Of a stretch of 64,000 nt of DNA, positions 1-64,000 are shown one piece after another. The notes beneath the pieces are model-generated. The model was not told the origin of the DNA and did no database searches. It saw nothing but the letters and a program-made list of their open reading frames with translations. The stretch comes from Mycobacterium sp. M26 (lineage in GTDB: Bacteria; Actinomycetota; Actinomycetes; Mycobacteriales; Mycobacteriaceae): assembly GCF_001494595.1 (NCBI RefSeq), contig NZ_LN929907.1, positions 1,369,468 to 1,433,467 on the forward strand. Direction: 5' to 3'. Position 1 is the first letter of the stretch. Every line of letters starts with the position of its first letter. Made by a program: the position numbers and the translations under genes.

Positions 1-3000
1 GTGGCGCCATCCAGCGCGCGCTGCAGGCAGGAAGCCTCCGTCACGATGATGTCGCCGAGAGAGTCGTTGAAGGCCTAGGGCTGCGATTCGAGGACTACGC
101 CGCAAATCCCGAAGCGGTTTACGGTGCCCGCACCGCAGCAGAACGTGCCTTCAAAGAGTTCATCGAATACCGCCTGTATTCCGACCTGCAGCGAGGCTGG
201 CGCATCACCATGCCCAACCTCGAGCAGACCGGGCTGATGCGAATCGAATACGAATCACTACCGGAAATCGCGGCCGACTCCGCCCTGTGGGAACGCACCT
301 ATCAGCCATTGCGCGATGCCGAAGCCATTCAGCGAGAAGAACTCTGCCGCATCGTCCTTGACGAATTCCGGCGCGATCTTGCAGTCGCCGTCGACTGCCT
401 TACCGATGACGGATTCGACCGCGTCAAACGCCAATCCGACCAACACCTCGAAGGCTTATGGTCGATCCCGCCCCACGAACCCCGCCCTCAACCGGCGGTC
501 GTCACGACGGAAACCGGTAAGCCGGGCGCGATACGAGCCATCGCCCGTTTCACGGGCCGAACAGCACTCGGGCGATACATCCGTGAAGCCAGCGGGCTGG
601 AACTCACCAGCGGCAAGATGGACAGTGCGGATGCCCAGAAAGTCATCGAAGACCTTCTCGCCGTCCTCGATCGCGCCGGACTCTTGACGACCGTTGACCT
701 ACAAGGCTCAAACGGGCCGAACTTCCGACTCAAAGCATCCGCAGTCATTTGGACCCCTGGCGATGGCCGGATCGGAGCCCCGGATCCCCTGCGGAAGGGC
801 TTCAACCCCGACCAAGGCACGCGGGTCAATCCGTTCTTCCTGGATCTCTATCGAACGACCGCGCCTGAACTGGCTGGCATGTATGCGCGCGAACATACCG
901 CTCAGGTCACGGCCGCTATCCGAGAGGAGCGTGAAAAAGCTTTCCGCAGTGGGGAATTGAAGGTTCTCTACTGCTCGCCAACGATGGAACTCGGCGTCGA
1001 TATCGCAAGCCTCAACGCGGTCGCGCTGCGCAACGTTCCGCCCACACCGGCCAACTACGCCCAGCGCAGTGGCCGCGCTGGCCGATCTGGGCAGCCAGCC
1101 CTCGTCACCACTTACTGTGCGACCGGCAACGCCCATGATCAGTACTACTTCCGCCGCTCAGTAGACATGGTCGCGGGATCGGTCGCACCACCCCGACTGG
1201 ACCTGACCAACGAAGCGCTCCTGGCCTCGCACCTGCACGCACTCTGGCTATCGGAGACAGGCGCAGATCTGTGCTCGCGCATGCCTCAATTGCTCGAACT
1301 CGAAACGCCCGGGATGCCTTTGACGGACGGTCTCGCCAAAGCACTGAAGGAGCCAGCGGCGCTCAACCGGGCAACGGAGCGAGCATTCGCACTCGTAGAA
1401 CCGCTCATCGAGCATTTGCGGCAGACGTCGTGGTGGCATGAGGACTGGCCGAAGGCGATCATCGCTGGCGCGCCGGAAGAGTTCGATAAGGCATGCGCCC
1501 GTTGGCGAGAGCTCTACAAGGCAGCCCTCGACGATCAGGCTGAGCAGAATCGAATCGTCCTCGACGGTTCGGTGCGCCCCGGCGACCGGAAAGCCGCTGA
1601 AGCTCGGCGACGCGAAGCCGAGGGCCAGCTGCGCCTGCTGCGCAATGAGGACACCGAACTCACCCACTCCGACTTCTACACCTATCGCTACTTCGCCAGC
1701 GAGGGATTCTTACCCGGGTATAGCTTTCCGAGACTGCCGCTTGCCGCCTACATTCCCGGCGTGCGGGCCGCGGTTGCCAATCAGGCAACAGGGGAGTATC
1801 TGCAGCGTCCCCGATTCCTCGCCATCAGCGAATTCGGTCCCGGCGCGATCATTTACCACGAGGGTGCCCGCTACGAGATCAAACGCATCCAGGTTCCCAT
1901 GAGCGCTGGCGGCATCGGAACAGTCGATACCCAGGACGCGTATCGTTGTGAGTCCTGCGGCTACCACCACGTTCGACGGCCAGGGTTGGACGTATGCGAA
2001 AACTGTGAAGCGCCGCTCAGCGCGCCGCAATACGGGCTCATGCGAATGCAAACCGTCTACGCGCGCCGTCGCGAACGCATCTCCAGCGACGAGGAAGAAC
2101 GCCGCAGAGCCGGTTTCGAGTTGCAGATCTCCTACCGATTCAGCCAACACGGCCCGCGACTCGGCCGCACCGATGCCACGGTCGCCGACGCAACAGGCGG
2201 ACTCCTAGTGCTGAGCTACGGAGACACCGCCACGGTGCGCGTCACGAATGTCGGCCGGCGACGCCGTAAGTACCCCGCCGACCTTGGGTACTGGCTAGAC
2301 ACGGTGAAAGGCAACTGGCTCTCTGAACGCGATGCCGTCGATGCAACACCGCAGGACGAGTCCCTTGACGACGCCGCGGACGTCCCCACCAAACACAAGG
2401 TCATTCCCTACGTCGAGGACACCCGCAACATCCTCGTCTTGCGCCTCGACAAGCTGGTCTCGCCCGAATACTCGGCCACGTTGCGCTACGCACTGGAACG
2501 CGGCATCGAAGCCGAATTCCAGCTCGAGGATTCCGAACTTTCCAGTGAAGCCCTTCCCGACACGGACGCACGCGGCCGGATGCTGTTCACCGAGTCCGCC
2601 GAGGGCGGCGCCGGTGTCCTGCGGCGGCTCCAGGCCGAGCCCGATGCGCTGGCGAAAGTCGCACGCGCAGCGCTGGACATCATGCACTTCACCCCAGACG
2701 GCCACGATCGCGGCAAAGCAGACGGCGCAAAAGAGCGTTGCGAAAAAGCCTGCTACGACTGCCTGTTGTCCTACGGAAACCAAAGTGACCACGCCGCCAT
2801 CGACCGGCATCTGATTAAAGACCTGATGCTGCAACTCGCTGCGGCGCAAACCGCACCAGCGCAGACCGTAGAAGCCCGCGACGACAAAGCACAAGAACTC
2901 AAGGTGCAGTGTGAATCTGAACTCCAGCGCGCCTTCATCGACCTGCTAGTCCAGCACGAGTTTGCGCTACCGAATGCCATACGACAGCCAGTTGCCAACG

Positions 3001-3203
3001 GCGCAATCCGCCCCGACTTCGCTTTCCACGCCGACGGCTCGGCGCTGGCCGTCTTCGTCGAGGACACGGTGCCCGAAGACGCCGACGAGGTTGAGGATGC
3101 GCTCAACGACGCCGGTTGGAGTGTCTTGCGACTCCACCCCGATCAGGACTGGCTGGCCAAGGTTCGCGAACACACCTACGTATTCGGCGAAGGAAGGATC
3201 TAA
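1..3203 (+). CDS. DUF1998 superfamily helicase, DISARM DrmA/DrmB-like, 5' truncated by window edge
   Basis: The reading frame is open from the left edge, so the N-terminal helicase half lies outside the window. Visible first is the C-terminal helicase lobe: the TMELGVD stretch followed by [11 protein letters not shown] (about 975-1100) is a typical motif V/VI of large DUF1998 helicases. A CxxC...CxxC zinc ribbon follows at about 1948-2013. The DUF1998 cysteine cluster CEKACYDC lies near 2740-2765. After it, residues encoded from about 2900 to 3200 ([10 protein letters not shown], then AVFVED and [14 protein letters not shown]) resemble a Vsr/DUF559-type endonuclease fold. In DISARM, DrmA is the helicase and DrmB carries DUF1998; DruE of Druantia is another large helicase-DUF1998 protein. 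The gene is followed after 4 bp by an SNF2 helicase. The assignment to a DISARM-like module is an inference from the neighbours; helicase-DUF1998 identity is clear. Confidence 0.85.
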
Positions 3204-3207
3204 GACA

Positions 3208-6024
3208 GTGGGATTCGCCCCGGGAAATCTGGTGACAGCTCGTGGCCGCGAATGGGTCGTGCTGCCGGAAAGCACCGACGACTTCCTCGTCCTGCGCCCG
3301 ATCGGCGGTATCGACGACGACATCGCCGGCGTCTTGGCCAGCGAGGGGGTTAGCCCCGCATCTTTCCCCCCACCCCAGCCGGAGGATCTTGGCGATCACC
3401 TGAGCGCGTCAATGCTGCGCAGCGCACTGCGAATCGGATTCCGCTCCACTGCTGGACCATTCCGCAGCTTGGCCTCCATCGCCGTCGAGCCCCGCGCGTA
3501 CCAAATGGTCCCGCTGATGATGGCGCTGCGCCAAGACGTTGTCCGACTGTTGATCGCCGACGATGTCGGAATTGGCAAGACCATCGAAGCCGCCCTGGTA
3601 GCCACCGAACTCCTCAAAGTTGGCGATGCGCGAGGACTTACAGTTCTCTGCAGTCCGGCCCTGGCCGAGCAGTGGCAGAGCGAACTGAGGGGAAAGTTCG
3701 GCCTGGAAGCTGAATTGGTGCTGCCCAGCACCGTAAGACGTTTGGAGCGCGGCCGCATCGGCGCCGAATCCATCTTCGAGCGATACCCCATCACCGTGGT
3801 GTCCACCGACTTCATCAAGAGTTCCCGCCGGCGCCACGAATTCCTCCGCACCTGCCCAGACTTGGTGATCGTCGACGAGGTACACACCTGCGTTGCGGAC
3901 ACCACCAGCAGCAGCTCTGGCCGGACCCAGCGCTACGAACTCATCCGTGACCTGGCGTCCGACCCGAGTCGGCACCTGATCCTGGCAAGTGCCACCCCAC
4001 ACAGTGGCAATGATGAAGCATTCCGCAACCTTCTCGGTCTGTTGAAGCCCGAGCTCGCCAGCATTGACCTCGAGAAAATAGAAGACCGCGAACACCTGGC
4101 CAAGCACTTCGTCCAGCGACGCCGTGCAGACATCCGCCGATACCTCGACGAAGACACCCCATTCCCGAAGGACCGGCTATCAGCCGAAGTGCCCTACTCA
4201 CTGAGCCCCGAGTACCACGCCCTGTTCGCCAAGGTGCTCGACTACGCCCGCGAGACAGTCCGAACCGACGAAGGAGGCCTAGCGCGGCGCGTCAACTGGT
4301 GGTCGGCCCTGGCGCTCCTGCGGGCGCTCGCGTCGTCACCGCGGGCCGCCGCTCAAACTCTGCAGACCCGCGCTGCCACCGTTGCCGCCGACTCACCCGA
4401 GGAGGCCGACGCCATCGGACGTGCCATCGTGCTCGACCAAGCAGACGATGAAGCACTCGAAGCTGCTGACACCACACCCGGTGCCGACACCGACAGCACC
4501 GCAGGCAACGCCAAGTCCCGGCGACTTCAGGCCTTCCGTGCCGAAGCTCTCAAACTCGAGGGCAAGGCCGATCGCAAGGTCACCGCCCTCACCAAGAGCG
4601 TCAAGGAACTCCTGAACGACGGATTCAGCCCCATCGTGTTTTGCCGATTTATCGACACCGCCGACTACGTCGCCGAACAACTCAGCGCAGCCCTCGGCAA
4701 GAACGTCACCGTCCGCGCCGTCACGGGAACCCTGCCCCCCACAGAACGCGTCGCACGCATCGAAGAACTCACCGCCAACCCAGGACAGCATGTCCTCGTA
4801 GCCACCGACTGCCTCTCCGAAGGTGTGAACCTTCAGGAAAATTTCCAGGCCGTCATTCACTACGACCTTGCTTGGAATCCCACCCGCCATGAACAACGCG
4901 AAGGACGTGTTGACCGGTTCGGCCAACGCTCCAACACCGTCAGAGCCGTAACGCTCTACGGCAAGGACAACCAAATCGACGGAATCGTCCTTGATGTCCT
5001 TCTGCGGAAACACGAAGCCATCCGCAAGGCAACAGGCGTAGCAGTGCCGGTTCCCGACAACAGCGAGGCCGTTGTCGAGGCCCTGATGGAAGGTCTACTC
5101 CTGCGCGGCCGCGACGCCGAGCAACTTGGCCTCGAACTTGACCTCGAGGAAAAACGCGGCACCCTGCACAACCAATGGGAGTCCGCCGCCGCCCGGGAAC
5201 GCAACGCTCAAACCAAGTACGCCCAACACGGGATCAAGCCCGAAGAGGTCGCAGCCGAGCTGAAAGAGACCCGCGCAACCCTTGGATCCAACACCGACGT
5301 TGCCGAGTTCGTCGACCACGCACTTCGGGCACTGCGGTCCACGGTCACAACGGCGGACTCCGGCTTCACCGCGACACTGGGGCCACTACCGCTCGGCCTG
5401 CGTGACGCCTTACCCCCCGGCCGAAAGGATCCGCTCCATTTCGCCGCTGAACTGCCAGTTGCGCGTGGCGAGGCAGTGCTCAACCGGACCGATTCCTCGG
5501 TAGAAGCTGTCGCGAATTACGTACTGGAATCCGCACTGGACTCGCAGCTTGCAGAGGAGCAGCGGCCGGCGCGGCGCTGCGCGGTGATCCGAACCAAGGC
5601 GGTAGCCACCCGCACCACGCTTCTTGTCGTGCGTTACCGGTTCCATCTTCAGCTGCCGTCCCGCTCTGGCGCGCGCGAACTAGTCGCTGAGGACGTCGCA
5701 ACACTGGCATTCGAAGGATCTCCCACGAAGCCACACTGGCTCCCTCCCGAGACGGTCACGCCGCTGCTTGGCGCAAAACCTTCAGGCAATGTTCCCGCCC
5801 CCCAGGCATCCCAGTTCATCAGCCGGGCCATTGATGGCCTGCCGGATATCGCTTCGCACCTGGCCGAGCATGGAGAGCACCTCGCCGTCCGGTTGCTCGA
5901 GTCGCACCGTCGGGTTCGACAGGCCGCCGCCGAGGTGGTCCGTGGCCTGAAGGTCACGGTGGAGCCGGGTGCCGACGTACTCGGTGTCTTCGTCTACGTG
6001 CCCCCAGCTGGAGATTCTCAATGA
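3208..6024 (+). CDS. SNF2/Rad54-type helicase, DrmD-like
   Basis: Predicted 938-aa DNA translocase. The open frame extends further upstream, but the GTG at 3208 is chosen because AGGAAGG lies just upstream and it begins 4 bp after the preceding stop. Walker A (ADDVGIGKT, residues about 117-125), DEAH-box variant VDEVH, the SAT-type motif ASATPHSGN, and C-lobe motifs ATDCLSEGVNL and QREGRVDRFGQ are all present, so both RecA lobes look active. The IADDVGIGKT form and size are typical of DrmD of class 1 DISARM and related phage-defence SNF2 proteins. It overlaps the next gene by 4 bp (ATGA), implying translational coupling with the methyltransferase. The role in DNA translocation or phage DNA recognition is inferred from the family. 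Confidence 0.85.
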   Translation: MGFAPGNLVTARGREWVVLPESTDDFLVLRPIGGIDDDIAGVLASEGVSPASFPPPQPEDLGDHLSASMLRSALRIGFRSTAGPFRSLASIAVEPRAYQMVPLMMALRQDVVRLLIADDVGIGKTIEAALVATELLKVGDARGLTVLCSPALAEQWQSELRGKFGLEAELVLPSTVRRLERGRIGAESIFERYPITVVSTDFIKSSRRRHEFLRTCPDLVIVDEVHTCVADTTSSSSGRTQRYELIRDLASDPSRHLILASATPHSGNDEAFRNLLGLLKPELASIDLEKIEDREHLAKHFVQRRRADIRRYLDEDTPFPKDRLSAEVPYSLSPEYHALFAKVLDYARETVRTDEGGLARRVNWWSALALLRALASSPRAAAQTLQTRAATVAADSPEEADAIGRAIVLDQADDEALEAADTTPGADTDSTAGNAKSRRLQAFRAEALKLEGKADRKVTALTKSVKELLNDGFSPIVFCRFIDTADYVAEQLSAALGKNVTVRAVTGTLPPTERVARIEELTANPGQHVLVATDCLSEGVNLQENFQAVIHYDLAWNPTRHEQREGRVDRFGQRSNTVRAVTLYGKDNQIDGIVLDVLLRKHEAIRKATGVAVPVPDNSEAVVEALMEGLLLRGRDAEQLGLELDLEEKRGTLHNQWESAAARERNAQTKYAQHGIKPEEVAAELKETRATLGSNTDVAEFVDHALRALRSTVTTADSGFTATLGPLPLGLRDALPPGRKDPLHFAAELPVARGEAVLNRTDSSVEAVANYVLESALDSQLAEEQRPARRCAVIRTKAVATRTTLLVVRYRFHLQLPSRSGARELVAEDVATLAFEGSPTKPHWLPPETVTPLLGAKPSGNVPAPQASQFISRAIDGLPDIASHLAEHGEHLAVRLLESHRRVRQAAAEVVRGLKVTVEPGADVLGVFVYVPPAGDSQ

Positions 6025-9000
6025 GCGCCGACACTTCGTCCCTAAACTTCGTCGGAGTTCGCGTCGTCGGCGGCTTGCTGCCCGCCGATCTGCTCGCCAA
6101 ACTCGTCGCGGGGCAAGTCCAGGATGGCCTGTCTTCCAAAGACTTCCATCTTGCAGCCGGCGAATCCGTGCGTGACGCAGCCAACCGGGTCTGGGCGTAC
6201 TTGCGTGGCGCCTGGACCACCTACCGCCAGGCTCTGGCGGCACTTCCAGATGCTGACGCGGCGACCGGTCTGACCCGGGAGCGCTTCACCCTTGTCCTGC
6301 TCGACCAACTCGGTTACGGCCGTGTCCACCCCACAGGCAAAGGCGGACTCCAAATCGGAGACCGAAGCTTCCCCGTCTCCCACCTGTGGGGCAATGTCCC
6401 GATTCACCTCCTTGGACGGGTACCACTGGATACCCGAACAAAGGGTGTTCCCGGCGCGGCCGGAGCCTCCCCACAGTCGATGGTGCAAGAACTCCTCAAC
6501 CGCTCTGATGACTACCTTTGGGCAATCTTGGCCAACGCGAACACGCTGCGACTGGTTCGGGACTCGACATCACTGGTGGGCTCCGCCTACATCGAATTCG
6601 ACCTGGAAGCCATCTTCGACGGAGATCTCTTCGCCGACTTCCTCCTCTTGTACTCGTTATGCCACGTCTCTCGGCTGGAAACCCGCGACACCGACATCGG
6701 CCCAGCCTCATGCTGGCTCGAGCGTTGGCGCCAAGAAGCCATCGAAACGGGCTCCCGAGCCCTGAACCTGCTGCGGGACGGCGTCGTCCAGGCGTTGCAA
6801 ACGCTGGGGTCTGGGTTCCTCACCCACCCCGACAACGCGAAGCTCCGCGAAGACCTCGCGAATGGCTCCATTACCGTCGAGGAGGTCAACCATGCGCTGC
6901 TGCGCGTGACTTACCGCCTTCTCTTCACCTTCGTTGCCGAAGACCGCAACGCGCTACTCGATCCCGAAGCGGACCCGCACGTCCGACGCAGGTATCTCGA
7001 CTACTTTTCCACCGAGCGGCTCCGCCGCGTATCCCGGCGCCGTCGCGGCGGCCGTTACGGCGACCGCTGGGAAGCGCTGAAAGTCGTATGGCGCGGGCTA
7101 GGAAGCGTCGACGGTCTACCGGAACTGGGCCTACCGGGAATCGGCGGCATCTTTGAGGCCGGCGCGCTGGACTTCCTCATGGACTGCTCGCTCAGCAATC
7201 AGGCATTGCAATCCGCGGTGTACTCGCTGTCGCTTGTTCGCGAACCGCGGTCCCAGGCCCTGAGAATCGTCGACTACCGAAACCTCGGGGCAGAAGAACT
7301 AGGCAGCATCTACGAATCACTGCTCGAACTCGTACCGAGCTGGGACCCGGCTACCAAAACCTACGCGCTGGTTGTGTCATCGGGTAACCAGCGCAAGGAC
7401 ACCGGCTCGTACTACACCCCCACCTCATTGGTGGAATCTCTCCTGGACACTGCCCTCGACCCGGTCCTGGACGACGCCGAAAAATCCGAGGCGCCCGAGC
7501 AAGCCCTCCTGCGAGTCACCGTCTGCGACCCGGCCTGCGGGAGCGGGCATTTCCTCGTCGGCGCGGCCCGCCGCATCGCCAAGCGGGTTGCAGCCCTGCG
7601 GACCGGAGACCCTGAGCCGGCACCCGAAGCAGTGCGTTCGGCGATGCGCGACGTTGTTGGACGCTGCATCTACGGCGTGGACCTCAACCCGCTCGCCGCC
7701 GAATTGGCCAAGGTGTCGCTGTGGCTGGAAGCCCTCGACCCGGGCCGGCCGCTGACATTCTTGGACGCGCAGATCAAAGTCGGCAACGCACTCGTCGGTG
7801 CAACGCCGCGACTCTTGGCCGACGGCGTTCCCAACGAGGCCTTCAAGCCGATCGAAGGTGACGACAAGAAGATCACCGCCACCCTGGCTAAGCAGAACAA
7901 AGCGGAACGCAGCGCCCAAGGCAGTCTCTTCGATGTCGACATGGTCGCCGCGAACACGCAACTCGCCGAGCAGGTTCAGAAGGTGGTCGCCGCGCCCGCG
8001 CTGTCACTAGCGGACGTACACGTGCAAGAGCAACGGCTACGCGCCTACACCGAATCGAGCGCCTACCGCCAGCAGCTTCTGGCAGCCAACGCGTGGTGCG
8101 CAGCGTTCGTATGGCCGAAGAGCCTCGGCGCCCCTCCGGCGGTCACCCAGCGGACGCTCACCGCGCTGCTCGACGGCGACGACAAGCTCACCGACAAGCA
8201 GCGCGTTGAAATCGACCGTCTAGCAGCCGAATACCGCTTCTTTCACTGGCACCTGGAGTTTCCACACATCTTCCCGACCGAACCAGACGACGACACAGTC
8301 AACGAGACGACCGGCTGGTACGGCGGGTTCTCCGTCGTGATCGGAAACCCGCCCTGGGAGCGAGTGAAGCTGCAGGAACAGGAGTTCTTTGCTGCCCGCG
8401 ATCCAGAGATCGCGAAGGCGCTCAACGCCGCAGTTCGTAAGAAACTCATTGCTGCACTTCCGTCTACGAGTCCGGCCCTTTTCGACGCGTTCATTGCTGA
8501 GAAACGGAACGCTGAGGGCTTCTCGCACTTCATGCGCAACTCTGACCGCTACCCACTGACCGGCCGCGGTGACATCAATACCTATGCAGTATTTGCCGAA
8601 ACCGACCGCGAACTCCTCGGCGGTAAGGGGCGGCTCGGAGTGGTCTTGCCGACCGGAATCGCAACTGATGCCACTACCCAGTACTTCTTTAAGAACCTCG
8701 TCGACAATGCTGCTATCGCCAGTCTTTACGACTTCGAAAACCGAAAGCCCCTTTTCGATGCGGTCGATAGCCGATTCAAGTTCTGCCTGCTCACCCTCAG
8801 TGGAAGGGACTTGCGCGAACCGCAAGCGGACTTCGCCTTCTTCGCGCACGATCCCACCGATCTGCAGCGTCCCGGGAATCGGTTCACGCTATCTCCTGCC
8901 GAAATTACCTTGCTAAATCCGAACACAGGTACCTGCCCCGTGTTCCGTTCCAGACGCGATGCAGAGATCACCCTAGGGATTTATAAGCGCCTTCCCGTCC

Positions 9001-9998
9001 TTATTAGAGAGGGTATCGCCGATGGGAATCCCTGGAATGTGCAGTTCATGGCGATGTTCCATATGTCCAACGATTCGAACTTGTTCCAGACTAGGGAAAA
9101 GCTGGAAGCGGAAGGCTGGCAGCTGAAGGGAAACGTCTTCGTTCAAGGACCGAGCAAGCTATTGCCGCTCTATGAGGCAAAAATGATTCACCAATACGAC
9201 CACCGATGGGCGACTTACGGAAGCGGAGAGGGGGTTCGCGATACAACTCTGAGAGAAAAGCAGGACCAAGACTTCTTTGCCATGCCTCGTTACTGGATTG
9301 ATGCGCGTCAGGTTGATTCAAGGCTTGAGGGAAGGTGGAACCGTCGTTGGTTGCTTGGCTGGCGTGATATCTGTCGAAGCACTGACGAACGGACAACAAT
9401 CGCCACGATCAACGGCTCTAATGCTGCACCCGAAGGCGGTACCCTGCTTGCCTTTTGTGACCCCCCTGAGGCTGCGCCAGTATTGTTGGCCAATTGGAAC
9501 AGTTTCGCTTTCGACTTCGTCGCGCGACAGAAGGTCGGCGGAACTCATCTCAAGTATTTCATGATGCGACAGCTTCCAACGCTTCCTTGCGAATCAGTCT
9601 CCATCAAGGCCCCTTGGTCAGAACAGACCGTCCAAGACTGGTTAACAGAGCGGGTTCTTGACTTGATACTGGATAATGCTGAGATGCAGTCGCTCGCAGC
9701 AGATTTCGGCCGTAATGTGCCTTCTGCACCATGGGAAATGGAAGCGCGTCGACAGAGGCGTGCTGAATTAGAGGCGGCGCTGTTCCGCCTTTACGGATTG
9801 GAGCGTGAAGATGTCGACTACATTATGGAAACCTTCCCGATTACCAAGCGTAAAGATCTAGCCGAGTGCGGCGAATACCGCACTAAGAGGGTGATCCTGG
9901 AAATCTTCGATGCAATGGCAGAAGCGGAGAGTACCGGCAAGCCATATTTGTCTCCTCAACGGAATCAGACTCGACGGGATGGGGAGAAGGCCGAGTGA
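6021..9998 (+). CDS. Large N6-adenine-type DNA methyltransferase (DrmMI/PglX/Eco57I-like)
   Basis: 1325-aa protein. It has a YYTP motif (about residue 465), SAM-binding motif I CDPACGSGHFLVGA (about 501-514), an acidic motif GVDLNPLAAELAKVSLWLEAL, and catalytic motif IV GNPPWE (about 775-780). NPPW is the signature of exocyclic-amino (N6-adenine) methyltransferases. The roughly 450-residue N-terminal region and 500-residue C-terminal region without a recognisable nuclease motif match DISARM DrmMI and BREX PglX proteins, in which the enzyme marks self DNA. I see no clear PD-(D/E)XK site, so a type IIG restriction enzyme is less likely. It overlaps both neighbours by 4 bp. Base composition drops in the last third (about 8.5-10 kb), suggesting a variable target-recognition segment, which is usual for these enzymes. 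Confidence 0.88.
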   Translation: MSADTSSLNFVGVRVVGGLLPADLLAKLVAGQVQDGLSSKDFHLAAGESVRDAANRVWAYLRGAWTTYRQALAALPDADAATGLTRERFTLVLLDQLGYGRVHPTGKGGLQIGDRSFPVSHLWGNVPIHLLGRVPLDTRTKGVPGAAGASPQSMVQELLNRSDDYLWAILANANTLRLVRDSTSLVGSAYIEFDLEAIFDGDLFADFLLLYSLCHVSRLETRDTDIGPASCWLERWRQEAIETGSRALNLLRDGVVQALQTLGSGFLTHPDNAKLREDLANGSITVEEVNHALLRVTYRLLFTFVAEDRNALLDPEADPHVRRRYLDYFSTERLRRVSRRRRGGRYGDRWEALKVVWRGLGSVDGLPELGLPGIGGIFEAGALDFLMDCSLSNQALQSAVYSLSLVREPRSQALRIVDYRNLGAEELGSIYESLLELVPSWDPATKTYALVVSSGNQRKDTGSYYTPTSLVESLLDTALDPVLDDAEKSEAPEQALLRVTVCDPACGSGHFLVGAARRIAKRVAALRTGDPEPAPEAVRSAMRDVVGRCIYGVDLNPLAAELAKVSLWLEALDPGRPLTFLDAQIKVGNALVGATPRLLADGVPNEAFKPIEGDDKKITATLAKQNKAERSAQGSLFDVDMVAANTQLAEQVQKVVAAPALSLADVHVQEQRLRAYTESSAYRQQLLAANAWCAAFVWPKSLGAPPAVTQRTLTALLDGDDKLTDKQRVEIDRLAAEYRFFHWHLEFPHIFPTEPDDDTVNETTGWYGGFSVVIGNPPWERVKLQEQEFFAARDPEIAKALNAAVRKKLIAALPSTSPALFDAFIAEKRNAEGFSHFMRNSDRYPLTGRGDINTYAVFAETDRELLGGKGRLGVVLPTGIATDATTQYFFKNLVDNAAIASLYDFENRKPLFDAVDSRFKFCLLTLSGRDLREPQADFAFFAHDPTDLQRPGNRFTLSPAEITLLNPNTGTCPVFRSRRDAEITLGIYKRLPVLIREGIADGNPWNVQFMAMFHMSNDSNLFQTREKLEAEGWQLKGNVFVQGPSKLLPLYEAKMIHQYDHRWATYGSGEGVRDTTLREKQDQDFFAMPRYWIDARQVDSRLEGRWNRRWLLGWRDICRSTDERTTIATINGSNAAPEGGTLLAFCDPPEAAPVLLANWNSFAFDFVARQKVGGTHLKYFMMRQLPTLPCESVSIKAPWSEQTVQDWLTERVLDLILDNAEMQSLAADFGRNVPSAPWEMEARRQRRAELEAALFRLYGLEREDVDYIMETFPITKRKDLAECGEYRTKRVILEIFDAMAEAESTGKPYLSPQRNQTRRDGEKAE

Positions 9999-12247
9999 CT
10001 CCAACGGATACTGGTACCTGGGCCCGACCCGAGTCGGCCGGAGTCGAAAAGCTCGGCCGCCGGCTGGTCGACGTTGGCTTTGGACAGGATGATTCGCTCC
10101 TGACTCCAGGCGAGGCAATCTGGACTGCCGAGCACCTAGCCGAACTCAAACGAGATTATTCGGACCGTCCCGACGCTGGTTCAGGCGGATTCTTCGAGAA
10201 GTTGGACCAGCAGCTCGCAACGACGTCGTCCGGTGCGGTCCAGCTGTTCGCAGAACTGCTGATCGCAAACGTCCTTCCCATCATCAACCTCAGTGGCGCA
10301 CTGAAACTCAAGCAGGTAGAGACAGTTCTCGAACGGTGTGATCCCCCCGTAGTGATTCCCGAGGATGTCAAGGAAGCGCTGCTCGGTGGCGGTGTTTACC
10401 ACGGTGGCCAGGCGTTCGGGAATTACAAGTGGAAGCAACTCGTCTACCTCATTGAGGTAGCCCAGCACTTCAAGAGCCTCCCCGAGCAGCGGCGGATCGA
10501 CGCTCTCGCTGATCCGATCATCTTCCGAGATGAAGTCGACTCCATCCAGACCGGCCAAGCAGCACAACGACAATCGCTGCTCTATCTAGCTTTCCCAGAC
10601 TTCTTCCTGCCCATCGTCAGCATCGAACACCGGCGCCTCATCCGAGATGCCTTCGCCCCCGAGTATCTAGGCAGACAGATCGGCGATGTCGATACAGATT
10701 TGCACGACATCTACGAGGCGATCCGCGAAAAGCACGGCGCAGTCGACCTTTACACCTCGCCGTGGCTCGAGAAGTGGCAGAAGCCGAAACCGACTGAGCC
10801 CCGGCCAACCAGCGAGGTGAAACACGCCTGGCGAGTGCATGGATCCAATGTCAAGGGCCAAGACATGGTTCCGACCTGGCGTCGAAAGGGAACAGTCTCG
10901 CTTGCAGCCAGTCTGCTGCGCACCGTGCAGCCAGATATCAGCCGCGACGAATTGAAGGCCTTCGTCGAAGAGGACTACAAGTCATCGGGATACGCACAGC
11001 GCCAGGAGAAGGTCGATGAGTTCTACGCATTTTTGGCTCGCATGCACCCCGGCGACTTGGTCGTCACCGTCAGCCAGGGAAATGTGTACTTCGGCATCAT
11101 CACCGGCGACCCAGAGTCGCTAAAGAGTAGTGACGGTCGTTCGAACCTGCGACGTACCGTGAAGTGGTACGGCAGCTCGATGCCTTTGTCGAGACTCCCC
11201 GGGGACATCGTCGCCCGGCTGAGCGGTCAAGGCGAGGTTCTCGACCTCACCGGGCACCTCGCTGCGCTTCTGGCGCTCGCGGAACACAAGCAACCCCCTC
11301 AAGGCACCGGCATCCTTCACCTGCCCGACGCCACGCCGGAATTAGCCGAGCGGCTCAACGTGCCAATCGAGTGGCTCCAGGAATGCATCGACCTTCTCAG
11401 GGACCGCCCACAACTCATCTTCTACGGTCCACCCGGCACGGGAAAGACCTATATCGCACAGGAACTCGCCCGCCACCTCACCACCGAGGCCAACGTCAAG
11501 ATCGTCCAGTTCCACCCGGCCTACACCTATGAGGATTTCTTCGAGGGCTACCGACCAAGAGAGCAGAGCGGCGGCCAAGTGGGCTTTACATTGACCCCGG
11601 GACCACTCAGGTCGCTGGTGGACAAGGCAAAGGACAACCCGGAAGCCGTCTACGTACTGATCATTGACGAGATCAACCGCGGCAACCTCGCCAAGATCTT
11701 CGGGGAGCTGTACTTCCTGCTGGAATACCGCGACAACGCAATCGACCTCCTCTATTCAGCCGACAACACAGAGCCGTTCTCACTGCCGAAGAACATCCTG
11801 ATCCTGGGAACGATGAACACAGCGGATCGGTCAATCGCACTTGTCGATGCCGCCATGCGGCGACGGTTCGCATTCCTTCCGTTGCACCCCTCGGAGAGCC
11901 CGACCAACGGCGTCCTCCGCAAGTGGTTGAAAAAGAAGAATCACAGCTCTGAAGCCGCCGACTTGCTCGACGAACTCAATGCACGAGTCGACGATTCCGA
12001 CTTCAAGATTGGCCCGTCCTACTTTATGCGGGCGGCTGTTCATGAGTCGGGAGACAAAGGGCTGGAACGAGTTTGGCGCACGGCGATCCTACCGCTGCTC
12101 GAAGAGCACCACTACGGCGACGGAACTGACGTGCGTGCCCGATATGGACTAGACGCAATCCGCAAGGCATTGCAGGCCAAGAACGTGCAGCCCACCCTCG
12201 AACCAGCAGAGCCCGCTGATGACATCGCCGCCGCTGATCCTGACTGA
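9995..12247 (+). CDS. mcrB: McrB-type AAA+ GTPase
   Basis: 750-aa motor subunit of a McrBC-type nuclease. The AAA+ domain has Walker A YGPPGTGKT (about residues 475-483), the McrB signature IIDEINRGN (about 555), and MNTADRSI followed by the AMRRRF arginine finger region. The roughly 450-residue N-terminal part differs from E. coli McrB. It includes a segment near HPGDLVVTVSQGNVYFGIITG that looks EVE/PUA-like, a fold used by some McrB relatives to read modified bases; this is an inference from pattern only. The GTG start overlaps the methyltransferase stop (GTGA). The mcrC gene begins before its end, the usual mcrBC arrangement. GTP preference is a family property, not shown here. Confidence 0.9.
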   Translation: MTPTDTGTWARPESAGVEKLGRRLVDVGFGQDDSLLTPGEAIWTAEHLAELKRDYSDRPDAGSGGFFEKLDQQLATTSSGAVQLFAELLIANVLPIINLSGALKLKQVETVLERCDPPVVIPEDVKEALLGGGVYHGGQAFGNYKWKQLVYLIEVAQHFKSLPEQRRIDALADPIIFRDEVDSIQTGQAAQRQSLLYLAFPDFFLPIVSIEHRRLIRDAFAPEYLGRQIGDVDTDLHDIYEAIREKHGAVDLYTSPWLEKWQKPKPTEPRPTSEVKHAWRVHGSNVKGQDMVPTWRRKGTVSLAASLLRTVQPDISRDELKAFVEEDYKSSGYAQRQEKVDEFYAFLARMHPGDLVVTVSQGNVYFGIITGDPESLKSSDGRSNLRRTVKWYGSSMPLSRLPGDIVARLSGQGEVLDLTGHLAALLALAEHKQPPQGTGILHLPDATPELAERLNVPIEWLQECIDLLRDRPQLIFYGPPGTGKTYIAQELARHLTTEANVKIVQFHPAYTYEDFFEGYRPREQSGGQVGFTLTPGPLRSLVDKAKDNPEAVYVLIIDEINRGNLAKIFGELYFLLEYRDNAIDLLYSADNTEPFSLPKNILILGTMNTADRSIALVDAAMRRRFAFLPLHPSESPTNGVLRKWLKKKNHSSEAADLLDELNARVDDSDFKIGPSYFMRAAVHESGDKGLERVWRTAILPLLEEHHYGDGTDVRARYGLDAIRKALQAKNVQPTLEPAEPADDIAAADPD

Positions 12248-13409
12248 GGGCGAAGTTGCGCAAACCGTCGCACTCACCGACGCGGAATACCTGGCCCTAC
12301 AACAGCTGGCCCTGGCCAGCGTCACGCCGACGCTGGACCGCGGGCTCTATGACGTCGTCGCAGCACGAAAGATCGGGGCGGTCGCCATGGGCGACCGCCA
12401 AGTCGTGGTGCGCCCGAAGATCGCCGACCTCAACCGCCTGGTATTCATGCTCGGATACGCCAAGGATCCCGGAATCTGGCGCGACGATCTCGTGGACCTG
12501 ACGCGCGATGACGAGTTGCTCCCTGCGCTGGCGGAGGCCTTCAGCCGACTTGCGCTCGCAGCTGTCGAGCAGGGCTTGTTGCAGGGCTACAAGACAGTGC
12601 AGGAGACGCTACCGGTCCTGCGTGGCCGGATGCTTGCCGGTGAACAGATGACGCGACTCTACGGACTGCCGGTGCCAGTGGCCGTTGAGTACGACGACTT
12701 CACCGTCGACATCGCCGAAAACCAGATCCTCCTGATGGCGCTGCGGCGATTGCTTGTCGTCCCGAAGATCAGCATCCAGGCGCGACGCCGGCTACAACGC
12801 CTGCGGCTGATCCTGGCAGACGTGAATGCTCCGCCGAGGGGCGCAGGTCCGCCGACGTGGAGACGAAGCCGACTCAATGTGCGGTACCAGCCCGCACTGG
12901 CGTTGGCCCAGATCGTTCTCGCCGCAGACTCATTCGAGCACCACGTCGGCGATCTGCGAGTCACCGGATACATGTTTGACATGTGGCGGGTTTTCGAGGA
13001 TTTCGTCACGGTGGCCCTTTCGGAGTCGCTTCGGAGTTATGGCGGGCGCAGCGTCTGCCAGAAGCCTTTGAGTCTCGATGTTCGGCGGCGGGTAACCATG
13101 AAGCCCGATCTGATGTGGGAGAACAGCGGGGCAGTGCGCGCTGTGGTTGACGCAAAGTACAAAGCCGAGAGGCCTGAAGGTTTCCACAACGCGGATCTGT
13201 ACCAGATGCTCGCCTATTGCACGGTGCTCGGACTGGATGAGGGCCATCTCATCTATGCGAAGGGAAACGAGCCTGTCGACCGGCACACGGTCGAGGGGAG
13301 TGGCGTGGTCATTCATTGTCACGCGCTCGATTTGAGCGCGCCGCCCGCGGAGTTATTGCGCCAAGTGGACTACCTTGCCCGGCTCGTTTCACTACCGATG
13401 GCGGCGTGA
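12219..13409 (+). CDS. mcrC: McrC-type nuclease subunit
   Basis: 396-aa partner of McrB. The N-terminal part contains the conserved YDDFTVDIAENQILL stretch typical of McrC. The C-terminal PD-(D/E)XK site is visible as KPDLMW followed by AVVDAKYK (about residues 290-315), so the catalytic D...DxK residues are intact. It starts 29 bp inside mcrB in another frame, so the two are translationally coupled. In classical McrBC, the complex cleaves methylated DNA. Here it sits directly behind a DNA methyltransferase, so either it ignores that methyltransferase's mark or it has been adapted as the effector of the helicase module. Confidence 0.92.
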   Translation: MTSPPLILTEGEVAQTVALTDAEYLALQQLALASVTPTLDRGLYDVVAARKIGAVAMGDRQVVVRPKIADLNRLVFMLGYAKDPGIWRDDLVDLTRDDELLPALAEAFSRLALAAVEQGLLQGYKTVQETLPVLRGRMLAGEQMTRLYGLPVPVAVEYDDFTVDIAENQILLMALRRLLVVPKISIQARRRLQRLRLILADVNAPPRGAGPPTWRRSRLNVRYQPALALAQIVLAADSFEHHVGDLRVTGYMFDMWRVFEDFVTVALSESLRSYGGRSVCQKPLSLDVRRRVTMKPDLMWENSGAVRAVVDAKYKAERPEGFHNADLYQMLAYCTVLGLDEGHLIYAKGNEPVDRHTVEGSGVVIHCHALDLSAPPAELLRQVDYLARLVSLPMAA

Positions 13410-13428
13410 TGATGGGAGGTGCGAAGAA

Positions 13429-13968
13429 GTGGCCGCGCGAACAGCATTTCGCCTAGACACCGTAGAAATGGCGATGGAGGCGCAGTGGCAGGTCGACTCC
13501 GTCGACCACATCGACAAGTTCCAACGCGGCGCTTACGCCATCACTGTGCATTACACACCGGACGACGACATAACCCGCGCTGAAAAGCTCGGACCCAACG
13601 GCGAATGCGAAACGCTAGAAGACACCTCGGCTGGGAAGTTGGAAGTGCTCCGCTACTGGTTGACGGGACGGTTGGCTGGCGGTGTCGAACCGGCGCCCTC
13701 AACTGGCGAACTAAGGGTGACATGGGGCGACTCAGACCGGAAGGCCGGGACTACCAGCGTCCACAACAGCGTCGATCGCCCAGGTCCAGTGTGGGTCGTC
13801 ATTACGAGACGGGAGCGCGTTCCGGAGTGGCGGGCAATGTGGTTCTTTGGCACGCGGGAACTTGCCGAAGAGGGCGCGCGGCGAGCGCTGGCCACAGATG
13901 CCGGCACCGGGAATGGCGGCAAGATCCTTGAGACAGCAGTTGCCGAGGGGCGTGCGTATTTCAAGTAA
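13429..13968 (+). CDS. Orphan protein, paralogous N-terminal domain with next gene
   Basis: About 179 aa, function not recognised. GTG at 13429 is preferred over the longer frame because GGGAGGT sits 8 bp upstream and the resulting N-terminus aligns with the next gene. Residues 1-80 share a pattern with the protein at 14047: FRLDT-E-AMEAQW-VDS-DH-D-F at the start and G-LEVLRYWLTGR at the end of the shared block. The C-terminal part (VWVVITRRERVPEWRAMWFF and onward) differs. No membrane segment or catalytic motif is evident. It lies 20 bp after mcrC on the same strand and could be transcribed with the defence operon. Confidence 0.7.
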   Translation: MAARTAFRLDTVEMAMEAQWQVDSVDHIDKFQRGAYAITVHYTPDDDITRAEKLGPNGECETLEDTSAGKLEVLRYWLTGRLAGGVEPAPSTGELRVTWGDSDRKAGTTSVHNSVDRPGPVWVVITRRERVPEWRAMWFFGTRELAEEGARRALATDAGTGNGGKILETAVAEGRAYFK

Positions 13969-14046
13969 TGCAAGGTGCGTAAGAGCCTTTCCAGCGCGAG
14001 TTAATTACCTACTACCGCGACCAGACTTCGACGGAGGGGCCAGGGG

Positions 14047-14760
14047 ATGGCACCAGGAACGACGCTTCGCCTCGATACGGCTGAACTTGCAATGGAATTC
14101 GGCTGGTATGTGGAGTCGAGCGACCACACCGATGAGTTCAGTCGGGCCGATGTGACAATTACGGCCCATTACTCAGCGGCCGACGAAATCGACAGCGCTG
14201 TCAAGAAGGGACCCGGCGTTCAGTTCGAAGACATGGAGCATCGGACATTTGGAAGGGTCGAGCTTCTTCGCTACTGGCTGACCGGCCGGCCTGCCGAATC
14301 TACTGTTGCGCCTGCGGGGTCAGCTTCAAAGATTCCGCCCCATCTTTCCCCGAAGCCGGGTGACTGGACGCGAGATGAGTTCGTTGCGGCAGTCGAGGAC
14401 CCAAGCGACCGCGCCTTCCTGCTGAGGCTCATGGATCTGGTGGATGAGAACAGTCGGCTTCCCTCTCTGGGGATGCACATCCGGCTCTACTTTGGGAAAC
14501 GGCCTGGCGGAGCGATGTTCGTGTACCCATTCGGACGTAGATTCCCTCCCTTCAAGTTCTCAATCAGCGGTGGCCGCCTCATGGTGTCCGGTTGCTGGAC
14601 GGGTTTCTCTGGCATCAAGGGCCACCCTGGATTCGCGGATCTGGCGGCAATGCTGAATCTCGACGAGAAGGGTCCCGCTAAGGCTGTCGCGGTCGCCGGG
14701 CTTGATCCCGATGAGGTGTGGCAAGTCGGCGAAACGGTCTCGCGCGCGATTAATGGGTGA
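14047..14760 (+). CDS. Orphan protein sharing N-terminal domain with preceding gene
   Basis: 237 aa, function not recognised. ATG at 14047 has a strong ribosome-binding site (GGAGGGG). Residues 1-85 are homologous to the start of the preceding protein (LRLDTAELAMEFGWYVES...RVELLRYWLTGRP). A low-complexity linker follows (about 86-105). A different C-terminal domain contains DWTRDEFVAAVEDPSDRAFL and a beta-rich stretch near RPGGAMFVYPFGRR. The two-gene arrangement, with a common head and different tails, suggests duplication with domain swapping. It is the last clear plus-strand gene before a poorly coding stretch. Confidence 0.7.
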   Translation: MAPGTTLRLDTAELAMEFGWYVESSDHTDEFSRADVTITAHYSAADEIDSAVKKGPGVQFEDMEHRTFGRVELLRYWLTGRPAESTVAPAGSASKIPPHLSPKPGDWTRDEFVAAVEDPSDRAFLLRLMDLVDENSRLPSLGMHIRLYFGKRPGGAMFVYPFGRRFPPFKFSISGGRLMVSGCWTGFSGIKGHPGFADLAAMLNLDEKGPAKAVAVAGLDPDEVWQVGETVSRAING

Positions 14761-15291
14761 ATTCCGGCCCTTGGTGCCTTCGCGTTGAGGGTGTCTCGGT
14801 GCGTGTGCCCCGGCCGGGCAACAGTCAACCGCGCCCCGCGGCGGCTACGGCTGTTCGGTCTCCAGGAATGGCCCGGATGCCGTCAATTCAGCGGTCGCCC
14901 GGGAATCGATCACGACGGAGAGGAAGTGCCCGCGTTAAGCGGTCTCGATCGACGTTGGGACAACGTCATAGCGTTCTGGTAGGACTACCGATGCCGGCGG
15001 TGCTGAGCGACGGGGGATGAATGCCGAGGAATCCGCGACAGAGGCCCAGGAGGCCGACGAAGCCGCCACGGGAGTGTGGGTGCCCGACCGAGTTGTTGCG
15101 TTGCCATCACGAACTCACCGCATCGCTTCGGGAATCGGTTTCAAAGCGCACTGATGCCGAGCGACGGGCCGTCAGTGAATACCGCAAGCGCGCTGAGGCC
15201 GAGGATGAGGCGCGAGAGGAAGTCGCCTTTTCCGTGCGATTCGTCCAGGGCGGCTCCCCGGGAAGCGGAAAGCGCAGTTAATGGGCCGGAG
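14761..15291. other. Poorly coding stretch with two weak small ORFs
   Basis: No strong gene is seen. A small plus-strand ORF at 15021-15281 (86 aa, ATG with GGGGG just upstream) encodes a basic N-terminus followed by a charged helical segment (TDAERRAVSEYRKRAEAEDEAREE). A 65-aa ORF at 14785-14982 ends in a plausible protein-like tail (LSGLDRRWDNVIAFW). Neither can be supported by family recognition. The region borders a frameshifted gene and an IS element, so it may hold gene remnants. Confidence 0.3.
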
Positions 15292-15998
15292 TTACTCACG
15301 GACGATGATGTACTTCTCGAACGCGGTCGCCTCGGCGGGATCAAAGCTAGCCAGGAACTCGCGTTTATGCACGCTCGTGAGATACGTTTATGCACGCTCG
15401 TGAGATAGATGTGACCGCTGCCTGCGCTGGTCGGCGGCAGGGCACCAGCGGGGTCGGAGGGCTCTAGATCCCATATGGCTGAATCCGTTGGCCAACACCA
15501 GATGCGTCGGCCACCCTCGGTGAGGGTGGTGTTTTCGTTGACCAGGATCAGCAAGTCGAGGTCTTCAGGCGCCCTTTGCCGGAGGGCGAATCCTCCGTGT
15601 GGACTGACACCGCGCAAGGGCGGTAGTGCCGGATCGAACTCGACCACCAGGTTATGGTCATCGTTGCGCAACTTCCGCCACCAGGACCGGAGTCGGGTGA
15701 GCTTGTCCTCGCTCATTCCCGACCCCTGGGTCAGCATATATTTGCCGTGATCACGAAGACGCTGATAGACCTTGGACTTGCCGTGGAGATTGGTGGTCTT
15801 CCACGGCCAGGCCTTGTTGACGACCTGCCGGTAGGTCAGATATCCGCCGTAGGTCTGCTTGTGCCATGACACGGCCTGGCGCGAAACCCCGTGCATCTCG
15901 GCGATTTCGCTCTGGTTGTCGCCCTGTTTTCTCAGTGCCTCGATTTCACTGAAGATCAGCGGTATGCGACTGGCTGCTTTATTCTTCTCGTCGGCCAT
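15292..15998 (-). pseudogene. HTH protein gene frameshifted by a 23-bp tandem duplication
   Basis: ATG at 15998 (GGGGAAGG upstream) opens a protein with a helix-turn-helix near its start (NQSEIAEMHGVSRQAVSWHK), then a basic, Trp-rich region. Near the C-terminus the frame meets two adjacent copies of a 23-bp unit (15362-15407). Read as present, the frame shifts and continues as an implausible arginine/serine-rich tail to 15141. With one copy removed, the reading is SVHKREFLASFDPAEATAF and a few more residues, ending at TAA 15292-15294, giving about 228 aa. That tail looks like normal protein. The gene diverges from the conserved orphan gene at 16150. DNA-binding or regulatory role is inferred from the HTH. 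Confidence 0.65.
15362..15407. repeat. 23-bp perfect tandem duplication
   Basis: Two identical head-to-tail copies, 15362-15384 and 15385-15407 (each begins CGTTTATGCACGCTCG on the plus strand). The length is not a multiple of three and it lies inside the HTH gene on the minus strand, shifting its last 25 or so codons. Confidence 0.95.
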
Positions 15999-16149
15999 AA
16001 TTTGCCTTCCCCATCTCCTGCTTCTGGATTGACGACACTCGGGCAACCCGCTGTCGGCTGTTTCCGCCGTGAACCCGACAATCGCCCATCCCGCCGGCCT
16101 TGTCGGTGCCCGTTGCTAGAGATATTGCCAACACAACAGAGGGGGAGTG

Positions 16150-17133
16150 ATGGCAGGCAAGTCGCCAGTCAAACTTGTGAGGGATCAGCTGGTGCTGGGT
16201 CCGGTGACGGTCGAGTTTCAGCGGACGCTTCGGATCCCTGAAACCGGTCTGCACTACCTGCCGCCTGGTCTGGGCCGGTTTCCGTTGCGGCGGGTGGAGG
16301 ATTATCCCGATACTGTGCCGACGGAGTGGCTGGCCCGGGGTGGGGTGATGCTGCCGATCTATCAGCGTGAGGCTATGTGGTTGTCGTTCGATTCTTCGGA
16401 GCCCGCTGCGTTGCAGGTCGGTATGGGCAAGGTGTGTGCGGTGAGTGGGCTGCCGTGGATCGAGCACTTGGTGAAAAATCCGCAAGATTATGTTGTCCTG
16501 CCGGATCAGCCGTGGCTCGATGGGATCAACGTCGGCGATGGTTTCATCCGACAATTCGTCGCTGTTCCCTTCGGGTCGGGAGCCACCGTCGAAGGACAGC
16601 TGACCGGACGGGAGACCCACGGGGGTGTGCAACTTCGGGCCGTGGGGCTTACCGAACAGGCGCTCGAGGCGTGGCGCGAAACACAGCGGGTGGTCGAATC
16701 GGAGATTTGCTTCGACATGGCGCCGATGGCCTGTTCGGAAGCTATCGGCTCGGCGGACATGGGGCTCGGCGCCGGTGGGCGGATGCGTCAGGAGGTGTAC
16801 ACCGATGACCGCCCTGTCGATGACTACGACGAGGGCGGCGCTCAGCGGGTGTTCGTCCACTTGTGCTCGGCTGCGCAGTGGGCGGGAATCACCGGAGAGG
16901 TGCCTCCCCCGACACCGGTCGACCGCAACGCTTACGTGAGTGCGGGCCTGCCCTGGTTCGACTACTACGACGCCGATGCCCAGGACCTCGAGCCCTCGCA
17001 GATCCTGGCGAAGGTCAAGACCGTCGGCGAGAAGCTTGGCGGCGAGGGCACATCGTTCGTGCCGTTCGACCCGAAGGCGGTGATCACTTTGGGCGACGTT
17101 AGCTCGAGTGAGGTCGTGGACGGAAACTGGTAG
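16150..17133 (+). CDS. Conserved protein of unknown function
   Basis: 327 aa from ATG 16150 (AGGGGGAG just upstream; GTG 16147 is an alternative). The pattern LPPGLGRFPLRRVEDY, then LPIYQREAMWLSF, VGMGKVCAVSGLPW, DQPWLDGINVGDGFIRQFVA and TVEGQLTG suggests a conserved soluble-protein family that I associate with actinobacteria but cannot name functionally. No signal peptide or membrane segment is visible. It is divergent from the broken HTH gene and is followed 36 bp later by the IS3-type element. Confidence 0.75.
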   Translation: MAGKSPVKLVRDQLVLGPVTVEFQRTLRIPETGLHYLPPGLGRFPLRRVEDYPDTVPTEWLARGGVMLPIYQREAMWLSFDSSEPAALQVGMGKVCAVSGLPWIEHLVKNPQDYVVLPDQPWLDGINVGDGFIRQFVAVPFGSGATVEGQLTGRETHGGVQLRAVGLTEQALEAWRETQRVVESEICFDMAPMACSEAIGSADMGLGAGGRMRQEVYTDDRPVDDYDEGGAQRVFVHLCSAAQWAGITGEVPPPTPVDRNAYVSAGLPWFDYYDADAQDLEPSQILAKVKTVGEKLGGEGTSFVPFDPKAVITLGDVSSSEVVDGNW

Positions 17134-17169
17134 GCGATGGCGATGCTTACAACAAACGGTTCAAGCCGT

Positions 17170-17194
17170 TGGGTCTGCCCCGAGTTCAGTTGAC
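17170..17194. repeat. Left terminal inverted repeat of IS3-type element
   Basis: 25 bp beginning TGGGTCTGCCCC. It pairs with 18414-18438 at 21 of 25 positions. Confidence 0.85.
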
Positions 17195-17210
17195 TCGTCG
17201 GGTGTGAATT

Positions 17211-18077
17211 TCAGGCCGCGGTTGCGACTGGCGTGTGGAGCAGTTCGAACTGTATCGGGGTGAGTCTGCCGAGGGCGCGTTGGCGGCGGCGTCGGTGGTA
17301 GGTCCGCTCGATCCACGACACGATCGCCAGCCGCAGTTCGGCCCGGGTGGACCAGCGTCGCCGATCCAGGACGTTGCGTTGCAGAAGGGCGAAGAACGAC
17401 TCCATCGCGGCATTGTCTCCGCAGGCGCCGACGCGGCCCATAGATCCCTGTAATCCGTTGTGCAACAGTGCGTGGACGAAGTTTCGTGCTCGGAATTGGC
17501 TGCCTCTGTCGGTGTGAACGACCGTCGACACCGGTGAGCGCAGGGCCACGGCGTTCTCTAGAGCGGCTACGGCCAGCGTGGACTTCATCCGGGAGTCGAT
17601 GGAGTATCCGACGATCCGGTTGGAGTACACGTCCTTGATGGCGCAGAGGTAGAGCTTGCCTTCGTCGGTGCGGTGCTCGGTGATGTCGGCCAACCAGACC
17701 TGATTGGGGGCCTGGGCGCTGAACTGACGCTGCACGAGATCGTCATGCACCGGTGGTCCAGATCGCCGGTTCAGTCCACGCTTCTTGGCGAAGATCGACC
17801 AGATCCGCTCCTGGGCACACAGCCGCGCGACACGGTTCTCGCCGGCAGTGATGCCTCTTGCGGGCAGTTCATCAGCGATGAATCGGTAGCCGAAGGCGGG
17901 GTCATCGGCGTGGATGTCGCCGGCAGCGTTGATCAGGTGGGCATCATCCCAATCCCGCTGAGAGATGGGCGCTTTGCGCCACTTGTAGAACGCCTGGGTG
18001 GAGAACCCCAGGACCCGGCAGGTCACCGTGACGGGAATCCCGTCGGCGGCAATGTCGAGGACCAGCGGGTACATCAT
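17211..18077 (-). CDS. IS3-family transposase OrfB (DDE integrase core)
   Basis: 288-aa frame with a complete rve-type DDE core: D in VWLADITEH, D in VVHTDRGSQF, and E in GDNAAMESFFALLQ, 35 residues after the second D as expected. It lies in the -1 relation to OrfA, with a 4-bp overlap (18074-18077). In IS3 elements OrfB is normally made as an OrfAB fusion by -1 frameshifting, so the separate start here may not be used. The frame is undamaged, so the element may be active. Confidence 0.92.
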   Translation of the reverse strand: MMYPLVLDIAADGIPVTVTCRVLGFSTQAFYKWRKAPISQRDWDDAHLINAAGDIHADDPAFGYRFIADELPARGITAGENRVARLCAQERIWSIFAKKRGLNRRSGPPVHDDLVQRQFSAQAPNQVWLADITEHRTDEGKLYLCAIKDVYSNRIVGYSIDSRMKSTLAVAALENAVALRSPVSTVVHTDRGSQFRARNFVHALLHNGLQGSMGRVGACGDNAAMESFFALLQRNVLDRRRWSTRAELRLAIVSWIERTYHRRRRQRALGRLTPIQFELLHTPVATAA

Positions 18078-18370
18078 TGTGGGTTGGCGTCCCGCGATAG
18101 GTACCCGACGGCGCGGCGCATCACCTCGGCTTCCTGCTCGAGGAGTTTGATCCGCTTGTGCGCCTCGCGCAGCTGCGCGGCCATGTCATCAGCATTGGCC
18201 GGTGAGGCGGGCTGTCCGCGGCCCTCCTCGCGGTCGGCGATCTTTAGCCAGCGGTGCAGGCAGGCTTCCGAGATGCTGAAGTCTTTCGCGATCTGGCGCA
18301 GCGGCGCCTCGCCTTTGCGGGCCAGGGCGATGACGTCGGCGCGGAACTCGGCAGGAAACGGTGTCGGCAC
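18074..18370 (-). CDS. IS3-family OrfA (HTH, leucine zipper)
   Basis: 98 aa. The N-terminal helix-turn-helix (FRADVIALARKGEAPLRQIA and following SISEACLHRWLK) binds the element's ends. The following heptad-like stretch (QLREAHKRIKLLEQEAEVM) is the leucine zipper used for multimerisation. Length and arrangement are normal for IS3 OrfA. Confidence 0.92.
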   Translation of the reverse strand: MPTPFPAEFRADVIALARKGEAPLRQIAKDFSISEACLHRWLKIADREEGRGQPASPANADDMAAQLREAHKRIKLLEQEAEVMRRAVGYLSRDANPQ

Positions 18371-18413
18371 GAGATTAATCCTTCCAGCAAGGACGAATGC
18401 TCACAGGTCAGGA

Positions 18414-18438
18414 GTCAACCAAACCGGGGGCAGACCCA
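18414..18438. repeat. Right terminal inverted repeat of IS3-type element
   Basis: 25 bp beginning GTCAACCAAACC and ending CAGACCCA; reverse complement of the left end with four mismatches. Confidence 0.85.
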
Positions 18439-18579
18439 GCTCACTTTTCGACCGGAGCCGACAACAATGCCGTTCAACCCGACATCAAGGCAGCTATGCC
18501 CAGTCTTGTCGGAGGACTTGGTTATGTTGATCGTAGTTCGTCTTCACGCGCTGGCGAGATGCTAAAACTGGGAGCGTTC

Positions 18580-19707
18580 ATGGGGTTCTGGCACACCGGC
18601 TATTTTGAGTTTCACGAACCGCAGCAACCCGACGATCTCGGATCGTGGACCCCGGTACCGCCGAAGTACCCCTGCCAGGTCTGCGGTGCCGAATTCTCCA
18701 GTGAAGTCGATCTCCGCGTCCACGCTTTCGCGGGCCACCCCACCGAACAACCTGTGCTGGTTCTGAACGGCCGAGAATGTGGACGGCGAAGATTGACGAT
18801 CACCTACGAGACGCCTAAACGAGCCTGGATTGCGAAGAATGCGACTGCGGCATGGATCAATCGGCGAGAGGTCGCTGTGTCGGAGGCGTTCAAGTACCTG
18901 GCTCGCCAGAGGAGCGGAGTCGTCGACGTTCGGCTAGGCAACGGACGAGTGACCCGTGATTTCCAGTTCGAGTTCGCGCTCGCAGGGAGGGAAGACCTCG
19001 AGGGCGTCGATTCGGCGCTAAACCACCTCATTGGGAGCGAGGACCTAAGCCCTTACACCATCGAAGCTTTCATTATGCGTTCGAAACGGTATCCAACCGC
19101 CGGGCGTTATTATGCGGCGCTAGCAGAATACCTCTACGGCCTTCTCGAACGCGAGGCCGACGGAGAGGGGCGGCTTCAAGACTCTGAGCAACGCGGTGCC
19201 TACGAGGATCGATTCGACGCTGCGGTCAACGTCCTGGGGACGTTCGATAGACCGGCCGCGGAAGCCATCTGTGGGATTGTCGCGTTCCACTACAACCAGT
19301 TCCGCCACGCGATGACCAAGACTCGTAGCGATCGTGTCGCCAAGGTGTCGATGCGATTCGAAGCGATGTTGGAAGGTCGATCCTTTGATCGGGGAGATCT
19401 CGCACCTTCTGCGCATGGAAGCCTCGACTACGCCCTCAGCGACGCCGTGGTAGCGGACGTGCTGAGATTTAGTGCCATGGCGATTGATGGCAGCGCATCG
19501 CCGCTTGCAGTCGACGAGCTGGTCGAGCTAATTGACGGGCAGCGGCCGGCGGACCAGTTCAAACTGCGGTTGATCGCTGCTGAACACTTCCTCGCGGTGG
19601 GAGATGGCTCGTCCGCCCTGAGGCATGCGAACGTTGTTCGGTATGGCGATGCCGAGCGCTGGTACGACGATTTTCGTCGCCGTCTTGAGAGAGGTGCGCA
19701 GCAATGA
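18580..19707 (+). CDS. C2H2-finger protein, first gene of Hsp70 operon
   Basis: About 375 aa. The open frame reaches back to the IS end, but ATG 18580 with GGGAGC upstream is the likely start. Near the N-terminus CQVC...HAFAGH gives the spacing C-X2-C-X12-H-X4-H, a classical zinc-finger spacing that is uncommon in bacteria. The next part (ITYETPKRAWIAKNATAAW, VVDVRLGNGRVTRDFQFEFA) looks beta-rich. The C-terminal 200 residues are helical. No known family is recognised. It overlaps the next gene by 4 bp, so it belongs to the operon that encodes the Hsp70 at 21029. A role in recognising a nucleic acid or protein ligand is possible through the finger but is not shown. Confidence 0.75.
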   Translation: MGFWHTGYFEFHEPQQPDDLGSWTPVPPKYPCQVCGAEFSSEVDLRVHAFAGHPTEQPVLVLNGRECGRRRLTITYETPKRAWIAKNATAAWINRREVAVSEAFKYLARQRSGVVDVRLGNGRVTRDFQFEFALAGREDLEGVDSALNHLIGSEDLSPYTIEAFIMRSKRYPTAGRYYAALAEYLYGLLEREADGEGRLQDSEQRGAYEDRFDAAVNVLGTFDRPAAEAICGIVAFHYNQFRHAMTKTRSDRVAKVSMRFEAMLEGRSFDRGDLAPSAHGSLDYALSDAVVADVLRFSAMAIDGSASPLAVDELVELIDGQRPADQFKLRLIAAEHFLAVGDGSSALRHANVVRYGDAERWYDDFRRRLERGAQQ

Positions 19708-21032
19708 CTAGCAATGGTGAATTCGACGCTGAGGCCAATGGGGAGCCCGAACCTGTTTCTCCGCGACCCACTGAAGAGTCAGCTGACGGTGACGTGTCGG
19801 ATTCGGCGGTGGAGTCGGGGGCAACCAGCGGGGCGGATGCTGTCGAAAGCGTTGGGCGCTATCGCAGTTCGGGTGCTCCGCAATTGAAGACGGTTACCAA
19901 GCGGAAATGGGAAAAGAAGCCTGTCGCGAAGCCACAGACGGTGATCGACCTATTTCAGTACGTCTACCGCGAAACGGGAGCTGGGCGCAAGCTAAACCTC
20001 TCTCGGAACCTCTGGGATGTGCGAACAACACCACTCGAGAATGCTCAAGAGGAGATAGCAGAGGTACGGAAACTGGCGGGTGAAGACCCCTTGCTCGACG
20101 CCTTGGCGAATCTCATGGTTGAGGTAGCTGATATCGAGCTGAAGGACTCCGTTCGTCGTCAGATCCTCAAGTTGGCGCAAGTTGCCTTCGCTAGTCACGA
20201 GTTGTTCGCGGGTCGACTAGAGCGACTGGTCGAGCCGAAGGTGGAACCAGGGCTTACTGCCACTGAGATCAGCCACGCGGCAGGGGTTCTCCGCCTTGCT
20301 GAGTTAGAGAACGAGAAGTCGCTCGCAGTCACTGCCCTCAAGCGTGAGCGACTCAGAGTCAACGCGGTGACGTCGTTCGAACTATTCCGTGCCATGCGCG
20401 ACAACTGGAGCAAAGACCAGCTCATTGATGACTTCTGTCAACTTGTGTGGCGGGTTCCCAGCAGATTCCAGGTGCCCGAGCGGTCGGATGATTCTCCGGC
20501 CAAACGCACCGACGATCTCCGTCGAGACGAAGCGTCAGTCAGGCAACGCGCGGACTGGCGGACCATGGCGATGCTCGTCAACGCGAAATCGGCAGTCGAA
20601 CCCCTCAGTGAACTGAAGCGGCACTTCGAGGCAAAGCTTCGCGACCGTGACAAGAAGGTCGCTGACCTCGTAGACGATGTCGCGGCCCAGTCGCGTCGTG
20701 CCGAGAGGGAGCGAGAAACGGCAAGTTCTCTTTTGGCTGAACTCCAACAGAAGAACTCGCGCATCAGCGGGCTTGAGGCGCGAGTCGCCGAATTGGAGCG
20801 CCAACTTGAGAAGGAACAGAGGGGCCGGTTCGCTGATGAGGTCAACGCTGCCGACGATTACGAGAGTCTGCGCACGCAGGTCATTCGACAGCTTTCTGGG
20901 CAGGTAAACCTGCTCAACGATGGCCTACACGCTCTGCGCAACGGAAGTATCGCCGTAGCTGATGAGTTCGTTGACCGCGCGTTGGCCAAGATCGATGCCG
21001 AGGTCAAACGACTGAAGGAGTTGGCGCAGTGA
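19704..21032 (+). CDS. Coiled-coil protein of Hsp70 operon
   Basis: 442 aa. An acidic, disordered N-terminus (residues 1-55) is followed by a basic patch (KRKWEKKPVAKP). A helical region comes next (about 75-290), then a long coiled coil (about 310-380) with dense E/R/L heptads (ERERETASSLLAELQQ, GLEARVAELERQLEKEQ), and an alpha-helical tail. The position directly before an Hsp70 and the coiled-coil architecture recall nucleotide-exchange factors of the GrpE type, but no GrpE sequence motif is visible, so this is only an analogy. It overlaps both neighbours by 4 bp (ATGA, GTGA). Confidence 0.75.
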   Translation: MTSNGEFDAEANGEPEPVSPRPTEESADGDVSDSAVESGATSGADAVESVGRYRSSGAPQLKTVTKRKWEKKPVAKPQTVIDLFQYVYRETGAGRKLNLSRNLWDVRTTPLENAQEEIAEVRKLAGEDPLLDALANLMVEVADIELKDSVRRQILKLAQVAFASHELFAGRLERLVEPKVEPGLTATEISHAAGVLRLAELENEKSLAVTALKRERLRVNAVTSFELFRAMRDNWSKDQLIDDFCQLVWRVPSRFQVPERSDDSPAKRTDDLRRDEASVRQRADWRTMAMLVNAKSAVEPLSELKRHFEAKLRDRDKKVADLVDDVAAQSRRAERERETASSLLAELQQKNSRISGLEARVAELERQLEKEQRGRFADEVNAADDYESLRTQVIRQLSGQVNLLNDGLHALRNGSIAVADEFVDRALAKIDAEVKRLKELAQ

Positions 21033-22804
21033 TCGTTGGGTTCGACTTCGGCACCACCAACAGTCTCATTTCGTTAGTCGCGGAAGGTTTTGTCCTCGAC
21101 GTTCTCGACGAGGAAGGCCGTCCACACCCGTCCGTCGTTCGGTACGAAGGCGAAGACGTCGTCGTCGGCCGAGAGGCGCGAGAGGCGTTGGAAGCGTCCG
21201 GCCTCGGAGTCCACGGAAATACAGTGAGATCGCCGAAGATGTACCTCGGCCAAACGGAAATCACCGTGGGTGGCGTCAACCGCAGCCCAGAGGACATCGT
21301 CGCCGACGTCATCAGACACGTACGAGCCCAGTCTCAGCAAAGCCCCCTCCTTAGGCGATTGAGGGGTCGGAGGGTGCTCGGAGACTTTGACCGTGCAGTC
21401 GTGACCATCCCGGTGAACATGACCGGTCTGCGCCGCGCAGCGCTGCGTCGCGCGTTCCAGCAGGCAGGCATCACTGTCGTGCACATGGTCCATGAGCCTC
21501 TCGCGGCCTTGTACGGCTACATGAGAGGCGCGCAGGATTCCGATAGCACCGTTCGGAAACTGATGGGCCGCAACGTCCTTGTCGTTGACTGGGGCGGTGG
21601 AACGCTCGACCTCACGTTGTGTCGGATTGAACCCGGCCGCATCGTCCAGGTTCGCAACGGAGGCAACGATCTCGTTGGCGGCGACAAGTTCGATGAAGTG
21701 ATTCGCGACGAGGTGATTGCGCGGTTTTCGAACTTGAAGGGCATTTCAGATACTGACCGGCCGATCCGCGATCAGCGGCTTCGTCTTCTCCAGGAAGCCG
21801 AGAAAAACAAAATCGCCTCGTCGGAGCGGGCAAGCGTCAGCTTCTATCGGCCCAACTTCTTCCCCCAGTCAGGGGCCACCCTAGAGTACTCGGCGAGGCG
21901 TCAGGAGCTTGACGAGATGACTCGGCCCCTAGTCGCCGCCGGAATCCACGAGGTCGAATCACTTTTCAATACGGTGGACATGGCGCCGGCGGAGGTCTCG
22001 CTCTGCCTCTTGGTCGGAGGAATGGCAGCGATGCCGAGCATCCGGACTGAACTTCACCAAATCTTCGGCCCGCAGAAGGTCGAGGTACCGCAGAACAGTC
22101 GGACGCTGATCGCGCAAGGTGCGGCGTGGATAGCGCACGACGCCCAGCGTCTGGTGCTCGCAAAGCCTATTGAGCTCGAGATGGCGCGAGGGTACCGGCT
22201 GCCGATCCTACGTGCGGGTACTCCTATGCCAACGGATGGGAGCGTGTATTCAGACCGCTTCCACCTTTACTGCACGGATCCAAGCGACGGATCTGCAAAG
22301 TTCTCGATCGTCGCTCCCACTGAACTCCATGAGCAGCCGCAGGCGAGTGACCCGCGGACGTCCATAGGCATGTTCACCATTGATGTTGACAAGGCGGCTC
22401 CACCGCTTGTCGAGCGAATAGAACTCGATGTCGAAATCGACGATGACCTAATACTCACTGTCGGGGCACAGTCCAGCCAGCGCAAGGACAGCGCGCGAGC
22501 CAATTACCATGACCTCGAGTTTGGCATTGGTCTACCTGGGAGCGACGTCTCGATCGAAGTCGGCAACGATTCTGTTCGTGCCACCGCTGCAGGAGGACTG
22601 ACTATTCGAGCGAACGTGGCCGATCAAAAGAATCAAGCACTAGTTCCGGGCGAGGTCCTTTACCAGTACAAGCCTGGCGCCTTCCGAAAGCTGCCCGGCC
22701 CCAACTATGCCACCCCCGAGCAGACCGACGAACGCCTCTATTACGAACCCTGTTCAGTGTGCAAAAGGCCATGGGGAGACCCCTCCTGCACCTGCGGCTC
22801 ATAG
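21029..22804 (+). CDS. Divergent Hsp70/DnaK-like ATPase
   Basis: 591 aa. Actin/Hsp70 ATPase motifs are intact: phosphate-1 GFDFGTTNSL (residues 4-13), connect/phosphate-2 VVDWGGGTLDLTL (about 190), and the adenosine motif LLVGGMAAMPSIR (about 330). The C-terminal 200 residues do not show the usual DnaK substrate-binding signature. The protein ends in a cysteine cluster (CSVCKRPWGDPSCTC) that could bind zinc. Chromosomal DnaK is about 620 aa with an EEVD-like or acidic tail, so this is a specialised paralogue. Start GTG 21029 overlaps the preceding stop. It is likely to act on or with the coiled-coil proteins encoded on both sides. Confidence 0.88.
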   Translation: MIVGFDFGTTNSLISLVAEGFVLDVLDEEGRPHPSVVRYEGEDVVVGREAREALEASGLGVHGNTVRSPKMYLGQTEITVGGVNRSPEDIVADVIRHVRAQSQQSPLLRRLRGRRVLGDFDRAVVTIPVNMTGLRRAALRRAFQQAGITVVHMVHEPLAALYGYMRGAQDSDSTVRKLMGRNVLVVDWGGGTLDLTLCRIEPGRIVQVRNGGNDLVGGDKFDEVIRDEVIARFSNLKGISDTDRPIRDQRLRLLQEAEKNKIASSERASVSFYRPNFFPQSGATLEYSARRQELDEMTRPLVAAGIHEVESLFNTVDMAPAEVSLCLLVGGMAAMPSIRTELHQIFGPQKVEVPQNSRTLIAQGAAWIAHDAQRLVLAKPIELEMARGYRLPILRAGTPMPTDGSVYSDRFHLYCTDPSDGSAKFSIVAPTELHEQPQASDPRTSIGMFTIDVDKAAPPLVERIELDVEIDDDLILTVGAQSSQRKDSARANYHDLEFGIGLPGSDVSIEVGNDSVRATAAGGLTIRANVADQKNQALVPGEVLYQYKPGAFRKLPGPNYATPEQTDERLYYEPCSVCKRPWGDPSCTCGS

Positions 22805-22813
22805 GTCCGCGCC

Positions 22814-24166
22814 GTGGCATCCCAGCAGGTGATCGTTCGAGTCGTCAACGGTGACGCGACTGTAGAGGACGCGATCCGTCGTCCCGTCCGGCTAACGCCC
22901 GACGGATACGCTGGTATCGCCTATGCCGGAGCGGTCTACCCGCTGTTCGCTGACTGTGCCGTCGATATCGCAGGACCTTCCTGGGAGATTGCTGACTGCA
23001 AGCGATTTCTGTTTTCCGGAGCTGAGATCCCCTATGCACCAAGGGCAGCCCGGGCAGCAACTCGGTTTGGTGGTTTCGACGGGGATTGGGCCATCGAGAC
23101 CAGTAACTTCGGGCACTACGTCGTGTTTAACGCTTCCGAACGTGTTGCAACCCAGCTCGTCGATGCGATGGAGTCCGCAGGCGTTTCGGTTCAGCGCTGG
23201 GACGTGAGTCACCGACCCTCTAGCGATGGCAAGTTCTACGACTGGTTTGCCCGACTTCGATTCAAAGGCGGCCGTGCTGAGGCGATTTCGCTGGTTTCTG
23301 ATGTCTTTTCGCCAGCACATGAGACGGGGCCCGATCGACGGGTAGATGCCGTGGCGTCCTTGCCTCCGGCGCCTACCCGTCTGGAGGATCTGGAGCCCCA
23401 AGTCGAGCAGCTTCTCTCCCAGATTGCTGATCTACGCGAGCGGGTAGCTGCGGCCGAGGGTGAGTCGGCCATGCTGCGTGAACGTTTGGCGGCAGCAGAT
23501 TCCCGTGAGTCGAAGCTATCGAGGGACCTCGATCGTGCACTCGAGTACCAGCGGTCGTTGCATAGCCAGATCGCAGAGCTGACCCAGTCCACCGATCAAT
23601 CGGCCACAAACAACGTCCTACTGGCCCAGCAGCTGGAAACCGAAGAGTTTCTCGAGACCGCTCTCGCCGAGAATGCGTTGCTGCGTGAGCAGCTTACTGC
23701 TGCACGGACGCAGGCGGAAGAAGCTGGGTCGCGCATCATTACGCTGGAAGCCAATGTTTCTGCGATGCAGGAACATCTCGACGAGATCGTTGAGCTTGAG
23801 CGTGAGCGCCGGCGCGCCTCTCAAACGCGGCGAGCACCGCGGCGTGGTGTCGTCGGGTTCCTGGACAGTGCCTTTTCGAGGCTATCCTTCGTCCTCGACA
23901 GCGTCGAGGTTATTGCGGATCTCGAGGCCCCGGCCTCCGTCCTTCGAACCCTTATTCAGATCGATATGGGTAGCAACATCGGGAGGGATCTCGAAGGCCT
24001 GCGAGGCTGGCGGGAAGTTTCCAAACTCGCCACTGGCGCTCCCGACGGCGGAAGCATGGGCCGGATCTATTACAAGCCCGATGGGCATCGGGTTCTTGTC
24101 AGCGTCCATCTAAAGCGAGACGACAAAGAGCAGCGGCGCCTTATCGAGAAGCTTCGTGCATTGTGA
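22814..24166 (+). CDS. Coiled-coil protein with possible RelE/ParE-like C-terminus
   Basis: 450 aa, GTG start 9 bp after the Hsp70 gene. Residues 1-180 form an unrecognised globular region. Residues about 190-340 are a long coiled coil (LEPQVEQLLSQIADLRERVA, ESAMLRERLAAADSRESKL). The last 100 residues (FLDSAFSRLSFVLDSVEVIA, then WREVSKLATG and GRIYYKPDGHRVLVSVHLK) have the order of a helix pair followed by a beta sheet with Arg/Lys-rich strands, resembling RelE/ParE-type toxins. That similarity is by eye only. If true, this would be an effector tethered by a coiled coil and controlled by the Hsp70. Confidence 0.72.
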   Translation: MASQQVIVRVVNGDATVEDAIRRPVRLTPDGYAGIAYAGAVYPLFADCAVDIAGPSWEIADCKRFLFSGAEIPYAPRAARAATRFGGFDGDWAIETSNFGHYVVFNASERVATQLVDAMESAGVSVQRWDVSHRPSSDGKFYDWFARLRFKGGRAEAISLVSDVFSPAHETGPDRRVDAVASLPPAPTRLEDLEPQVEQLLSQIADLRERVAAAEGESAMLRERLAAADSRESKLSRDLDRALEYQRSLHSQIAELTQSTDQSATNNVLLAQQLETEEFLETALAENALLREQLTAARTQAEEAGSRIITLEANVSAMQEHLDEIVELERERRRASQTRRAPRRGVVGFLDSAFSRLSFVLDSVEVIADLEAPASVLRTLIQIDMGSNIGRDLEGLRGWREVSKLATGAPDGGSMGRIYYKPDGHRVLVSVHLKRDDKEQRRLIEKLRAL

Positions 24167-24223
24167 TCCTTACTGATATCACTGCAAGAGCCTCGCGCCG
24201 GGCGGCCTTTTGTAGAGTGTCTT

Positions 24224-24622
24224 GTGCTGACGGATGGATTCCATGAGCGAGGTGACTGGTTGGCGCAGGCCGAAAGATTCAACGAAGATGTTTTCGAGAA
24301 GCTATGTGAAGCCGTAGATGTGGGTGACGTTATCTCAACCCTGGGCATCTCGCGTCCCAACTGGATTGCCGGCATCAATGAGTACGGAGTGCTTGTGGAA
24401 ACGCTGCGCTCGCGCGACGCCGGTCGCGGTGCCCAGCTTGTTCCGGCGTGGATGATCAATATTGCGTGGGGGCATCTTCGGATGCGCGGGCGACTGAGCC
24501 AGGAGCAACTGCTGAACGACTTGAACGTCAAGCGTTCAGCGTTTGTGTGCGCACTGCTCGCGCACTTTCCTGGCGTTGACGTCGAGTCGGAGAAGCCGAT
24601 CGTCCTGCGACTGGAGCAATAG
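24224..24622 (+). CDS. Small protein closing the Hsp70 operon
   Basis: 132 aa, function not recognised. GTG 24224 is the first plausible start. The same frame is open back to the stop of the preceding gene (24164-24166), so in-frame readthrough would give a fusion. It has an HTH-like stretch (AVDVGDVISTLGISRPNWIAG) and a C-terminal helical half (RGRLSQEQLLNDLNVKRSAF). It ends 68 bp before the convergent helicase gene. It could be a partner or antitoxin-like subunit of the preceding protein; this is inference from position only. Confidence 0.65.
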   Translation: MLTDGFHERGDWLAQAERFNEDVFEKLCEAVDVGDVISTLGISRPNWIAGINEYGVLVETLRSRDAGRGAQLVPAWMINIAWGHLRMRGRLSQEQLLNDLNVKRSAFVCALLAHFPGVDVESEKPIVLRLEQ

Positions 24623-24689
24623 TCGACTTCACTACGGGCCTTACGAGGCCACCGCGGTGGAAGCCGACTGCAGCAGAACTAGATTCGTA

Positions 24690-27600
24690 TCAGGTTGGTT
24701 GTTTCGACAACTGTTGTTCTGCCGTCTCCACAAACGCGTTCAGAGTCGAGATGAGACGCATGTCCGCAACCGTGCGCGCGCGAGTATTCAGCAGTTCGTC
24801 GGTGCACACGAGGTAGGCGAGGCAACGGGCTCGGCTGATGGCGACGTTGAGCCGATTGCGGGAGAACAAGAAATCGACTCCGCGCGTCATGTCCTCGCCG
24901 GTCGAGGTCGCCATGCTGAAGAACACGACCGCAGCCTCACGGCCCTGGAACTTATCAACCGTTCCGACAGGTACTTCGGCAAGCCGCGGATCGCGTTCGA
25001 GCCGCGCCCGGATGGTGTTGACCTGATTGTTGTACGGCGCAACAACCATGAAATCGTTTGCCCGCAATGGCTTCTGCTCGCCATCGTGATCTGTCCAGTC
25101 GGTTTCAATCAAGCGCGACAATTCTTCGGCAATCAAGTCCGCCTCTTGTGTCGACGACGTCTTGTTGTCGCGGTGTTCGGCGCGCAGCCACCTGAGGCCG
25201 GTCCCGACGATGGTGGACTGCTGCGCACAATCAGGATGGCTCTCGAGGCGACCTTCGTAGATCTGATCGGAAATGAACTGGCAGACATCGGGGTGCATGC
25301 GCCGGGTCTCCGCAATGAACACGCCGCGGTCAGGCGGCAGAATGACATCCTGCTCCACGATGTGTTCAAGCACGCTGCGTCCCGCGATCCCGGGGTGATT
25401 GGCGTGAGCAACCTGCGGCAGCTGAAGCGGATCGCCGAGCATCAAGAGGCTGCGGGCAGCTCCTGACGCGGCGAGCGCGTCGGCGAGTGCAAGTTGGCCG
25501 GCTTCATCGATGAGCAGTACATCTACTGGTGCCGAGTGCATTTGAGGCGAGGAGAAGAGCCACGCGGTGCCCGCCACCAGATTGAACTCATGCCGCGCGC
25601 ACACATCGTTGTTCCCGTATCTGACCTCGGGGAGTCTCCGCGTCGAACTTGTGCCCGCGTTGCAGACCGCGCGCAGCAAGTCGAGATCGCCCTGGTCTTT
25701 AAAGAGGGCGACGACACGCTCGATCACGTTCGCGATCGCATGATGACTCACCGCGGTCACGCCAACTCGGCAGCCGTCCAGCACCAACGCCCGAATCAGC
25801 CGCGCTGCCCGGTAGGTCTTGCCCGTCCCGGGCGGTCCTTGAATCGCGACATAGCTGTTGTCGAGTTGCGTAACCCAGGCTGTCATGTCAGCCAGGTCGT
25901 CGATAAACACGCCTTCTCGAGGACCACCGCCAGTGAATCGTGGAAGATCCCTGCGCAAGAGCGAAAGGGTCACCGGGTTGGGGTTACGGCCTTCAAGAAC
26001 ATCATCGGCAAACCGCTGCAAGGCATCGGATTTGGATTTCGAAGAAACCCAATCATGCAGTACCGCTGCGCGAGGAAGGAAACCTCCTTGCTGCAGCTTC
26101 TCGGTCCACAGGAGTTCGACTAGGCCACTGTCCCGATCCAGAGAAACGATGGTGGCGTAGTACCTGTCGCCCAAGGGGTCTGCCACCATGACCGAGCCCC
26201 CCTTCTGTGAGAAGCGGTCCAGGTCTTGTGCCGGAAAGCTGAACTGCATTGCCGGCGTAAGCAGATTGTCCTTTTTGCCGGGGCGTTCGATTAGTCCGAC
26301 GGGGCGGAGATCGGCAATTGCCTCGGGATCATCGATAAGGTCGCTTGGGTCGGCTTCGAGCTTCGCCTTTTTCGGTGCTAGATAGGCGAACCACTCCGCA
26401 CGCCAGTAGCAAAGGAGATCTCCAAGATCGTGTTCAAGGGTACCAACCTCCCATTCATGTAGCCGAGCGATCGTCGCGTCGAGCTCGGGCAGCTCCGGGT
26501 CTGGTTCAACATAGGCTGACCGCCAAGCCATGTCGGGCGGGCGGTGCTCGATCAGCCAGTCGCGCAGGGCCATAGTCGCGCGAACGTCGTCTTGGTTGTA
26601 GAGGGCGATGGCATCGAGGTCGGCCTGGTTGGGGCTGCTCATATAGTGCCCGTATCGCACAACAGCACCGGCGCCCTTGTCGATGTCGTGTTGCCGCTCG
26701 AAGTCTGTCAAACGTTCCAAGTGCTTCAGTCCATACGATTCGGTTCCGGCCTGAATACTGTTGCGGGCAACTGATAACAGATCGACGAAGGCTCCCGTGT
26801 CGATCAGTTCCGCAAGTGTGAGTTCACCGACTCCGTGACTCTCCGCCATCTTCTGCAGCGAAGAGCGCTCAGTGTGGTTGTAGTGGTAGATGTGCATACC
26901 GGGAAAGCTGTCTCTACGCTTGCTCAGGTAGTCGATCAAGTTGCGGACCGCCTCAGCTTCCTGCCCGAGGTCGTGAGCCCACCACTGCCGGTACTCCCAG
27001 TTGCCCTCGGAGTCCTTTTCCAGCAGACCGAACAGGAAGAACAACCCCGCGTCAGCGCGCCAGAAGGGGTGGCCTTCAAAGTCGAGGAATACATCTCCGG
27101 CGTCGGGTTGCGGGAGCGTTTCGAGGCCGTGTCCCCAGTCGTCGTCATCGCCAGGTTCGATCATCGCGTAGGGCGGCGGGGCATCGGGTAGATCTCGGGC
27201 TGCCACCTGGAGTGCTGCTTGGCCCCGTAGACGGACTACCCGCTCCGGCTGTAGACCCTCAACGGGACCGTGGGTCTCGGCTAGGCCCGTCAAGGTGACG
27301 ATTCCCACACCGCGGAGGGCCGAGATGTCCTTCTGTCGGATGCCTGCGATGTAGATGAGGGAGTCTTCATTCCGCCATTGCTCTTCGCAGACGTCTCGGA
27401 ACTCGCAAAAGTCGCAGTGAGTGCACGGTTCAGGAGCAGTTTCAGCAGCCGGTCCTCGTTCGAGCGCGTCGGTGAGGCGACTGCGCAGACGGCGCCAGAA
27501 TGGCTGAAAAGCGTTAACTCGCAGAGACTCCAGCTTGCCCGAGCCCAACCAGATATGCATGTTCGTGGGCTGCGCACCTCTAAGGGCGGCGATAGCCTCG

Positions 27601-28055
27601 GCGTAGAAGCACAGCTGCAACACATGCCCAGGCTTGGCTTCGGCTCGGGTGAGTTTCGCGTCGACTGGCTCGTACGACACGACTCCTGTCTGGGGGTCCT
27701 CGACCCGGACCACGAAGTCCGCGACTCCACGAATCCCGTTGTGGGATAGAGGCATTTGGTAGATGACATCCCAGGCATCGTGAAGGGGGTCGCCGACACT
27801 CGCTACCCACGATGAAAAACACTGACCGCGCTCCTTTTCCGGGACACGCAAGATCGATTTGCCGGCGCGCTGATACTCGTCCAAACAGGCCTGCTCATGC
27901 GCAAGGCCTTTGTTCAACAGAAGTTGAGCAAATGACCCGAAAGCAAAATCTGGCTCGCTCCGGATCCCGTCGTCTACCTGGCTGCGTAGGGTCAGGTAAT
28001 GCGGGCAGTCCAGCCATGCTGTCACTTTGGACGGGGTGAGCAGCCGTTCTGTCAT
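24690..28055 (-). CDS. RecB/Cas4-like nuclease, RNase H-like exonuclease and SF1 helicase fusion (TM0106 type)
   Basis: 1121 aa. The N-terminal 230 residues are a RecB/Cas4-like nuclease: CPHYL near the start, DAKLTRAEAKPGHVLQLCFYAEA, and an Fe-S-type cysteine cluster (CTHCDFCEFRDVC). The middle third resembles the TM0106/RNase_H_2 3'-5' exonuclease (VFLDFEGHPF, YHYNHTERSSL, LKHLERL, YNQDDVRATMALRDWL). The C-terminal third is a DNA2/UPF1-type SF1 helicase: Walker A GPPGTGKTYRA, LLIDEAGQL, GDPLQLPQV, TVDKFQGREA and NVAISRARC. All catalytic motifs are present. It is probably a DNA repair or defence enzyme. The start overlaps the 86-aa upstream gene by 4 bp. Confidence 0.9.
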   Translation of the reverse strand: MTERLLTPSKVTAWLDCPHYLTLRSQVDDGIRSEPDFAFGSFAQLLLNKGLAHEQACLDEYQRAGKSILRVPEKERGQCFSSWVASVGDPLHDAWDVIYQMPLSHNGIRGVADFVVRVEDPQTGVVSYEPVDAKLTRAEAKPGHVLQLCFYAEAIAALRGAQPTNMHIWLGSGKLESLRVNAFQPFWRRLRSRLTDALERGPAAETAPEPCTHCDFCEFRDVCEEQWRNEDSLIYIAGIRQKDISALRGVGIVTLTGLAETHGPVEGLQPERVVRLRGQAALQVAARDLPDAPPPYAMIEPGDDDDWGHGLETLPQPDAGDVFLDFEGHPFWRADAGLFFLFGLLEKDSEGNWEYRQWWAHDLGQEAEAVRNLIDYLSKRRDSFPGMHIYHYNHTERSSLQKMAESHGVGELTLAELIDTGAFVDLLSVARNSIQAGTESYGLKHLERLTDFERQHDIDKGAGAVVRYGHYMSSPNQADLDAIALYNQDDVRATMALRDWLIEHRPPDMAWRSAYVEPDPELPELDATIARLHEWEVGTLEHDLGDLLCYWRAEWFAYLAPKKAKLEADPSDLIDDPEAIADLRPVGLIERPGKKDNLLTPAMQFSFPAQDLDRFSQKGGSVMVADPLGDRYYATIVSLDRDSGLVELLWTEKLQQGGFLPRAAVLHDWVSSKSKSDALQRFADDVLEGRNPNPVTLSLLRRDLPRFTGGGPREGVFIDDLADMTAWVTQLDNSYVAIQGPPGTGKTYRAARLIRALVLDGCRVGVTAVSHHAIANVIERVVALFKDQGDLDLLRAVCNAGTSSTRRLPEVRYGNNDVCARHEFNLVAGTAWLFSSPQMHSAPVDVLLIDEAGQLALADALAASGAARSLLMLGDPLQLPQVAHANHPGIAGRSVLEHIVEQDVILPPDRGVFIAETRRMHPDVCQFISDQIYEGRLESHPDCAQQSTIVGTGLRWLRAEHRDNKTSSTQEADLIAEELSRLIETDWTDHDGEQKPLRANDFMVVAPYNNQVNTIRARLERDPRLAEVPVGTVDKFQGREAAVVFFSMATSTGEDMTRGVDFLFSRNRLNVAISRARCLAYLVCTDELLNTRARTVADMRLISTLNAFVETAEQQLSKQPT

Positions 28056-28312
28056 ATCAGTCTTTCAGGCCGGTGAAATTGGTGCATGTGATGCGCTGGC
28101 GGAACGCGCTCGAACTGATAACGCATTGCTTGGGCGTCGTCGGGAGCGCCCCAACCGTCCAGCTCGGGGTCGTCCTCGGAGCCGCCGGCGCGGAGGCCGA
28201 AGGCCAGCACGACCACCCTGTCGTGATCCCACGCCGCGACCCGTCGGCTATCCCCGTCCGCGTCGAGCTCGTCGGCCGGGATCGCCCCCGCCTGCTCGAA
28301 CGCTACGTCCAT
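28052..28312 (-). CDS. Small acidic protein upstream of nuclease-helicase
   Basis: 86 aa from ATG 28312, chosen because the longer open frame upstream is a shadow of the frameshifted gene in another frame. Acidic (ELDADGDSRRVAAWDHDRVV, GGSEDDPELDGWGAPDD) with a His-rich C-terminus (PPAHHMHQFH). Its stop overlaps the helicase ATG (ATGA), which supports translation of this frame. No recognised family. The ribosome-binding site is weak, so expression may depend on the upstream gene. Confidence 0.55.
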   Translation of the reverse strand: MDVAFEQAGAIPADELDADGDSRRVAAWDHDRVVVLAFGLRAGGSEDDPELDGWGAPDDAQAMRYQFERVPPAHHMHQFHRPERLI

Positions 28313-28340
28313 TGCAGCCGTTTCGCGTCGTTGCCGCGAA

Positions 28341-28780
28341 CTACTGGATGAGCTCGTCGCAGAATCCGGCGATTTGCACTGCGAGATCGACCCACGTCTG
28401 CGGCTTGTCGAGCGCTCTGCTATTCGGAGCGGCGTTTGCCAAAGTCTCATGGCCCTCCTGGCCGAAATCCGGAGCGGAGTAGGTGATATCCACGTCATTT
28501 GAGCCGTCTGTCCACGTCGCCGTTCCTAGAACGGGGCACTGGACATTACCGACATTCCCGGGTTGGAGGAGCTAATGTCCCACAGCCATTCCGCCTCCAG
28601 CTCACCGTCCCAGGTGAAGGTGAAATCGTGGACTACGTGCTCGTCCTGGAAACCGATACTCCAAAATTCGATGTGGATTTGTCCTGGCGTGATGGTCTCC
28701 GGCATCCTCTCCGCCGGGTTGCGGTTCCATGGTGCGTCAGGGTCATCGTCGTCCATCTCCCAAGGGTCGACGTCAGTCAT
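28341..28780 (-). pseudogene. Orphan domain protein gene with one-base frameshift
   Basis: ATG 28780 (AAGGGA upstream) starts MTDVDPWEMDDDDPDAPW. The frame runs through HDFTFTWDGELEAEWLWDI and then ends early at 28526. After the CCC run near 28560, the other frame continues as GNVGNVQCPVLGTATWTDG, then DVDITYSAPDF and ends at 28341 (FCDELIQ). One missing C joins both frames into about 146 aa. The joined product matches the C-terminal domain of the 397-aa protein at 36021 (DFSFTWNGGRSASWQMDI...GTLSWPNGRDLVITHEW), which supports the frameshift rather than two separate genes. Confidence 0.65.
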
Positions 28781-28800
28781 TCGCGATTCCCTTCTATCGG

Positions 28801-29553
28801 TCAGTTTGCGTCGATAATTCGGCATTCCATCACAATGCCGTTTGGGTCTCCGTCCTCGTATCCCTCGGCGATGTATTGGAGGAAGTCGACGGTTCTTAAT
28901 TCTCCTGCCCGAAGCGCCGATGACAGCCAGTCATCGAAGCCGCCATCGGCGAGGGCGAACTCGGGGAAGACTTTCTGGCGCAGCCGGTCTTTCGTCCAAC
29001 GATTCATCCCGTCGGTGTACTGGGTGACGATCGTGGGAGCGACATCTACGGACTCGTAGAGACCCACTTGGCAGGCTTCGATAATGTAGTCGTTGGCGTC
29101 GAATTCGCCGTTTCGCCAACCGGCTTCCTCCGGAGAAATGGCCGCTGCCTCCGCCGAGACCGAGGCGAAGAGTTCCTCGTATGTCATCCAGTCCCCTCGG
29201 CCCCGATACAAGGTCAGGGGGAATGCGGCGATCGCCGACTGGGCCTCCTCGTAAGTGACCGCTTTCCGGTTCCAGAAGGCTCTCGGGCTCTCTAGATTCG
29301 GGGTGCGGGCGAATAGATCATCCGGAAGAGTGGGCGGGTGAATCGGGTTGCCCACCGGGATGCCGCGGGCAACGAGTCCGTCGGGAGATACGATCCAGAC
29401 GCAGTCGTCGATCGGCATCTGGTCCCCGTCCCGCTCGGAGACGTACCACAGTCCATCGTGCACCGACCCGTGTGGTGCGGGAGAAGCCCTGTAGCTTTGC
29501 GGGGGCAGGCCACGGATAGCGGCTACCGCAGCGATTGCTTCTGCCGGCTTCAT
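28801..29553 (-). CDS. Orphan protein of about 250 aa
   Basis: ATG 29553 with GGAGGAAA upstream. No family recognised. The N-terminal half carries DDCVWIVSPDGLVARGIPVG, which looks like a beta-hairpin rich domain. The C-terminal half is helical (GMNRWTKDRLRQKVFPEFAL, FDDWLSSALRAGELRTVDFL). No signal peptide or membrane span. It precedes the frameshifted gene at 28780 by 20 bp and is probably transcribed with it. The 290 bp upstream (29554-29843) hold no clear gene; a 63-aa plus-strand ORF at 29715-29906 is not convincing. Confidence 0.65.
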   Translation of the reverse strand: MKPAEAIAAVAAIRGLPPQSYRASPAPHGSVHDGLWYVSERDGDQMPIDDCVWIVSPDGLVARGIPVGNPIHPPTLPDDLFARTPNLESPRAFWNRKAVTYEEAQSAIAAFPLTLYRGRGDWMTYEELFASVSAEAAAISPEEAGWRNGEFDANDYIIEACQVGLYESVDVAPTIVTQYTDGMNRWTKDRLRQKVFPEFALADGGFDDWLSSALRAGELRTVDFLQYIAEGYEDGDPNGIVMECRIIDAN

Positions 29554-29843
29554 GGGTGGGTTTTTCCTCCGTCTGCGGTGATGTCAATCTCTGTAGGTGT
29601 GGTGGGGTTATGTGCCGAGCGGGCACTCCCGATCGACCGAGTCGTTGCGCATTCGTCCAGAACCATTGCTGCAGTTGATCTCAGCAGCCTCGATGAGGTC
29701 ACTGATCAGCCCTCGTGAACTGGATTCCAAAGGTGACAGTCGAACTGTGGCGCATCGAGCCCGCGATGCCCCATGCGGTATCGCTTGATAGCGCCATTCA
29801 GGCTGTCTCCCTTGACCTTTTCGATGTGACCACGGCGGGATCG

Positions 29844-31616
29844 TTAGTTGTCGGGCTGGCCGTTCTTAGGGTCAGGCAGGCCGATGTTGGAGTAGGTCAC
29901 GAGTAGCGGATCGACGTCGAAGTGTCCAAGGCGGCCAAGGGTTCTCTGGGTATTCAGGGCGCCGTCCCACGCGTCCGGTAGGAACCTGAAGTTGGAGACA
30001 ACGTTGTCGAAGCTGGACACCGTCTCCCACCACGCCGCAAAGCCACCGTCAGAGGCGGGGTGCGCGGCCGCGGCCATCTTTACCTGCTCGGCCTCGGTTT
30101 GATCAACGGCCGCGAACTCCCAGGGATTGCCCATGGTTTTCTTAATCCAGGCAACGTCGGCGGCCAAGGCTCTGCCGCCCTTGGCGGCTACCTCAAGGAT
30201 TCGATCGCGCAGCACGTCTGGGACGTCCGAGGCGGTGGCCTCTGGGTTGTTCCACAGTGCAAGAACGTTCGGTAGTGACCCTCTGACCAGCAGATCGGTT
30301 GCATCGCTGAATAATTGAGAGTCGGCGCCGGCTTCCGCGAGCAGGCCGAGCACGCAGTGGTAGGGCGCGAAGGGGTGCCGGCGGAAATGTACGAGGTATT
30401 CGGTGCCGTCGGGCAGTGCACAAATTTCAGTACTACTTACGGTCGGTCCCATCGGGTTAAACCACACCGCCACCGCCAGGGTCTGGCGGTGTTCGAGCCA
30501 CAGCAGCCTCCGATCGGCAGGCTCCTCACCGTCCGTGCGATGCTCGGCTATCGCGGGTCGAGCTTGTTCAGCGATCGCGGCTACGATGTGGTTCGAACGG
30601 TCAATGCTCTCGCTGCTGCTGTCGGAGTCGCTCTCGGGCGGAAGTCCCGACTGGGACAGCCCACCAAGGACGTCACTGAGGGTAGAGGCATACCCCCAAA
30701 GCTCGGCGGCTGAGTGGCCCGTGTAGGAACCGAGCTGCTCTTGGTTGCGAACCTCTGACATCGTGTTCCACTGCGCGAAAGTCAGCCCGTCGGCCTCGAG
30801 AGTCCATGCGCCCAAGAGATTTGTTTCTGGGTCGTTGAACAGAGCCCGCGTGATGTCCGCCAGGCGCGCAGTAAGCGCGTTAGAACTTTTTCGGGGAGGC
30901 AGGACCAAGGAACTCTTCCAACCGTCGCCGACAATCGGGTGTCTGTCGAATCCCGCACTCAGCGTTGTATTGGCATCGAGCATGATGCGCAGCTGGTTGT
31001 TATCGGCCCAGACCGCGTCCGGCGCACCGACCATCTCTGCGATGGTCGCCGCGGTGTCGTCCACGGACGGGAATTTGTAGCGGGTCAGATCCAGAACCCA
31101 CTCGGGACGGCCGCGCAGAGCCTGCAGGTAGTAGTACGTTGCATCGAAGGATTCCCGACACCCGCTCTGAGCCTCTGGGTGGCTATAGGCGGCAACACCA
31201 CCTACCGCCGCGGCGAGTCGCTCAGCTAGTGCGTCGGACATCCAGGCGCTCAGCTTCGCCTTCTCTGACAGGCGAAGGAAAAAGGTGTCCCATTGAGGCA
31301 GTGCGCAAATCGCGGCGATCGCGTCAATGGTCTGTTCCGCAGGGTCGTATGCGAAGCTCCACCCCGCGGCGTACCGGTTGAGCGCCACGCAGACCTGCTG
31401 GGCACCCTTGCCGTCGGGGACCTGCTCAACGATCCGGGTCCTGATCCGCCACTTGGTTCGGCCATCTGGCAAGACATCGACGGTTGTGGTCTGGGCTAGT
31501 CGAGCCTGCCAGTAGGTCGCGCTCGCACCATCGATCTCAAGCCAGTCCTCGTCGGCCCACAAGAAACGCTGCAGATAATTCGCCAGCAATATGTCAGCAG
31601 CTACACCGATGCTCAT
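29844..31616 (-). CDS. Large orphan protein, 590 aa
   Basis: ATG 31616, complete, codon use like neighbours. Function not recognised. The N-terminal quarter (TYWQARLAQTTTVDVLPDGR, WRIRTRIVEQVPDGKGAQQV, RYAAGWSFAYDP) is beta-rich. The middle is helical. A second beta-rich domain near residues 370-430 contains RRLLWLEHRQTLAVAVWFNP and STEICALPDGTEYLVHFRRH. The C-terminus holds NPWEFAAVDQTEAEQVKMAA. No signal peptide or membrane span is seen. It is a singleton between an apparently empty stretch and the 28.8-29.6 kb genes. Confidence 0.7.
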   Translation of the reverse strand: MSIGVAADILLANYLQRFLWADEDWLEIDGASATYWQARLAQTTTVDVLPDGRTKWRIRTRIVEQVPDGKGAQQVCVALNRYAAGWSFAYDPAEQTIDAIAAICALPQWDTFFLRLSEKAKLSAWMSDALAERLAAAVGGVAAYSHPEAQSGCRESFDATYYYLQALRGRPEWVLDLTRYKFPSVDDTAATIAEMVGAPDAVWADNNQLRIMLDANTTLSAGFDRHPIVGDGWKSSLVLPPRKSSNALTARLADITRALFNDPETNLLGAWTLEADGLTFAQWNTMSEVRNQEQLGSYTGHSAAELWGYASTLSDVLGGLSQSGLPPESDSDSSSESIDRSNHIVAAIAEQARPAIAEHRTDGEEPADRRLLWLEHRQTLAVAVWFNPMGPTVSSTEICALPDGTEYLVHFRRHPFAPYHCVLGLLAEAGADSQLFSDATDLLVRGSLPNVLALWNNPEATASDVPDVLRDRILEVAAKGGRALAADVAWIKKTMGNPWEFAAVDQTEAEQVKMAAAAHPASDGGFAAWWETVSSFDNVVSNFRFLPDAWDGALNTQRTLGRLGHFDVDPLLVTYSNIGLPDPKNGQPDN

Positions 31617-32060
31617 GACCTAACCCGTCCCCATTTCTCGTTCCCGAACATCCCCTGAGCCTGGCGATGCCTCCGATGGAGGACGCTAGACCAAGGGTGC
31701 GACATCTTGCCCCGCTAAACTCCGAAATTCCTCAACCCCGCTAGCAGTAGGCCGCTGATGTCCTAGCATTCCGGGCTGCGACACCAGCCGGAACGAGCTC
31801 GCTTCGCGCCGGCTTGCCGGGCACCGGCCAACGTGGCCGTCGACGGACACGTCATCGTGACGAGTCGACACTTGAACAGGTGATTCTGAAACACGGCTAC
31901 GCCGACACCTCGTGAATCCTTGATTGAATGTGGACTTTTCATCACGTACTCGGACTTCGATGAGGACAACGCAGATATGCCCTCATATAGGTGCGCCGCC
32001 ACCTTGCGTCCACCGCATGGTCACCCCGACTAACGCCGCCTCCAAGACCGCAGTGCTGCC
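31617..32060. other. Intergenic stretch, no gene recognised
   Basis: 444 bp between two minus-strand genes. Short open frames here have no protein-like composition or ribosome-binding sites. It presumably contains the promoter of the 590-aa gene. I see no tRNA and no clear hairpin terminator. Confidence 0.5.
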
Positions 32061-32864
32061 TCACGCGGCGCTACTCGTACCCCCGGAAGATTCGACGACT
32101 GGCCGGTCCTTCTTCTCAGGCCTGACCAAGGTGGCCACCGTCGACCGCGACCACGGTCGCCCAGTCTTCGTCCGGTGCCCCCAAGAATTGAGGAAGGTCG
32201 CAGCCTCGACCCGCGTCATGCCGCACTGGTGAACGAGCCAACGCGCGAACCGCGTCAACCCAGGCTTGCGCTCACTCCACGTCATTCGGGTCGCGGGCAT
32301 TCCCGGATGCGGTCCGTACTGAACCTCCAACTGCCGCAGTGCTTCCGACAACTGGCAATCCCGCCCGTGCTCGTTGCGCGACGTTCGATTGAATTGCTCG
32401 CCCAGTGCTGCCTGAATCTCGTCGCACAACGTCACCGCACCGGCCGCCGCCATCGCCGCGTTGTCGAGCTCGTCCACGGCGTGAACTTCTCGGCGCAGTG
32501 CCACGTCGATCGCATTGATCCCACCATCCGGTGGGCAGTTCCACAGGTTCTTCCCTACAAGGAGGTCGAGACCGTGCCGTTGCAGCACCAGACTGAGCCG
32601 ACGCAGATGCTCTTCGCGGACGAAGTCGATGGGAAATGGGACCCAAACATTCAGATGGGTGCAGATCGCCCGCGACAGAGCGGTCACCACCGCGTCGAGA
32701 TCAGACAGATCATCTCTGGCGATGGCCTCGCCAGCTGGGAAGGTGTAGGTCTCGGCGATGAGGACACCGCACTCTGCTGCCCGTTCATCCAGCATCTCGC
32801 TGCGGGTGCCTGTGTCCGTGTCGCCGAGAACGATCACCACCGTGGATTTCGTCGAGCTCGTCAT
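32061..32864 (-). CDS. Orphan protein in ADP-ribosylglycohydrolase operon
   Basis: 267 aa. The ATG overlaps the stop of the upstream glycohydrolase-phosphatase gene by one base (TGATG), so they are co-translated. The N-terminal 110 residues (STVVIVLGDTDTGTRSEMLD, then ARDDLSDLDAVVTALSRAIC, THLNVWVPFPIDFVREEHLR) look like a Rossmann-like alpha/beta fold. The C-terminus (TRFARWLVHQCGMTRVEAA, SWGHRTKTGRPWSRSTVATL) resembles a helical DNA-binding tail of the kind seen in recombinase C-terminal domains. No catalytic motif recognised. Linkage suggests a role in nucleotide or ADP-ribose metabolism or sensing. Confidence 0.7.
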   Translation of the reverse strand: MTSSTKSTVVIVLGDTDTGTRSEMLDERAAECGVLIAETYTFPAGEAIARDDLSDLDAVVTALSRAICTHLNVWVPFPIDFVREEHLRRLSLVLQRHGLDLLVGKNLWNCPPDGGINAIDVALRREVHAVDELDNAAMAAAGAVTLCDEIQAALGEQFNRTSRNEHGRDCQLSEALRQLEVQYGPHPGMPATRMTWSERKPGLTRFARWLVHQCGMTRVEAATFLNSWGHRTKTGRPWSRSTVATLVRPEKKDRPVVESSGGTSSAA

Positions 32865-34321
32865 CAGGTCACCTCTCGTTCAGGCGTTGAGTCGTGTCGA
32901 TCTGCCTTCGGATCGAGCCGCGTGAGCGCAGCGCGGAACGCCGGGTTTGGGTACGCGCGGGGCAGCACTTCCTGCACATCGCGCAATGCATGCTCAGTAC
33001 TGATGTCGCGCAGGCGCGCGCCGTAGAGCGCACCGACCGTTGGCGTTCGGCTGTAGGCACCCACACAATGCACCAGCACTGTTCGCCCATCGGCGCGCAG
33101 CCGCTCGACGGCCTGGACCGCCTCGTTCAGCACGAAATCCAGATGCGGATTCTCATCAGGCTCGGAGCGGTCGATCAACCGGACCTCGACATGGGGGATG
33201 TCGTGACGGATGTCCTCGTCGGCCAGTCGGCACAACGACACAACGGCGTTGACCTGATCGGGCAGTTGGCGAAGGACTCCGATCCCGCCGAGGATGACCC
33301 TGTCGTCGTGCGGATGCACAGCCACCGTGTTGATCGGGGAGTCGTAGTAGCTGAAGTCAAAGGGATCGGGCCGGCCGCCTCGGGCGATCGCCGACCCGAG
33401 ACCGACGAGGTCGTGCGCCCGTAGGCCTGGCCAACCGTGCAGCAGGACGCGCCACTCGAGTGGCACAGCCGATGCACCATAGACCGCACCCAGCAAGCCT
33501 CCCGCGATCGCTGCCACCGTGTCGGTATCGGAACCGGCACGAACGGCGGCGTCGATGCCGTCGCGCAGATGACCGGCACGGGACCCGCCCGGGCGGGGAA
33601 GCGTGTGAGAGATCGCCGACCATGCCGCTTGCAGTGCCGCGACAGTCCATCCGTTGTTGGCGATCCCTGCCGGCCGAGAGGACTCCGCCTCGTCCAGGCG
33701 CTGCGCCCACAACCGGCGGCGCTCCGGATCGAGGTGACGCAACCCCACTCGGACGTCGAGCTCGGCATGCAAGACCGCATGCCGGATCGCCGTCGACCAC
33801 AACACGCAGGCGTCCCCGGCATCGGGATCGAAGTGGGTTAGTTCGCTGATTGCCCGAGCAGCCTCGACCAGTGAGACTTCGTCGTCGAGGTAGGCGAGTG
33901 CGAGCGGGGCCGTCCGCATCAGCGATCCGTTGCCACCCGTGCGACGGCCACTGCGATGCAGATCAGCCGAAGCCGCCCGGGCCCGCGCCGCCGAAATGCC
34001 CGAGCGGTCCGCCGATGACAGAACCGATCGGGTCTGGATGCCGACGTCCTTGGCATTGACGCTCCACTGCAGCCAGCGTGCCACGATCGCATCCTGCGAT
34101 GCTTCGTCTCGCAGATCGGCTCCAGTCGCGGCAACCTCGGCAATCGCGATGGCCATCGACGTGTCGTCGGTCCACTCGCCGGCAGCCCACGGTCCGCCGC
34201 CCACCATCGCGACTTCCAGTTCGGGTCCGCGGGTCGGTCCGAACTCGTACGGGGCTGCCAGTGCGTCCCCAGCTGCAGTGCCCAGCAGTACGCCCTCGAT
34301 GCGGTCATGAATCGACGCCAT
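32864..34321 (-). CDS. ADP-ribosylglycohydrolase fused to dual-specificity-type phosphatase
   Basis: 485 aa from ATG 34321 (GGGAGGGGG upstream; the longer frame is not needed). Residues 1-310 are an ADP-ribosylglycohydrolase: GVLLGTAAGDALAAPYEFG and the metal-binding WTDDTSMAI, which normally hold two Mg ions and release ADP-ribose from modified targets. Residues about 320-480 are a cysteine phosphatase with the loop HCVGAYSRT (CX5R) and a preceding general-acid region. The fusion predicts successive removal of ADP-ribose and of a phosphate, or processing of ADP-ribose phosphate. It is divergent from a frameshifted NrtR-type regulator with palindromes in between, so NrtR-type control is likely. 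Confidence 0.88.
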   Translation of the reverse strand: MASIHDRIEGVLLGTAAGDALAAPYEFGPTRGPELEVAMVGGGPWAAGEWTDDTSMAIAIAEVAATGADLRDEASQDAIVARWLQWSVNAKDVGIQTRSVLSSADRSGISAARARAASADLHRSGRRTGGNGSLMRTAPLALAYLDDEVSLVEAARAISELTHFDPDAGDACVLWSTAIRHAVLHAELDVRVGLRHLDPERRRLWAQRLDEAESSRPAGIANNGWTVAALQAAWSAISHTLPRPGGSRAGHLRDGIDAAVRAGSDTDTVAAIAGGLLGAVYGASAVPLEWRVLLHGWPGLRAHDLVGLGSAIARGGRPDPFDFSYYDSPINTVAVHPHDDRVILGGIGVLRQLPDQVNAVVSLCRLADEDIRHDIPHVEVRLIDRSEPDENPHLDFVLNEAVQAVERLRADGRTVLVHCVGAYSRTPTVGALYGARLRDISTEHALRDVQEVLPRAYPNPAFRAALTRLDPKADRHDSTPEREVT

Positions 34322-34341
34322 GCCGTCCCCCTCCCAATGCT

Positions 34342-34387
34342 TGATTTTGAGCGAAATCATTGCTAATTATTTAGCGATAGGATCGCT
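34342..34387. promoter_or_regulatory. Palindromic operator cluster between glycohydrolase and NrtR-like gene
   Basis: Three inverted repeats in 46 bp: TGATTT-N6-AAATCA (34342-34359), GCTAA-N4-TTAGC (34362-34375) and AGCGA-N5-TCGCT (34373-34387). A TGATTT...AAATCA palindrome recurs at the intact NrtR gene (45723-45750), which suggests an NrtR-type operator. Binding is inferred. Confidence 0.55.
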
Positions 34388-34420
34388 CTAATTCAGGTGC
34401 TCGCCGCTATGGTAACGGGC

Positions 34421-35094
34421 ATGACCGACAATAAATTCCGAGATTCCTCCGGGCGGGTGTTCGCCGACTACCCCCGGCCGTCGGTCGCTGTCGATATCGC
34501 TCCGTTGACGCCACACCCGGATGAAGGGCTACTCGTGCTTGAGGTCAGGCGCGATGTGACGGCGGGGTGGGCGTTGCCCGGAACGTTCCTCTGGGAGGGG
34601 AGCGCCTGGCCGACGCTGTCGAGCGTTGGCTTCGTGTCAAGGCAGGCGTTGAAGGTGTAGTGCCGCATCAACTGCAGGTCTTCGACGATCCTGAGCGCGA
34701 CGACCGCGGATGGGTTCTGTCGGTCGCCCACTGGGCGGCGGTTTCCCCAGAGCGCCTAGCGTCACGGTTACCGGCCGAAACCCGCCTGGTAGCGGTAAGC
34801 AGCCTGGGACGGCTGATCTACGACCATCGGCTGATCATCGCGGCCGCCGTCGAACATCTCCGCTCGCGCTATCGGGACCAACCCGATCCGGAGGGTCTCC
34901 TGGGTGCCACGTTCACCATGCTTCAGCTTCGCCTGCTCCATGAGGCCGTTGCGGGCGAGCGCTTGGACCGCGACGTATTCCGGAGGGAGATGAAGGACAA
35001 CCTGACTGCCACCGGGCAAGTGTCGGCGGGAGCCCGTGGGCGTCCTGCTGAGCTCTTCAAGAGAGTCAGGACGACGCGGGCGCGTAAGGGGTGA
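34421..35094 (+). pseudogene. NrtR-type Nudix regulator gene with one-base frameshift
   Basis: The first frame (ATG 34421) reads DYPRPSVAVDIAPLTPHPDE, WALPGTFLWEG and then shifts. The second frame resumes ERLADAVERWLRVKAGVEGV, HQLQVFDDPERDDRGWVLS and ends in GRPAELFKR. Side by side these match the intact NrtR at 45791 (WALPGAFLRRGETLAQAVERCL...FDDPERDNRDWVLSV...GRPAELFRR). Adding one G to the GGGG run at 34597-34600 joins the two parts. NrtR proteins carry a Nudix-like ADP-ribose-sensing domain and a winged helix that represses NAD genes. As it stands, the DNA-binding half could only be made from an internal start. Confidence 0.75.
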
Positions 35095-35120
35095 GGACTT
35101 CTCAGGCGACGGGGTGATGC

Positions 35121-35250
35121 TGTCGGTGTCCTGAGCTATCCTTAACTCAGCTCAAGAGCGGACGGCTGTTCGGGTACCTGGCCCGCCGTCCCGGCAACCG
35201 CGCGACCACCGCACGGTGCCCCAGGGGAAGAGCTGGCACGCCAAGCGTGC
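35121..35250 (+). promoter_or_regulatory. SAM-I/SAM-IV-clan riboswitch-like element with promoter (copy 1)
   Basis: Promoter-like block TGTCGGTG (35121) and TATCCT (35137-35142). Predicted fold: P1 AGCTC/GAGCT (35149-35153, 35230-35234); AAGAG; P2 GGACGG/CCGTCC (35160-35165, 35186-35191); GGCAACC...CGGTGCC as P3 core (35193-35220); then a 6-bp hairpin GCACGC/GCGTGC (35236-35250) in the P5 position of SAM-IV. The AAGAG, GGCAACC and GGTGCC order is the SAM-clan signature. A purine-rich GGGGAAG that could be a ribosome-binding site overlaps the P1 3' strand. Confidence 0.55.
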
Positions 35251-35876
35251 AAGTGGTGGGTGTCCCGAGGGCGGCGCCGCCAGAACGGCGAACGATTTAC
35301 GAACAACATGTCAGCGCGACCGATGCGGCCTTACGTCAGCGTATTCACCACCTTGGCGTCCACATTCCGTGCGGTCGAATCCGTGGCCCAGTAGGAGGTT
35401 TCGGCCCGCGACTGTGGCAATCATGCTCCTGCGAAGACTATCCTTTGAGGTGGCCAACTGGAGATATTTCTGAAGACCGTGCGCTATGCATCATCTGCTT
35501 TCGGGGCACGGCCGGCGGTCCATCTCGGTGGGCATGGCTAGCGTGCAACGAATGCCGCATCAGCAATGAGCGGATCCGAGCTCGCACAGGAGTACGCCCT
35601 TTTGCTCTTGGCCGGCACAGCCTCATGAACGGAATCGGAGTTCCAGGTGGAGCCCCGCCGGAGATTGTGTCCGAAGAGACCGCGAGGCTCATCGAGTTCG
35701 CCCGCGGTGATGGGCGTTTGAAGGCTTGGAAGGTACGGGAGTACGGACGGTTGTCGGCGGCCTTCGATCCACTTGCCGACGTCCCGCTCCGCGAGTGGCA
35801 ACAACAGTGGCCACCCAGTCATTCAGCGTCGGCTGACGCCTTCTCGCGGGTTCTTGAGACGCATCCTGATGCGTGA
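35247..35876 (+). CDS. Cysteine-rich orphan protein behind riboswitch-like element
   Basis: About 209 aa. The start is uncertain: GTG codons at 35247, 35253 and 35256 are all in frame and no strong separate ribosome-binding site is seen. The middle carries a possible zinc-binding module (CSCEDYPLRWPTGD, ALCIICFRGTAGG, ACNECR). The remainder is basic and unrecognised; the tail is LREWQQQWPPSHSAS. The product is probably cytoplasmic. It sits immediately after the RNA element at 35121-35250, so its expression is likely controlled by it. Confidence 0.6.
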   Translation: MQVVGVPRAAPPERRTIYEQHVSATDAALRQRIHHLGVHIPCGRIRGPVGGFGPRLWQSCSCEDYPLRWPTGDISEDRALCIICFRGTAGGPSRWAWLACNECRISNERIRARTGVRPFALGRHSLMNGIGVPGGAPPEIVSEETARLIEFARGDGRLKAWKVREYGRLSAAFDPLADVPLREWQQQWPPSHSASADAFSRVLETHPDA

Positions 35877-36020
35877 TCATCTGCACGACTGCCGGATTCG
35901 ATCATCCGGCAAGTGGAGGCTACGACCCCGAAGCGTTTCGGGAGTGTCCACACAGGTTCCTGTTCTCTGGCTCCGCGTCAGTCCTTGCCGCTACCGTTGG
36001 AGACGGTAGGAGGTAGAGGC

Positions 36021-37214
36021 ATGAATGTCGAGAATCCAGGGAGATCATCGGCTGCGGATCGTAGTGATTGGCACCAGATCGGCATTGGCGATGATGTTGT
36101 TCCATTCGCCGTATCGGCATTTGGGAACCCTGAACAGGCGAGGAGTTGGATAGCGATTCTGGACAAGGCGCCGCTGCGTCCAGTGCGCGGAGGCCTGGAG
36201 CCCCTCTGGCGCAATGTCTCGTTTCTGCGCGAGTTGGCTGATTCCGGCCTAGACTGCCTTGCCTTTCAGCGATGGAGGGACGCCGGATCCGATGCCTCTG
36301 CGGTACCGCGGTGGGCGAAGATGTTCGGCTCCCGTGGTCTGGGTCCTGAACACTTCTCGCGATGGAACACTCTGGGCCTCAACGTCGGGGATCTACCGGC
36401 GGTGCTGTCGGATCTCGATTTCAGCAGTGCCACTGATCTCTTGACCAACTGGGGCTCCGTGTCGCCACTGTCGAGTACCGGAGAGTTGTTGGAGGTCTTA
36501 CGACGTGGATTGAACGTTGAGCAGCTGCGAGGGCTGCTGGCGGTCGGGTTTACCGGTCATCAGGTCTTCCTTTGGCATTCCCGGACCATCCCAGTACAGG
36601 AGTGGCTCCCGTGGATCGCGATCGGCGTAACGCCTGAGGCTGCGAATGACTATTTCTCGGCGGGGTTCTCGCCAGACTTGGCTGCCCCGTGGATTTCTGC
36701 ACGTGTCCCTGCCGAAGACGCCAAGGAGTTCATCGAGCTTCGCGTGGATCCAGCGCAAGCTGAGGACTATGCCCGGCGTGGGATCGCACCGGTGCTACTG
36801 ACCCGGACGGAGGATCGGATCGAGGAGATCGACTATGAAGAACTTATGATCCTCGAAGACCTCGAGGGTCTGCCATCGATCGTCGGGCACGGCGACATCA
36901 ACTTCGTCCGGCACTCAGCGCTAGCAGCGAGCGACTATGTTCCCTATGACTTCTCGTTCACCTGGAATGGCGGCCGAAGTGCTTCATGGCAGATGGACAT
37001 CAGCATCACCGCAGAGCTCTCGCCAGCGTCAAGCTCTCCTTCGACCGGGACACTGTCCTGGCCGAATGGACGTGACCTTGTCATCACTCACGAATGGATC
37101 GAGATGGATCGCTATGAGGAGGCCGTCCTAGAGGGGCAAGCGCCCGACAATCTTGCCGATCCTCGCCAATGGATTCATCTCGCCGACGTAATCCTGGGTT
37201 TCGTCCTTGTTTAG
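36021..37214 (+). CDS. Orphan protein with repeated helical segments and beta C-terminal domain
   Basis: 397 aa from ATG 36021 (GGAGG 8 bp upstream). Residues about 90-280 contain loosely repeated units beginning with GL- or GV- and containing -FS-W- or -A--WI (GLGPEHFSRWNTLGLNVGDL, GFTGHQVFLWHSRTIPVQEW, VTPEAANDYFSAGFSPDLAA), suggesting a helical repeat. The C-terminal domain (DFSFTWNGGRSASWQMDI, GTLSWPNGRDLVITHEW) is shared with the frameshifted gene at 28341-28780. Function unknown. The 144 bp upstream contain no recognised riboswitch. Confidence 0.7.
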   Translation: MNVENPGRSSAADRSDWHQIGIGDDVVPFAVSAFGNPEQARSWIAILDKAPLRPVRGGLEPLWRNVSFLRELADSGLDCLAFQRWRDAGSDASAVPRWAKMFGSRGLGPEHFSRWNTLGLNVGDLPAVLSDLDFSSATDLLTNWGSVSPLSSTGELLEVLRRGLNVEQLRGLLAVGFTGHQVFLWHSRTIPVQEWLPWIAIGVTPEAANDYFSAGFSPDLAAPWISARVPAEDAKEFIELRVDPAQAEDYARRGIAPVLLTRTEDRIEEIDYEELMILEDLEGLPSIVGHGDINFVRHSALAASDYVPYDFSFTWNGGRSASWQMDISITAELSPASSSPSTGTLSWPNGRDLVITHEWIEMDRYEEAVLEGQAPDNLADPRQWIHLADVILGFVLV

Positions 37215-37257
37215 GCAATCCAGTTCAGCGCCGCAGGTCTGGTCCTGCTCCGGATCA

Positions 37258-38178
37258 GTGTTGGGTTTTGACATCATCGGTGATGTTCACGGAGACGCTG
37301 CGAAGTTGACGGCACTGCTTCGACGACTGGGTTACGTGATCGATCCCGTTACCGGCGCGTACGCGCACTCCGAACGTCGAGCCGTGTTCGTCGGTGATCT
37401 GATCGATAAGGGGGGCGCGCAATTGGACACGCTTCTGATCGTCAAGGCGATGGTCGACCACGGAGCCGCTCGGGTAGTGATGGGTAACCACGAGTTCGAC
37501 GCCATCGCCTACGCGGCTGGCGGTGGTAGGCGGAACGATACGTTCCTGGACCTGAGCGCTGATGATCAACGCCACTACACGGAGTGGTTCAAGATGCTGC
37601 CACTGGGATTGCAACTTCGACTCGAGCGGCATCCGATCACGGCGAGGGTGGTGCATGCCTGCTGGCATGCCGAGTCGATGCATGAACTCGAATCCGCCTC
37701 TGCGTTGACAGGCGGTGTCCTCGACTTCGCGAAAGTCCTTGATCGGAGAGCGAATCCGACCCTGTGCGGGACCGTTGGCGTCTTGATCAACGGTCCGGAT
37801 GTCAGCGTTGCAGACTACGGGGCGCTGCGCGACGGCGGCGGAAGCGTGCGAACCAGGACATGGGTTAGATGGTGGGACGCCGGCGCGACCACACTGCGTG
37901 ACCTCGCCTATACACGTGGCGCAACTGCTGAGGGCGGCGGTCACTATCCTGCATTGCCAGCCGTCGAGTCCGATGCGAACAAGTATGTATACCGAGAGGC
38001 TGTTCCGGTCATCTATGGTCACTACCTACGGGAATGGCGCAGTCGTGATGAGGATTTCACACCGTACGCGGCGTGCGTTGATTTCAGCGGCGGAGCCGAC
38101 GGCCCGCTTGTCGCGTACCGCTGGAGCGGTGAGCCGACCCTCAACCTGTCGAACTATGTACGCCACGATCTGGGCTAG
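37258..38178 (+). CDS. Calcineurin-like metallophosphoesterase
   Basis: About 306 aa from GTG 37258; the open frame begins earlier, but the conserved FDIIGDVHGD motif starts at residue 4. Metal-binding motifs GDVHG, GDLIDKGG and GNHEFD (about residues 8, 48 and 80) and the later histidines (VVHACWHAES, YGHYLREW) are intact. The family includes PrpE/ApaH-type phosphatases acting on phosphoproteins or dinucleotides. It is a paralogue of the gene at 38516-39565 but diverged. Situated among NAD/ADP-ribose genes, it might act on nucleotide diphosphates; this is inference. Confidence 0.82.
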   Translation: MLGFDIIGDVHGDAAKLTALLRRLGYVIDPVTGAYAHSERRAVFVGDLIDKGGAQLDTLLIVKAMVDHGAARVVMGNHEFDAIAYAAGGGRRNDTFLDLSADDQRHYTEWFKMLPLGLQLRLERHPITARVVHACWHAESMHELESASALTGGVLDFAKVLDRRANPTLCGTVGVLINGPDVSVADYGALRDGGGSVRTRTWVRWWDAGATTLRDLAYTRGATAEGGGHYPALPAVESDANKYVYREAVPVIYGHYLREWRSRDEDFTPYAACVDFSGGADGPLVAYRWSGEPTLNLSNYVRHDLG

Positions 38179-38244
38179 CGTGACTATGCGTGTTGACGGT
38201 CCCTAGTTCTGGCTGAACGGTATTTGACCTTCCACGGCAGGGGG

Positions 38245-38508
38245 TCATGAATCCGGATCGAGAAAGGCCCGTTCCTCGTCGGCCAAGTCATAGATTGACC
38301 ACAGCACGGCCTCTGCCTCGATCTCATCGTCACATGCCTCGAATTCGCTTATCTTCCGTGCTAACTCGGATTCGTCACCCTGTTCTTGGGAGGCATACCA
38401 CTCAGAAGCGCGGAGTAACGCGGCGATCTGGTCGCGTCTTTCCAGTCCGTCCCCATCGCCTTTGAGTATCGACCCCCAGCCATTCACGACGAACTTCCAG
38501 TTGGCCAT
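38245..38508 (-). CDS. Small acidic protein downstream of metallophosphoesterase
   Basis: 87 aa from ATG 38508, 7 bp after the stop of the metallophosphoesterase gene, with GGTAAGG upstream. Helical and acidic (LARKISEFEACDDEIEAEAV, LADEERAFLDPDS). No family recognised. It is likely to be co-transcribed with the phosphoesterase from the RNA element at 39611-39741. Confidence 0.65.
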   Translation of the reverse strand: MANWKFVVNGWGSILKGDGDGLERRDQIAALLRASEWYASQEQGDESELARKISEFEACDDEIEAEAVLWSIYDLADEERAFLDPDS

Positions 38509-38515
38509 CGGTGCC

Positions 38516-39565
38516 TTACCGCTCTCGCCCTTGCTTCTTGGTCTGCGCGCGGTCTGTAGAAGACGAATGAGCCACCGATACATAATTTTCCGTCTGTATG
38601 CGCTTCTCACCGGACCACCGATACGCAGTGAGTTGGCCCCCCTTGACCGCACTGAAGTCGACGCATGCGGTGTAGTCGGTCCAGTCGTGGCGGTGGGTCG
38701 GGGCTCCGCTTCGCCAATAGTGGCCGTAGAACACCGGAACCTGATCCTGGTAGATGTGCCCCTGGTGATCGGTCGCGACTTCAGTTTCCGGCAGTGTCGG
38801 GTACGGGTCGCCTTCGGAGGTGAAGAACTTGCCGCCCATCTCGGCGAGGTGGTGCAACGTCGCGACGCCGTCGTGCCACCAGCGCAGCCGAGCGCGGTCG
38901 CGGGAGTGGCCGTCCTTGTCGACGTATGGCTGATGGCCATGATCGACCAGGCTGATCTCGGGCCCTTTGAGAAGCGTCTCGACCGCCGTGTACAGCGGGT
39001 CGCCCTTGGTTGAGGCTCGCACGAGTTGGTCGAGCTCGATGAAGCGGCTGCCGCCGAGCTCACGTTCCACAACGGCGATCGACTCGCCGTGCCAGCACGC
39101 GTGCACCACCCGCAGCCCGCCGAGGTCTAGCCACAGCGGTTGGGTCCAGAACCACGCCAGGTAGTGCTCGCGATCGGCTCCCGTGACCTGCGCGAGAAAA
39201 TCCCTGTGCTGACTCTCGTTCTTCGCCGACCACGGATCTGTTGGGTCGTCGTGCGGACGCAGGTACTTACCGGATCCCGCGGGCCACTCCGTGGCGTACG
39301 CCATCGCGTTGAACTCGTGGTTACCGAGGACCATCTGGGCGCTGCCGGAATCGACCATCGCCTTGACGATCTGCAGCACACGTAGCTGTTCGGGGCCGCG
39401 GTCGATGAGATCACCGACGAAGACTGCGGTGCGCTGCGGGTGGCGGTACGCGCCGCCAGCGCCGTTCTGGGTGTACCCAAGTGCGTTCAGCAAGGCTTCT
39501 AATTCGGTTGCGCATCCATGGATGTCGCCGATGATGTCGTAGCCAGGCAGACTCGATGCGCTCAT
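38516..39565 (-). CDS. Calcineurin-like metallophosphoesterase behind riboswitch-like element
   Basis: 349 aa from ATG 39565 (GAGGGAGAAA upstream). The frame stays open much further upstream but that part runs through the RNA element and is not protein-like. Motifs GDIHGC, GDLIDRGPEQ, GNHEFNAM and YGHYWRS show an intact bimetal phosphoesterase. It resembles the gene at 37258 (FVGDLID.GG or GPEQL, VKAMVD.G.A..V.GNHEF) and has a 40-residue insertion after GNHEF. The RNA element on the minus strand upstream probably regulates it. Substrate unknown. Confidence 0.85.
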   Translation of the reverse strand: MSASSLPGYDIIGDIHGCATELEALLNALGYTQNGAGGAYRHPQRTAVFVGDLIDRGPEQLRVLQIVKAMVDSGSAQMVLGNHEFNAMAYATEWPAGSGKYLRPHDDPTDPWSAKNESQHRDFLAQVTGADREHYLAWFWTQPLWLDLGGLRVVHACWHGESIAVVERELGGSRFIELDQLVRASTKGDPLYTAVETLLKGPEISLVDHGHQPYVDKDGHSRDRARLRWWHDGVATLHHLAEMGGKFFTSEGDPYPTLPETEVATDHQGHIYQDQVPVFYGHYWRSGAPTHRHDWTDYTACVDFSAVKGGQLTAYRWSGEKRIQTENYVSVAHSSSTDRAQTKKQGRER

Positions 39566-39610
39566 GCTTTTCTCCCTCTGACAGCCACTCCCCGCGGAGT
39601 CGGCGCTCTT

Positions 39611-39741
39611 GCCCGCACCGGTCGGTGCGGGCCGCTTCGTCATCCGAGCCACCCGCGAACGTGGGGTTGGCGCACCACCTAGTCGGAGCTGGGCGATGGT
39701 GTCTCTTGAAGCGCCTTCAGGATATCGGGGGCCACCGACAA
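39611..39741 (-). promoter_or_regulatory. SAM-I/SAM-IV-clan riboswitch-like element with promoter (copy 3)
   Basis: Read on the minus strand: TTGTCGG (39741-39735), TATCCT (39724-39719), P1 CGCTTC/GAAGCG (39713-39708, 39638-39633), AAGAG, P2 CACCA/TGGTG, then GCCAACC (39671-39665) and GGTGGC (39653-39648), TCGGATGA, and a 10-bp hairpin (39632-39611) in the P5 position. Compared with the other two elements, GGCAACC/GGTGCC has become GCCAACC/GGTGGC, a compensatory change that keeps the P3 pairs. Confidence 0.55.
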
Positions 39742-39805
39742 GATTGGTTGAAAGGCGCAGGATTTTTCCCCGCCGCTGTCGTACTGCTGTGGTACACCAC
39801 AATCG

Positions 39806-41464
39806 ATGCCTATCACCCTCCCGGCTGAACCACGCCTCGCCAACGAGACCGAGCGCAAGGTCTGGCGGCTGCTCGTCGAGCAGCTCGGCGAGCACGACCT
39901 CGTCGTCGCCGGCCAGCGCGTCACCGATCACCTGAAGGACCACGAAGTCGACTTTGTCGTAGCGATCGAGGGCGCTGGGGTCGTCTGCGTGGAGGTCAAG
40001 GGCGGTGAGGTGTGGCATGACGGAGCCCGCTGGTGGCAGAAGAGCCGGGGCGGTCACGTCAAGGAGATCGAGCCGGTTCGTCAGGCCCGCGAGGCTTGCT
40101 ACGCGCTGCGGGAGTTCATCGAGGCCGACCCGCGGTGGACCCAAGGCCGCCTCCGCTGGGACCACGTCGTGGTCTTCCCGAATTCACATGTAGCACAGGA
40201 CTTCGCGATCGGGGATTGCCCACGCTGGAAGGTCATCGACCGCGACGACCTACCGACCCTCGTCGGGCGCCTCCGCAACGTCGTCGTCCGGCAGGAGATC
40301 GACCGCCCAATCCTCTCCCAAACCGGCATCGAGCAACTCCACACAGCGCTGAGCGGCCGGGGCCTACCGCAGCGCGACGTCGTCGCCCGTGCCCTGGAGA
40401 ACGAAGACGCCGCCGACATCTTGACCGAACGGCAAGCCGTCATCCTCGACGCGATCAAGCTCCTCAACCGCGTCGAGGTTCGTGGGGGAGCGGGCAGCGG
40501 CAAGACGTTCATGGCCGTCGAACAGGCCCGCCGGCTGGCCAAGGACGGTCAGCGCGTCGCCTTGCTGTGCTACTCCCACGGCCTCGCGTCCTACCTGAAG
40601 CGCATCACCAAGAACTGGTCGCATCGCCAACAGCCCGGCTACGTCGGCGAGTTCCACGCTCTCGGTATCCGGTGGGGAGCGCCGACCGGCCCAGCCGAAT
40701 CCGAACGCACCCAGCAGGCCTCCCAGTTCTTCGAGCATGACCTGCCTGAGCTGATGCTCGATCTGGCCACCAATCTCGAGATGGGCCATCGCTTCGACTC
40801 CATCGTCATCGACGAGGCTCAGGACTTCGCCGACAGCTGGTGGGACCCCCTGCTGGCTGCGCTTAAGGATCCCGACACAGGTGGCATCTACGTCTTCAGC
40901 GACGAGGGTCAGCGCGTCTTCGACCGGCAAGGCACCCCGCCTGTGCCGCTGGTGCCGCTCATTCTCGACCACAACATCCGCAACACCCGACAGATCGCCA
41001 CCGCCTTTCAACCCCTGGTCGACCACCCGATGCGCTACCTGGGCGGCGACGGCCCTGAGGTCACGTTCGTGCCCTGCAGCCGCGACGACGCGATGGACGT
41101 CGGCGACGATCAGATCGACCGCCTGCTCGACGACGGCTGGCGTCCCGAGGACGTCGCACTGCTGACTACTGGAAGCCGGCACCCGGAGCAGGTCGCCCGC
41201 CAGGAAGAGGGGACCGAGTCCTATTGGGACAGCTTTTGGGATGCGGAGCAGGTGTTCTACGGCCACGTCCTGGGGTTCAAGGGGCTCGAACGCCGAGCGA
41301 TCGTCCTGGTCGTCAACGACAAGGGTGCATTTGAGCGATCCCGGGAACGCCTCTATGTCGGATTGTCCAGGGCCCGTGACCAACTCGTTGTCTGCGGGGA
41401 TCCGGGCTTCATTGCCGAAGTGGGCGGTTCGGATTTCGCTCGCCGCCTCGGAATCGCCATCTAG
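39806..41464 (+). CDS. NERD-domain nuclease-like protein with SF1 helicase
   Basis: 552 aa from ATG 39806. Residues 1-130 form a NERD domain (KVWRLLVEQLGEHDLVVAGQ, HEVDFVVAIEGAGVVCVEVKGG), a nuclease-related fold whose D...ExK residues are present. Then a UvrD-type helicase: Walker A GGAGSGKTFMA (about 230), SIVIDEAQDF (about 335), DHNIRNTRQIA, and the C-terminal VLGFKGLERRAIV and YVGLSRARDQL. NERD-helicases occur in phage-defence islands and plasmids. It is divergent from the phosphoesterase gene. It may be a DNA repair or defence enzyme. Confidence 0.88.
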   Translation: MPITLPAEPRLANETERKVWRLLVEQLGEHDLVVAGQRVTDHLKDHEVDFVVAIEGAGVVCVEVKGGEVWHDGARWWQKSRGGHVKEIEPVRQAREACYALREFIEADPRWTQGRLRWDHVVVFPNSHVAQDFAIGDCPRWKVIDRDDLPTLVGRLRNVVVRQEIDRPILSQTGIEQLHTALSGRGLPQRDVVARALENEDAADILTERQAVILDAIKLLNRVEVRGGAGSGKTFMAVEQARRLAKDGQRVALLCYSHGLASYLKRITKNWSHRQQPGYVGEFHALGIRWGAPTGPAESERTQQASQFFEHDLPELMLDLATNLEMGHRFDSIVIDEAQDFADSWWDPLLAALKDPDTGGIYVFSDEGQRVFDRQGTPPVPLVPLILDHNIRNTRQIATAFQPLVDHPMRYLGGDGPEVTFVPCSRDDAMDVGDDQIDRLLDDGWRPEDVALLTTGSRHPEQVARQEEGTESYWDSFWDAEQVFYGHVLGFKGLERRAIVLVVNDKGAFERSRERLYVGLSRARDQLVVCGDPGFIAEVGGSDFARRLGIAI

Positions 41465-41470
41465 CTGCCT

Positions 41471-41605
41471 TGTCGGCGCTTTCGCTACCCTTGACCTACG
41501 GCCAAGAGATTCGCTCCCACGCCTCCGAACGTGAGCGAACGGCAACCGCGCGACCGGCACGGTGCCCTTCGGAGAAGGCCTGGATCGGTGGCGAACGCTG
41601 CCGGT
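41471..41605 (+). promoter_or_regulatory. SAM-I/SAM-IV-clan riboswitch-like element with promoter (copy 2)
   Basis: Promoter-like block TGTCGGCG (41471) and TACCCT (41486-41491). P1 GGCC/GGCC (41500-41503, 41577-41580); AAGAG; P2 TCGCT/AGCGA plus CACG/CGTG (41511-41538); GGCAACC (41541-41547) and GGTGCC (41561-41566); GGAGAA; then a 9-bp hairpin (41584-41605) in the P5 position. It shares GGCAACCGCGCGACC with copy 1 while the P2 stems differ in sequence but keep their pairing. Confidence 0.58.
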
Positions 41606-41631
41606 CAAGACGGACGAGCCTGGAGTGTGAC

Positions 41632-41949
41632 ATGCCCCATTACGGTGATGAGCCCTGGAAGATCTATTGGCGTGTTCTCTGCCCTGAGTGGACAGCGGAA
41701 CAACGACATTGGTACGGCAAGTGGAAGTCCCAGGAGATGTGCATGGGTCTCTTCAACAAGAGGCAGTCTGCTAGGCAGGAATGGTTCCGTAACCGGCAGG
41801 GGCGCGCGTTCGTCCATCCCACGACCGTGGTCACCTACCACGCAACACCGGCGCGTTCGTTGACGGCGAAGGTCTGCCTTCAGTGCCTGTGGGTTTCGCG
41901 CGACCTGGAGGCGAACCATGAGTCACCTGAAGCGCAACCGATAGCCTGA
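41632..41949 (+). CDS. Small Trp-rich orphan protein behind riboswitch-like element
   Basis: 105 aa from ATG 41632 with GGAG 6 bp upstream, 26 bp after the RNA element. Aromatic-rich N-terminus (EPWKIYWRVLCPEWTAEQRH, WYGKWKSQEMCMGLF), basic middle (NKRQSARQEWFRNRQGRAF), and a late CLQC pair that could bind metal. No family recognised. It is the clearest target of the upstream RNA because nothing lies between them. Confidence 0.6.
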   Translation: MPHYGDEPWKIYWRVLCPEWTAEQRHWYGKWKSQEMCMGLFNKRQSARQEWFRNRQGRAFVHPTTVVTYHATPARSLTAKVCLQCLWVSRDLEANHESPEAQPIA

Positions 41950-41954
41950 CCCCC

Positions 41955-42380
41955 ATGCGCCTGCTTATCACCGGCACCGACCCCGACGGCGAGTCCTGCG
42001 TGGTCAGCGACCAGGACGTCGAGATGAACTCGCTCGCGCCCGGCTTCGCCATGGGCATCCCGTACGCCACCGAGTCCAGCCCGCCGCCACCGCGACCGCA
42101 CGGCCATGCTGACCTGATCGACCAGTTCATCCCGCCCGGCCACGTCCGCTGGATGGTCGTCGACTACGGCCCGAACTCCCAGACCCCGGTCCACCACACC
42201 GACACCCTCGACCTCGAGACCGTCCTCACCGGAACCATCGATCTCATCCTCGACGACGGCGTCCACTCCCTGACAGCCGGCGACATGGTCGTCATGACCG
42301 GTGTCGACCACGCCTGGAAGGCCGGCCCCGACGGCTGCCGCATTAACGCCGTCCTCATCGGCACACCCCCGCCGGAGTAG
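41955..42380 (+). CDS. Cupin-fold protein
   Basis: 141 aa from ATG 41955. A double beta-helix cupin is indicated by YGPNSQTPVHHTDTLDLETV and DGVHSLTAGDMVVMTGVDHA, with histidines that could bind a metal. No fused domain. It begins 5 bp after the 105-aa gene and is convergent to nadR. The upstream RNA element could also control it. Substrate unknown; cupins range from enzymes to binding proteins. Confidence 0.8.
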   Translation: MRLLITGTDPDGESCVVSDQDVEMNSLAPGFAMGIPYATESSPPPPRPHGHADLIDQFIPPGHVRWMVVDYGPNSQTPVHHTDTLDLETVLTGTIDLILDDGVHSLTAGDMVVMTGVDHAWKAGPDGCRINAVLIGTPPPE

Positions 42381-42381
42381 C

Positions 42382-43470
42382 TCACTCAAACCCCGGGCCA
42401 TGCAACGGTTCCCCGAACCGTGCCCGCAGCTCCAGCAGTGGATCGACGGCCCGCACAGCCATCGCAACACGCTCAGACAGACTGCCTGTCAACAACACCC
42501 ACGACTGCCCCGCCGTCGTCAGCGCATCGATGAACCATCCCGTCATCGCCGCGCGCACTTCCAGATCACCCTCCCGCATCCCATCGTCATCCCACGGCAC
42601 GCCCTCGTGGTCGGTCACCAGATACACCGCCCGCGCCGGCACCCGTGTCCACGGCTGACCCGACCGCGCCGCAGCCCCGAGGTACCGCCGCTCCCAGATC
42701 GCCGTCGCGAACGCATCGGTATCGCAGATCAGCACCGGCGATCCAGCAGATGCCGCCGCCTCCTCGCGCCGTGTCTGCTCCACCCCGATCGCATCGAAAT
42801 CGTCAGCGGTCCAGACCAACTCGTCCAGCGCCATCCCTGGCGAACGCTCCCACTTCAGCTGCGTGTACTCCCGCCCGTACTCCCCGACGCAGCACGTCAA
42901 CGCCCACGACCCACCGCGTGACCGGTAATGCGAGGCCAGCAGCCCGGCAATCGTTGTCGTACCGGTGGATTCGGCCCCGACCACCACCACCCGCGTCGTC
43001 AACCCCGCCCGCGTCGCTGGCGCCAGATCACTCCACCGGCCCGCCAGATCCCGTCGCACCGCCGTCGCACTTGTCACCCGCGGGCCCAGCCGAACATCAG
43101 CAGCCCCCAACCGCCGCGCCAACTCCGCCCCGTACGACTCACCGGAGAACACCGCATCAACCGCCACCGGTTCACCCAAAACCCGCAGCGCCGCCTCGAT
43201 CACCGCGACCTGCGCCGCCCACACCCGCTCATCCGTCACGTCCACCGGCGCATCGCAGCGCACCCCGATCACCCGCAACCCCGGCTCGCCCGCGTGCTCG
43301 GCCTGCAGCCACGCCACCCGATCCGCCAACGGCACCGTCTCCACCGCTGACGCCATCACCAGCACCGTGAACTGCTCGCACAAAGATGCGCCCTCGCGGA
43401 TGGCCGCGTGATGCCCGAGATGCGGCGGGTAGAGCTTGCCGAGCAGTAAACCATGCCGATAGCGAGTCAT
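42382..43470 (-). CDS. nadR: NadR-type bifunctional NMN adenylyltransferase / ribosylnicotinamide kinase
   Basis: 362 aa from ATG 43470. The N-terminal nucleotidyltransferase motif (GLLLGKLYPPHLGHH) joins NMN with ATP to make NAD. The C-terminal kinase phosphorylates nicotinamide riboside imported by PnuC. Its P-loop reads GAESTGTTT, with Thr in place of the usual Lys, which could be a family variant or a weakened site. An 82-bp tandem duplication covers the start: the original ATG, coupled to pnuC by an ATGA overlap, is now at 43552 and leads to a frameshift. Only the inner copy at 43470 gives the full protein. Its upstream context lacks an obvious ribosome-binding site. It has no helix-turn-helix domain, so NrtR is the likely regulator. 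Confidence 0.85.
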   Translation of the reverse strand: MTRYRHGLLLGKLYPPHLGHHAAIREGASLCEQFTVLVMASAVETVPLADRVAWLQAEHAGEPGLRVIGVRCDAPVDVTDERVWAAQVAVIEAALRVLGEPVAVDAVFSGESYGAELARRLGAADVRLGPRVTSATAVRRDLAGRWSDLAPATRAGLTTRVVVVGAESTGTTTIAGLLASHYRSRGGSWALTCCVGEYGREYTQLKWERSPGMALDELVWTADDFDAIGVEQTRREEAAASAGSPVLICDTDAFATAIWERRYLGAAARSGQPWTRVPARAVYLVTDHEGVPWDDDGMREGDLEVRAAMTGWFIDALTTAGQSWVLLTGSLSERVAMAVRAVDPLLELRARFGEPLHGPGFE

Positions 43471-43556
43471 ACTGCTCGCGGATGGCCGCGTGATGCCCGA
43501 GATGCGGCGGGTAGAGCTTGCCGAGCAGTAAACCATGCCGATAGCGAGTCATACTG
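43393..43556. repeat. 82-bp perfect tandem duplication over the nadR start
   Basis: Copies 43393-43474 and 43475-43556, identical. Each contains the nadR start and its first 26 codons. 82 is not divisible by three, so translation from the outer copy leaves the nadR frame. Confidence 0.95.
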
Positions 43557-44190
43557 CCAGCCTGATCTTTTCAGGCGCCAACGCCCGCGCCCACGCGCGT
43601 AGCCCCGCCACACAGAGTGCCAGGAACAACATGTAGACCACCGCCGTGAGGTTCAGCCCGCGACTGAAGTACAGCGGCACATAGATCACGTCCGCCGCAA
43701 TCCAGAAGTACCACGTCTGAATCCACTTCCCGTTGAGCAGCCACTGCGCCACCAACGACAGGCTCGTCGTCAGCGCATCCAGGAACGGCGCCGAATCATG
43801 CACCGACACCAGGATCGGATACAGCACCGCCGTCCCGGCCGCCACCGCCAGCACACACCGCACCAGGTGACCAGAGCCGGCCACCCGCACCTGAAGAGGC
43901 AGACGACCGCGATCGCCATACAGCCACTGCCACCACCCGATGAACCCCAGCACGATGTAGAGCACCTGCAGCGTCGAATCGGCCCACAACTGCGCCGAGG
44001 CGAACAGCACCAGGAAGAACGCCGAGTTGGCTATCCCCACAGGGAAGTTCGCCACACTGCGCCGCACCGTCAACGCCACACACGCCCCACCGGTGATGAA
44101 CCCGAACAGCTCGGCCCAACTCACCGGATCACCCCACAACGTGAACGCCACCACATTCAGCGGCGCCACCACGCTCGCCAGCCAGTCCAT
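43549..44190 (-). CDS. pnuC: PnuC-type nicotinamide riboside transporter
   Basis: 213 aa from ATG 44190, which overlaps the upstream stop by one base and has GGAG 7 bp upstream; ATG 44202 is an alternative. Seven or so hydrophobic segments with the PnuC pattern (TLWGDPVSWAELFGFITGGA, NFPVGIANSAFFLVLFASAQ, LGFIGWWQWLYG, LLNGKWIQTWYFWIAADV, YVPLYFSRGL). The conserved WQWLYG and NGK..QTWYFW motifs line the substrate path. It is in an operon with the phosphatase-macrodomain-like gene and nadR, giving uptake followed by conversion to NAD. Confidence 0.92.
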   Translation of the reverse strand: MDWLASVVAPLNVVAFTLWGDPVSWAELFGFITGGACVALTVRRSVANFPVGIANSAFFLVLFASAQLWADSTLQVLYIVLGFIGWWQWLYGDRGRLPLQVRVAGSGHLVRCVLAVAAGTAVLYPILVSVHDSAPFLDALTTSLSLVAQWLLNGKWIQTWYFWIAADVIYVPLYFSRGLNLTAVVYMLFLALCVAGLRAWARALAPEKIRLAV

Positions 44191-45707
44191 CACCGACTCC
44201 ATCTCCGGATGATGCCGTGCACGCCGGGGGAGACCTCCCGATGCCCGACGATCCGCACATCCAGACCAGCATCCTCGACCACACCCAGCGCCCGCTCGAT
44301 CGCCTCGTCGATCCACGCATCGTCGTTGCTGAACACCCCGCCACCGACCCGCGTCAGCAGCACAACATTCGAACCACCACGGCCGGCCTGCTCGGCCCCG
44401 GCCAGCAGGGTCGCCTCGTAGGTGGCCTCAAGCACCAGCCGCGCGAACGGCTCCCACTCCCGGCGCGGCAGGTGCGAATACCCGATCGGCAACGCCGAGC
44501 AAAACGCCTGCGACACCAGCCGCCGCTCGTCGCGCACATCGATCACCTGGACATCGCGGTGCAGACCGATCGCCAACCGCCCGCGCAGCTCATCGAGCAG
44601 CTCCGCACTCGCCCCACGCAACAGCCCGCCGATCGCCGTCAACCCCTGCGCCGTGCACAGCGCGTAGCCGTTCTGCATCGACCACAACTCCGATTCCGGA
44701 ACGCCCGTCCGCTCCGCGAACGCCGCACCCAGCCCCGCCAGCGCGTCGAGCTGCCGCACATCGGTCTGCCCCACACCACCGTCGCACGGCACCAGATAGT
44801 TGCGGTAGATCGTCGCCGCGCCAGCGGCCAGCGCGCACGCCGGCCCCTGCGTGTGGTCATGCTCGTAGCCGGTCACCCCCTGCAGCGGAGTGACGCGCTG
44901 CGACGGCATCTCCAGCAAGTTGAACTGCGAGGCCACCTGGAACAACGCTCCCTCGAACTGCTTGTCCGCGTGCAACGCCCGCGCATCGCCCACCAGGGCG
45001 CTCACCGTCGTGCGCTGCCCGCGGGCCGCATCGACCCGATCCCGTAGCTCCGCCAGGCTGGGCACCGTCAGCTCCCCGATGCCATACCGCCTGCCGTTGA
45101 CCGCAGACACCAGCTCGTCACCGTCGGCCCGAAGCAGCTCCTGCACCGAGGCATACCGGTCTTCGGCGAATCCCGTCAGCCGCTCGAACCAGGTCCGCGG
45201 CCGCGCCCGCCGCTGCAGCACCGCATGCTGGGTGTCGTTCTCCGGAACGCGGAACGATGCCTTGCGGGTACCGGCCCGCAACTCCTGCAGGCGCGCCACC
45301 ACCTCCGGGTAATCCAAACCCTCGTCGGCGATCAGCCAGGAACCCACCACCGTGCCGGTGCGGCCCTTGCCGCCCCAGCAGTGCACATACACCGTCTTGC
45401 CAGCGTCCAGCTCGGCACGGATGTGCGCCAGGATCCGGTGATACCCGGCATCGTCGATCACCGATGTGTCGGGGATGGGGAAGCGGACGTGCGTCGCATC
45501 CAGATCGTCGTGATAGGGCAGCAATTCGCCGGCCTCGGTGAGGTCGACAAACGAGTCGACGCCCGCATCCAGCAGGGCCTGCAGCTTCAGCGCCGCCTTC
45601 TGCGGGTCAACCGAACTCGGGTACTCCCCGGCCAGCAGCCGGCCCGGGATCACCCACCACGCGTGAATGAGATCGTCATGAGGCCAGCTCGCCATAGTGG
45701 AGGTCAT
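44190..45707 (-). CDS. Tyrosine-type phosphatase fused to macrodomain-like ADP-ribose module
   Basis: 505 aa from ATG 45707 (GGGAG upstream). Residues 1-160 are a cysteine phosphatase with P-loop HCWGGKGRTG (CX5R). Residues about 230-500 resemble a macrodomain/PARG-like fold (FEGALFQVASQFNLLEMPSQ, TQGPACALAAGAATIYRNYL, NVVLLTRVGGGVFSNDDAW); the GGGVFSN run is typical of ADP-ribose-binding loops. A combined phosphatase and ADP-ribose hydrolase or binder would suit clearing of ADP-ribose phosphates or reversing ADP-ribosylation. It is the first gene of the pnuC-nadR operon and divergent from nrtR. Confidence 0.82.
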   Translation of the reverse strand: MTSTMASWPHDDLIHAWWVIPGRLLAGEYPSSVDPQKAALKLQALLDAGVDSFVDLTEAGELLPYHDDLDATHVRFPIPDTSVIDDAGYHRILAHIRAELDAGKTVYVHCWGGKGRTGTVVGSWLIADEGLDYPEVVARLQELRAGTRKASFRVPENDTQHAVLQRRARPRTWFERLTGFAEDRYASVQELLRADGDELVSAVNGRRYGIGELTVPSLAELRDRVDAARGQRTTVSALVGDARALHADKQFEGALFQVASQFNLLEMPSQRVTPLQGVTGYEHDHTQGPACALAAGAATIYRNYLVPCDGGVGQTDVRQLDALAGLGAAFAERTGVPESELWSMQNGYALCTAQGLTAIGGLLRGASAELLDELRGRLAIGLHRDVQVIDVRDERRLVSQAFCSALPIGYSHLPRREWEPFARLVLEATYEATLLAGAEQAGRGGSNVVLLTRVGGGVFSNDDAWIDEAIERALGVVEDAGLDVRIVGHREVSPGVHGIIRRWSR

Positions 45708-45722
45708 CTCCGCTCCCGTCTT

Positions 45723-45775
45723 TGATTTAGATCAGTATCGCGCTAAATCAGAATTAGTGCAAATAGTGCGCTTAA
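45723..45775. promoter_or_regulatory. Probable NrtR operators in the nrtR divergent region
   Basis: A perfect 8-bp palindrome TGATTTAG-N12-CTAAATCA (45723-45750) and a second imperfect one (ATTAGTGC...GCGCTTAAT, about 45753-45775). Both lie between divergent genes, as expected for NrtR autoregulation. The first resembles a palindrome at 34342-34359. Confidence 0.6.
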
Positions 45776-45790
45776 TGTAGGCTGACCGGC

Positions 45791-46441
45791 ATGGGTGTCG
45801 AGAAGAAGCTTCACGACTATCCCCGGCCGACGGTGGCCGTCGACACCGCACTGCTCACCTGGGGCCCCGACCGGGGCCTGCTGGTCGTCGAGATGGCCCG
45901 CGATGACGTCGGGAAGTGGGCACTGCCCGGTGCTTTCCTGCGCCGGGGTGAGACGCTGGCGCAGGCGGTCGAACGCTGCCTGCGGGACAAGCTCGGAGTC
46001 GAGGGCATCCGCCCCCGCCAGTTGCACGTCTTCGACGACCCGGAGCGCGACAACCGGGACTGGGTGCTGTCGGTGGCCCACGTGGCGGTGGTGCGCCCCG
46101 AGCAGCTCGACGCCCTCGGATCCGGGTCGGCGCCGCAGACCCGGCTGGCCCCGGTGGACCGGCCCGGTGAGCTGGCGTGGGATCACCCGGAGATCGTCCG
46201 GCTGGCCAAGACCGACATCCGGGAGCGCTACGACGCCGAGCCCGACCCCGAAAAGCTGCTGGGCAACCGGTTCACCATGCGCGAACTACGCCAGGTCCAC
46301 GAGGCGGTCGCCGGTACCGCGCTGCAGCGCGACAAGTTCCGCCGCACCATGGAGCCGCGGCTGGTCGGCACCGGGGTGATGGCCGACAACACCGGCAGCC
46401 GCGGCCGCCCGGCCGAGCTGTTCCGGCGGCGCCGCTCCTAG
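45791..46441 (+). CDS. nrtR: NrtR-type Nudix transcriptional regulator
   Basis: 216 aa, ATG 45791. N-terminal Nudix-like domain (DYPRPTVAVDTALLTWGPDR, WALPGAFLRRGETLAQAVER) with an altered Nudix box, as in NrtR proteins that sense ADP-ribose without hydrolysis. C-terminal winged helix (NRFTMRELRQVHEAVAG, RGRPAELFRRR). It probably represses the divergent phosphatase-macrodomain/pnuC/nadR operon. No clear ribosome-binding site, so it may be leaderless. Overlaps the convergent nitroreductase-like gene by 4 bp. A frameshifted paralogue lies at 34421. Confidence 0.9.
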   Translation: MGVEKKLHDYPRPTVAVDTALLTWGPDRGLLVVEMARDDVGKWALPGAFLRRGETLAQAVERCLRDKLGVEGIRPRQLHVFDDPERDNRDWVLSVAHVAVVRPEQLDALGSGSAPQTRLAPVDRPGELAWDHPEIVRLAKTDIRERYDAEPDPEKLLGNRFTMRELRQVHEAVAGTALQRDKFRRTMEPRLVGTGVMADNTGSRGRPAELFRRRRS

Positions 46442-46917
46442 GCCGCGGTGAACCGGATGGCGACGGCCTTGTTGACCTCCGCCGCGGTCCGGAACTCCTC
46501 GAGCGTGGGAATGCCCGGGTCCCGGAACTTCAGGCCCATCATCATCTCGGCCTTCTTCGGCCCGTACGCGACAGCGCAGCGGTGGAACAGCTCCGCCACC
46601 GTCGCGGGATCCTCGATGAGCTCGCCGCGCATCGCCGTCGTCTTGCCGCCGTAGGACACCTGCGCCGGGCCGCCACCGCGGAAGTTCAGCTTCCACGTCG
46701 CGTTCGCCAACGCATACAGCTGCCCGTCCAGGAGATGCGCGCTCACCGGCACCGTGTACTGCCGCCCGGACTTGCGGCCGGTGAACCGCAGCACCATGAA
46801 CTGCTTAACGGCCGCGCCCACCGGGGTGCGCAGCACGAACTTCAACACCGGGTTCATCACCCGCATCACTGCCTCGGGCGGTTCGGAGAGAATGACCGCC
46901 GCGCTCTGCTCTGCCAT
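46438..46917 (-). CDS. Deazaflavin (F420)-dependent nitroreductase-family protein
   Basis: 159 aa from ATG 46917. The pattern VLRFTGRKSGRQYTVPVSAH, GQLYALANATWKLNF belongs to the Ddn/DUF385 family of small F420-binding split-barrel proteins common in mycobacteria. No signal peptide. It reads convergently with nrtR. Reaction unknown; members reduce quinones, nitro compounds or dyes. Confidence 0.85.
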   Translation of the reverse strand: MAEQSAAVILSEPPEAVMRVMNPVLKFVLRTPVGAAVKQFMVLRFTGRKSGRQYTVPVSAHLLDGQLYALANATWKLNFRGGGPAQVSYGGKTTAMRGELIEDPATVAELFHRCAVAYGPKKAEMMMGLKFRDPGIPTLEEFRTAAEVNKAVAIRFTAA

Positions 46918-46926
46918 CACTCCAAC

Positions 46927-48126
46927 CTAGCGACGGTGGGCGGGCCTGCCCAGCAGCGTGACCTCCATCAGCCGCCGGACCGTCGCGATCGACACCGACG
47001 CCCCCTCGAAGAGCCGGCCGAAGTCCACCGTCAGCGCGAACGCCGCGCACACCGCATACCGCGCCCAGCCGATCTTCACCTCCGGGCGCACCGCGACCAC
47101 CAGCCGCGCCCAGGACTCCATCGCCGAATGCTCGAGGGCCTCCAGCACCCGCAGATCCGACTCCGGCACGTTGTGCCGCTCGGTGTAATAGACGTAGGCC
47201 AGCCCGGGCGACTCCACCAGCCGGGCCAGGAACGCGTCGATCAGACCGACCAGCGCTTCCTCAGGATCGTCGACGCGGGACAGCACCTCGGCCACATCAC
47301 CGGAATGCCGGTCGGCAGCACGCCGGTAGGCCAGGCCCAGGATGTCGGCCTTGCCGGGAAACGACCGGTACAGCCCGGAGGCCTGAATACCCACCGCCGA
47401 GGCGATGTCCTCCATGCTCGTATTGCGGTACCCGTGCTCGTAGAACAGCCGCACCGCCTCGTAGAGCACATGTTCGTACATCCCGGCCGACGCCCCGACC
47501 ACCACGGCCCCAGACTCCGAACGCCGCCGCGTCGCCGGGATATCGGCGGCCAGCACCCCGGACACCAGCATCGCCATACAGGACCGAATATCGTTCGCGG
47601 CCAGCGGATTCACGTGATCGGTGATGCTGCCGATGACGCTGAGTGCTGCGACCGTCAACGCCGAGCGCTGCCGGTGATTCAGCCGGGGCCGAAGCCGGGA
47701 TAGCGGCTGCTCCAGGCGGTGGTTCACCACCCGCACCTGCTCGACGAGCGCGGCCCGGTCGGCGCCCTGCAGGTAGCGCGCCTCCCAGCGGTACAACCCG
47801 CCGGCCGTGCGGTTGGCGAGCGTCGCCTCGATCAGTGCGGCCGCCAACGCCTCCAGCGTGGCCGCCGGATCGCTCGGATCGTCGGGCACGGTCTCGGTCG
47901 CGTCGACCAGGGTCTGGCCCAGCGCGAGGACTGCATCGCGAAACAGGTCGTACTTGCTCGGGGAGTGCCGGTACAGCGCAGCCGGGGTGATACCGACCCG
48001 GGCGGCGATGTCCTCCATGCTGACGGCGTGATAGCCCAGCGACCCGAACGCGTCGGCCGATGCCCGCGCGATCTGGTCCTTGCGGTCCTTCGGCCGGCGC
48101 CGCACCGAATCCGATGCCGACGTCAT
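46927..48126 (-). CDS. Tandem-domain TetR-family regulator
   Basis: 399 aa from ATG 48126 (the longer frame upstream overlaps the next gene). It contains two full TetR DNA-binding domains: residues about 10-60 (KDQIARASADAFGSLGYHAV, SMEDIAARVGITPAALYRHS) and again at about 220-270 (YEAVRLFYEHGYRNTSMEDI, ASAVGIQASGLYRSFPGK). A single TetR protein is about 200 aa, so this is a fused duplication. Such double-TetR proteins are often seen in mycobacteria next to lipid genes. Its ATG overlaps the stop of the secreted-protein gene (ATGA), at the end of the mce gene string, and it may regulate mce. Confidence 0.88.
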   Translation of the reverse strand: MTSASDSVRRRPKDRKDQIARASADAFGSLGYHAVSMEDIAARVGITPAALYRHSPSKYDLFRDAVLALGQTLVDATETVPDDPSDPAATLEALAAALIEATLANRTAGGLYRWEARYLQGADRAALVEQVRVVNHRLEQPLSRLRPRLNHRQRSALTVAALSVIGSITDHVNPLAANDIRSCMAMLVSGVLAADIPATRRRSESGAVVVGASAGMYEHVLYEAVRLFYEHGYRNTSMEDIASAVGIQASGLYRSFPGKADILGLAYRRAADRHSGDVAEVLSRVDDPEEALVGLIDAFLARLVESPGLAYVYYTERHNVPESDLRVLEALEHSAMESWARLVVAVRPEVKIGWARYAVCAAFALTVDFGRLFEGASVSIATVRRLMEVTLLGRPAHRR

Positions 48127-48896
48127 ACTCCACCGTACTGCGGTCGTAGCACCGAGCTCAGCGCCGACAGCGGGATGTGCGCCTGCACGGTGCCGCCGTC
48201 CATCGACCACTGCATGATCCCCGGCGTGTAGTCGATGGGGGAGTCGCGCGCCACCGGGTAGTCCGGCATGTACAGGATCAGTTCGTCGGGCCCCAGCGCC
48301 CACGCCTTGTACGCACCCGAGTACACCTTGTCCGGGCCCCACCGGTCGATGACGAACGGGTAGGTGCCCGGATCATGCTGGGGCGCAGCCGCATTGAGGG
48401 CGTCCTCGATGAACGGCTGCCCCAGCGAGGCGATCGCGCCCAGCGGCTCCACACCCGGCTTCATCAGATCGGCCAGCGTGAGCCGCGTCCCGCGGGCCAT
48501 GTCGAAGGTGAACGTGCGGTACGCATTGTTCGGTTTGGGGCCGTCGGCGTGGTAGTCCTCGTGGAAGACCACGCTGAGCACGTCACCGCGGCGCAGGACC
48601 TCGAAGTTCTCCTCACCGAAACTGTCGGCCACCATATGCACGCCGACACTGCGCCAGTTGTTCACCAAGGTGGTCAGGTAGTCCCGCACCGTCGGCCCGG
48701 TCACCGGGTTGTCGACGAGGTCGCCGGGCACCGCCACCTTGATGTCGCGCACCGCTTTACGCTCCGAGAGCACCGACAGGTGGCAGTACGGTCCATCCCA
48801 GGCGCCACCCAGCCCGGCGCAGAAATCCGACGCCCGCGCCGCCGGGGCAGCGCTCAGCGCCAGCGCCACCGCAGCGGCCAGAACGGGAATCCTCAT
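48123..48896 (-). CDS. Secreted DUF3298/RsiV-like protein (MPT64-like)
   Basis: 257 aa from ATG 48896. Signal peptide of about 22 residues (RIPVLAAAVALALSAAPAA, then RASDFCAG). The remaining sequence (PTVRDYLTTLVNNWRSV, VLSVVFHEDYHADGPKPNNA, RLTLADLMKPG) has the pattern of DUF3298/DUF4163 secreted proteins such as MPT64. Two cysteines near the N-terminus (C25 and C37) might form a disulphide. It lies between the mce cluster and the double-TetR gene and is co-directional with both. Exported function unknown. Confidence 0.8.
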   Translation of the reverse strand: MRIPVLAAAVALALSAAPAARASDFCAGLGGAWDGPYCHLSVLSERKAVRDIKVAVPGDLVDNPVTGPTVRDYLTTLVNNWRSVGVHMVADSFGEENFEVLRRGDVLSVVFHEDYHADGPKPNNAYRTFTFDMARGTRLTLADLMKPGVEPLGAIASLGQPFIEDALNAAAPQHDPGTYPFVIDRWGPDKVYSGAYKAWALGPDELILYMPDYPVARDSPIDYTPGIMQWSMDGGTVQAHIPLSALSSVLRPQYGGV

Positions 48897-48901
48897 GTGC
48901 G

Positions 48902-49456
48902 TCAGGGCAGTTCGACCTTGCTGGCCCGCCACTGGCCGTCGACCTTCTCCATCGTCATCTTCACCCGGCTGCGGTCGATGCGCGGATCCGGTGCCGCCGA
49001 GTTGGACACCGTCTGGTCGACGAACATCAGCACCACCACCGTGCTCGGGGTCGCCGACTGCACCGCCGAGTCCACCACCGTGCCGTGCGCGGTGGCCTTG
49101 TTGTCCACCAGCAGCTGGCGCAGCTGCGCGCTGGACTGCGAGTACATGTCCTTGAACTGGCCGGTCGCCCCGTCGAGCACCTCGGCGAAGTTCTGGTCCA
49201 CCTTGGCCGAGTCGATGCTCGTCAGCACCTGGGCATAGGCCACCGCTGCCTGCTGCGCGTCGTGCGACGCCTGCTGCACCCGATGCTGCTGCCACACCTG
49301 CCAGCCGAGCCACCCCGAAACACCCAGCAATACAGCGACGAACGCCGCAACCAGTGCCCGGCGGATCCACGGCGTACGGCGACCCTCCTCGACGACGACC
49401 TCGGGGGCGTCGGCTTCGACGTCGGTCTCGACGACGTCCTCGGCGACAGCAGTCAT
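48902..49456 (-). CDS. Mce-associated membrane protein
   Basis: 184 aa from ATG 49456 (AAGGAG 9 bp upstream). Acidic cytoplasmic N-terminus, one membrane helix (ALVAAFVAVLLGVSGWLGWQ), and an extracellular helical plus beta domain ending in RVKMTMEKVDGQWRASKVEL, typical of Mas proteins. It probably stabilises the Mce transporter. Position after mceF is usual. Confidence 0.88.
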   Translation of the reverse strand: MTAVAEDVVETDVEADAPEVVVEEGRRTPWIRRALVAAFVAVLLGVSGWLGWQVWQQHRVQQASHDAQQAAVAYAQVLTSIDSAKVDQNFAEVLDGATGQFKDMYSQSSAQLRQLLVDNKATAHGTVVDSAVQSATPSTVVVLMFVDQTVSNSAAPDPRIDRSRVKMTMEKVDGQWRASKVELP

Positions 49457-49469
49457 GGTCAATCTCCTT

Positions 49470-50720
49470 CTAACTCGGCGGTTCGATCGGCAGCACCGGG
49501 CCGCCATAGGGAGTCGGGACGGTGAAGCGGCCCTGCGGTGTCGGGTCGGTGGTCTGACCGAGATCCGCACCGGGCGGCGGCCCCGCGGTGTCGTCACCGG
49601 CGGGCCGCGGGGCGTTCTTGGCGCCGCGGATCAGCACGGCCGGGTCATCGTCGCGGCAATAGGTGTACAGGTAGGGCTCGGGGTAGTCGGCTGACGACGG
49701 CGGGCGCCGAGGGGTGCCGTAATCGCAGGCGTAGCGCGGGTACACGTCGGCGGTGACCCACAGCCCGTGGTCGTGCATGGTGCTGGCCAGCGCGTCGAGC
49801 ACCGACCCGCGGTAGTCGGGGAACAGTGCGGTCAGCGCGGGCACCCGCACGTACAGCAGCTGCGAGGCCGTGGCCATACTGGCCAGCAGACCGACCATGG
49901 TGTCGGAGTTGTCGGCGAACAGCGTGTCGGTGGCCGTCAGCGTCGCCGGGGTCTGATCCACCAATCGTCGGTACCCGTCGAGCATCCGGTTCACCCCGGT
50001 GAAGGTGCGGCTGAGGTTGTCGGTGGTCACCTGCAGGCCGGCGTTCTTGTCGGCGGCGGTGGTCAGCACGATCCGGCTGTTGCGCAGCAGGCTGGTGGTC
50101 TGCGGCAGCACCGAATCCAGCGTGGACAGCAGGAAGGTGCCGCCGTCGATGATGTCGGCGAGCTTGCCCGGCCCCTGTTTGCTCAGGCTGAGTTCCCGCT
50201 TGATGAGTTCCAGCTTGGCCGGATCGACCTGGGCCAGAACGCCATCGGAGTCGGCCAGCAGCTGGGCCAGGCTGACCGGCACCGACGTCTTGGACTGTGC
50301 CACCACACTGCCGTCACCCAGGTACGGACCGGCGTCCGAGGTCGGCACGAACTCGATATACTGCTCACCGGCCGCCGACAACCCGGACACCCGCACCGGA
50401 CTGGATGCCGGGATCCGCACATCGGAGCGCACCGTCGCCACCGCGGCCACCCCGTTCGGGGTGACCGCCAGCGACTGCACCCGCCCGATCGGGACCCCGC
50501 GCAGCGTGACGTCCTGGTTGGGCAGCAGCCCGCCGGACTCCGGCAACTCGATGGTCACCCGGTACGCCGAGTCGAACGGCGACACCCGCAACGCCCCCAG
50601 CATCACGTAGGAGCTGGCCACCACCAGCGTGCCCACCAGACCGGCCGCCGACAACCACAACCGGCGCGCGTAGCCGAACCGGACCGCCCGCACCAGAACA
50701 TCTGCCGCCCAGGTGATCAC
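49470..50720 (-). CDS. mceF: MceF-type MCE-domain protein
   Basis: 416 aa from GTG 50720 (GTGA overlap with mceE). N-terminal membrane anchor (LWLSAAGLVGTLVVASSYVM), MCE domain (YRVTIELPESGGLLPNQDVT, LRGVPIGRVQSLAVTP), then long helical region and a proline-rich C-terminus (PPSSADYPEPYLYTYC, PIEPPS). Forms part of the hexameric lipid-transport tunnel across the cell envelope. Confidence 0.92.
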   Translation of the reverse strand: MITWAADVLVRAVRFGYARRLWLSAAGLVGTLVVASSYVMLGALRVSPFDSAYRVTIELPESGGLLPNQDVTLRGVPIGRVQSLAVTPNGVAAVATVRSDVRIPASSPVRVSGLSAAGEQYIEFVPTSDAGPYLGDGSVVAQSKTSVPVSLAQLLADSDGVLAQVDPAKLELIKRELSLSKQGPGKLADIIDGGTFLLSTLDSVLPQTTSLLRNSRIVLTTAADKNAGLQVTTDNLSRTFTGVNRMLDGYRRLVDQTPATLTATDTLFADNSDTMVGLLASMATASQLLYVRVPALTALFPDYRGSVLDALASTMHDHGLWVTADVYPRYACDYGTPRRPPSSADYPEPYLYTYCRDDDPAVLIRGAKNAPRPAGDDTAGPPPGADLGQTTDPTPQGRFTVPTPYGGPVLPIEPPS

Positions 50721-51898
50721 GGTGGCGGCTCCGTCGACGGCGGGGCGACGATCTGCACACCCGGCTCGCTCGGGCTCGGCAGCACCGGAACCTGCGGCAC
50801 ATCCGGACCCATCCCGACCACCCGCTGCTGCAGCCGCCACAGCGTGTACTTGAACGAGCCGACGAGCTGCGCCCAGTTGTAGCGCTTGGGCCCGTGGAAG
50901 CCGGGATCACCGGGGAAACCGATATCCGGAATCGACCCCAGCACCAGCCGGTCGATACTGGCCCGCACCGAAATCGCATTGCTGGACGTCGATTTGATGA
51001 ACGGCGGCATGATCCGGTTCAGCGCGGCCAGGTTGGCATCCGGCGCCAGCACCAGATCGTTCCACGCCGCCGCGATGGTGTTGGCGTCCCCGATCACGCT
51101 GCGTCCACTGGTGTCGGTGCCCGCGATCGACGGGAACTTCTCCAGCTGACGGCTGGTGGCGCCGAGCTGCTCGACGACATCGGCCACGGTGTCGGCGTTG
51201 GCGGCCAGCGTGTCGGTGGCCGGGCCCGCAGCCACCAAAACCTCACTGAGCTTGTCGTTCTTGGCATCCAACTGCCGCGCCAGCGAGGAGGTTTCGGTCA
51301 GTGCCTGCGAGATCTGGTCGGAGCGCGCCGTCAGCTTGGCCAGCGTCCCGTTCGTCTTGGCGATCAGATCCCCGAACGCCTGCCCCTGATCACCGGTGGC
51401 CTTACCCAGACCGTTGATGATGTTGGTGAAGTTGCGGACCGCCCCGCCGTTGACCATGATCGCCGCCGAACTGAGCACCGACTCCACCGTGGCCGCCGCC
51501 GTGGTGGAGTCCAGTCCGATGGTGTCGCCGTCCTTGAGCAACGGTGTGGCCACACTCGCGGTCGGTGGAGGCTTTATCGCCACGAACACGTCACCCAACG
51601 GGGTTGCCGACCGCAATTCGGCGGTGCTGCCCTGCGGCAGCCGCACCCCGTTCATGATCCGCAGCGTGGTGACCGCCGTGTAGTTGCGGGCCACCATCGA
51701 CTCGAGCTCCCCGACATCGGCACCGGCCAGCTTCACCTTCGCCTTGGCCGGCAGGTTCAGCGCATTGGAGAACACCGCGGTCAGCCGGTAGCCACCGCTG
51801 CCGATGGTCGGCGCCGGCAGCGGCAGGCTGGCCAACCCGTTCGACGAGCACGCCGTCGCGGTGACCGCCACGACCAGAACCGCCGCGACCCGTTTCAT
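50717..51898 (-). CDS. mceE: MceE-type lipoprotein
   Basis: 393 aa from ATG 51898 (ATGA overlap with mceD). Lipoprotein signal with lipobox TATAC (MKRVAAVLVVAVTATACSS), MCE domain (YRLTAVFSNALNLPAKAKVK, LAGADVGELESMV), helical middle, and a proline-rich C-terminus. MceE is the lipid-anchored subunit in mycobacterial Mce systems. Confidence 0.93.
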   Translation of the reverse strand: MKRVAAVLVVAVTATACSSNGLASLPLPAPTIGSGGYRLTAVFSNALNLPAKAKVKLAGADVGELESMVARNYTAVTTLRIMNGVRLPQGSTAELRSATPLGDVFVAIKPPPTASVATPLLKDGDTIGLDSTTAAATVESVLSSAAIMVNGGAVRNFTNIINGLGKATGDQGQAFGDLIAKTNGTLAKLTARSDQISQALTETSSLARQLDAKNDKLSEVLVAAGPATDTLAANADTVADVVEQLGATSRQLEKFPSIAGTDTSGRSVIGDANTIAAAWNDLVLAPDANLAALNRIMPPFIKSTSSNAISVRASIDRLVLGSIPDIGFPGDPGFHGPKRYNWAQLVGSFKYTLWRLQQRVVGMGPDVPQVPVLPSPSEPGVQIVAPPSTEPPP

Positions 51899-53010
51899 TT
51901 CTGCCCCATCGCGGCCATACCGTCCAGGATGTAGGTCAGACCGAAGTCCGGGCCGAAATCCTGCAGAGTGCCGGTGCTGCAGCCTAATTGGCGCAACCCC
52001 ATCAGGTTGCACACTTCCTTGATGCCCTGGTTGTCGAACAGCGCCCGGTCGGTGAGCACACGGGCCCGGGCGCTACCGGTGTCCTGGTTGATGATGTTGT
52101 AGAGGTTGTCCAATGTCAGCGGCGCGACGTCGAGGAACTCCGCCACATCACGCTGACGTTCGACCAGCGTGGTGGCCGAGGTGTTGCCGTTGGTGACGAT
52201 GGCCTTGATGTGATCGCGGTTCTTCTCCAGGAAGTCGCCGATCTGCTGCAGCAGGGTGTTCATCTTCTTGCCGGTGGTGCCGCTGCCGAAGTCCTCGTCG
52301 TTGACGATCTGGCTGAGTTGACGCACGGTGGCGCCGAAGTCGCGCAGCGTCGCGTCATTGTCGGCGGCAGCCTGGGCCAGCGAGCTGAGGTTACGCACGA
52401 TGGTGGTCAACTGGTCGCGGGTCTGCGCGCCACCGTCAGCACTGAGCCGCAACGCATTCGACAGCTCGTCAAGAGCGCCCTTGATCTTCTCGCCGTTGCC
52501 GTCGGCGATGGCCGCCCCGGAGTTGACGACATCGGCCACCGGACCGTTCCCGTTGCCGTCACCCTTGAGTGAGCTGGAGATCTTGTCGAGCGTGCCGAGC
52601 ACCCGGGCGAACTCCACCGGTGTCTTGGTGCGCGGCAGGCCGATGGTGTCGTGGTCGGCCAGCGTCGGGCCGCTCTGATACGGCGGGGTCAGTTCGATCT
52701 GGCGGTCGGTCAGGATCGACGTCGACACTGTGACGGCCTGGGCGTCGGCCGGGATCTTCACGCTGCGGTCCACGGTGAACTCGACCTCGACGTACCCACT
52801 CTTCGGGGTGATCTTGGTGACCTTGCCGACCGGCATCCCCAACACCGCCACCGTGTTGTCCACGTACAGCCCTGCCGCGCTGTCGAATTGGGCGGTCAGC
52901 GTGATGTGATCGGTGGCCGACCGGAAGAACACCCACGCCGCCGTGGCCGCCGAGAGCATCAGCACCACCGCGGCCGCGATGGCCGCCATCCTCATCCGCG
53001 CGCGCGTCAC
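51895..53010 (-). CDS. mceD: MceD-type MCE-domain protein
   Basis: 371 aa from GTG 53010 (GTGA overlap with mceC). Membrane anchor (MAAIAAAVVLMLSAATAAWV), MCE domain (HITLTAQFDSAAGLYVDNTV, VLGMPVGKVTKITPKSG), and a helical C-terminal part. It lacks the long proline-rich tail often seen in MceD proteins (it ends LTYILDGMAAMGQK), so the tail is short. Confidence 0.92.
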   Translation of the reverse strand: MTRARMRMAAIAAAVVLMLSAATAAWVFFRSATDHITLTAQFDSAAGLYVDNTVAVLGMPVGKVTKITPKSGYVEVEFTVDRSVKIPADAQAVTVSTSILTDRQIELTPPYQSGPTLADHDTIGLPRTKTPVEFARVLGTLDKISSSLKGDGNGNGPVADVVNSGAAIADGNGEKIKGALDELSNALRLSADGGAQTRDQLTTIVRNLSSLAQAAADNDATLRDFGATVRQLSQIVNDEDFGSGTTGKKMNTLLQQIGDFLEKNRDHIKAIVTNGNTSATTLVERQRDVAEFLDVAPLTLDNLYNIINQDTGSARARVLTDRALFDNQGIKEVCNLMGLRQLGCSTGTLQDFGPDFGLTYILDGMAAMGQK

Positions 53011-54050
53011 TGGCAGTCCTTGAAGTACTGGATCATCCCGAACTGCTTGGCGCGGCCGCTGATCGCGCACATCCACGAGTCGATCACCAGGCCACCGGGC
53101 ACATTGAAGTCCATCGCGTTACCGGTTCCGGTGGCATTGGCGAAGCCGCGCAACGCCAGCGGTCCGGACTGCAGGATGCTGCGCAACAGGTCATCGTGCT
53201 GGGCCAGCAGGTCAGACAGCTCGCGCAGGTTGGCGATCGTGGTGTCGAACTCGGCGCGGTTGTCCACCACCGTCGTGCTCATGGTGTTGACCAGGTTGGT
53301 CAGCGCGGCCAGCATCGCGTGGAATGTGGCACTGCGCGAGACGAATTGGCCGATCAGGTCCTGGCCCTGGTTGATCATGGCCGCGATGTTGGCGTGCTGG
53401 CGTTCCAGCGTGCTGCTCACCAGCTCGGTGCTCTTGAGCAGCGTGCCCAGCTGATCGCGGCGGTCGGCGATCACCGTGGACAGGGTGTGAATGTTCTGCA
53501 TGGCCTGCGGCACTACCGCGGGCAGGCCCTGCATCTGCTGGCCCAGGATTCCCAGGGACTGGGCGAAGGCGTCGGTGTCGACCTGTTCGTAAGTGGTGGT
53601 CACATCCGCCAGTGCGGCCTGCAGGTCGTAGGGAACCTCGGTGTGCGCCAGGTCGAAGGTGTTGTCCGGCAGCGAACCGCCGACTTCAGGCTCTAGCGCC
53701 AAATAGCGGGAGCCGAGGATGGTCGCGACCTTGATGACGGCCTTCGAGTTGGCGCCCAGCACCACGTCGTCACGGACTTCCAGCCCCGCTTCGACGTGAT
53801 CGCTGGCCAGCCTCATGCTGGTGACCTTGCCGACCTGGATGCCGCCGATGGTGATCGGATTGCCCGGCTGCAGCGCGGCGGCCTGCAGGAACTTCGCCGT
53901 GTAGTGCCGGTGCCCCACGTTGGCCGCGTTGGCCAGCAGCATCGCCCCGACCACCACGCTGACCACGGTGACGGCGATCAGCCCGAGCCAAGTGGTGTTG
54001 TAGCTCTCCAGCCGCCGGTTGCGCAGCCGTGCCAGCACGGTGTCACCCAT
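53007..54050 (-). CDS. mceC: MceC-type MCE-domain protein
   Basis: 347 aa from ATG 54050, overlapping mceB by 8 bp. Anchor (WLGLIAVTVVSVVVGAMLLA), MCE domain (HYTAKFLQAAALQPGNPIT, IGGIQVGKVTSMRL), helical needle region and a Cys-containing end (MCAISGRAKQFGMIQYFKDC). Normal length for MceC. Confidence 0.92.
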   Translation of the reverse strand: MGDTVLARLRNRRLESYNTTWLGLIAVTVVSVVVGAMLLANAANVGHRHYTAKFLQAAALQPGNPITIGGIQVGKVTSMRLASDHVEAGLEVRDDVVLGANSKAVIKVATILGSRYLALEPEVGGSLPDNTFDLAHTEVPYDLQAALADVTTTYEQVDTDAFAQSLGILGQQMQGLPAVVPQAMQNIHTLSTVIADRRDQLGTLLKSTELVSSTLERQHANIAAMINQGQDLIGQFVSRSATFHAMLAALTNLVNTMSTTVVDNRAEFDTTIANLRELSDLLAQHDDLLRSILQSGPLALRGFANATGTGNAMDFNVPGGLVIDSWMCAISGRAKQFGMIQYFKDCQ

Positions 54051-55098
54051 GGGCCATGTTCCTGCATCGGGGCGTGTACTGCGCCTTGTTACCCGGTGTC
54101 GCCGCGTTGACGATGATCGGCACCACGTCGTTGAGGCCGGGGAAGAATCCGGTGGCGTTGAGGTCGCACGCGTAGGCGTTGGCGTAGGCGCCCTCACCGG
54201 TGATCCGGGCCAGCCCCTTGAGCAGCAGCGGCAGGTTGTTGCCGGTGAACGCCAGCTGCGGCTCGATATCGAGCAGGTGACCGGTGAAACCCGGCTGGCG
54301 GGTGATCATTTCGTTGAGCGTCGGGGAGGCGGTGTCGGAGATGGCCGACAGCTGACGCAGCACCCGTGCCATCGATCCCGTCGACTCCATCAGTTCCGGG
54401 CGGCGGGCATCGAAGTTCGAGACCACCCGGCTGGTCTGCGACAGCACCTGGTCCAGGCTGTCGTTCTGCGTGGCCAGATTGCCCATCACCGTGTTGAGCT
54501 GGGTGATCACATCACCGAGCACCTGGTCACGCCCCGCGAATGTGTCGGTGAGCGTGGAGGTTTGCGACACCAGCCGCATGATCGACGCGTCATCGCCCTG
54601 CAGGGAGGCGATCACACCCTTGGTCAGATTGTCGGCGTCCTGCGGGTTGAGCACGCTGAACAGCGGCTCGTACCCGTTGAGCAGGGTGCCGACGTCGAAG
54701 GACGGGTCAGTGCGGTCGACGGGGATGGTGCTGTTCGGCGGCAGCGGTGCGGTGTCCCCGGTCTTGCCCAGTGACAGGCCGACATAGCGTTGCCCGACGA
54801 TGTTCTGGTAGGTCACCGACGCCACCGTGTTCCCGAAGAGCTTCTGGTCGTTCTGCACCACGAAGGAGACCTTCGCCAGCTTGCCCTGCAGTTCGATCTT
54901 CTCGACCCGGCCGACCCGCACCCCGGCCATCCGGACGTCGTCGCCTTCACGCAGGCCGTACACGTCGGTGAACATCGCCGCATACGGCGTGGTGGGGCCG
55001 GCGACGTCGCGGCGCAGCGTGACGTACACCAGCCAGGTCAGGGTCACCGCCACCACCATGAACAGCGACAGCCCGATGAGCGGGCCGCGGAATCTCAT
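54043..55098 (-). CDS. mceB: MceB-type MCE-domain protein
   Basis: 351 aa from ATG 55098. Anchor (GPLIGLSLFMVVAVTLTWLV), MCE domain (TPYAAMFTDVYGLREGDDVR, MAGVRVGRVEKIELQGK), helical region and ACDLNATGFFPGLND with C-terminal cysteines. The start codon overlaps the position where the undamaged mceA stop would lie (TGATG). Confidence 0.92.
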   Translation of the reverse strand: MRFRGPLIGLSLFMVVAVTLTWLVYVTLRRDVAGPTTPYAAMFTDVYGLREGDDVRMAGVRVGRVEKIELQGKLAKVSFVVQNDQKLFGNTVASVTYQNIVGQRYVGLSLGKTGDTAPLPPNSTIPVDRTDPSFDVGTLLNGYEPLFSVLNPQDADNLTKGVIASLQGDDASIMRLVSQTSTLTDTFAGRDQVLGDVITQLNTVMGNLATQNDSLDQVLSQTSRVVSNFDARRPELMESTGSMARVLRQLSAISDTASPTLNEMITRQPGFTGHLLDIEPQLAFTGNNLPLLLKGLARITGEGAYANAYACDLNATGFFPGLNDVVPIIVNAATPGNKAQYTPRCRNMAHG

Positions 55099-56461
55099 CA
55101 GGACCCTCCCGGTGCGGCTTCGGCGGGCAGTGGCGGTGGGGGAGCGGGCGGCGTCTGCCCGGGTCGGCGGTGCCCGGCACCCGAAGCGCCGGAGAAAGCC
55201 ACGGCGGCACAGGCGGATTGGGGTCGGCCAGATTCGGGTTCGGGTTGATCAGCGGCGGACCGACGGCCACCAGATTGCCATCAGCGCCGACGATGGTGCC
55301 CGGCGGCGGAGCAAGATCCTTGGGCGGCTGATAGTTCTGCGGCATCAGGATCTCCGGCAGATCGGGGCGCACCACGATCTCCGGCGCGGTGTAGCAGCTG
55401 GGGCCTAGCAGCTGGCCGTAGCGGGGGCAGTCGGCGCGGGTGTAGGTGGAGCTCGGGGTCAGCGACAGGTTGACCCGCATATTGCCGGTATCCAGTTCGG
55501 GAATCCACACCTCGTCGAAGAACTTGCGGGACAACCCATTCAGCTTGGTGAAGGCGGGGACGAACTTGCCGGCGTTCATCGCCAGGCTGCCCAGCACCGG
55601 CGTCAGCTGGGTGGTGATCCCCGTCATCTGGTCGATGTGGTTGTCGATGGCGGTGCGGGCGGTTCCGACGGTGTTGGTGCCGCCGGTGATCAACGTGGCC
55701 AGCTGCGAACGCTTTTCGGCCAGCACCTGCATCGGTTCGACGGCCTGGTGCAGCGCGTCGAGCAGATCCGGTGCGGTGGCCGCCAGACCGTGGGTGGCCT
55801 CGATCAAGGCCGACACGGTCGACGGGCCGGGGTCGGTGCTGATCACCGAGTTGAGCTCGTCGAGCACCCGGCTCAGCTGCGCTCCGCTGGTGAGCAGCTT
55901 GCCGCGCCGGTTCTCGGTGGCGGCATTGACGGCGGCCAGGATGCCGACGCTGCGGTCTTCGCGGCCGCGGCCGGTGGCGGCCAGGACATCGCGCAGCTTG
56001 CTGATGGTGGTCTGGAACAGCACCGTCGGCAACGCCGTGTCCTCGGGGATGTGCGCACCGGGCTTGATCGCCGGCCCGGCACCCTCGGAGACCAGCTGGA
56101 CCGAGGACACCGCGAACACATTGCTGGGCACCACCCGTGCGGTGACCGAGGCCGGAATCGATTCGGCGTACTCGGGTTTGAGGTCGATGTGCACGAAGTT
56201 GGGGTTGCCGTTAGCGGCCGGGACGACGGCGTCGACCGAGCCGACCAGCACCCCGTGGTACTTCACGTCGGACTTCTGCGGCAGGCCGTCGCCCACGTTG
56301 ACCAGATCGGCCACCACCCGCACGTACGGGTCGAGCCGCCCGGTCGACTTGACCACCAACAGGCCGGTGACCACCGCGGCCACCGAGACGACGGCCAGCC
56401 CGCAGGCCAGCAGTTGCCGTTCCGAGGGGCCGCGCCCGTCCAGGTCGTAGGAGTTACCCAT
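54947..56461 (-). CDS. mceA: MceA-type MCE-domain protein with C-terminal frameshift
   Basis: 504-aa frame as read. Anchor (LLACGLAVVSVAAVVTGLLV), MCE domain (YVRVVADLVNVGDGLPQKSD, VKYHGVLVGSVDAVVP), helical region, then the usual proline-rich tail. Near 55145 the frame turns into an Arg/His-rich stretch that runs into mceB for 150 bp. In the neighbouring frame the sequence QTPPAPPPPLPAEAAPGGS ends at a TGA (55098-55100) that overlaps the mceB ATG, the spacing seen elsewhere in this operon. One lost G in the CCCGGG run would explain it. The core transport domain is unaffected. Confidence 0.88.
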   Translation of the reverse strand: MGNSYDLDGRGPSERQLLACGLAVVSVAAVVTGLLVVKSTGRLDPYVRVVADLVNVGDGLPQKSDVKYHGVLVGSVDAVVPAANGNPNFVHIDLKPEYAESIPASVTARVVPSNVFAVSSVQLVSEGAGPAIKPGAHIPEDTALPTVLFQTTISKLRDVLAATGRGREDRSVGILAAVNAATENRRGKLLTSGAQLSRVLDELNSVISTDPGPSTVSALIEATHGLAATAPDLLDALHQAVEPMQVLAEKRSQLATLITGGTNTVGTARTAIDNHIDQMTGITTQLTPVLGSLAMNAGKFVPAFTKLNGLSRKFFDEVWIPELDTGNMRVNLSLTPSSTYTRADCPRYGQLLGPSCYTAPEIVVRPDLPEILMPQNYQPPKDLAPPPGTIVGADGNLVAVGPPLINPNPNLADPNPPVPPWLSPALRVPGTADPGRRRPLPHRHCPPKPHREGPDEIPRPAHRAVAVHGGGGDPDLAGVRHAAPRRRRPHHAVCGDVHRRVRPA

Positions 56462-57316
56462 CTAGCCGCCGAACCTCGCGCCGGCGTCCACGCTCCACAG
56501 CGCCATCGTCATCAGCATGTTGACCACGATCACCACGGTGATGGCGGCCCGCATCGCGTGGCCGGCGGCGATGCCGACACCCTCGGGTCCGCCGCTGGCG
56601 TAGAAGCCGTAGTAGCACTGGACAGTTGAGGCGATCCACACGAACACAACGGCTTTGAGCAGCGAATACAGCACGTCCGTGCCGGACAGCATCAGGGTGA
56701 AGTAGTGCAGGTAGGCCCCGCTGGAACCGCCGCTGATCAGCGCGACCACCACCTGGGTGGTCAGGTAACTCACCGCCAGGCACAGGACGTACAGCGGGAC
56801 GACGGCCACCACCGAGGCCATCAGCCGGGTGGTGACCAGATAGGGGATCGGCCGGATCGCGAGTGAGTCCAGCGCGTCGATCTCCTCCGCAATCCGCATC
56901 GACCCGAGTTGGGCGGTGAACCGGCAGCCGCCCTGGGTGGCGAAGGCCAGCGAGGCGGCGATCGGGGCCAGCTCGCGGGTGTTGACCAACGACGAGATGA
57001 TCCCGGTGGCCGGACCCAACCCGAGGAGGTTGAGGAAGTTGTAGCCCTCGATGCCGACGATCGCGCCGACGGTGATGCCGAGCACCACCGCCACCCCAGC
57101 GGTGCCGCCACCGACCACGAGTGAGCCGTTGCCCCAGGCGATGTCGGAGAGCAGCCGGCCGAACTCGCCGCGGTAGTGCCGCAGAACCAGCGGCACTCCC
57201 GCGACCGCGCGGACAAAGAACACCAGCATGTGGCCCAGCCGCACGATCGGTGCGGTCGCCTTCTTGGCGACGCCGGTCAGCCGCACTCCGAACGGGGTGT
57301 AGGTCGCTACCGCCAC
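56462..57316 (-). CDS. YrbE-type ABC permease, second copy (YrbEB)
   Basis: 284 aa from GTG 57316, starting one base after the YrbEA stop. Several membrane helices with the MlaE/YrbE pattern (LGLGPATGIISSLVNTRELA, PIAASLAFATQGGCRFTAQL, EEIDALDSLAIRPIPYLVTT). Forms the permease pair with YrbEA for Mce-mediated lipid import, driven by the MceG ATPase encoded elsewhere. Confidence 0.93.
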   Translation of the reverse strand: MAVATYTPFGVRLTGVAKKATAPIVRLGHMLVFFVRAVAGVPLVLRHYRGEFGRLLSDIAWGNGSLVVGGGTAGVAVVLGITVGAIVGIEGYNFLNLLGLGPATGIISSLVNTRELAPIAASLAFATQGGCRFTAQLGSMRIAEEIDALDSLAIRPIPYLVTTRLMASVVAVVPLYVLCLAVSYLTTQVVVALISGGSSGAYLHYFTLMLSGTDVLYSLLKAVVFVWIASTVQCYYGFYASGGPEGVGIAAGHAMRAAITVVIVVNMLMTMALWSVDAGARFGG

Positions 57317-57317
57317 C

Positions 57318-58235
57318 TCACAGCCCCATCCTCGGGAACAGCATGTTGTACAGCTGGCTGATGACGACGTTGACGATCATCAGGATCAGGATCGACTCGA
57401 CCACCGCGGCGTTCACCGAGTTGGCGACCCCGGTCGGACCGCCTTGGGTGGCAAGGCCTTTCTGGCTGGACACCACGGCCACGATGGCCCCGAACACGAC
57501 GGCCTTGAGCAGCGCCAGCACCATGTCACCGGGGGTAGTGAAGGACGCGAAGGTGGCCACGAAGCTGCCGGGTGCGCCGTTTTGGAAGTAGACGTTGAAC
57601 AGGTAGCTGGCCAGGAAGCCGACGAAACACACCACGCCGGTGAGCGCGACACCGATCATGATCGCCGCCGCGAATCGCGGCACCACCAGGCGGCGGATCA
57701 CCGAAACCCCCATGACCTCCATGGCGTCGATTTCTTCGCGCATCGTGCGCGAGCCCAGGTCGGCGGTGATCGCCGAGCCCACCGCGGCGGCCATCAGGAT
57801 GGCGGCGACCAGCGAGGCGGCCTGCCGGATGACGGCCAGTCCGCTGGCTGCACCGGCCAGTGAGGTGGCGCCGACCTGGCCGGCCAAAAGGGCGAACTGG
57901 ATCGACAGCGTGACGCCGACCGGCAGTGCCACCAGCACGGTGGGCACCACCGCCGTGCCGGCCATGAAAGCCCCCTGCCGGACGAACTCCTGCCAGGGGA
58001 ACCGGCCGGTGACCACATCGAGGACCAGATACTGCAGGGTGCGCACCCCGAGCACGAACTGCTGGCCCACCGTCGACAGTGAGGCCAGAGGATGGCGGTT
58101 GACATAGCCGCCCACCCAGTTCTCAATGGCCTCGACGCCGTCGCGGGTGGCGGGCTGCTGACTAACCACCGTGACGGCTTCGCGCTGAAGCGGGCATTCC
58201 CAAAGCTGTTGTCCCTGATGGTTGTTAGTGATCAC
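57318..58235 (-). CDS. YrbE-type ABC permease, first copy (YrbEA)
   Basis: 305 aa as read from GTG 58235; GTG 58169 is an alternative start and neither has a strong ribosome-binding site. MlaE/YrbE pattern: GVTLSIQFALLAGQVGATSL, ITADLGSRTMREEIDAMEVM, GVSVIRRLVVPRFAAAIMIG. First gene of the mce operon; its promoter should lie in 58236-58444. Confidence 0.92.
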   Translation of the reverse strand: MITNNHQGQQLWECPLQREAVTVVSQQPATRDGVEAIENWVGGYVNRHPLASLSTVGQQFVLGVRTLQYLVLDVVTGRFPWQEFVRQGAFMAGTAVVPTVLVALPVGVTLSIQFALLAGQVGATSLAGAASGLAVIRQAASLVAAILMAAAVGSAITADLGSRTMREEIDAMEVMGVSVIRRLVVPRFAAAIMIGVALTGVVCFVGFLASYLFNVYFQNGAPGSFVATFASFTTPGDMVLALLKAVVFGAIVAVVSSQKGLATQGGPTGVANSVNAAVVESILILMIVNVVISQLYNMLFPRMGL

Positions 58236-58322
58236 ACCGCGCGGTTGAGGACGTGGCGGTGCTGATCATCCCCTCGGTGCGATGTGCGTCACGTTAAGGC
58301 CAGCGCCGCCGCGGCGTCAAGG

Positions 58323-58350
58323 AAATGAAGAATATTCATTCACTTAATGA
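58323..58350. promoter_or_regulatory. AT-rich imperfect palindrome upstream of mce operon
   Basis: AATGAAGAATATTCATT (58324-58340) followed by CACTTAATGA, a rare AT-rich island in GC-rich DNA with inverted-repeat character. It lies between yrbEA and the TetR gene at 58445 and could be an operator for one of the TetR regulators. No binding partner can be assigned. Confidence 0.35.
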
Positions 58351-58444
58351 GACGACAGAACCCCGTCATGGCCGACTGTGCATCGCCATACGCAACACGC
58401 CGTGGACGCCGTATGAGGATTCACACTCGAGGCGCTGGACGGGA

Positions 58445-59104
58445 TCAGTAGCCGCCGGCCAGCTCCACCGCGGTGGCCAGCGATCCCGTGGCCTTCTCGC
58501 GGTCGTCGCCCATTCCGACCAGGATGTCGATGGCCATCGGGCCGAGGATCTCGGTGAGCCCGTGCCCCTCGTGGCCGAAGTAGCCGGCCATCTCCAACAT
58601 GACTGCGCCGTGGCACATCGTCCACAGCCGCGCCGCCATCGGCAGACTGCCGTCGTCGCGGATGCGGCCGGCGTCGATCATGCGCCGCACCGAGGCATGC
58701 AGCCCCTCGAAGGACACCGCCCACTCGGCCCGGGTCGTAGGCCGGCCGGTCACGGTCACATCGCTGCGGACGGCCAGCAGTGAAGCCGGGGTCGCGGTGC
58801 CGAAGATCAATTGGTAGCGCTGCGGATTGGCCATCGCGAACCGGTGATACGCCAGCCCGAGCAGAAAGAAGCCCGCGACCGCGTCATCGGTCGGCGGAAC
58901 ATCGGACAGTGCATCGGAAAACCGGGTCAGCGCTTCGGCGCCCACCGCATCGAGCAGTCCGGCCATATTGCCGAAGTGCGTGTAGACCGCCATCGTCGAC
59001 GTACCCAGTTCGGCGGCCAGGTTGCGCACGCTCAGGGCCTGCACGCCGTCGCGTTCCAGCAGGTCGACCGCGGCGGCCACCAACTTCTCGCGCTGCGTGC
59101 TCAC
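58445..59104 (-). CDS. TetR-family regulator of the carotenoid oxygenase
   Basis: 219 aa from GTG 59104. N-terminal TetR helix-turn-helix (KLVAAAVDLLERDGVQALSV, NLAAELGTSTMAVYTHFGN). The C-terminal ligand domain looks like the WHG/TetR_C type (FFLLGLAYHRFAMANPQRYQ). Divergent from the oxygenase with two palindromes in the 67-bp gap, so it very likely represses both. Confidence 0.88.
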   Translation of the reverse strand: MSTQREKLVAAAVDLLERDGVQALSVRNLAAELGTSTMAVYTHFGNMAGLLDAVGAEALTRFSDALSDVPPTDDAVAGFFLLGLAYHRFAMANPQRYQLIFGTATPASLLAVRSDVTVTGRPTTRAEWAVSFEGLHASVRRMIDAGRIRDDGSLPMAARLWTMCHGAVMLEMAGYFGHEGHGLTEILGPMAIDILVGMGDDREKATGSLATAVELAGGY

Positions 59105-59118
59105 CCTTGTGATCCTGC

Positions 59119-59157
59119 CATAACAGTGTTATACAGATCACACATAACACCGTTATG
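59119..59157. promoter_or_regulatory. TetR operator pair
   Basis: ATAACAGTGTTAT (59120-59132) and CATAACACCGTTATG (59143-59157), two similar palindromes with centres 24 bp apart in the divergent promoter region. Spacing of about two helical turns suits two TetR dimers. Confidence 0.7.
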
Positions 59158-59171
59158 GGGAGGTTCCAGTC

Positions 59172-60611
59172 ATGGTGAACCAGTACCTCGAGGGCGTCAA
59201 CGCACCCTTGACCGAGGAGTACACCCTCACCGAGCTCGACGTCGTCGGCCACATCCCGGACTATCTGGACGGCCGGTACCTGCGCAACGGCCCGAACCCG
59301 ATCGGCGAGGTCGACCCGGAGCGGTATCACTGGTTCCTCGGCGACGGCATGGTGCACGGTCTGCGGCTGCGCGACGGCACCGCACAGTGGTACCGCAACC
59401 GGTACGTGCGCGCCCCGCAGGCCTGCCGGGCGCTCGGCGAACCCGAGCCGAAAGGGCACTACAAGGTGTCCACGATGGGCGCCAACACCAATGTCATCGG
59501 GCATGCCGGCAAGACCCTCGCACTCATCGAATCCGGTGTGGCGCAATACGAATTGACCGACGAACTCGACACCGTCGGGGTGTGTGATTTCGAGGGGACG
59601 CTCCCGGGCGGCTTCAGTGCCCACCCCAAGCGCGACCCGGACACCGGCGAATTGCACGCGGTCACCTACGGCATGGAACGCGGCAACACCGTGCAGTACT
59701 CGGTGATCGGGGTCGACGGCCGCGCCCGCCGCACTGTGGACATCACGGTGGCCGGCAGCCCGATGATGCATGATTTCTCGCTGACCGAGAAACACGTGAT
59801 CCTCTACGACCTGCCGGTCACCTTCGATCCGGTGCTGGCCGCCGAGATGACGATGCCGAAGGCCCTGCGCCTGCCGGCCCGACTGATGCTGTCGGCGTTG
59901 ATCGGCCGGGTCCGCATCCCTGACCCGATCATGGCGCGCCAGTCCAAACCCAAGGACAGTGACCGCCGGTTCCCGTACCGGTGGAATCCGCGTTACCCGG
60001 CCCGGGTCGGGGTGATGCCGCGCGAGGGCGGCGACGCCGACGTCCGCTGGTTCGACGTCGAGCCCTGCTACGTCTTTCATCCGATGAACGCCTACGACGA
60101 CGGCGACACCATCGTTCTCGACGTGGTGCGGCACCCGAAGATGTTCGACACTCAACTACTGGGCCCCGACGAGGGTCCGCCCACCCTGGACCGTTGGGTG
60201 GTCGACCTCGCCGACGGCAAGGTTCGCGAGTCCCGGATCGATGACCGCGGACAGGAGTTCCCGCGGGTCGACGAGCGACTGGTGGGCCGGCGCCATCGCT
60301 ACGGGTATGCGCCCGCTTTCGCCGACACCGGCGGCGGCGACATCCTGATCAAGCACGACTTCGTCGGCTCGGGATCGCTGCACCGGGCCTTCGGCGACGG
60401 GAAGATCGTCGGCGAGTTCGTCTTTCACCCGCGCTCGGCGGATGCGGCCGAGGATGACGGCGTGCTGATGGGCTACGTCTACGACCAGGCCACTGACCGC
60501 AGCGAACTGGCGATCATCGATGCCCAGACCCTCGACGACGTCGCCTCCATCAAGCTCCCGCACCGGGTACCGGCCGGATTCCACGGCAACTGGGTGCCGT
60601 CGTCCGGGTAA
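59172..60611 (+). CDS. Carotenoid cleavage oxygenase family protein
   Basis: 479 aa from ATG 59172 (GGGGAGG 9 bp upstream). Typical start (YLRNGPNPIGEVDPERYHWF, LGDGMVHGLRLRDG). Iron-binding histidines expected in the family are visible in GGFSAHPKRD, MMHDFSLTEKH, VFHPMNAYDD and the terminal GFHGNWVPS. Complete length for bacterial members. Cleaves polyene or stilbene double bonds; substrate unknown. Controlled by the divergent TetR protein. Confidence 0.92.
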   Translation: MVNQYLEGVNAPLTEEYTLTELDVVGHIPDYLDGRYLRNGPNPIGEVDPERYHWFLGDGMVHGLRLRDGTAQWYRNRYVRAPQACRALGEPEPKGHYKVSTMGANTNVIGHAGKTLALIESGVAQYELTDELDTVGVCDFEGTLPGGFSAHPKRDPDTGELHAVTYGMERGNTVQYSVIGVDGRARRTVDITVAGSPMMHDFSLTEKHVILYDLPVTFDPVLAAEMTMPKALRLPARLMLSALIGRVRIPDPIMARQSKPKDSDRRFPYRWNPRYPARVGVMPREGGDADVRWFDVEPCYVFHPMNAYDDGDTIVLDVVRHPKMFDTQLLGPDEGPPTLDRWVVDLADGKVRESRIDDRGQEFPRVDERLVGRRHRYGYAPAFADTGGGDILIKHDFVGSGSLHRAFGDGKIVGEFVFHPRSADAAEDDGVLMGYVYDQATDRSELAIIDAQTLDDVASIKLPHRVPAGFHGNWVPSSG

Positions 60612-60685
60612 CAGCTCGACGGACCCACCAGCAGCCTCGGCAGACGTGCGGTAGCTTCAATCGACCGAACGCTGCCGAGGAGTAG

Positions 60686-62491
60686 ATGGTGGAAGGCACG
60701 CCATTTGGGCACTATCAGCTGCGGGAGCTGATAGGCCGCGGCGGTATGGGCGAGGTCTACCGCGCCTACGACACCAAGACCGACCGCATCGTGGCCCTCA
60801 AGGTGCTGCCGCACCACCTCGCCGAGGATGAGACGTTCCAGCAACGCTTCCGCCGCGAAGCGCAGGCCGCAGCCGCTCTCAACGAACCGCACGTGGTGCC
60901 CATCCACGGCTACGGCGAGATCGACGGCCGGCTCTATCTCGACATGCGGCTCATCGAAGGCCGTCCTCTGGGCTCCACTCTCACCGACTCCAAGACGTTC
61001 GACCCCGGCTACGCGGTCACCATCGTCGAGCAGGTGGCCCACGCATTGGATGCCGCGCACGCCGCCGGCCTGATCCACCGCGACGTCAAGCCGTCCAACA
61101 TCCTGGTGACCGATCGGCAGTTCGCCTACCTCATCGACTTCGGGCTGGCTCGCACCGCCGGCGAGAACGGATTGACCACCGCTGGAAGCACACTGGGCAC
61201 ACTGGCCTACATGGCCCCCGAACGGTTCGACGGCGGCCAGGCCGATCCGCGCTCCGACATCTACGCCCTGGCGTGTGTGCTCTACGAATGCCTCACCGGC
61301 TCACGGCCTTACCCGGCAGACAGCATGGAACAGCAGATCGCCGGGCACATCCGCAAACCCGCCCCCAAGCCGTCGGACAAGGATCCGCGGCTGGCCGCCT
61401 TCGACGAGGTGGTCGCCAAAGGGATGGCCAAGAAGCCCGACCAGCGTTACCGCAGCGCCGGTGAGCTGGCCGCCGCGGCCCGCCGGGCATTGACCACCCC
61501 CGTCCGCAGGAGCGGGACCTCCGGTCGGCATGCCGTTGCGGCCAAGCGAATCCGGTTTCCCCGCAAGGCGTTACTGGCCATCGGTGCGTCAGTCCTTCTG
61601 GTCGCGGCGTTCGGCGTGGGGGCCTGGCAGTGGCGTAGCGGCAGCGATCGGGGATCCAGTACACCCACCAGTCTGGCCGGTGCGCTGTCGTCCTCCGAGG
61701 CGCCCCCGCCGCCACCCGGCGCGGTCCCCGAGATCGCGGCCACCGTGCCCGACACGATTCGCAAGACCGGCCGACTGGTCGTCGGGGTCAACACCCCGTA
61801 TGCACCCAACGAATTCATCGACGCCTACGGCAAACTCGTCGGTTTCGACATCGACCTGATGAACGCCATCGCCCGAACACTGGGCCTGACACCGGAATAC
61901 AAGGAGACCGCGTTCGAGGCGATCATCCCGTCGGTGCGCGCCGGTGACTTCAACCTCGGCATGTCCTCGTTCACCGACACCCTGGAACGCCAGGACGCCG
62001 CCGACTTCGTCACCTACTTCCAGGCCGGCACGCTGTGGGCGCAGCGGCCCGGTGCGCCGGTGAATCCGGACGACGCGTGCGGGCTGAAAGTCGGTGTGGC
62101 CTATGCCGCGATCCAGGAGACCACCGAGGTCCCGGCCAAGAGTCAGGCCTGCGTGGCGGCCGGGAAGCCGCCGATCGACAAGGTCGTCTACACCCGCCAG
62201 GACGACCTGAACGCTGCGCTGATGGCCGGTGAGGTCGACGCGATGTCGGCCGACTCGCCGGTGACCGGATTCGCCATCAAGACCAGCGGTGGTCAGCTCG
62301 AGGCCGCCGGTGAGGTGTTCGACTCGGCGCCCTACGGCTGGCCGGTGGCCAAGAACTCCGGGTTGGCCGAGCCACTGCGGCGGGCGCTGGAGCATCTGAT
62401 CGAGACCGGTGAGTACCGCACCATCGCCACCATGTGGGGCGTCGAGATGGGGATGATCGATAAGCCGGTGATCAACGGGGCGGTGCGTTAG
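60686..62491 (+). CDS. Membrane Ser/Thr protein kinase with solute-binding sensor domain
   Basis: 601 aa from ATG 60686. Cytoplasmic kinase: GRGGMGEVYRAY, VALKVLP, HRDVKPSNILVTD, DFGLA and GTLAYMAPERF are all intact. Basic linker, one membrane helix (ALLAIGASVLLVAAFGVGAW, about residues 294-313), Pro-rich extracellular stalk, then residues about 350-600 form a family 3 solute-binding domain (VVGVNTPYAPNEFIDAYGKL, FDIDLMNAIARTLGL, AIIPSVRAGDFNLGMSSFTD). Amino-acid or polar-solute binding outside the cell would control kinase activity. The fusion is unusual compared with PASTA or beta-propeller sensors. Confidence 0.9.
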   Translation: MVEGTPFGHYQLRELIGRGGMGEVYRAYDTKTDRIVALKVLPHHLAEDETFQQRFRREAQAAAALNEPHVVPIHGYGEIDGRLYLDMRLIEGRPLGSTLTDSKTFDPGYAVTIVEQVAHALDAAHAAGLIHRDVKPSNILVTDRQFAYLIDFGLARTAGENGLTTAGSTLGTLAYMAPERFDGGQADPRSDIYALACVLYECLTGSRPYPADSMEQQIAGHIRKPAPKPSDKDPRLAAFDEVVAKGMAKKPDQRYRSAGELAAAARRALTTPVRRSGTSGRHAVAAKRIRFPRKALLAIGASVLLVAAFGVGAWQWRSGSDRGSSTPTSLAGALSSSEAPPPPPGAVPEIAATVPDTIRKTGRLVVGVNTPYAPNEFIDAYGKLVGFDIDLMNAIARTLGLTPEYKETAFEAIIPSVRAGDFNLGMSSFTDTLERQDAADFVTYFQAGTLWAQRPGAPVNPDDACGLKVGVAYAAIQETTEVPAKSQACVAAGKPPIDKVVYTRQDDLNAALMAGEVDAMSADSPVTGFAIKTSGGQLEAAGEVFDSAPYGWPVAKNSGLAEPLRRALEHLIETGEYRTIATMWGVEMGMIDKPVINGAVR

Positions 62492-62498
62492 TCCTCGG

Positions 62499-63698
62499 TC
62501 AAGCCCCGGAGGTATGCATCATCCCTGCGATGTCCGGATCGAGTTGCTGCAGCGCCACGATGACGGAGATGGGGGCATCGCGGCCGATCTTCGATCGCAC
62601 GGTGGTGGTGCGGCCCTGACGTTCGGGCGGCCGTAACTCCTCGATCCGTGCCTCCAAAGCCGTTGCCAGATCATCGAACTCGACGATCATCCCGGCGATG
62701 ATCAGCAGCTCGGGGTCCAGAAGCGACTCCACCAGCAGTGCGGTGTGAGCGACGCGATCGACCACGTCAGCGATGATTTGCTGACGCGTCGTGCTGTTCG
62801 CCGCCTTCTGGCGCAGCTCGTCGACGTCGACATCCTCATAGGTCAGGCCCGTCGTTTCGGGGGCGGCGGCCTGCATCGCATACAGGGACATATCCGCTTC
62901 GACGCACCCGACCCGGCCGCATCGGCACTGCGCGGTGCTGCCGTAGACCGGGACATGCCCGATCACACCCGCCACTCCGGTCGAGCCGCTGTACGGCCGG
63001 CCGTCGATGATCAGTCCGATACCGAACCGGCCGCCGTGATCGAGGACGACTGCAGAGCGCGCCTCTCGTGCCTCGCCGGCGATGGTCTCGGCCAGAGTGA
63101 TGGCCTTGGTGGAGTCCTGGACTGCCGTCGGGATGCCGAGCTCGCGCGAAATGAGCTTGCCGAGTTCGATATTGGTCCAGCCGAGATCGTGAGAGACGAC
63201 GACCAGCCCGGTGTCGTCGTCGACGAGGCCGGGGATGCAGACGCCGGCAGCAGAGACCCGGCCCCCGTCAGAGTCTTCGATCAGCTTCTTGGCAATCCGG
63301 ATGATCGAGCGGATGACGGCGGAGGGCTCCCGGTCTCCCGTTGGCGTCTGGTTCTGCTGTGAGATGTTGCCGGTCGCATCCGCGAGCATGACCCGAGCCC
63401 TGATGGCGTCGATCTGAATTCCCAGGACCCGCCGAGCCTGCGGGTTGCAGTCGAGCAGGATGCGTGGGCGGCCCCGCATACCCGAACCCTCGATGCGCGA
63501 CTCCAGCTCGACGAGGGTGCCGTCATCGATGAGTTCGGCCACGATCGCGGTGATCGACGGCCGGGGGAGTCCCAGCCGTTCAGCCAGGTCAGCCCTGGCC
63601 AGCGGGCCCGAGGTCCGCAACAGATGCACGACGCGTTGCCGCTGCAGCAGGCGCGCAACCTGTCTGCTTTGACGCACCGAATCCACCGGTTTCAGCAC
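62499..63698 (-). CDS. ROK-family transcriptional regulator
   Basis: 399 aa from ATG 63698. N-terminal winged helix (RQRVVHLLRTSGPLARADLA, ERLGLPRPSITAIVAELI). ROK sugar-binding domain with GVCIPGLVDDDTG and the zinc motif CRCGRVGCVE. Convergent with the kinase. Divergent from the gene starting at 63797, with two direct repeats between, so autoregulation and control of that gene are likely. Effector sugar unknown. Confidence 0.9.
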   Translation of the reverse strand: MLKPVDSVRQSRQVARLLQRQRVVHLLRTSGPLARADLAERLGLPRPSITAIVAELIDDGTLVELESRIEGSGMRGRPRILLDCNPQARRVLGIQIDAIRARVMLADATGNISQQNQTPTGDREPSAVIRSIIRIAKKLIEDSDGGRVSAAGVCIPGLVDDDTGLVVVSHDLGWTNIELGKLISRELGIPTAVQDSTKAITLAETIAGEAREARSAVVLDHGGRFGIGLIIDGRPYSGSTGVAGVIGHVPVYGSTAQCRCGRVGCVEADMSLYAMQAAAPETTGLTYEDVDVDELRQKAANSTTRQQIIADVVDRVAHTALLVESLLDPELLIIAGMIVEFDDLATALEARIEELRPPERQGRTTTVRSKIGRDAPISVIVALQQLDPDIAGMMHTSGA

Positions 63699-63730
63699 AA
63701 CCTCCTTGACTCCGCCATCAGCGGGCTGCT

Positions 63731-63783
63731 ATTAAGTTCGTCACACCAACTAAATCGTATTAAGTACGTCACACCAATTAAAC
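63731..63783. repeat. Two 25-bp direct repeats, probable ROK operators
   Basis: Copies at 63731-63755 and 63759-63783 share ATTAAGT-CGTCACACCAA-TAAA, 28 bp apart. They are AT-rich compared with flanks and lie between the divergent ROK gene and the gene at 63797. Confidence 0.75.
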
Positions 63784-63796
63784 CGGGAGCCGAGCC

Positions 63797-64000
63797 ATGA
63801 CCGCTGTCCGCCCACCTGCCAATCTGCTGCCAGTCGCCGCTCCAGGGAATCGGAAGTCGCGTCGCAAGGCGGCGCGTAACGCGGCGAAGGTCGGGGCGTA
63901 CGGCGGTATCGCGGTCGCTGCATGGCTGACCGGCGCGGTTGCCACCGGGCACGGGGTCGCTGCAGCCGATGCGACGGGCTCCTCGGATTCGTCGTCGTCG
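63797..64000 (+). CDS. N-terminus of a probable exported protein, cut by window edge
   Basis: ATG 63797 (GGGAG about 9 bp upstream), open to the right edge (68 codons seen). Basic start (NRKSRRKAARNAAK), a hydrophobic segment (VGAYGGIAVAAWLTGAVAT), then Ala/Ser/Asp-rich sequence, like the start of a secreted or surface protein. No family can be named from this fragment. Confidence 0.6.
   Translation, partial: MTAVRPPANLLPVAAPGNRKSRRKAARNAAKVGAYGGIAVAAWLTGAVATGHGVAAADATGSSDSSSS

What the first reader, a model, noticed from the sequence alone, without database searches (positions are those of the whole stretch)
35121..41605. Three SAM-I/SAM-IV-clan riboswitch-like RNAs with one shared promoter block form a local regulon
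All three have P1, AAGAG, a variable P2 with compensatory changes, G[GC]CAACC and GGTG[CG]C as P3 core, no P4, and a strong hairpin in the P5 position. Each is preceded by TGTCGG[TC]G and TA[TC]CCT with 15-16 bp between motif starts. They precede a Cys-rich orphan, a metallophosphoesterase and a small Trp-rich orphan, not sulphur genes. This suggests either SAM-controlled accessory genes or a changed ligand.
Basis: partly seen in the sequence, partly recalled or inferred. Interest (0 to 1): 0.85.

Follow-up and report, generated by a model that had tools for sequence, protein, structure and literature searches.

The report
Damage-promoter SAM-IV riboswitches controlling ADP-ribose genes
Three copies of a known metabolite-sensing RNA (the SAM-IV riboswitch) sit directly behind promoters that match the mycobacterial DNA-damage box, in a gene island whose parts recur with ADP-ribose-removing enzymes, so the cell would likely switch these genes on only when DNA is damaged and the metabolite SAM is scarce, a combination that our paper searches did not find described.

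Summary
All three RNAs are SAM-IV (RF00634; 72.8, 76.5, 58.9 bits; gathering 38), with both SAM-IV pseudoknots. They belong to three subclasses: by model score, type B (copy 2) has 106 copies in 77 of 396 genus genomes, type A (copy 1) 41 in 39 of 396, type C (copy 3) 5 in 5 of 336. The shared promoter block fits the RecA-NDp/PafBC DNA-damage consensus tTGTCRgtg-N8-TannnT (PMC5656591): strict matches in 57 of 89 type B, 24 of 33 type A, 1 of 3 type C, and 0 of 33 canonical SAM-IV leaders. Clients are mostly orphans, ADP-ribosylglycohydrolases and metallophosphoesterases; ADP-ribosylglycohydrolase lies in 32 of 78 aptamer loci, NrtR in 13. These are parts of predicted ARG-centric anti-ADP-ribosylation systems (PMC9503650). 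Most likely mechanism: damage-activated transcription gated by SAM sensing. The SAM-contact core is kept, so SAM is favoured, but P1 pairs beside the sulfonium site differ between subclasses, so a changed ligand stays open. Untested: ligand, damage induction, switching direction.

The parts
35121..35142 (+). PafBC/RecA-NDp-type promoter box, copy 1 (TGTCGGTG-N8-TATCCT)
   Evidence: consensus seen in PMC5656591
35150..35261 (+). SAM-IV aptamer, subclass A (copy 1); PK-1 35177-35181 with 35221-35225, PK-2 35206-35210 with 35255-35259
   Evidence: RF00634 72.8 bits; model R2 139.5 bits, which was built with this copy
35262..35294 (+). leader between aptamer and coding region, with a short hairpin next to the start
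   Evidence: 28 of 33 type A leaders have such a hairpin, 10.3 expected from shuffles
35247..35876 (+). first gene of copy 1: HIPCG Cys-rich orphan (open frame; the start position conserved in relatives, near 35295, is not a standard start codon)
   Evidence: a HIPC-bearing frame follows 23 of the 33 type A copies
39719..39740 (-). PafBC/RecA-NDp-type promoter box, copy 2 (N8)
39600..39711 (-). SAM-IV aptamer, subclass B (copy 2); PK-1 39687-39683 with 39647-39643, PK-2 39661-39657 with 39608-39604
   Evidence: RF00634 76.5 bits; model R1 130.6 bits, which was built with this copy
38516..39565 (-). metallophosphoesterase, client of copy 2
   Evidence: Pfam PF00149; nearest NCBIfam models Pnkp and ApaH/PrpE, all below cut-off
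41471..41491 (+). PafBC-like promoter box, copy 3 (N7 instead of N8)
41500..41617 (+). SAM-IV aptamer, subclass C (copy 3); PK-1 41523-41529 with 41568-41574; P1 pair equivalent to U7-A87 is C-G
   Evidence: RF00634 58.9 bits; model R3 140.6 bits, which was built with this copy
41632..41949 (+). small Trp-rich orphan, client of copy 3
   Evidence: relatives follow type C in L073, L080, L327, L328 but not visibly in L329
34409..34430 (-). further PafBC-like box, 48 nt upstream of the ADP-ribosylglycohydrolase frame, without an aptamer
32864..34360 (-). ADP-ribosylglycohydrolase fused to a dual-specificity phosphatase domain
   Evidence: Pfam PF03747 above cut-off, PF00782 33.2 bits just under its cut-off 33.5
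34567..35094 (+). NrtR winged-helix part (ADP-ribose-responsive repressor family); a Nudix-like part reads in another frame, 34397-34660 (my reading; no Pfam match)
   Evidence: Pfam PF21906, NCBIfam NF050029 below cut-off, for the first part
37261..38178 (+). second metallophosphoesterase (paralogue)
   Evidence: Pfam PF00149
39806..41464 (+). NERD-UvrD helicase between copies 2 and 3
   Evidence: Pfam PF08378; PADLOC RTasNERD-Hel 131 bits

Best explanation
The three RNAs are SAM-IV-fold riboswitch leaders of three diverged subclasses, each placed 7-8 bases behind a promoter that matches the mycobacterial PafBC DNA-damage box (copy 3 with a spacer one base short), and together they likely form a two-input gate in which single-stranded DNA from damage would start the transcript and a fall in SAM would release its expression. 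Shown: fold, pseudoknots, subclasses, promoter match and spacing, recurrence with ADP-ribosylglycohydrolase, metallophosphoesterase, NrtR and orphan genes. Inferred: that PafBC uses these promoters, that SAM is the ligand, that binding turns expression off (usual for SAM riboswitches, recalled), and that control is translational (the start codon lies 29-35 nt behind the aptamer in 66 of 78 type B leaders, and no terminator-like site lies in the three window leaders). The client genes would remove and process ADP-ribose from macromolecules after genotoxic or phage attack; phages that destroy SAM while damaging DNA would then also lift the RNA brake.
For: RF00634 matches. Type B alignment of 89 copies (87 distinct): 97.7% of cells paired, 17 of 38 pairs with two-sided changes, 0 of 500 shuffles reach any of five measures; PK-1 99.8%, PK-2 97.7 and 98.5% paired (the alignment was fitted to the nested pairs, not to the pseudoknots). 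Score gaps in the genus: R1 85-138 versus 67.5 or less apart from one cut-off row of 70.1, R2 115-139 versus 42 or less. Midpoint-rooted tree: A 33 of 33, C 3 of 3, and B with other-genus B 109 of 109 form clades. Strict box: B 57/89, A 24/33, canonical 0/33, shuffles 0.02 per 101; loose box B 66/89, A 29/33, canonical 3/33; N8 in 51 of 57 B and 24 of 24 A. A tandem pair of WYL proteins, as PafB and PafC would be, is in the genome. ADP-ribosylglycohydrolase in 32 of 78 loci fetched by aptamer. Core equivalents of G11, C44, A45, A46, U57, G58 in 88-89 of 89 type B and all 33 type A.
Against: No ligand, induction or expression data. The strict box fails in 32 of 89 type B, 9 of 33 type A and 2 of 3 type C; copies in other genera mostly lack it (4 of 20). 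In the family-wide search the score gap is small (74.4 to 70.0). Folding showed no extra hiding of the ribosome site (mean 0.63 versus 0.64 with shuffled upstream sequence, 78 of 89 leaders), so the switch itself is not seen. The P1 pair at the sulfonium site differs from canonical in A and in most B, and U7-A87 is C-G in type C. One type B copy (L162) stands before a rhodanese-like frame and a Cys/Met enzyme. The ADP-ribosylglycohydrolase gene of this window has no aptamer of its own. TY-Chap3 and vWA matches in relatives are below Pfam's cut-offs.
Confidence: 0.6

Rival explanations
1. Changed ligand: the subclasses have drifted to sense another adenosine compound, such as SAH, methylthioadenosine or an ADP-ribose breakdown product, and act as an RNA sensor in systems otherwise sensed by Nudix or WYL proteins.
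For: P1 pair 6-88 is G-C in 30 of 34 canonical leaders (4 parsed as G-T), C-G in 33 of 33 type A, U-A in 74, G-C in 11 and other in 2 of 87 distinct type B; pair 7-87 is C-G in type C (3 of 3, and in the 3 further copies printed). In SAM-I, SAM over SAH selectivity comes from uracil carbonyls in the P1 minor groove (PMC8603990 passage). Neighbourhoods hold ADP-ribose genes.
Against: The other core positions are kept in 88-89 of 89 type B and in all 33 type A; U7-A87 is kept in A and B; ADP-ribose is negatively charged and would need a remodelled pocket (inference).
Confidence: 0.22
2. Plain SAM-IV riboswitches on accessory methionine or methylation genes, with the promoter resemblance incidental.
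For: Rfam family and kept core; one type B copy before a Cys/Met PLP enzyme.
Against: By heuristic gene calling, 87 of 101 first genes fall in ten families, of which the ones tested are orphans, ADP-ribosylglycohydrolase, metallophosphoesterase, ankyrin and a weak TY-Chap3 match; 14 singletons were only partly tested. 0 of 33 canonical leaders have the strict box versus 57 of 89 type B.
Confidence: 0.1
3. The RNA is kept as a structured 5' end that protects or positions the transcript and binds no metabolite.
For: Transcripts would start about at P1; an extra hairpin (P6) follows PK-2 in type B (69 of 89 perfect 6-bp stems, 5.0 expected); no expression switch was seen in folding.
Against: The ligand core is more conserved than P2 and P5, which a scaffold would not need.
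Confidence: 0.08

Closest known systems
SAM-IV riboswitch, RF00634 (canonical copy in the same genome, L001)
   Same: P1, P2a/P2b, P3, P5, PK-1, PK-2, core positions; above gathering score
   Different: 58.9-76.5 bits against 111.2 for the canonical copy; different P1 pairs, P3 and PK-1 letters; damage-type promoter box; ADP-ribose-linked and orphan clients instead of a Cys/Met PLP enzyme
PafBC / RecA-NDp promoter regulon of mycobacteria
   Same: tTGTCRgtg-N8-TannnT consensus (PMC5656591 passage) and -26 position (passages of PMC10693628, and PMC11804915)
   Different: members named in the passages seen are DNA repair and stress genes (PMC8223512); a riboswitch leader behind the box was not found in print in the searches made
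ARG-centric systems predicted to counter viral ADP-ribosylation (PMC9503650 section 3.8)
   Same: ADP-ribosylglycohydrolase with a phosphatase domain of the dual-specificity type, calcineurin-like phosphatase, Nudix-family regulator; in relatives also weak TY-Chap3 and vWA matches, below cut-off
   Different: parts are spread over several small transcripts, many with their own promoter box and aptamer; the main text of the paper has no mention of riboswitches
SCO6735, DNA ADP-ribose hydrolase of Streptomyces under a RecA-NDp promoter
   Same: ADP-ribose reversal put under the same damage promoter type (PMC5087735 and PMC9411070 passages)
   Different: macrodomain, not ARG; no riboswitch in the passages seen

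Membership tests
SAM-IV riboswitch | Score above the RF00634 gathering cut-off | tested here: met
   58.9-76.5 bits, cut-off 38
SAM-IV riboswitch | P1, P2a/P2b, P3, P5, no P4, PK-1 and PK-2 (PMC6890682, parts 1 and 2 of 4 read) | tested here: met
   PK-2 in type C only 3-4 pairs by eye
SAM-IV riboswitch | SAM-contact core of P3 and J1/2 (numbering of SAM-I recalled) | tested here: met
   type C three copies
SAM-IV riboswitch | U7-A87 pair in P1 | tested here: inconclusive
   met in A (33/33) and B (87/87 distinct); not met in C (C-G in all 6 copies seen)
SAM-IV riboswitch | Binds SAM and discriminates against SAH | not testable with these tools
   needs in-line probing or ITC
PafBC/RecA-NDp promoter | TGTCRG, then N8 to TAnnnT | tested here: met
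   copies 1 and 2 exact with N8; copy 3 has N7. The general sigma-70 scan finds no promoter at these sites
PafBC/RecA-NDp promoter | Regulator present | tested here: inconclusive
   tandem WYL proteins at C9:1859727 and 1860698, not shown to be PafBC by a specific model
PafBC/RecA-NDp promoter | Induced by DNA damage through PafBC | not testable with these tools
   needs reporter assay
ARG-centric ADP-ribose system | ARG with a rhodanese-type phosphatase | tested here: met
   fusion at 32864-34360; the phosphatase match is just under Pfam's cut-off
ARG-centric ADP-ribose system | Nudix or WYL regulator beside it | tested here: met
   NrtR_WHD at 34567-35094, relatives in 13 of 78 loci; the window copy may be frame-broken
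ARG-centric ADP-ribose system | No ADP-ribosyltransferase coupled to it | not tested
   no exhaustive search for transferases was made

The most novel reading that the evidence does not exclude
Types A, B and C are new riboswitch classes built on the SAM-IV fold that no longer read SAM alone but a nucleotide released when ADP-ribose marks or phage attack are processed, so that an RNA takes the sensor role that Nudix and WYL proteins hold in other ARG systems, and is wired in series with the DNA-damage promoter.
Probability: 0.2. Interest if true: 0.92.

Novelty: new variant of a known kind. Interest (0 to 1): 0.74.

Why it matters
SAM-IV riboswitches are known from sulphur metabolism. Here subclasses with about 150 copies by score are joined, in types A and B for most copies, to the promoter type of the main mycobacterial DNA-damage response, in neighbourhoods that hold parts of a predicted, untested system against ADP-ribosylation. 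If right, it is a DNA-damage response gated by a metabolite-sensing RNA, it gives ARG systems a further regulator, and it hands experimenters ready test pieces: aptamers whose P1 pairs differ at the helix face that in SAM-I tells SAM from SAH.

Tried and rejected
Translational switch by hiding the ribosome site: folding of 78 of 89 type B leaders gave no excess over shuffles (0.63 versus 0.64; only 3 of 9 type A and 0 of 3 type C could be scored); left as inference. Phage or plasmid origin: exact patterns of types A and B gave no match in viral contigs; plasmids gave one partial match for B (36% of the query, an Arthrobacter record) and none for A or for a HIPCG protein. Known anti-phage system: in PADLOC 2 of 10 proteins matched, the NERD helicase and the 24690-28055 helicase-nuclease; three orphan client families did not. 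Structure of two orphan families: models too poor to use (mean pLDDT 59 and 51), so no fold search was run. NAD salvage as the common theme: NadR and PnuC occur in only 1 of 78 other loci. The parser failed on 7 of 89 B and 13 of 20 other-genus rows and misread the far strand in some rows; one search counts are used for B.

Bias to keep in mind: in 20 genomes, 13 of 18 ARG copies lie within 5 kb of a variant aptamer, but I picked several of those genomes knowing that ARG was the client, so that figure and its binomial value carry no weight. The 78 loci were fetched by aptamer; several come from one genome, two (L071, L075) are from other genera, and L075 holds no A, B or C copy. Some of the tblastn hits there are partial (NERD helicase 1 of 7, second phosphatase 2 of 6, helicase-nuclease 2 of 8).
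Full report
What is there. At gathering thresholds the window holds three Rfam matches and all are SAM-IV: 35150-35261 + (72.8 bits), 39600-39711 - (76.5), 41500-41617 + (58.9), cut-off 38. The genome (5.73 Mb; a mycobacterium, judged from named records of the same RNA and from its relatives) has one more, a canonical copy of 111.2 bits, before a Cys/Met PLP-dependent enzyme, like the SAM-IV before O-acetylhomoserine sulfhydrylase in M. avium (PMC3774663 passages). Both SAM-IV pseudoknots are present in the three copies with different but complementary letters.

Three subclasses. In 25 genomes, several of them picked for having many hits, RF00634 gave a group of 93-124 bits and a group of 58-81 bits. 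Of the 24 low-scoring copies outside this genome, 23 sort into three sequence types, one per window copy (14 B, 7 A, 2 C); the 24th (L075) is a degenerate canonical copy. Covariance models made from them separate well within the genus: type B 106 rows of 85-138 bits in 77 of 396 genomes, one row of 70.1 bits cut by a contig end, the next at 67.5; type A 41 rows of 115-139 bits in 39 of 396, next 42.0; type C 5 rows of 112-142 bits in 5 of 336, and G386, found earlier, is not among those. Over 40 genomes the tool uses stricter filters, so these are lower bounds. In 341 family genomes type B scores reach into other genera, but the gap to canonical copies narrows to 74.4 versus 70.0; 20 of those copies, 88.7-118.7 bits, were fetched. 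A midpoint-rooted tree of 179 aptamers gives A, C and B (with other-genus B) as clades (support 1.0, 1.0, 0.85); the canonical copies do not form a clade without A. Named records with exact type B letters (67 stretches) are mostly Mycobacterium, Mycolicibacter, Mycolicibacterium and Mycolicibacillus, with two Rhodococcus and two oddly named MAGs.

Structure. In 89 type B copies (87 distinct), 97.7% of cells form standard pairs, 17 of 38 pairs change on both sides, and no shuffle of 500 reaches any of the five measures; sliding the partner destroys the signal. The alignment was fitted to the nested pairs and the rows are related, which favours such numbers; the pseudoknot pairs were not fitted. 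PK-1 is nearly invariant inside type B and changes in a paired way between types. A further hairpin, called P6 here, directly follows PK-2 in type B: 69 of 89 have a perfect 6-bp stem, 5.0 expected from shuffles.

Pocket. By SAM-I numbering (recalled), the equivalents of G11, C44, A45, A46, U57 and G58 are kept: 88-89 of 89 type B, all 33 type A, three of three type C. The pair 7-87 is U-A in canonical, A and B, but C-G in type C (3 of 3; also in the 3 copies). The pair 6-88 is G-C in 30 of 34 canonical (4 parsed as G-T), C-G in 33 of 33 A, and U-A in 74, G-C in 11, other in 2 of 87 B. Since selectivity for SAM over SAH in SAM-I comes from uracil carbonyls in the P1 minor groove (PMC8603990 passage), this is where a shift in ligand would show. 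I read it as SAM with possibly altered discrimination.

Promoter. The shared block is TGTCGG[TC]G, 7-8 nt, TAnnnT. The published consensus of the RecA-independent damage promoter is tTGTCRgtg - 8 nt - TannnT (PMC5656591 passage), now assigned to PafBC (PMC8223512 passage), which engages a -26 element (passages of PMC10693628 and PMC11804915). Strict box at the right place: 57 of 89 type B, 5 of 9 and in the larger set 24 of 33 type A, 1 of 3 type C, 4 of 20 other-genus B, 0 of 33 canonical; 0.02 per 101 in shuffles. Loose box: 66 of 89, 29 of 33, 1 of 3, 5 of 20, 3 of 33. Of three further type C copies one (L329) shows the box by eye. In strict matches the -10 element ends 7-9 nt before P1, so the transcript would begin at the aptamer. 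In the whole genome the pattern TGTCRGYGN{7,9}TANNNT occurs 29 times against 12 for the reversed control. A further box lies upstream of the ADP-ribosylglycohydrolase gene (34409-34430 -), which has no aptamer. A general sigma-70 scan sees no promoter at the three sites and no terminator in the three leaders. Tandem WYL genes, as PafB and PafC would be, are present.

Clients. First genes of 101 copies (89 B, 9 A, 3 C) fall, by a heuristic gene call, in these families: GHxxHW orphan 20, ADP-ribosylglycohydrolase 15, HIPCG Cys-rich orphan 12, LLGDHD orphan 11, a family with a weak TY-Chap3 match 8, SWGPY orphan 7, metallophosphoesterase 6, ankyrin 3, the type C orphan 3, one pair, and 14 singletons that were only partly tested. 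Type A is mostly tied to the HIPCG family (23 of 33). Window proteins have relatives in the 78 loci as follows: ADP-ribosylglycohydrolase 32, metallophosphoesterase 17, 32061-32864 orphan 15, NrtR 13, Cys-rich orphan 13, helicase-nuclease 24690-28055 8, NERD helicase 7, second phosphatase 6, Trp-rich orphan 2, NadR and PnuC 1 each (a few hits are partial). In the 79 sources (these and the window) the weak TY-Chap3 family is in 11 and a vWA-like family in 8, neither in this window. None of the 20 other-genus loci has ADP-ribosylglycohydrolase, NrtR or metallophosphoesterase by that search; 9 have the GHxxHW orphan and 5 a histone-deacetylase-like gene. The GHxxHW orphan has 146 relatives in the protein database, of which the listed ones carry no Pfam domain and, where named, are hypothetical.

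Meaning. ADP-ribosylglycohydrolase with a rhodanese-type phosphatase, calcineurin-like phosphatase and a Nudix regulator, often with chaperones such as TY-Chap and vWA, is the list of parts of the ARG-centric systems that PMC9503650 predicts to undo viral ADP-ribosylation (section 3.8 read whole; no riboswitch in the main text). A DNA ADP-ribose hydrolase of Streptomyces is already known under a RecA-NDp promoter (PMC5087735, PMC9411070 passages). Phage T3 SAM lyase destroys SAM (PMC11580459 passages). These facts make a gate of damage and low SAM plausible; it is an inference.

Literature. Searches for PafBC with riboswitch (passages of both papers show no such leader), SAM-IV with mycobacteria, hypothetical protein and ADP-ribosylglycohydrolase (4 papers; passages of one seen), and SAM-IV with DNA damage and Mycobacterium (0 papers) found no description. 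The library lacks most subscription papers, including the original SAM-IV paper and the ClgR paper on the same promoter.

Limits. No experiment is behind the ligand, the damage induction or the direction of switching; folding gave no picture of the switch. Copy 3 fits the box with N7 only, has the weakest aptamer score, and its type is rare.

Noticed in passing
window 35247-35876: The client gene of copy 1 has no standard start codon at the position conserved in relatives; it may start upstream, use a rare start, or be decaying. Intact relatives exist.
   Followed up: partly
window 34397-35094: NrtR reads in two overlapping frames (a Nudix-like part, then the winged-helix part), so the window copy may be frame-broken; relatives of the second part align over 95-159 residues in 13 other loci.
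   Followed up: partly
L162 6178-6289: A type B aptamer stands before a short remnant, a rhodanese-like frame and a Cys/Met PLP enzyme, the only sulphur-type client seen.
   Followed up: partly
L071, L244, L250, L251, L253, L254: In other genera type B loci hold histone-deacetylase-like genes, in L071 and L254 with a vWA-like gene; function unknown.
   Followed up: no
L075 6246-6357: A low-scoring SAM-IV of canonical type with a changed core base in another genus, before a cysteine-dioxygenase-like frame (my reading).
   Followed up: no
L077 6132-6254: Type B copy with a short tandem duplication in P2.
   Followed up: no
L304: A MAG named Akkermansiaceae holds the type B letters, probably a binning error.
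   Followed up: no
window 24690-28055: RNase H, PD-(D/E)XK and helicase protein, related to PADLOC MkoA, recurs in 8 of 78 aptamer loci, two of them partial.
   Followed up: partly
L068 3981-4484: A DUF3293 protein recurs in 3 of 79 sources and 3 of 20 other-genus loci.
   Followed up: no
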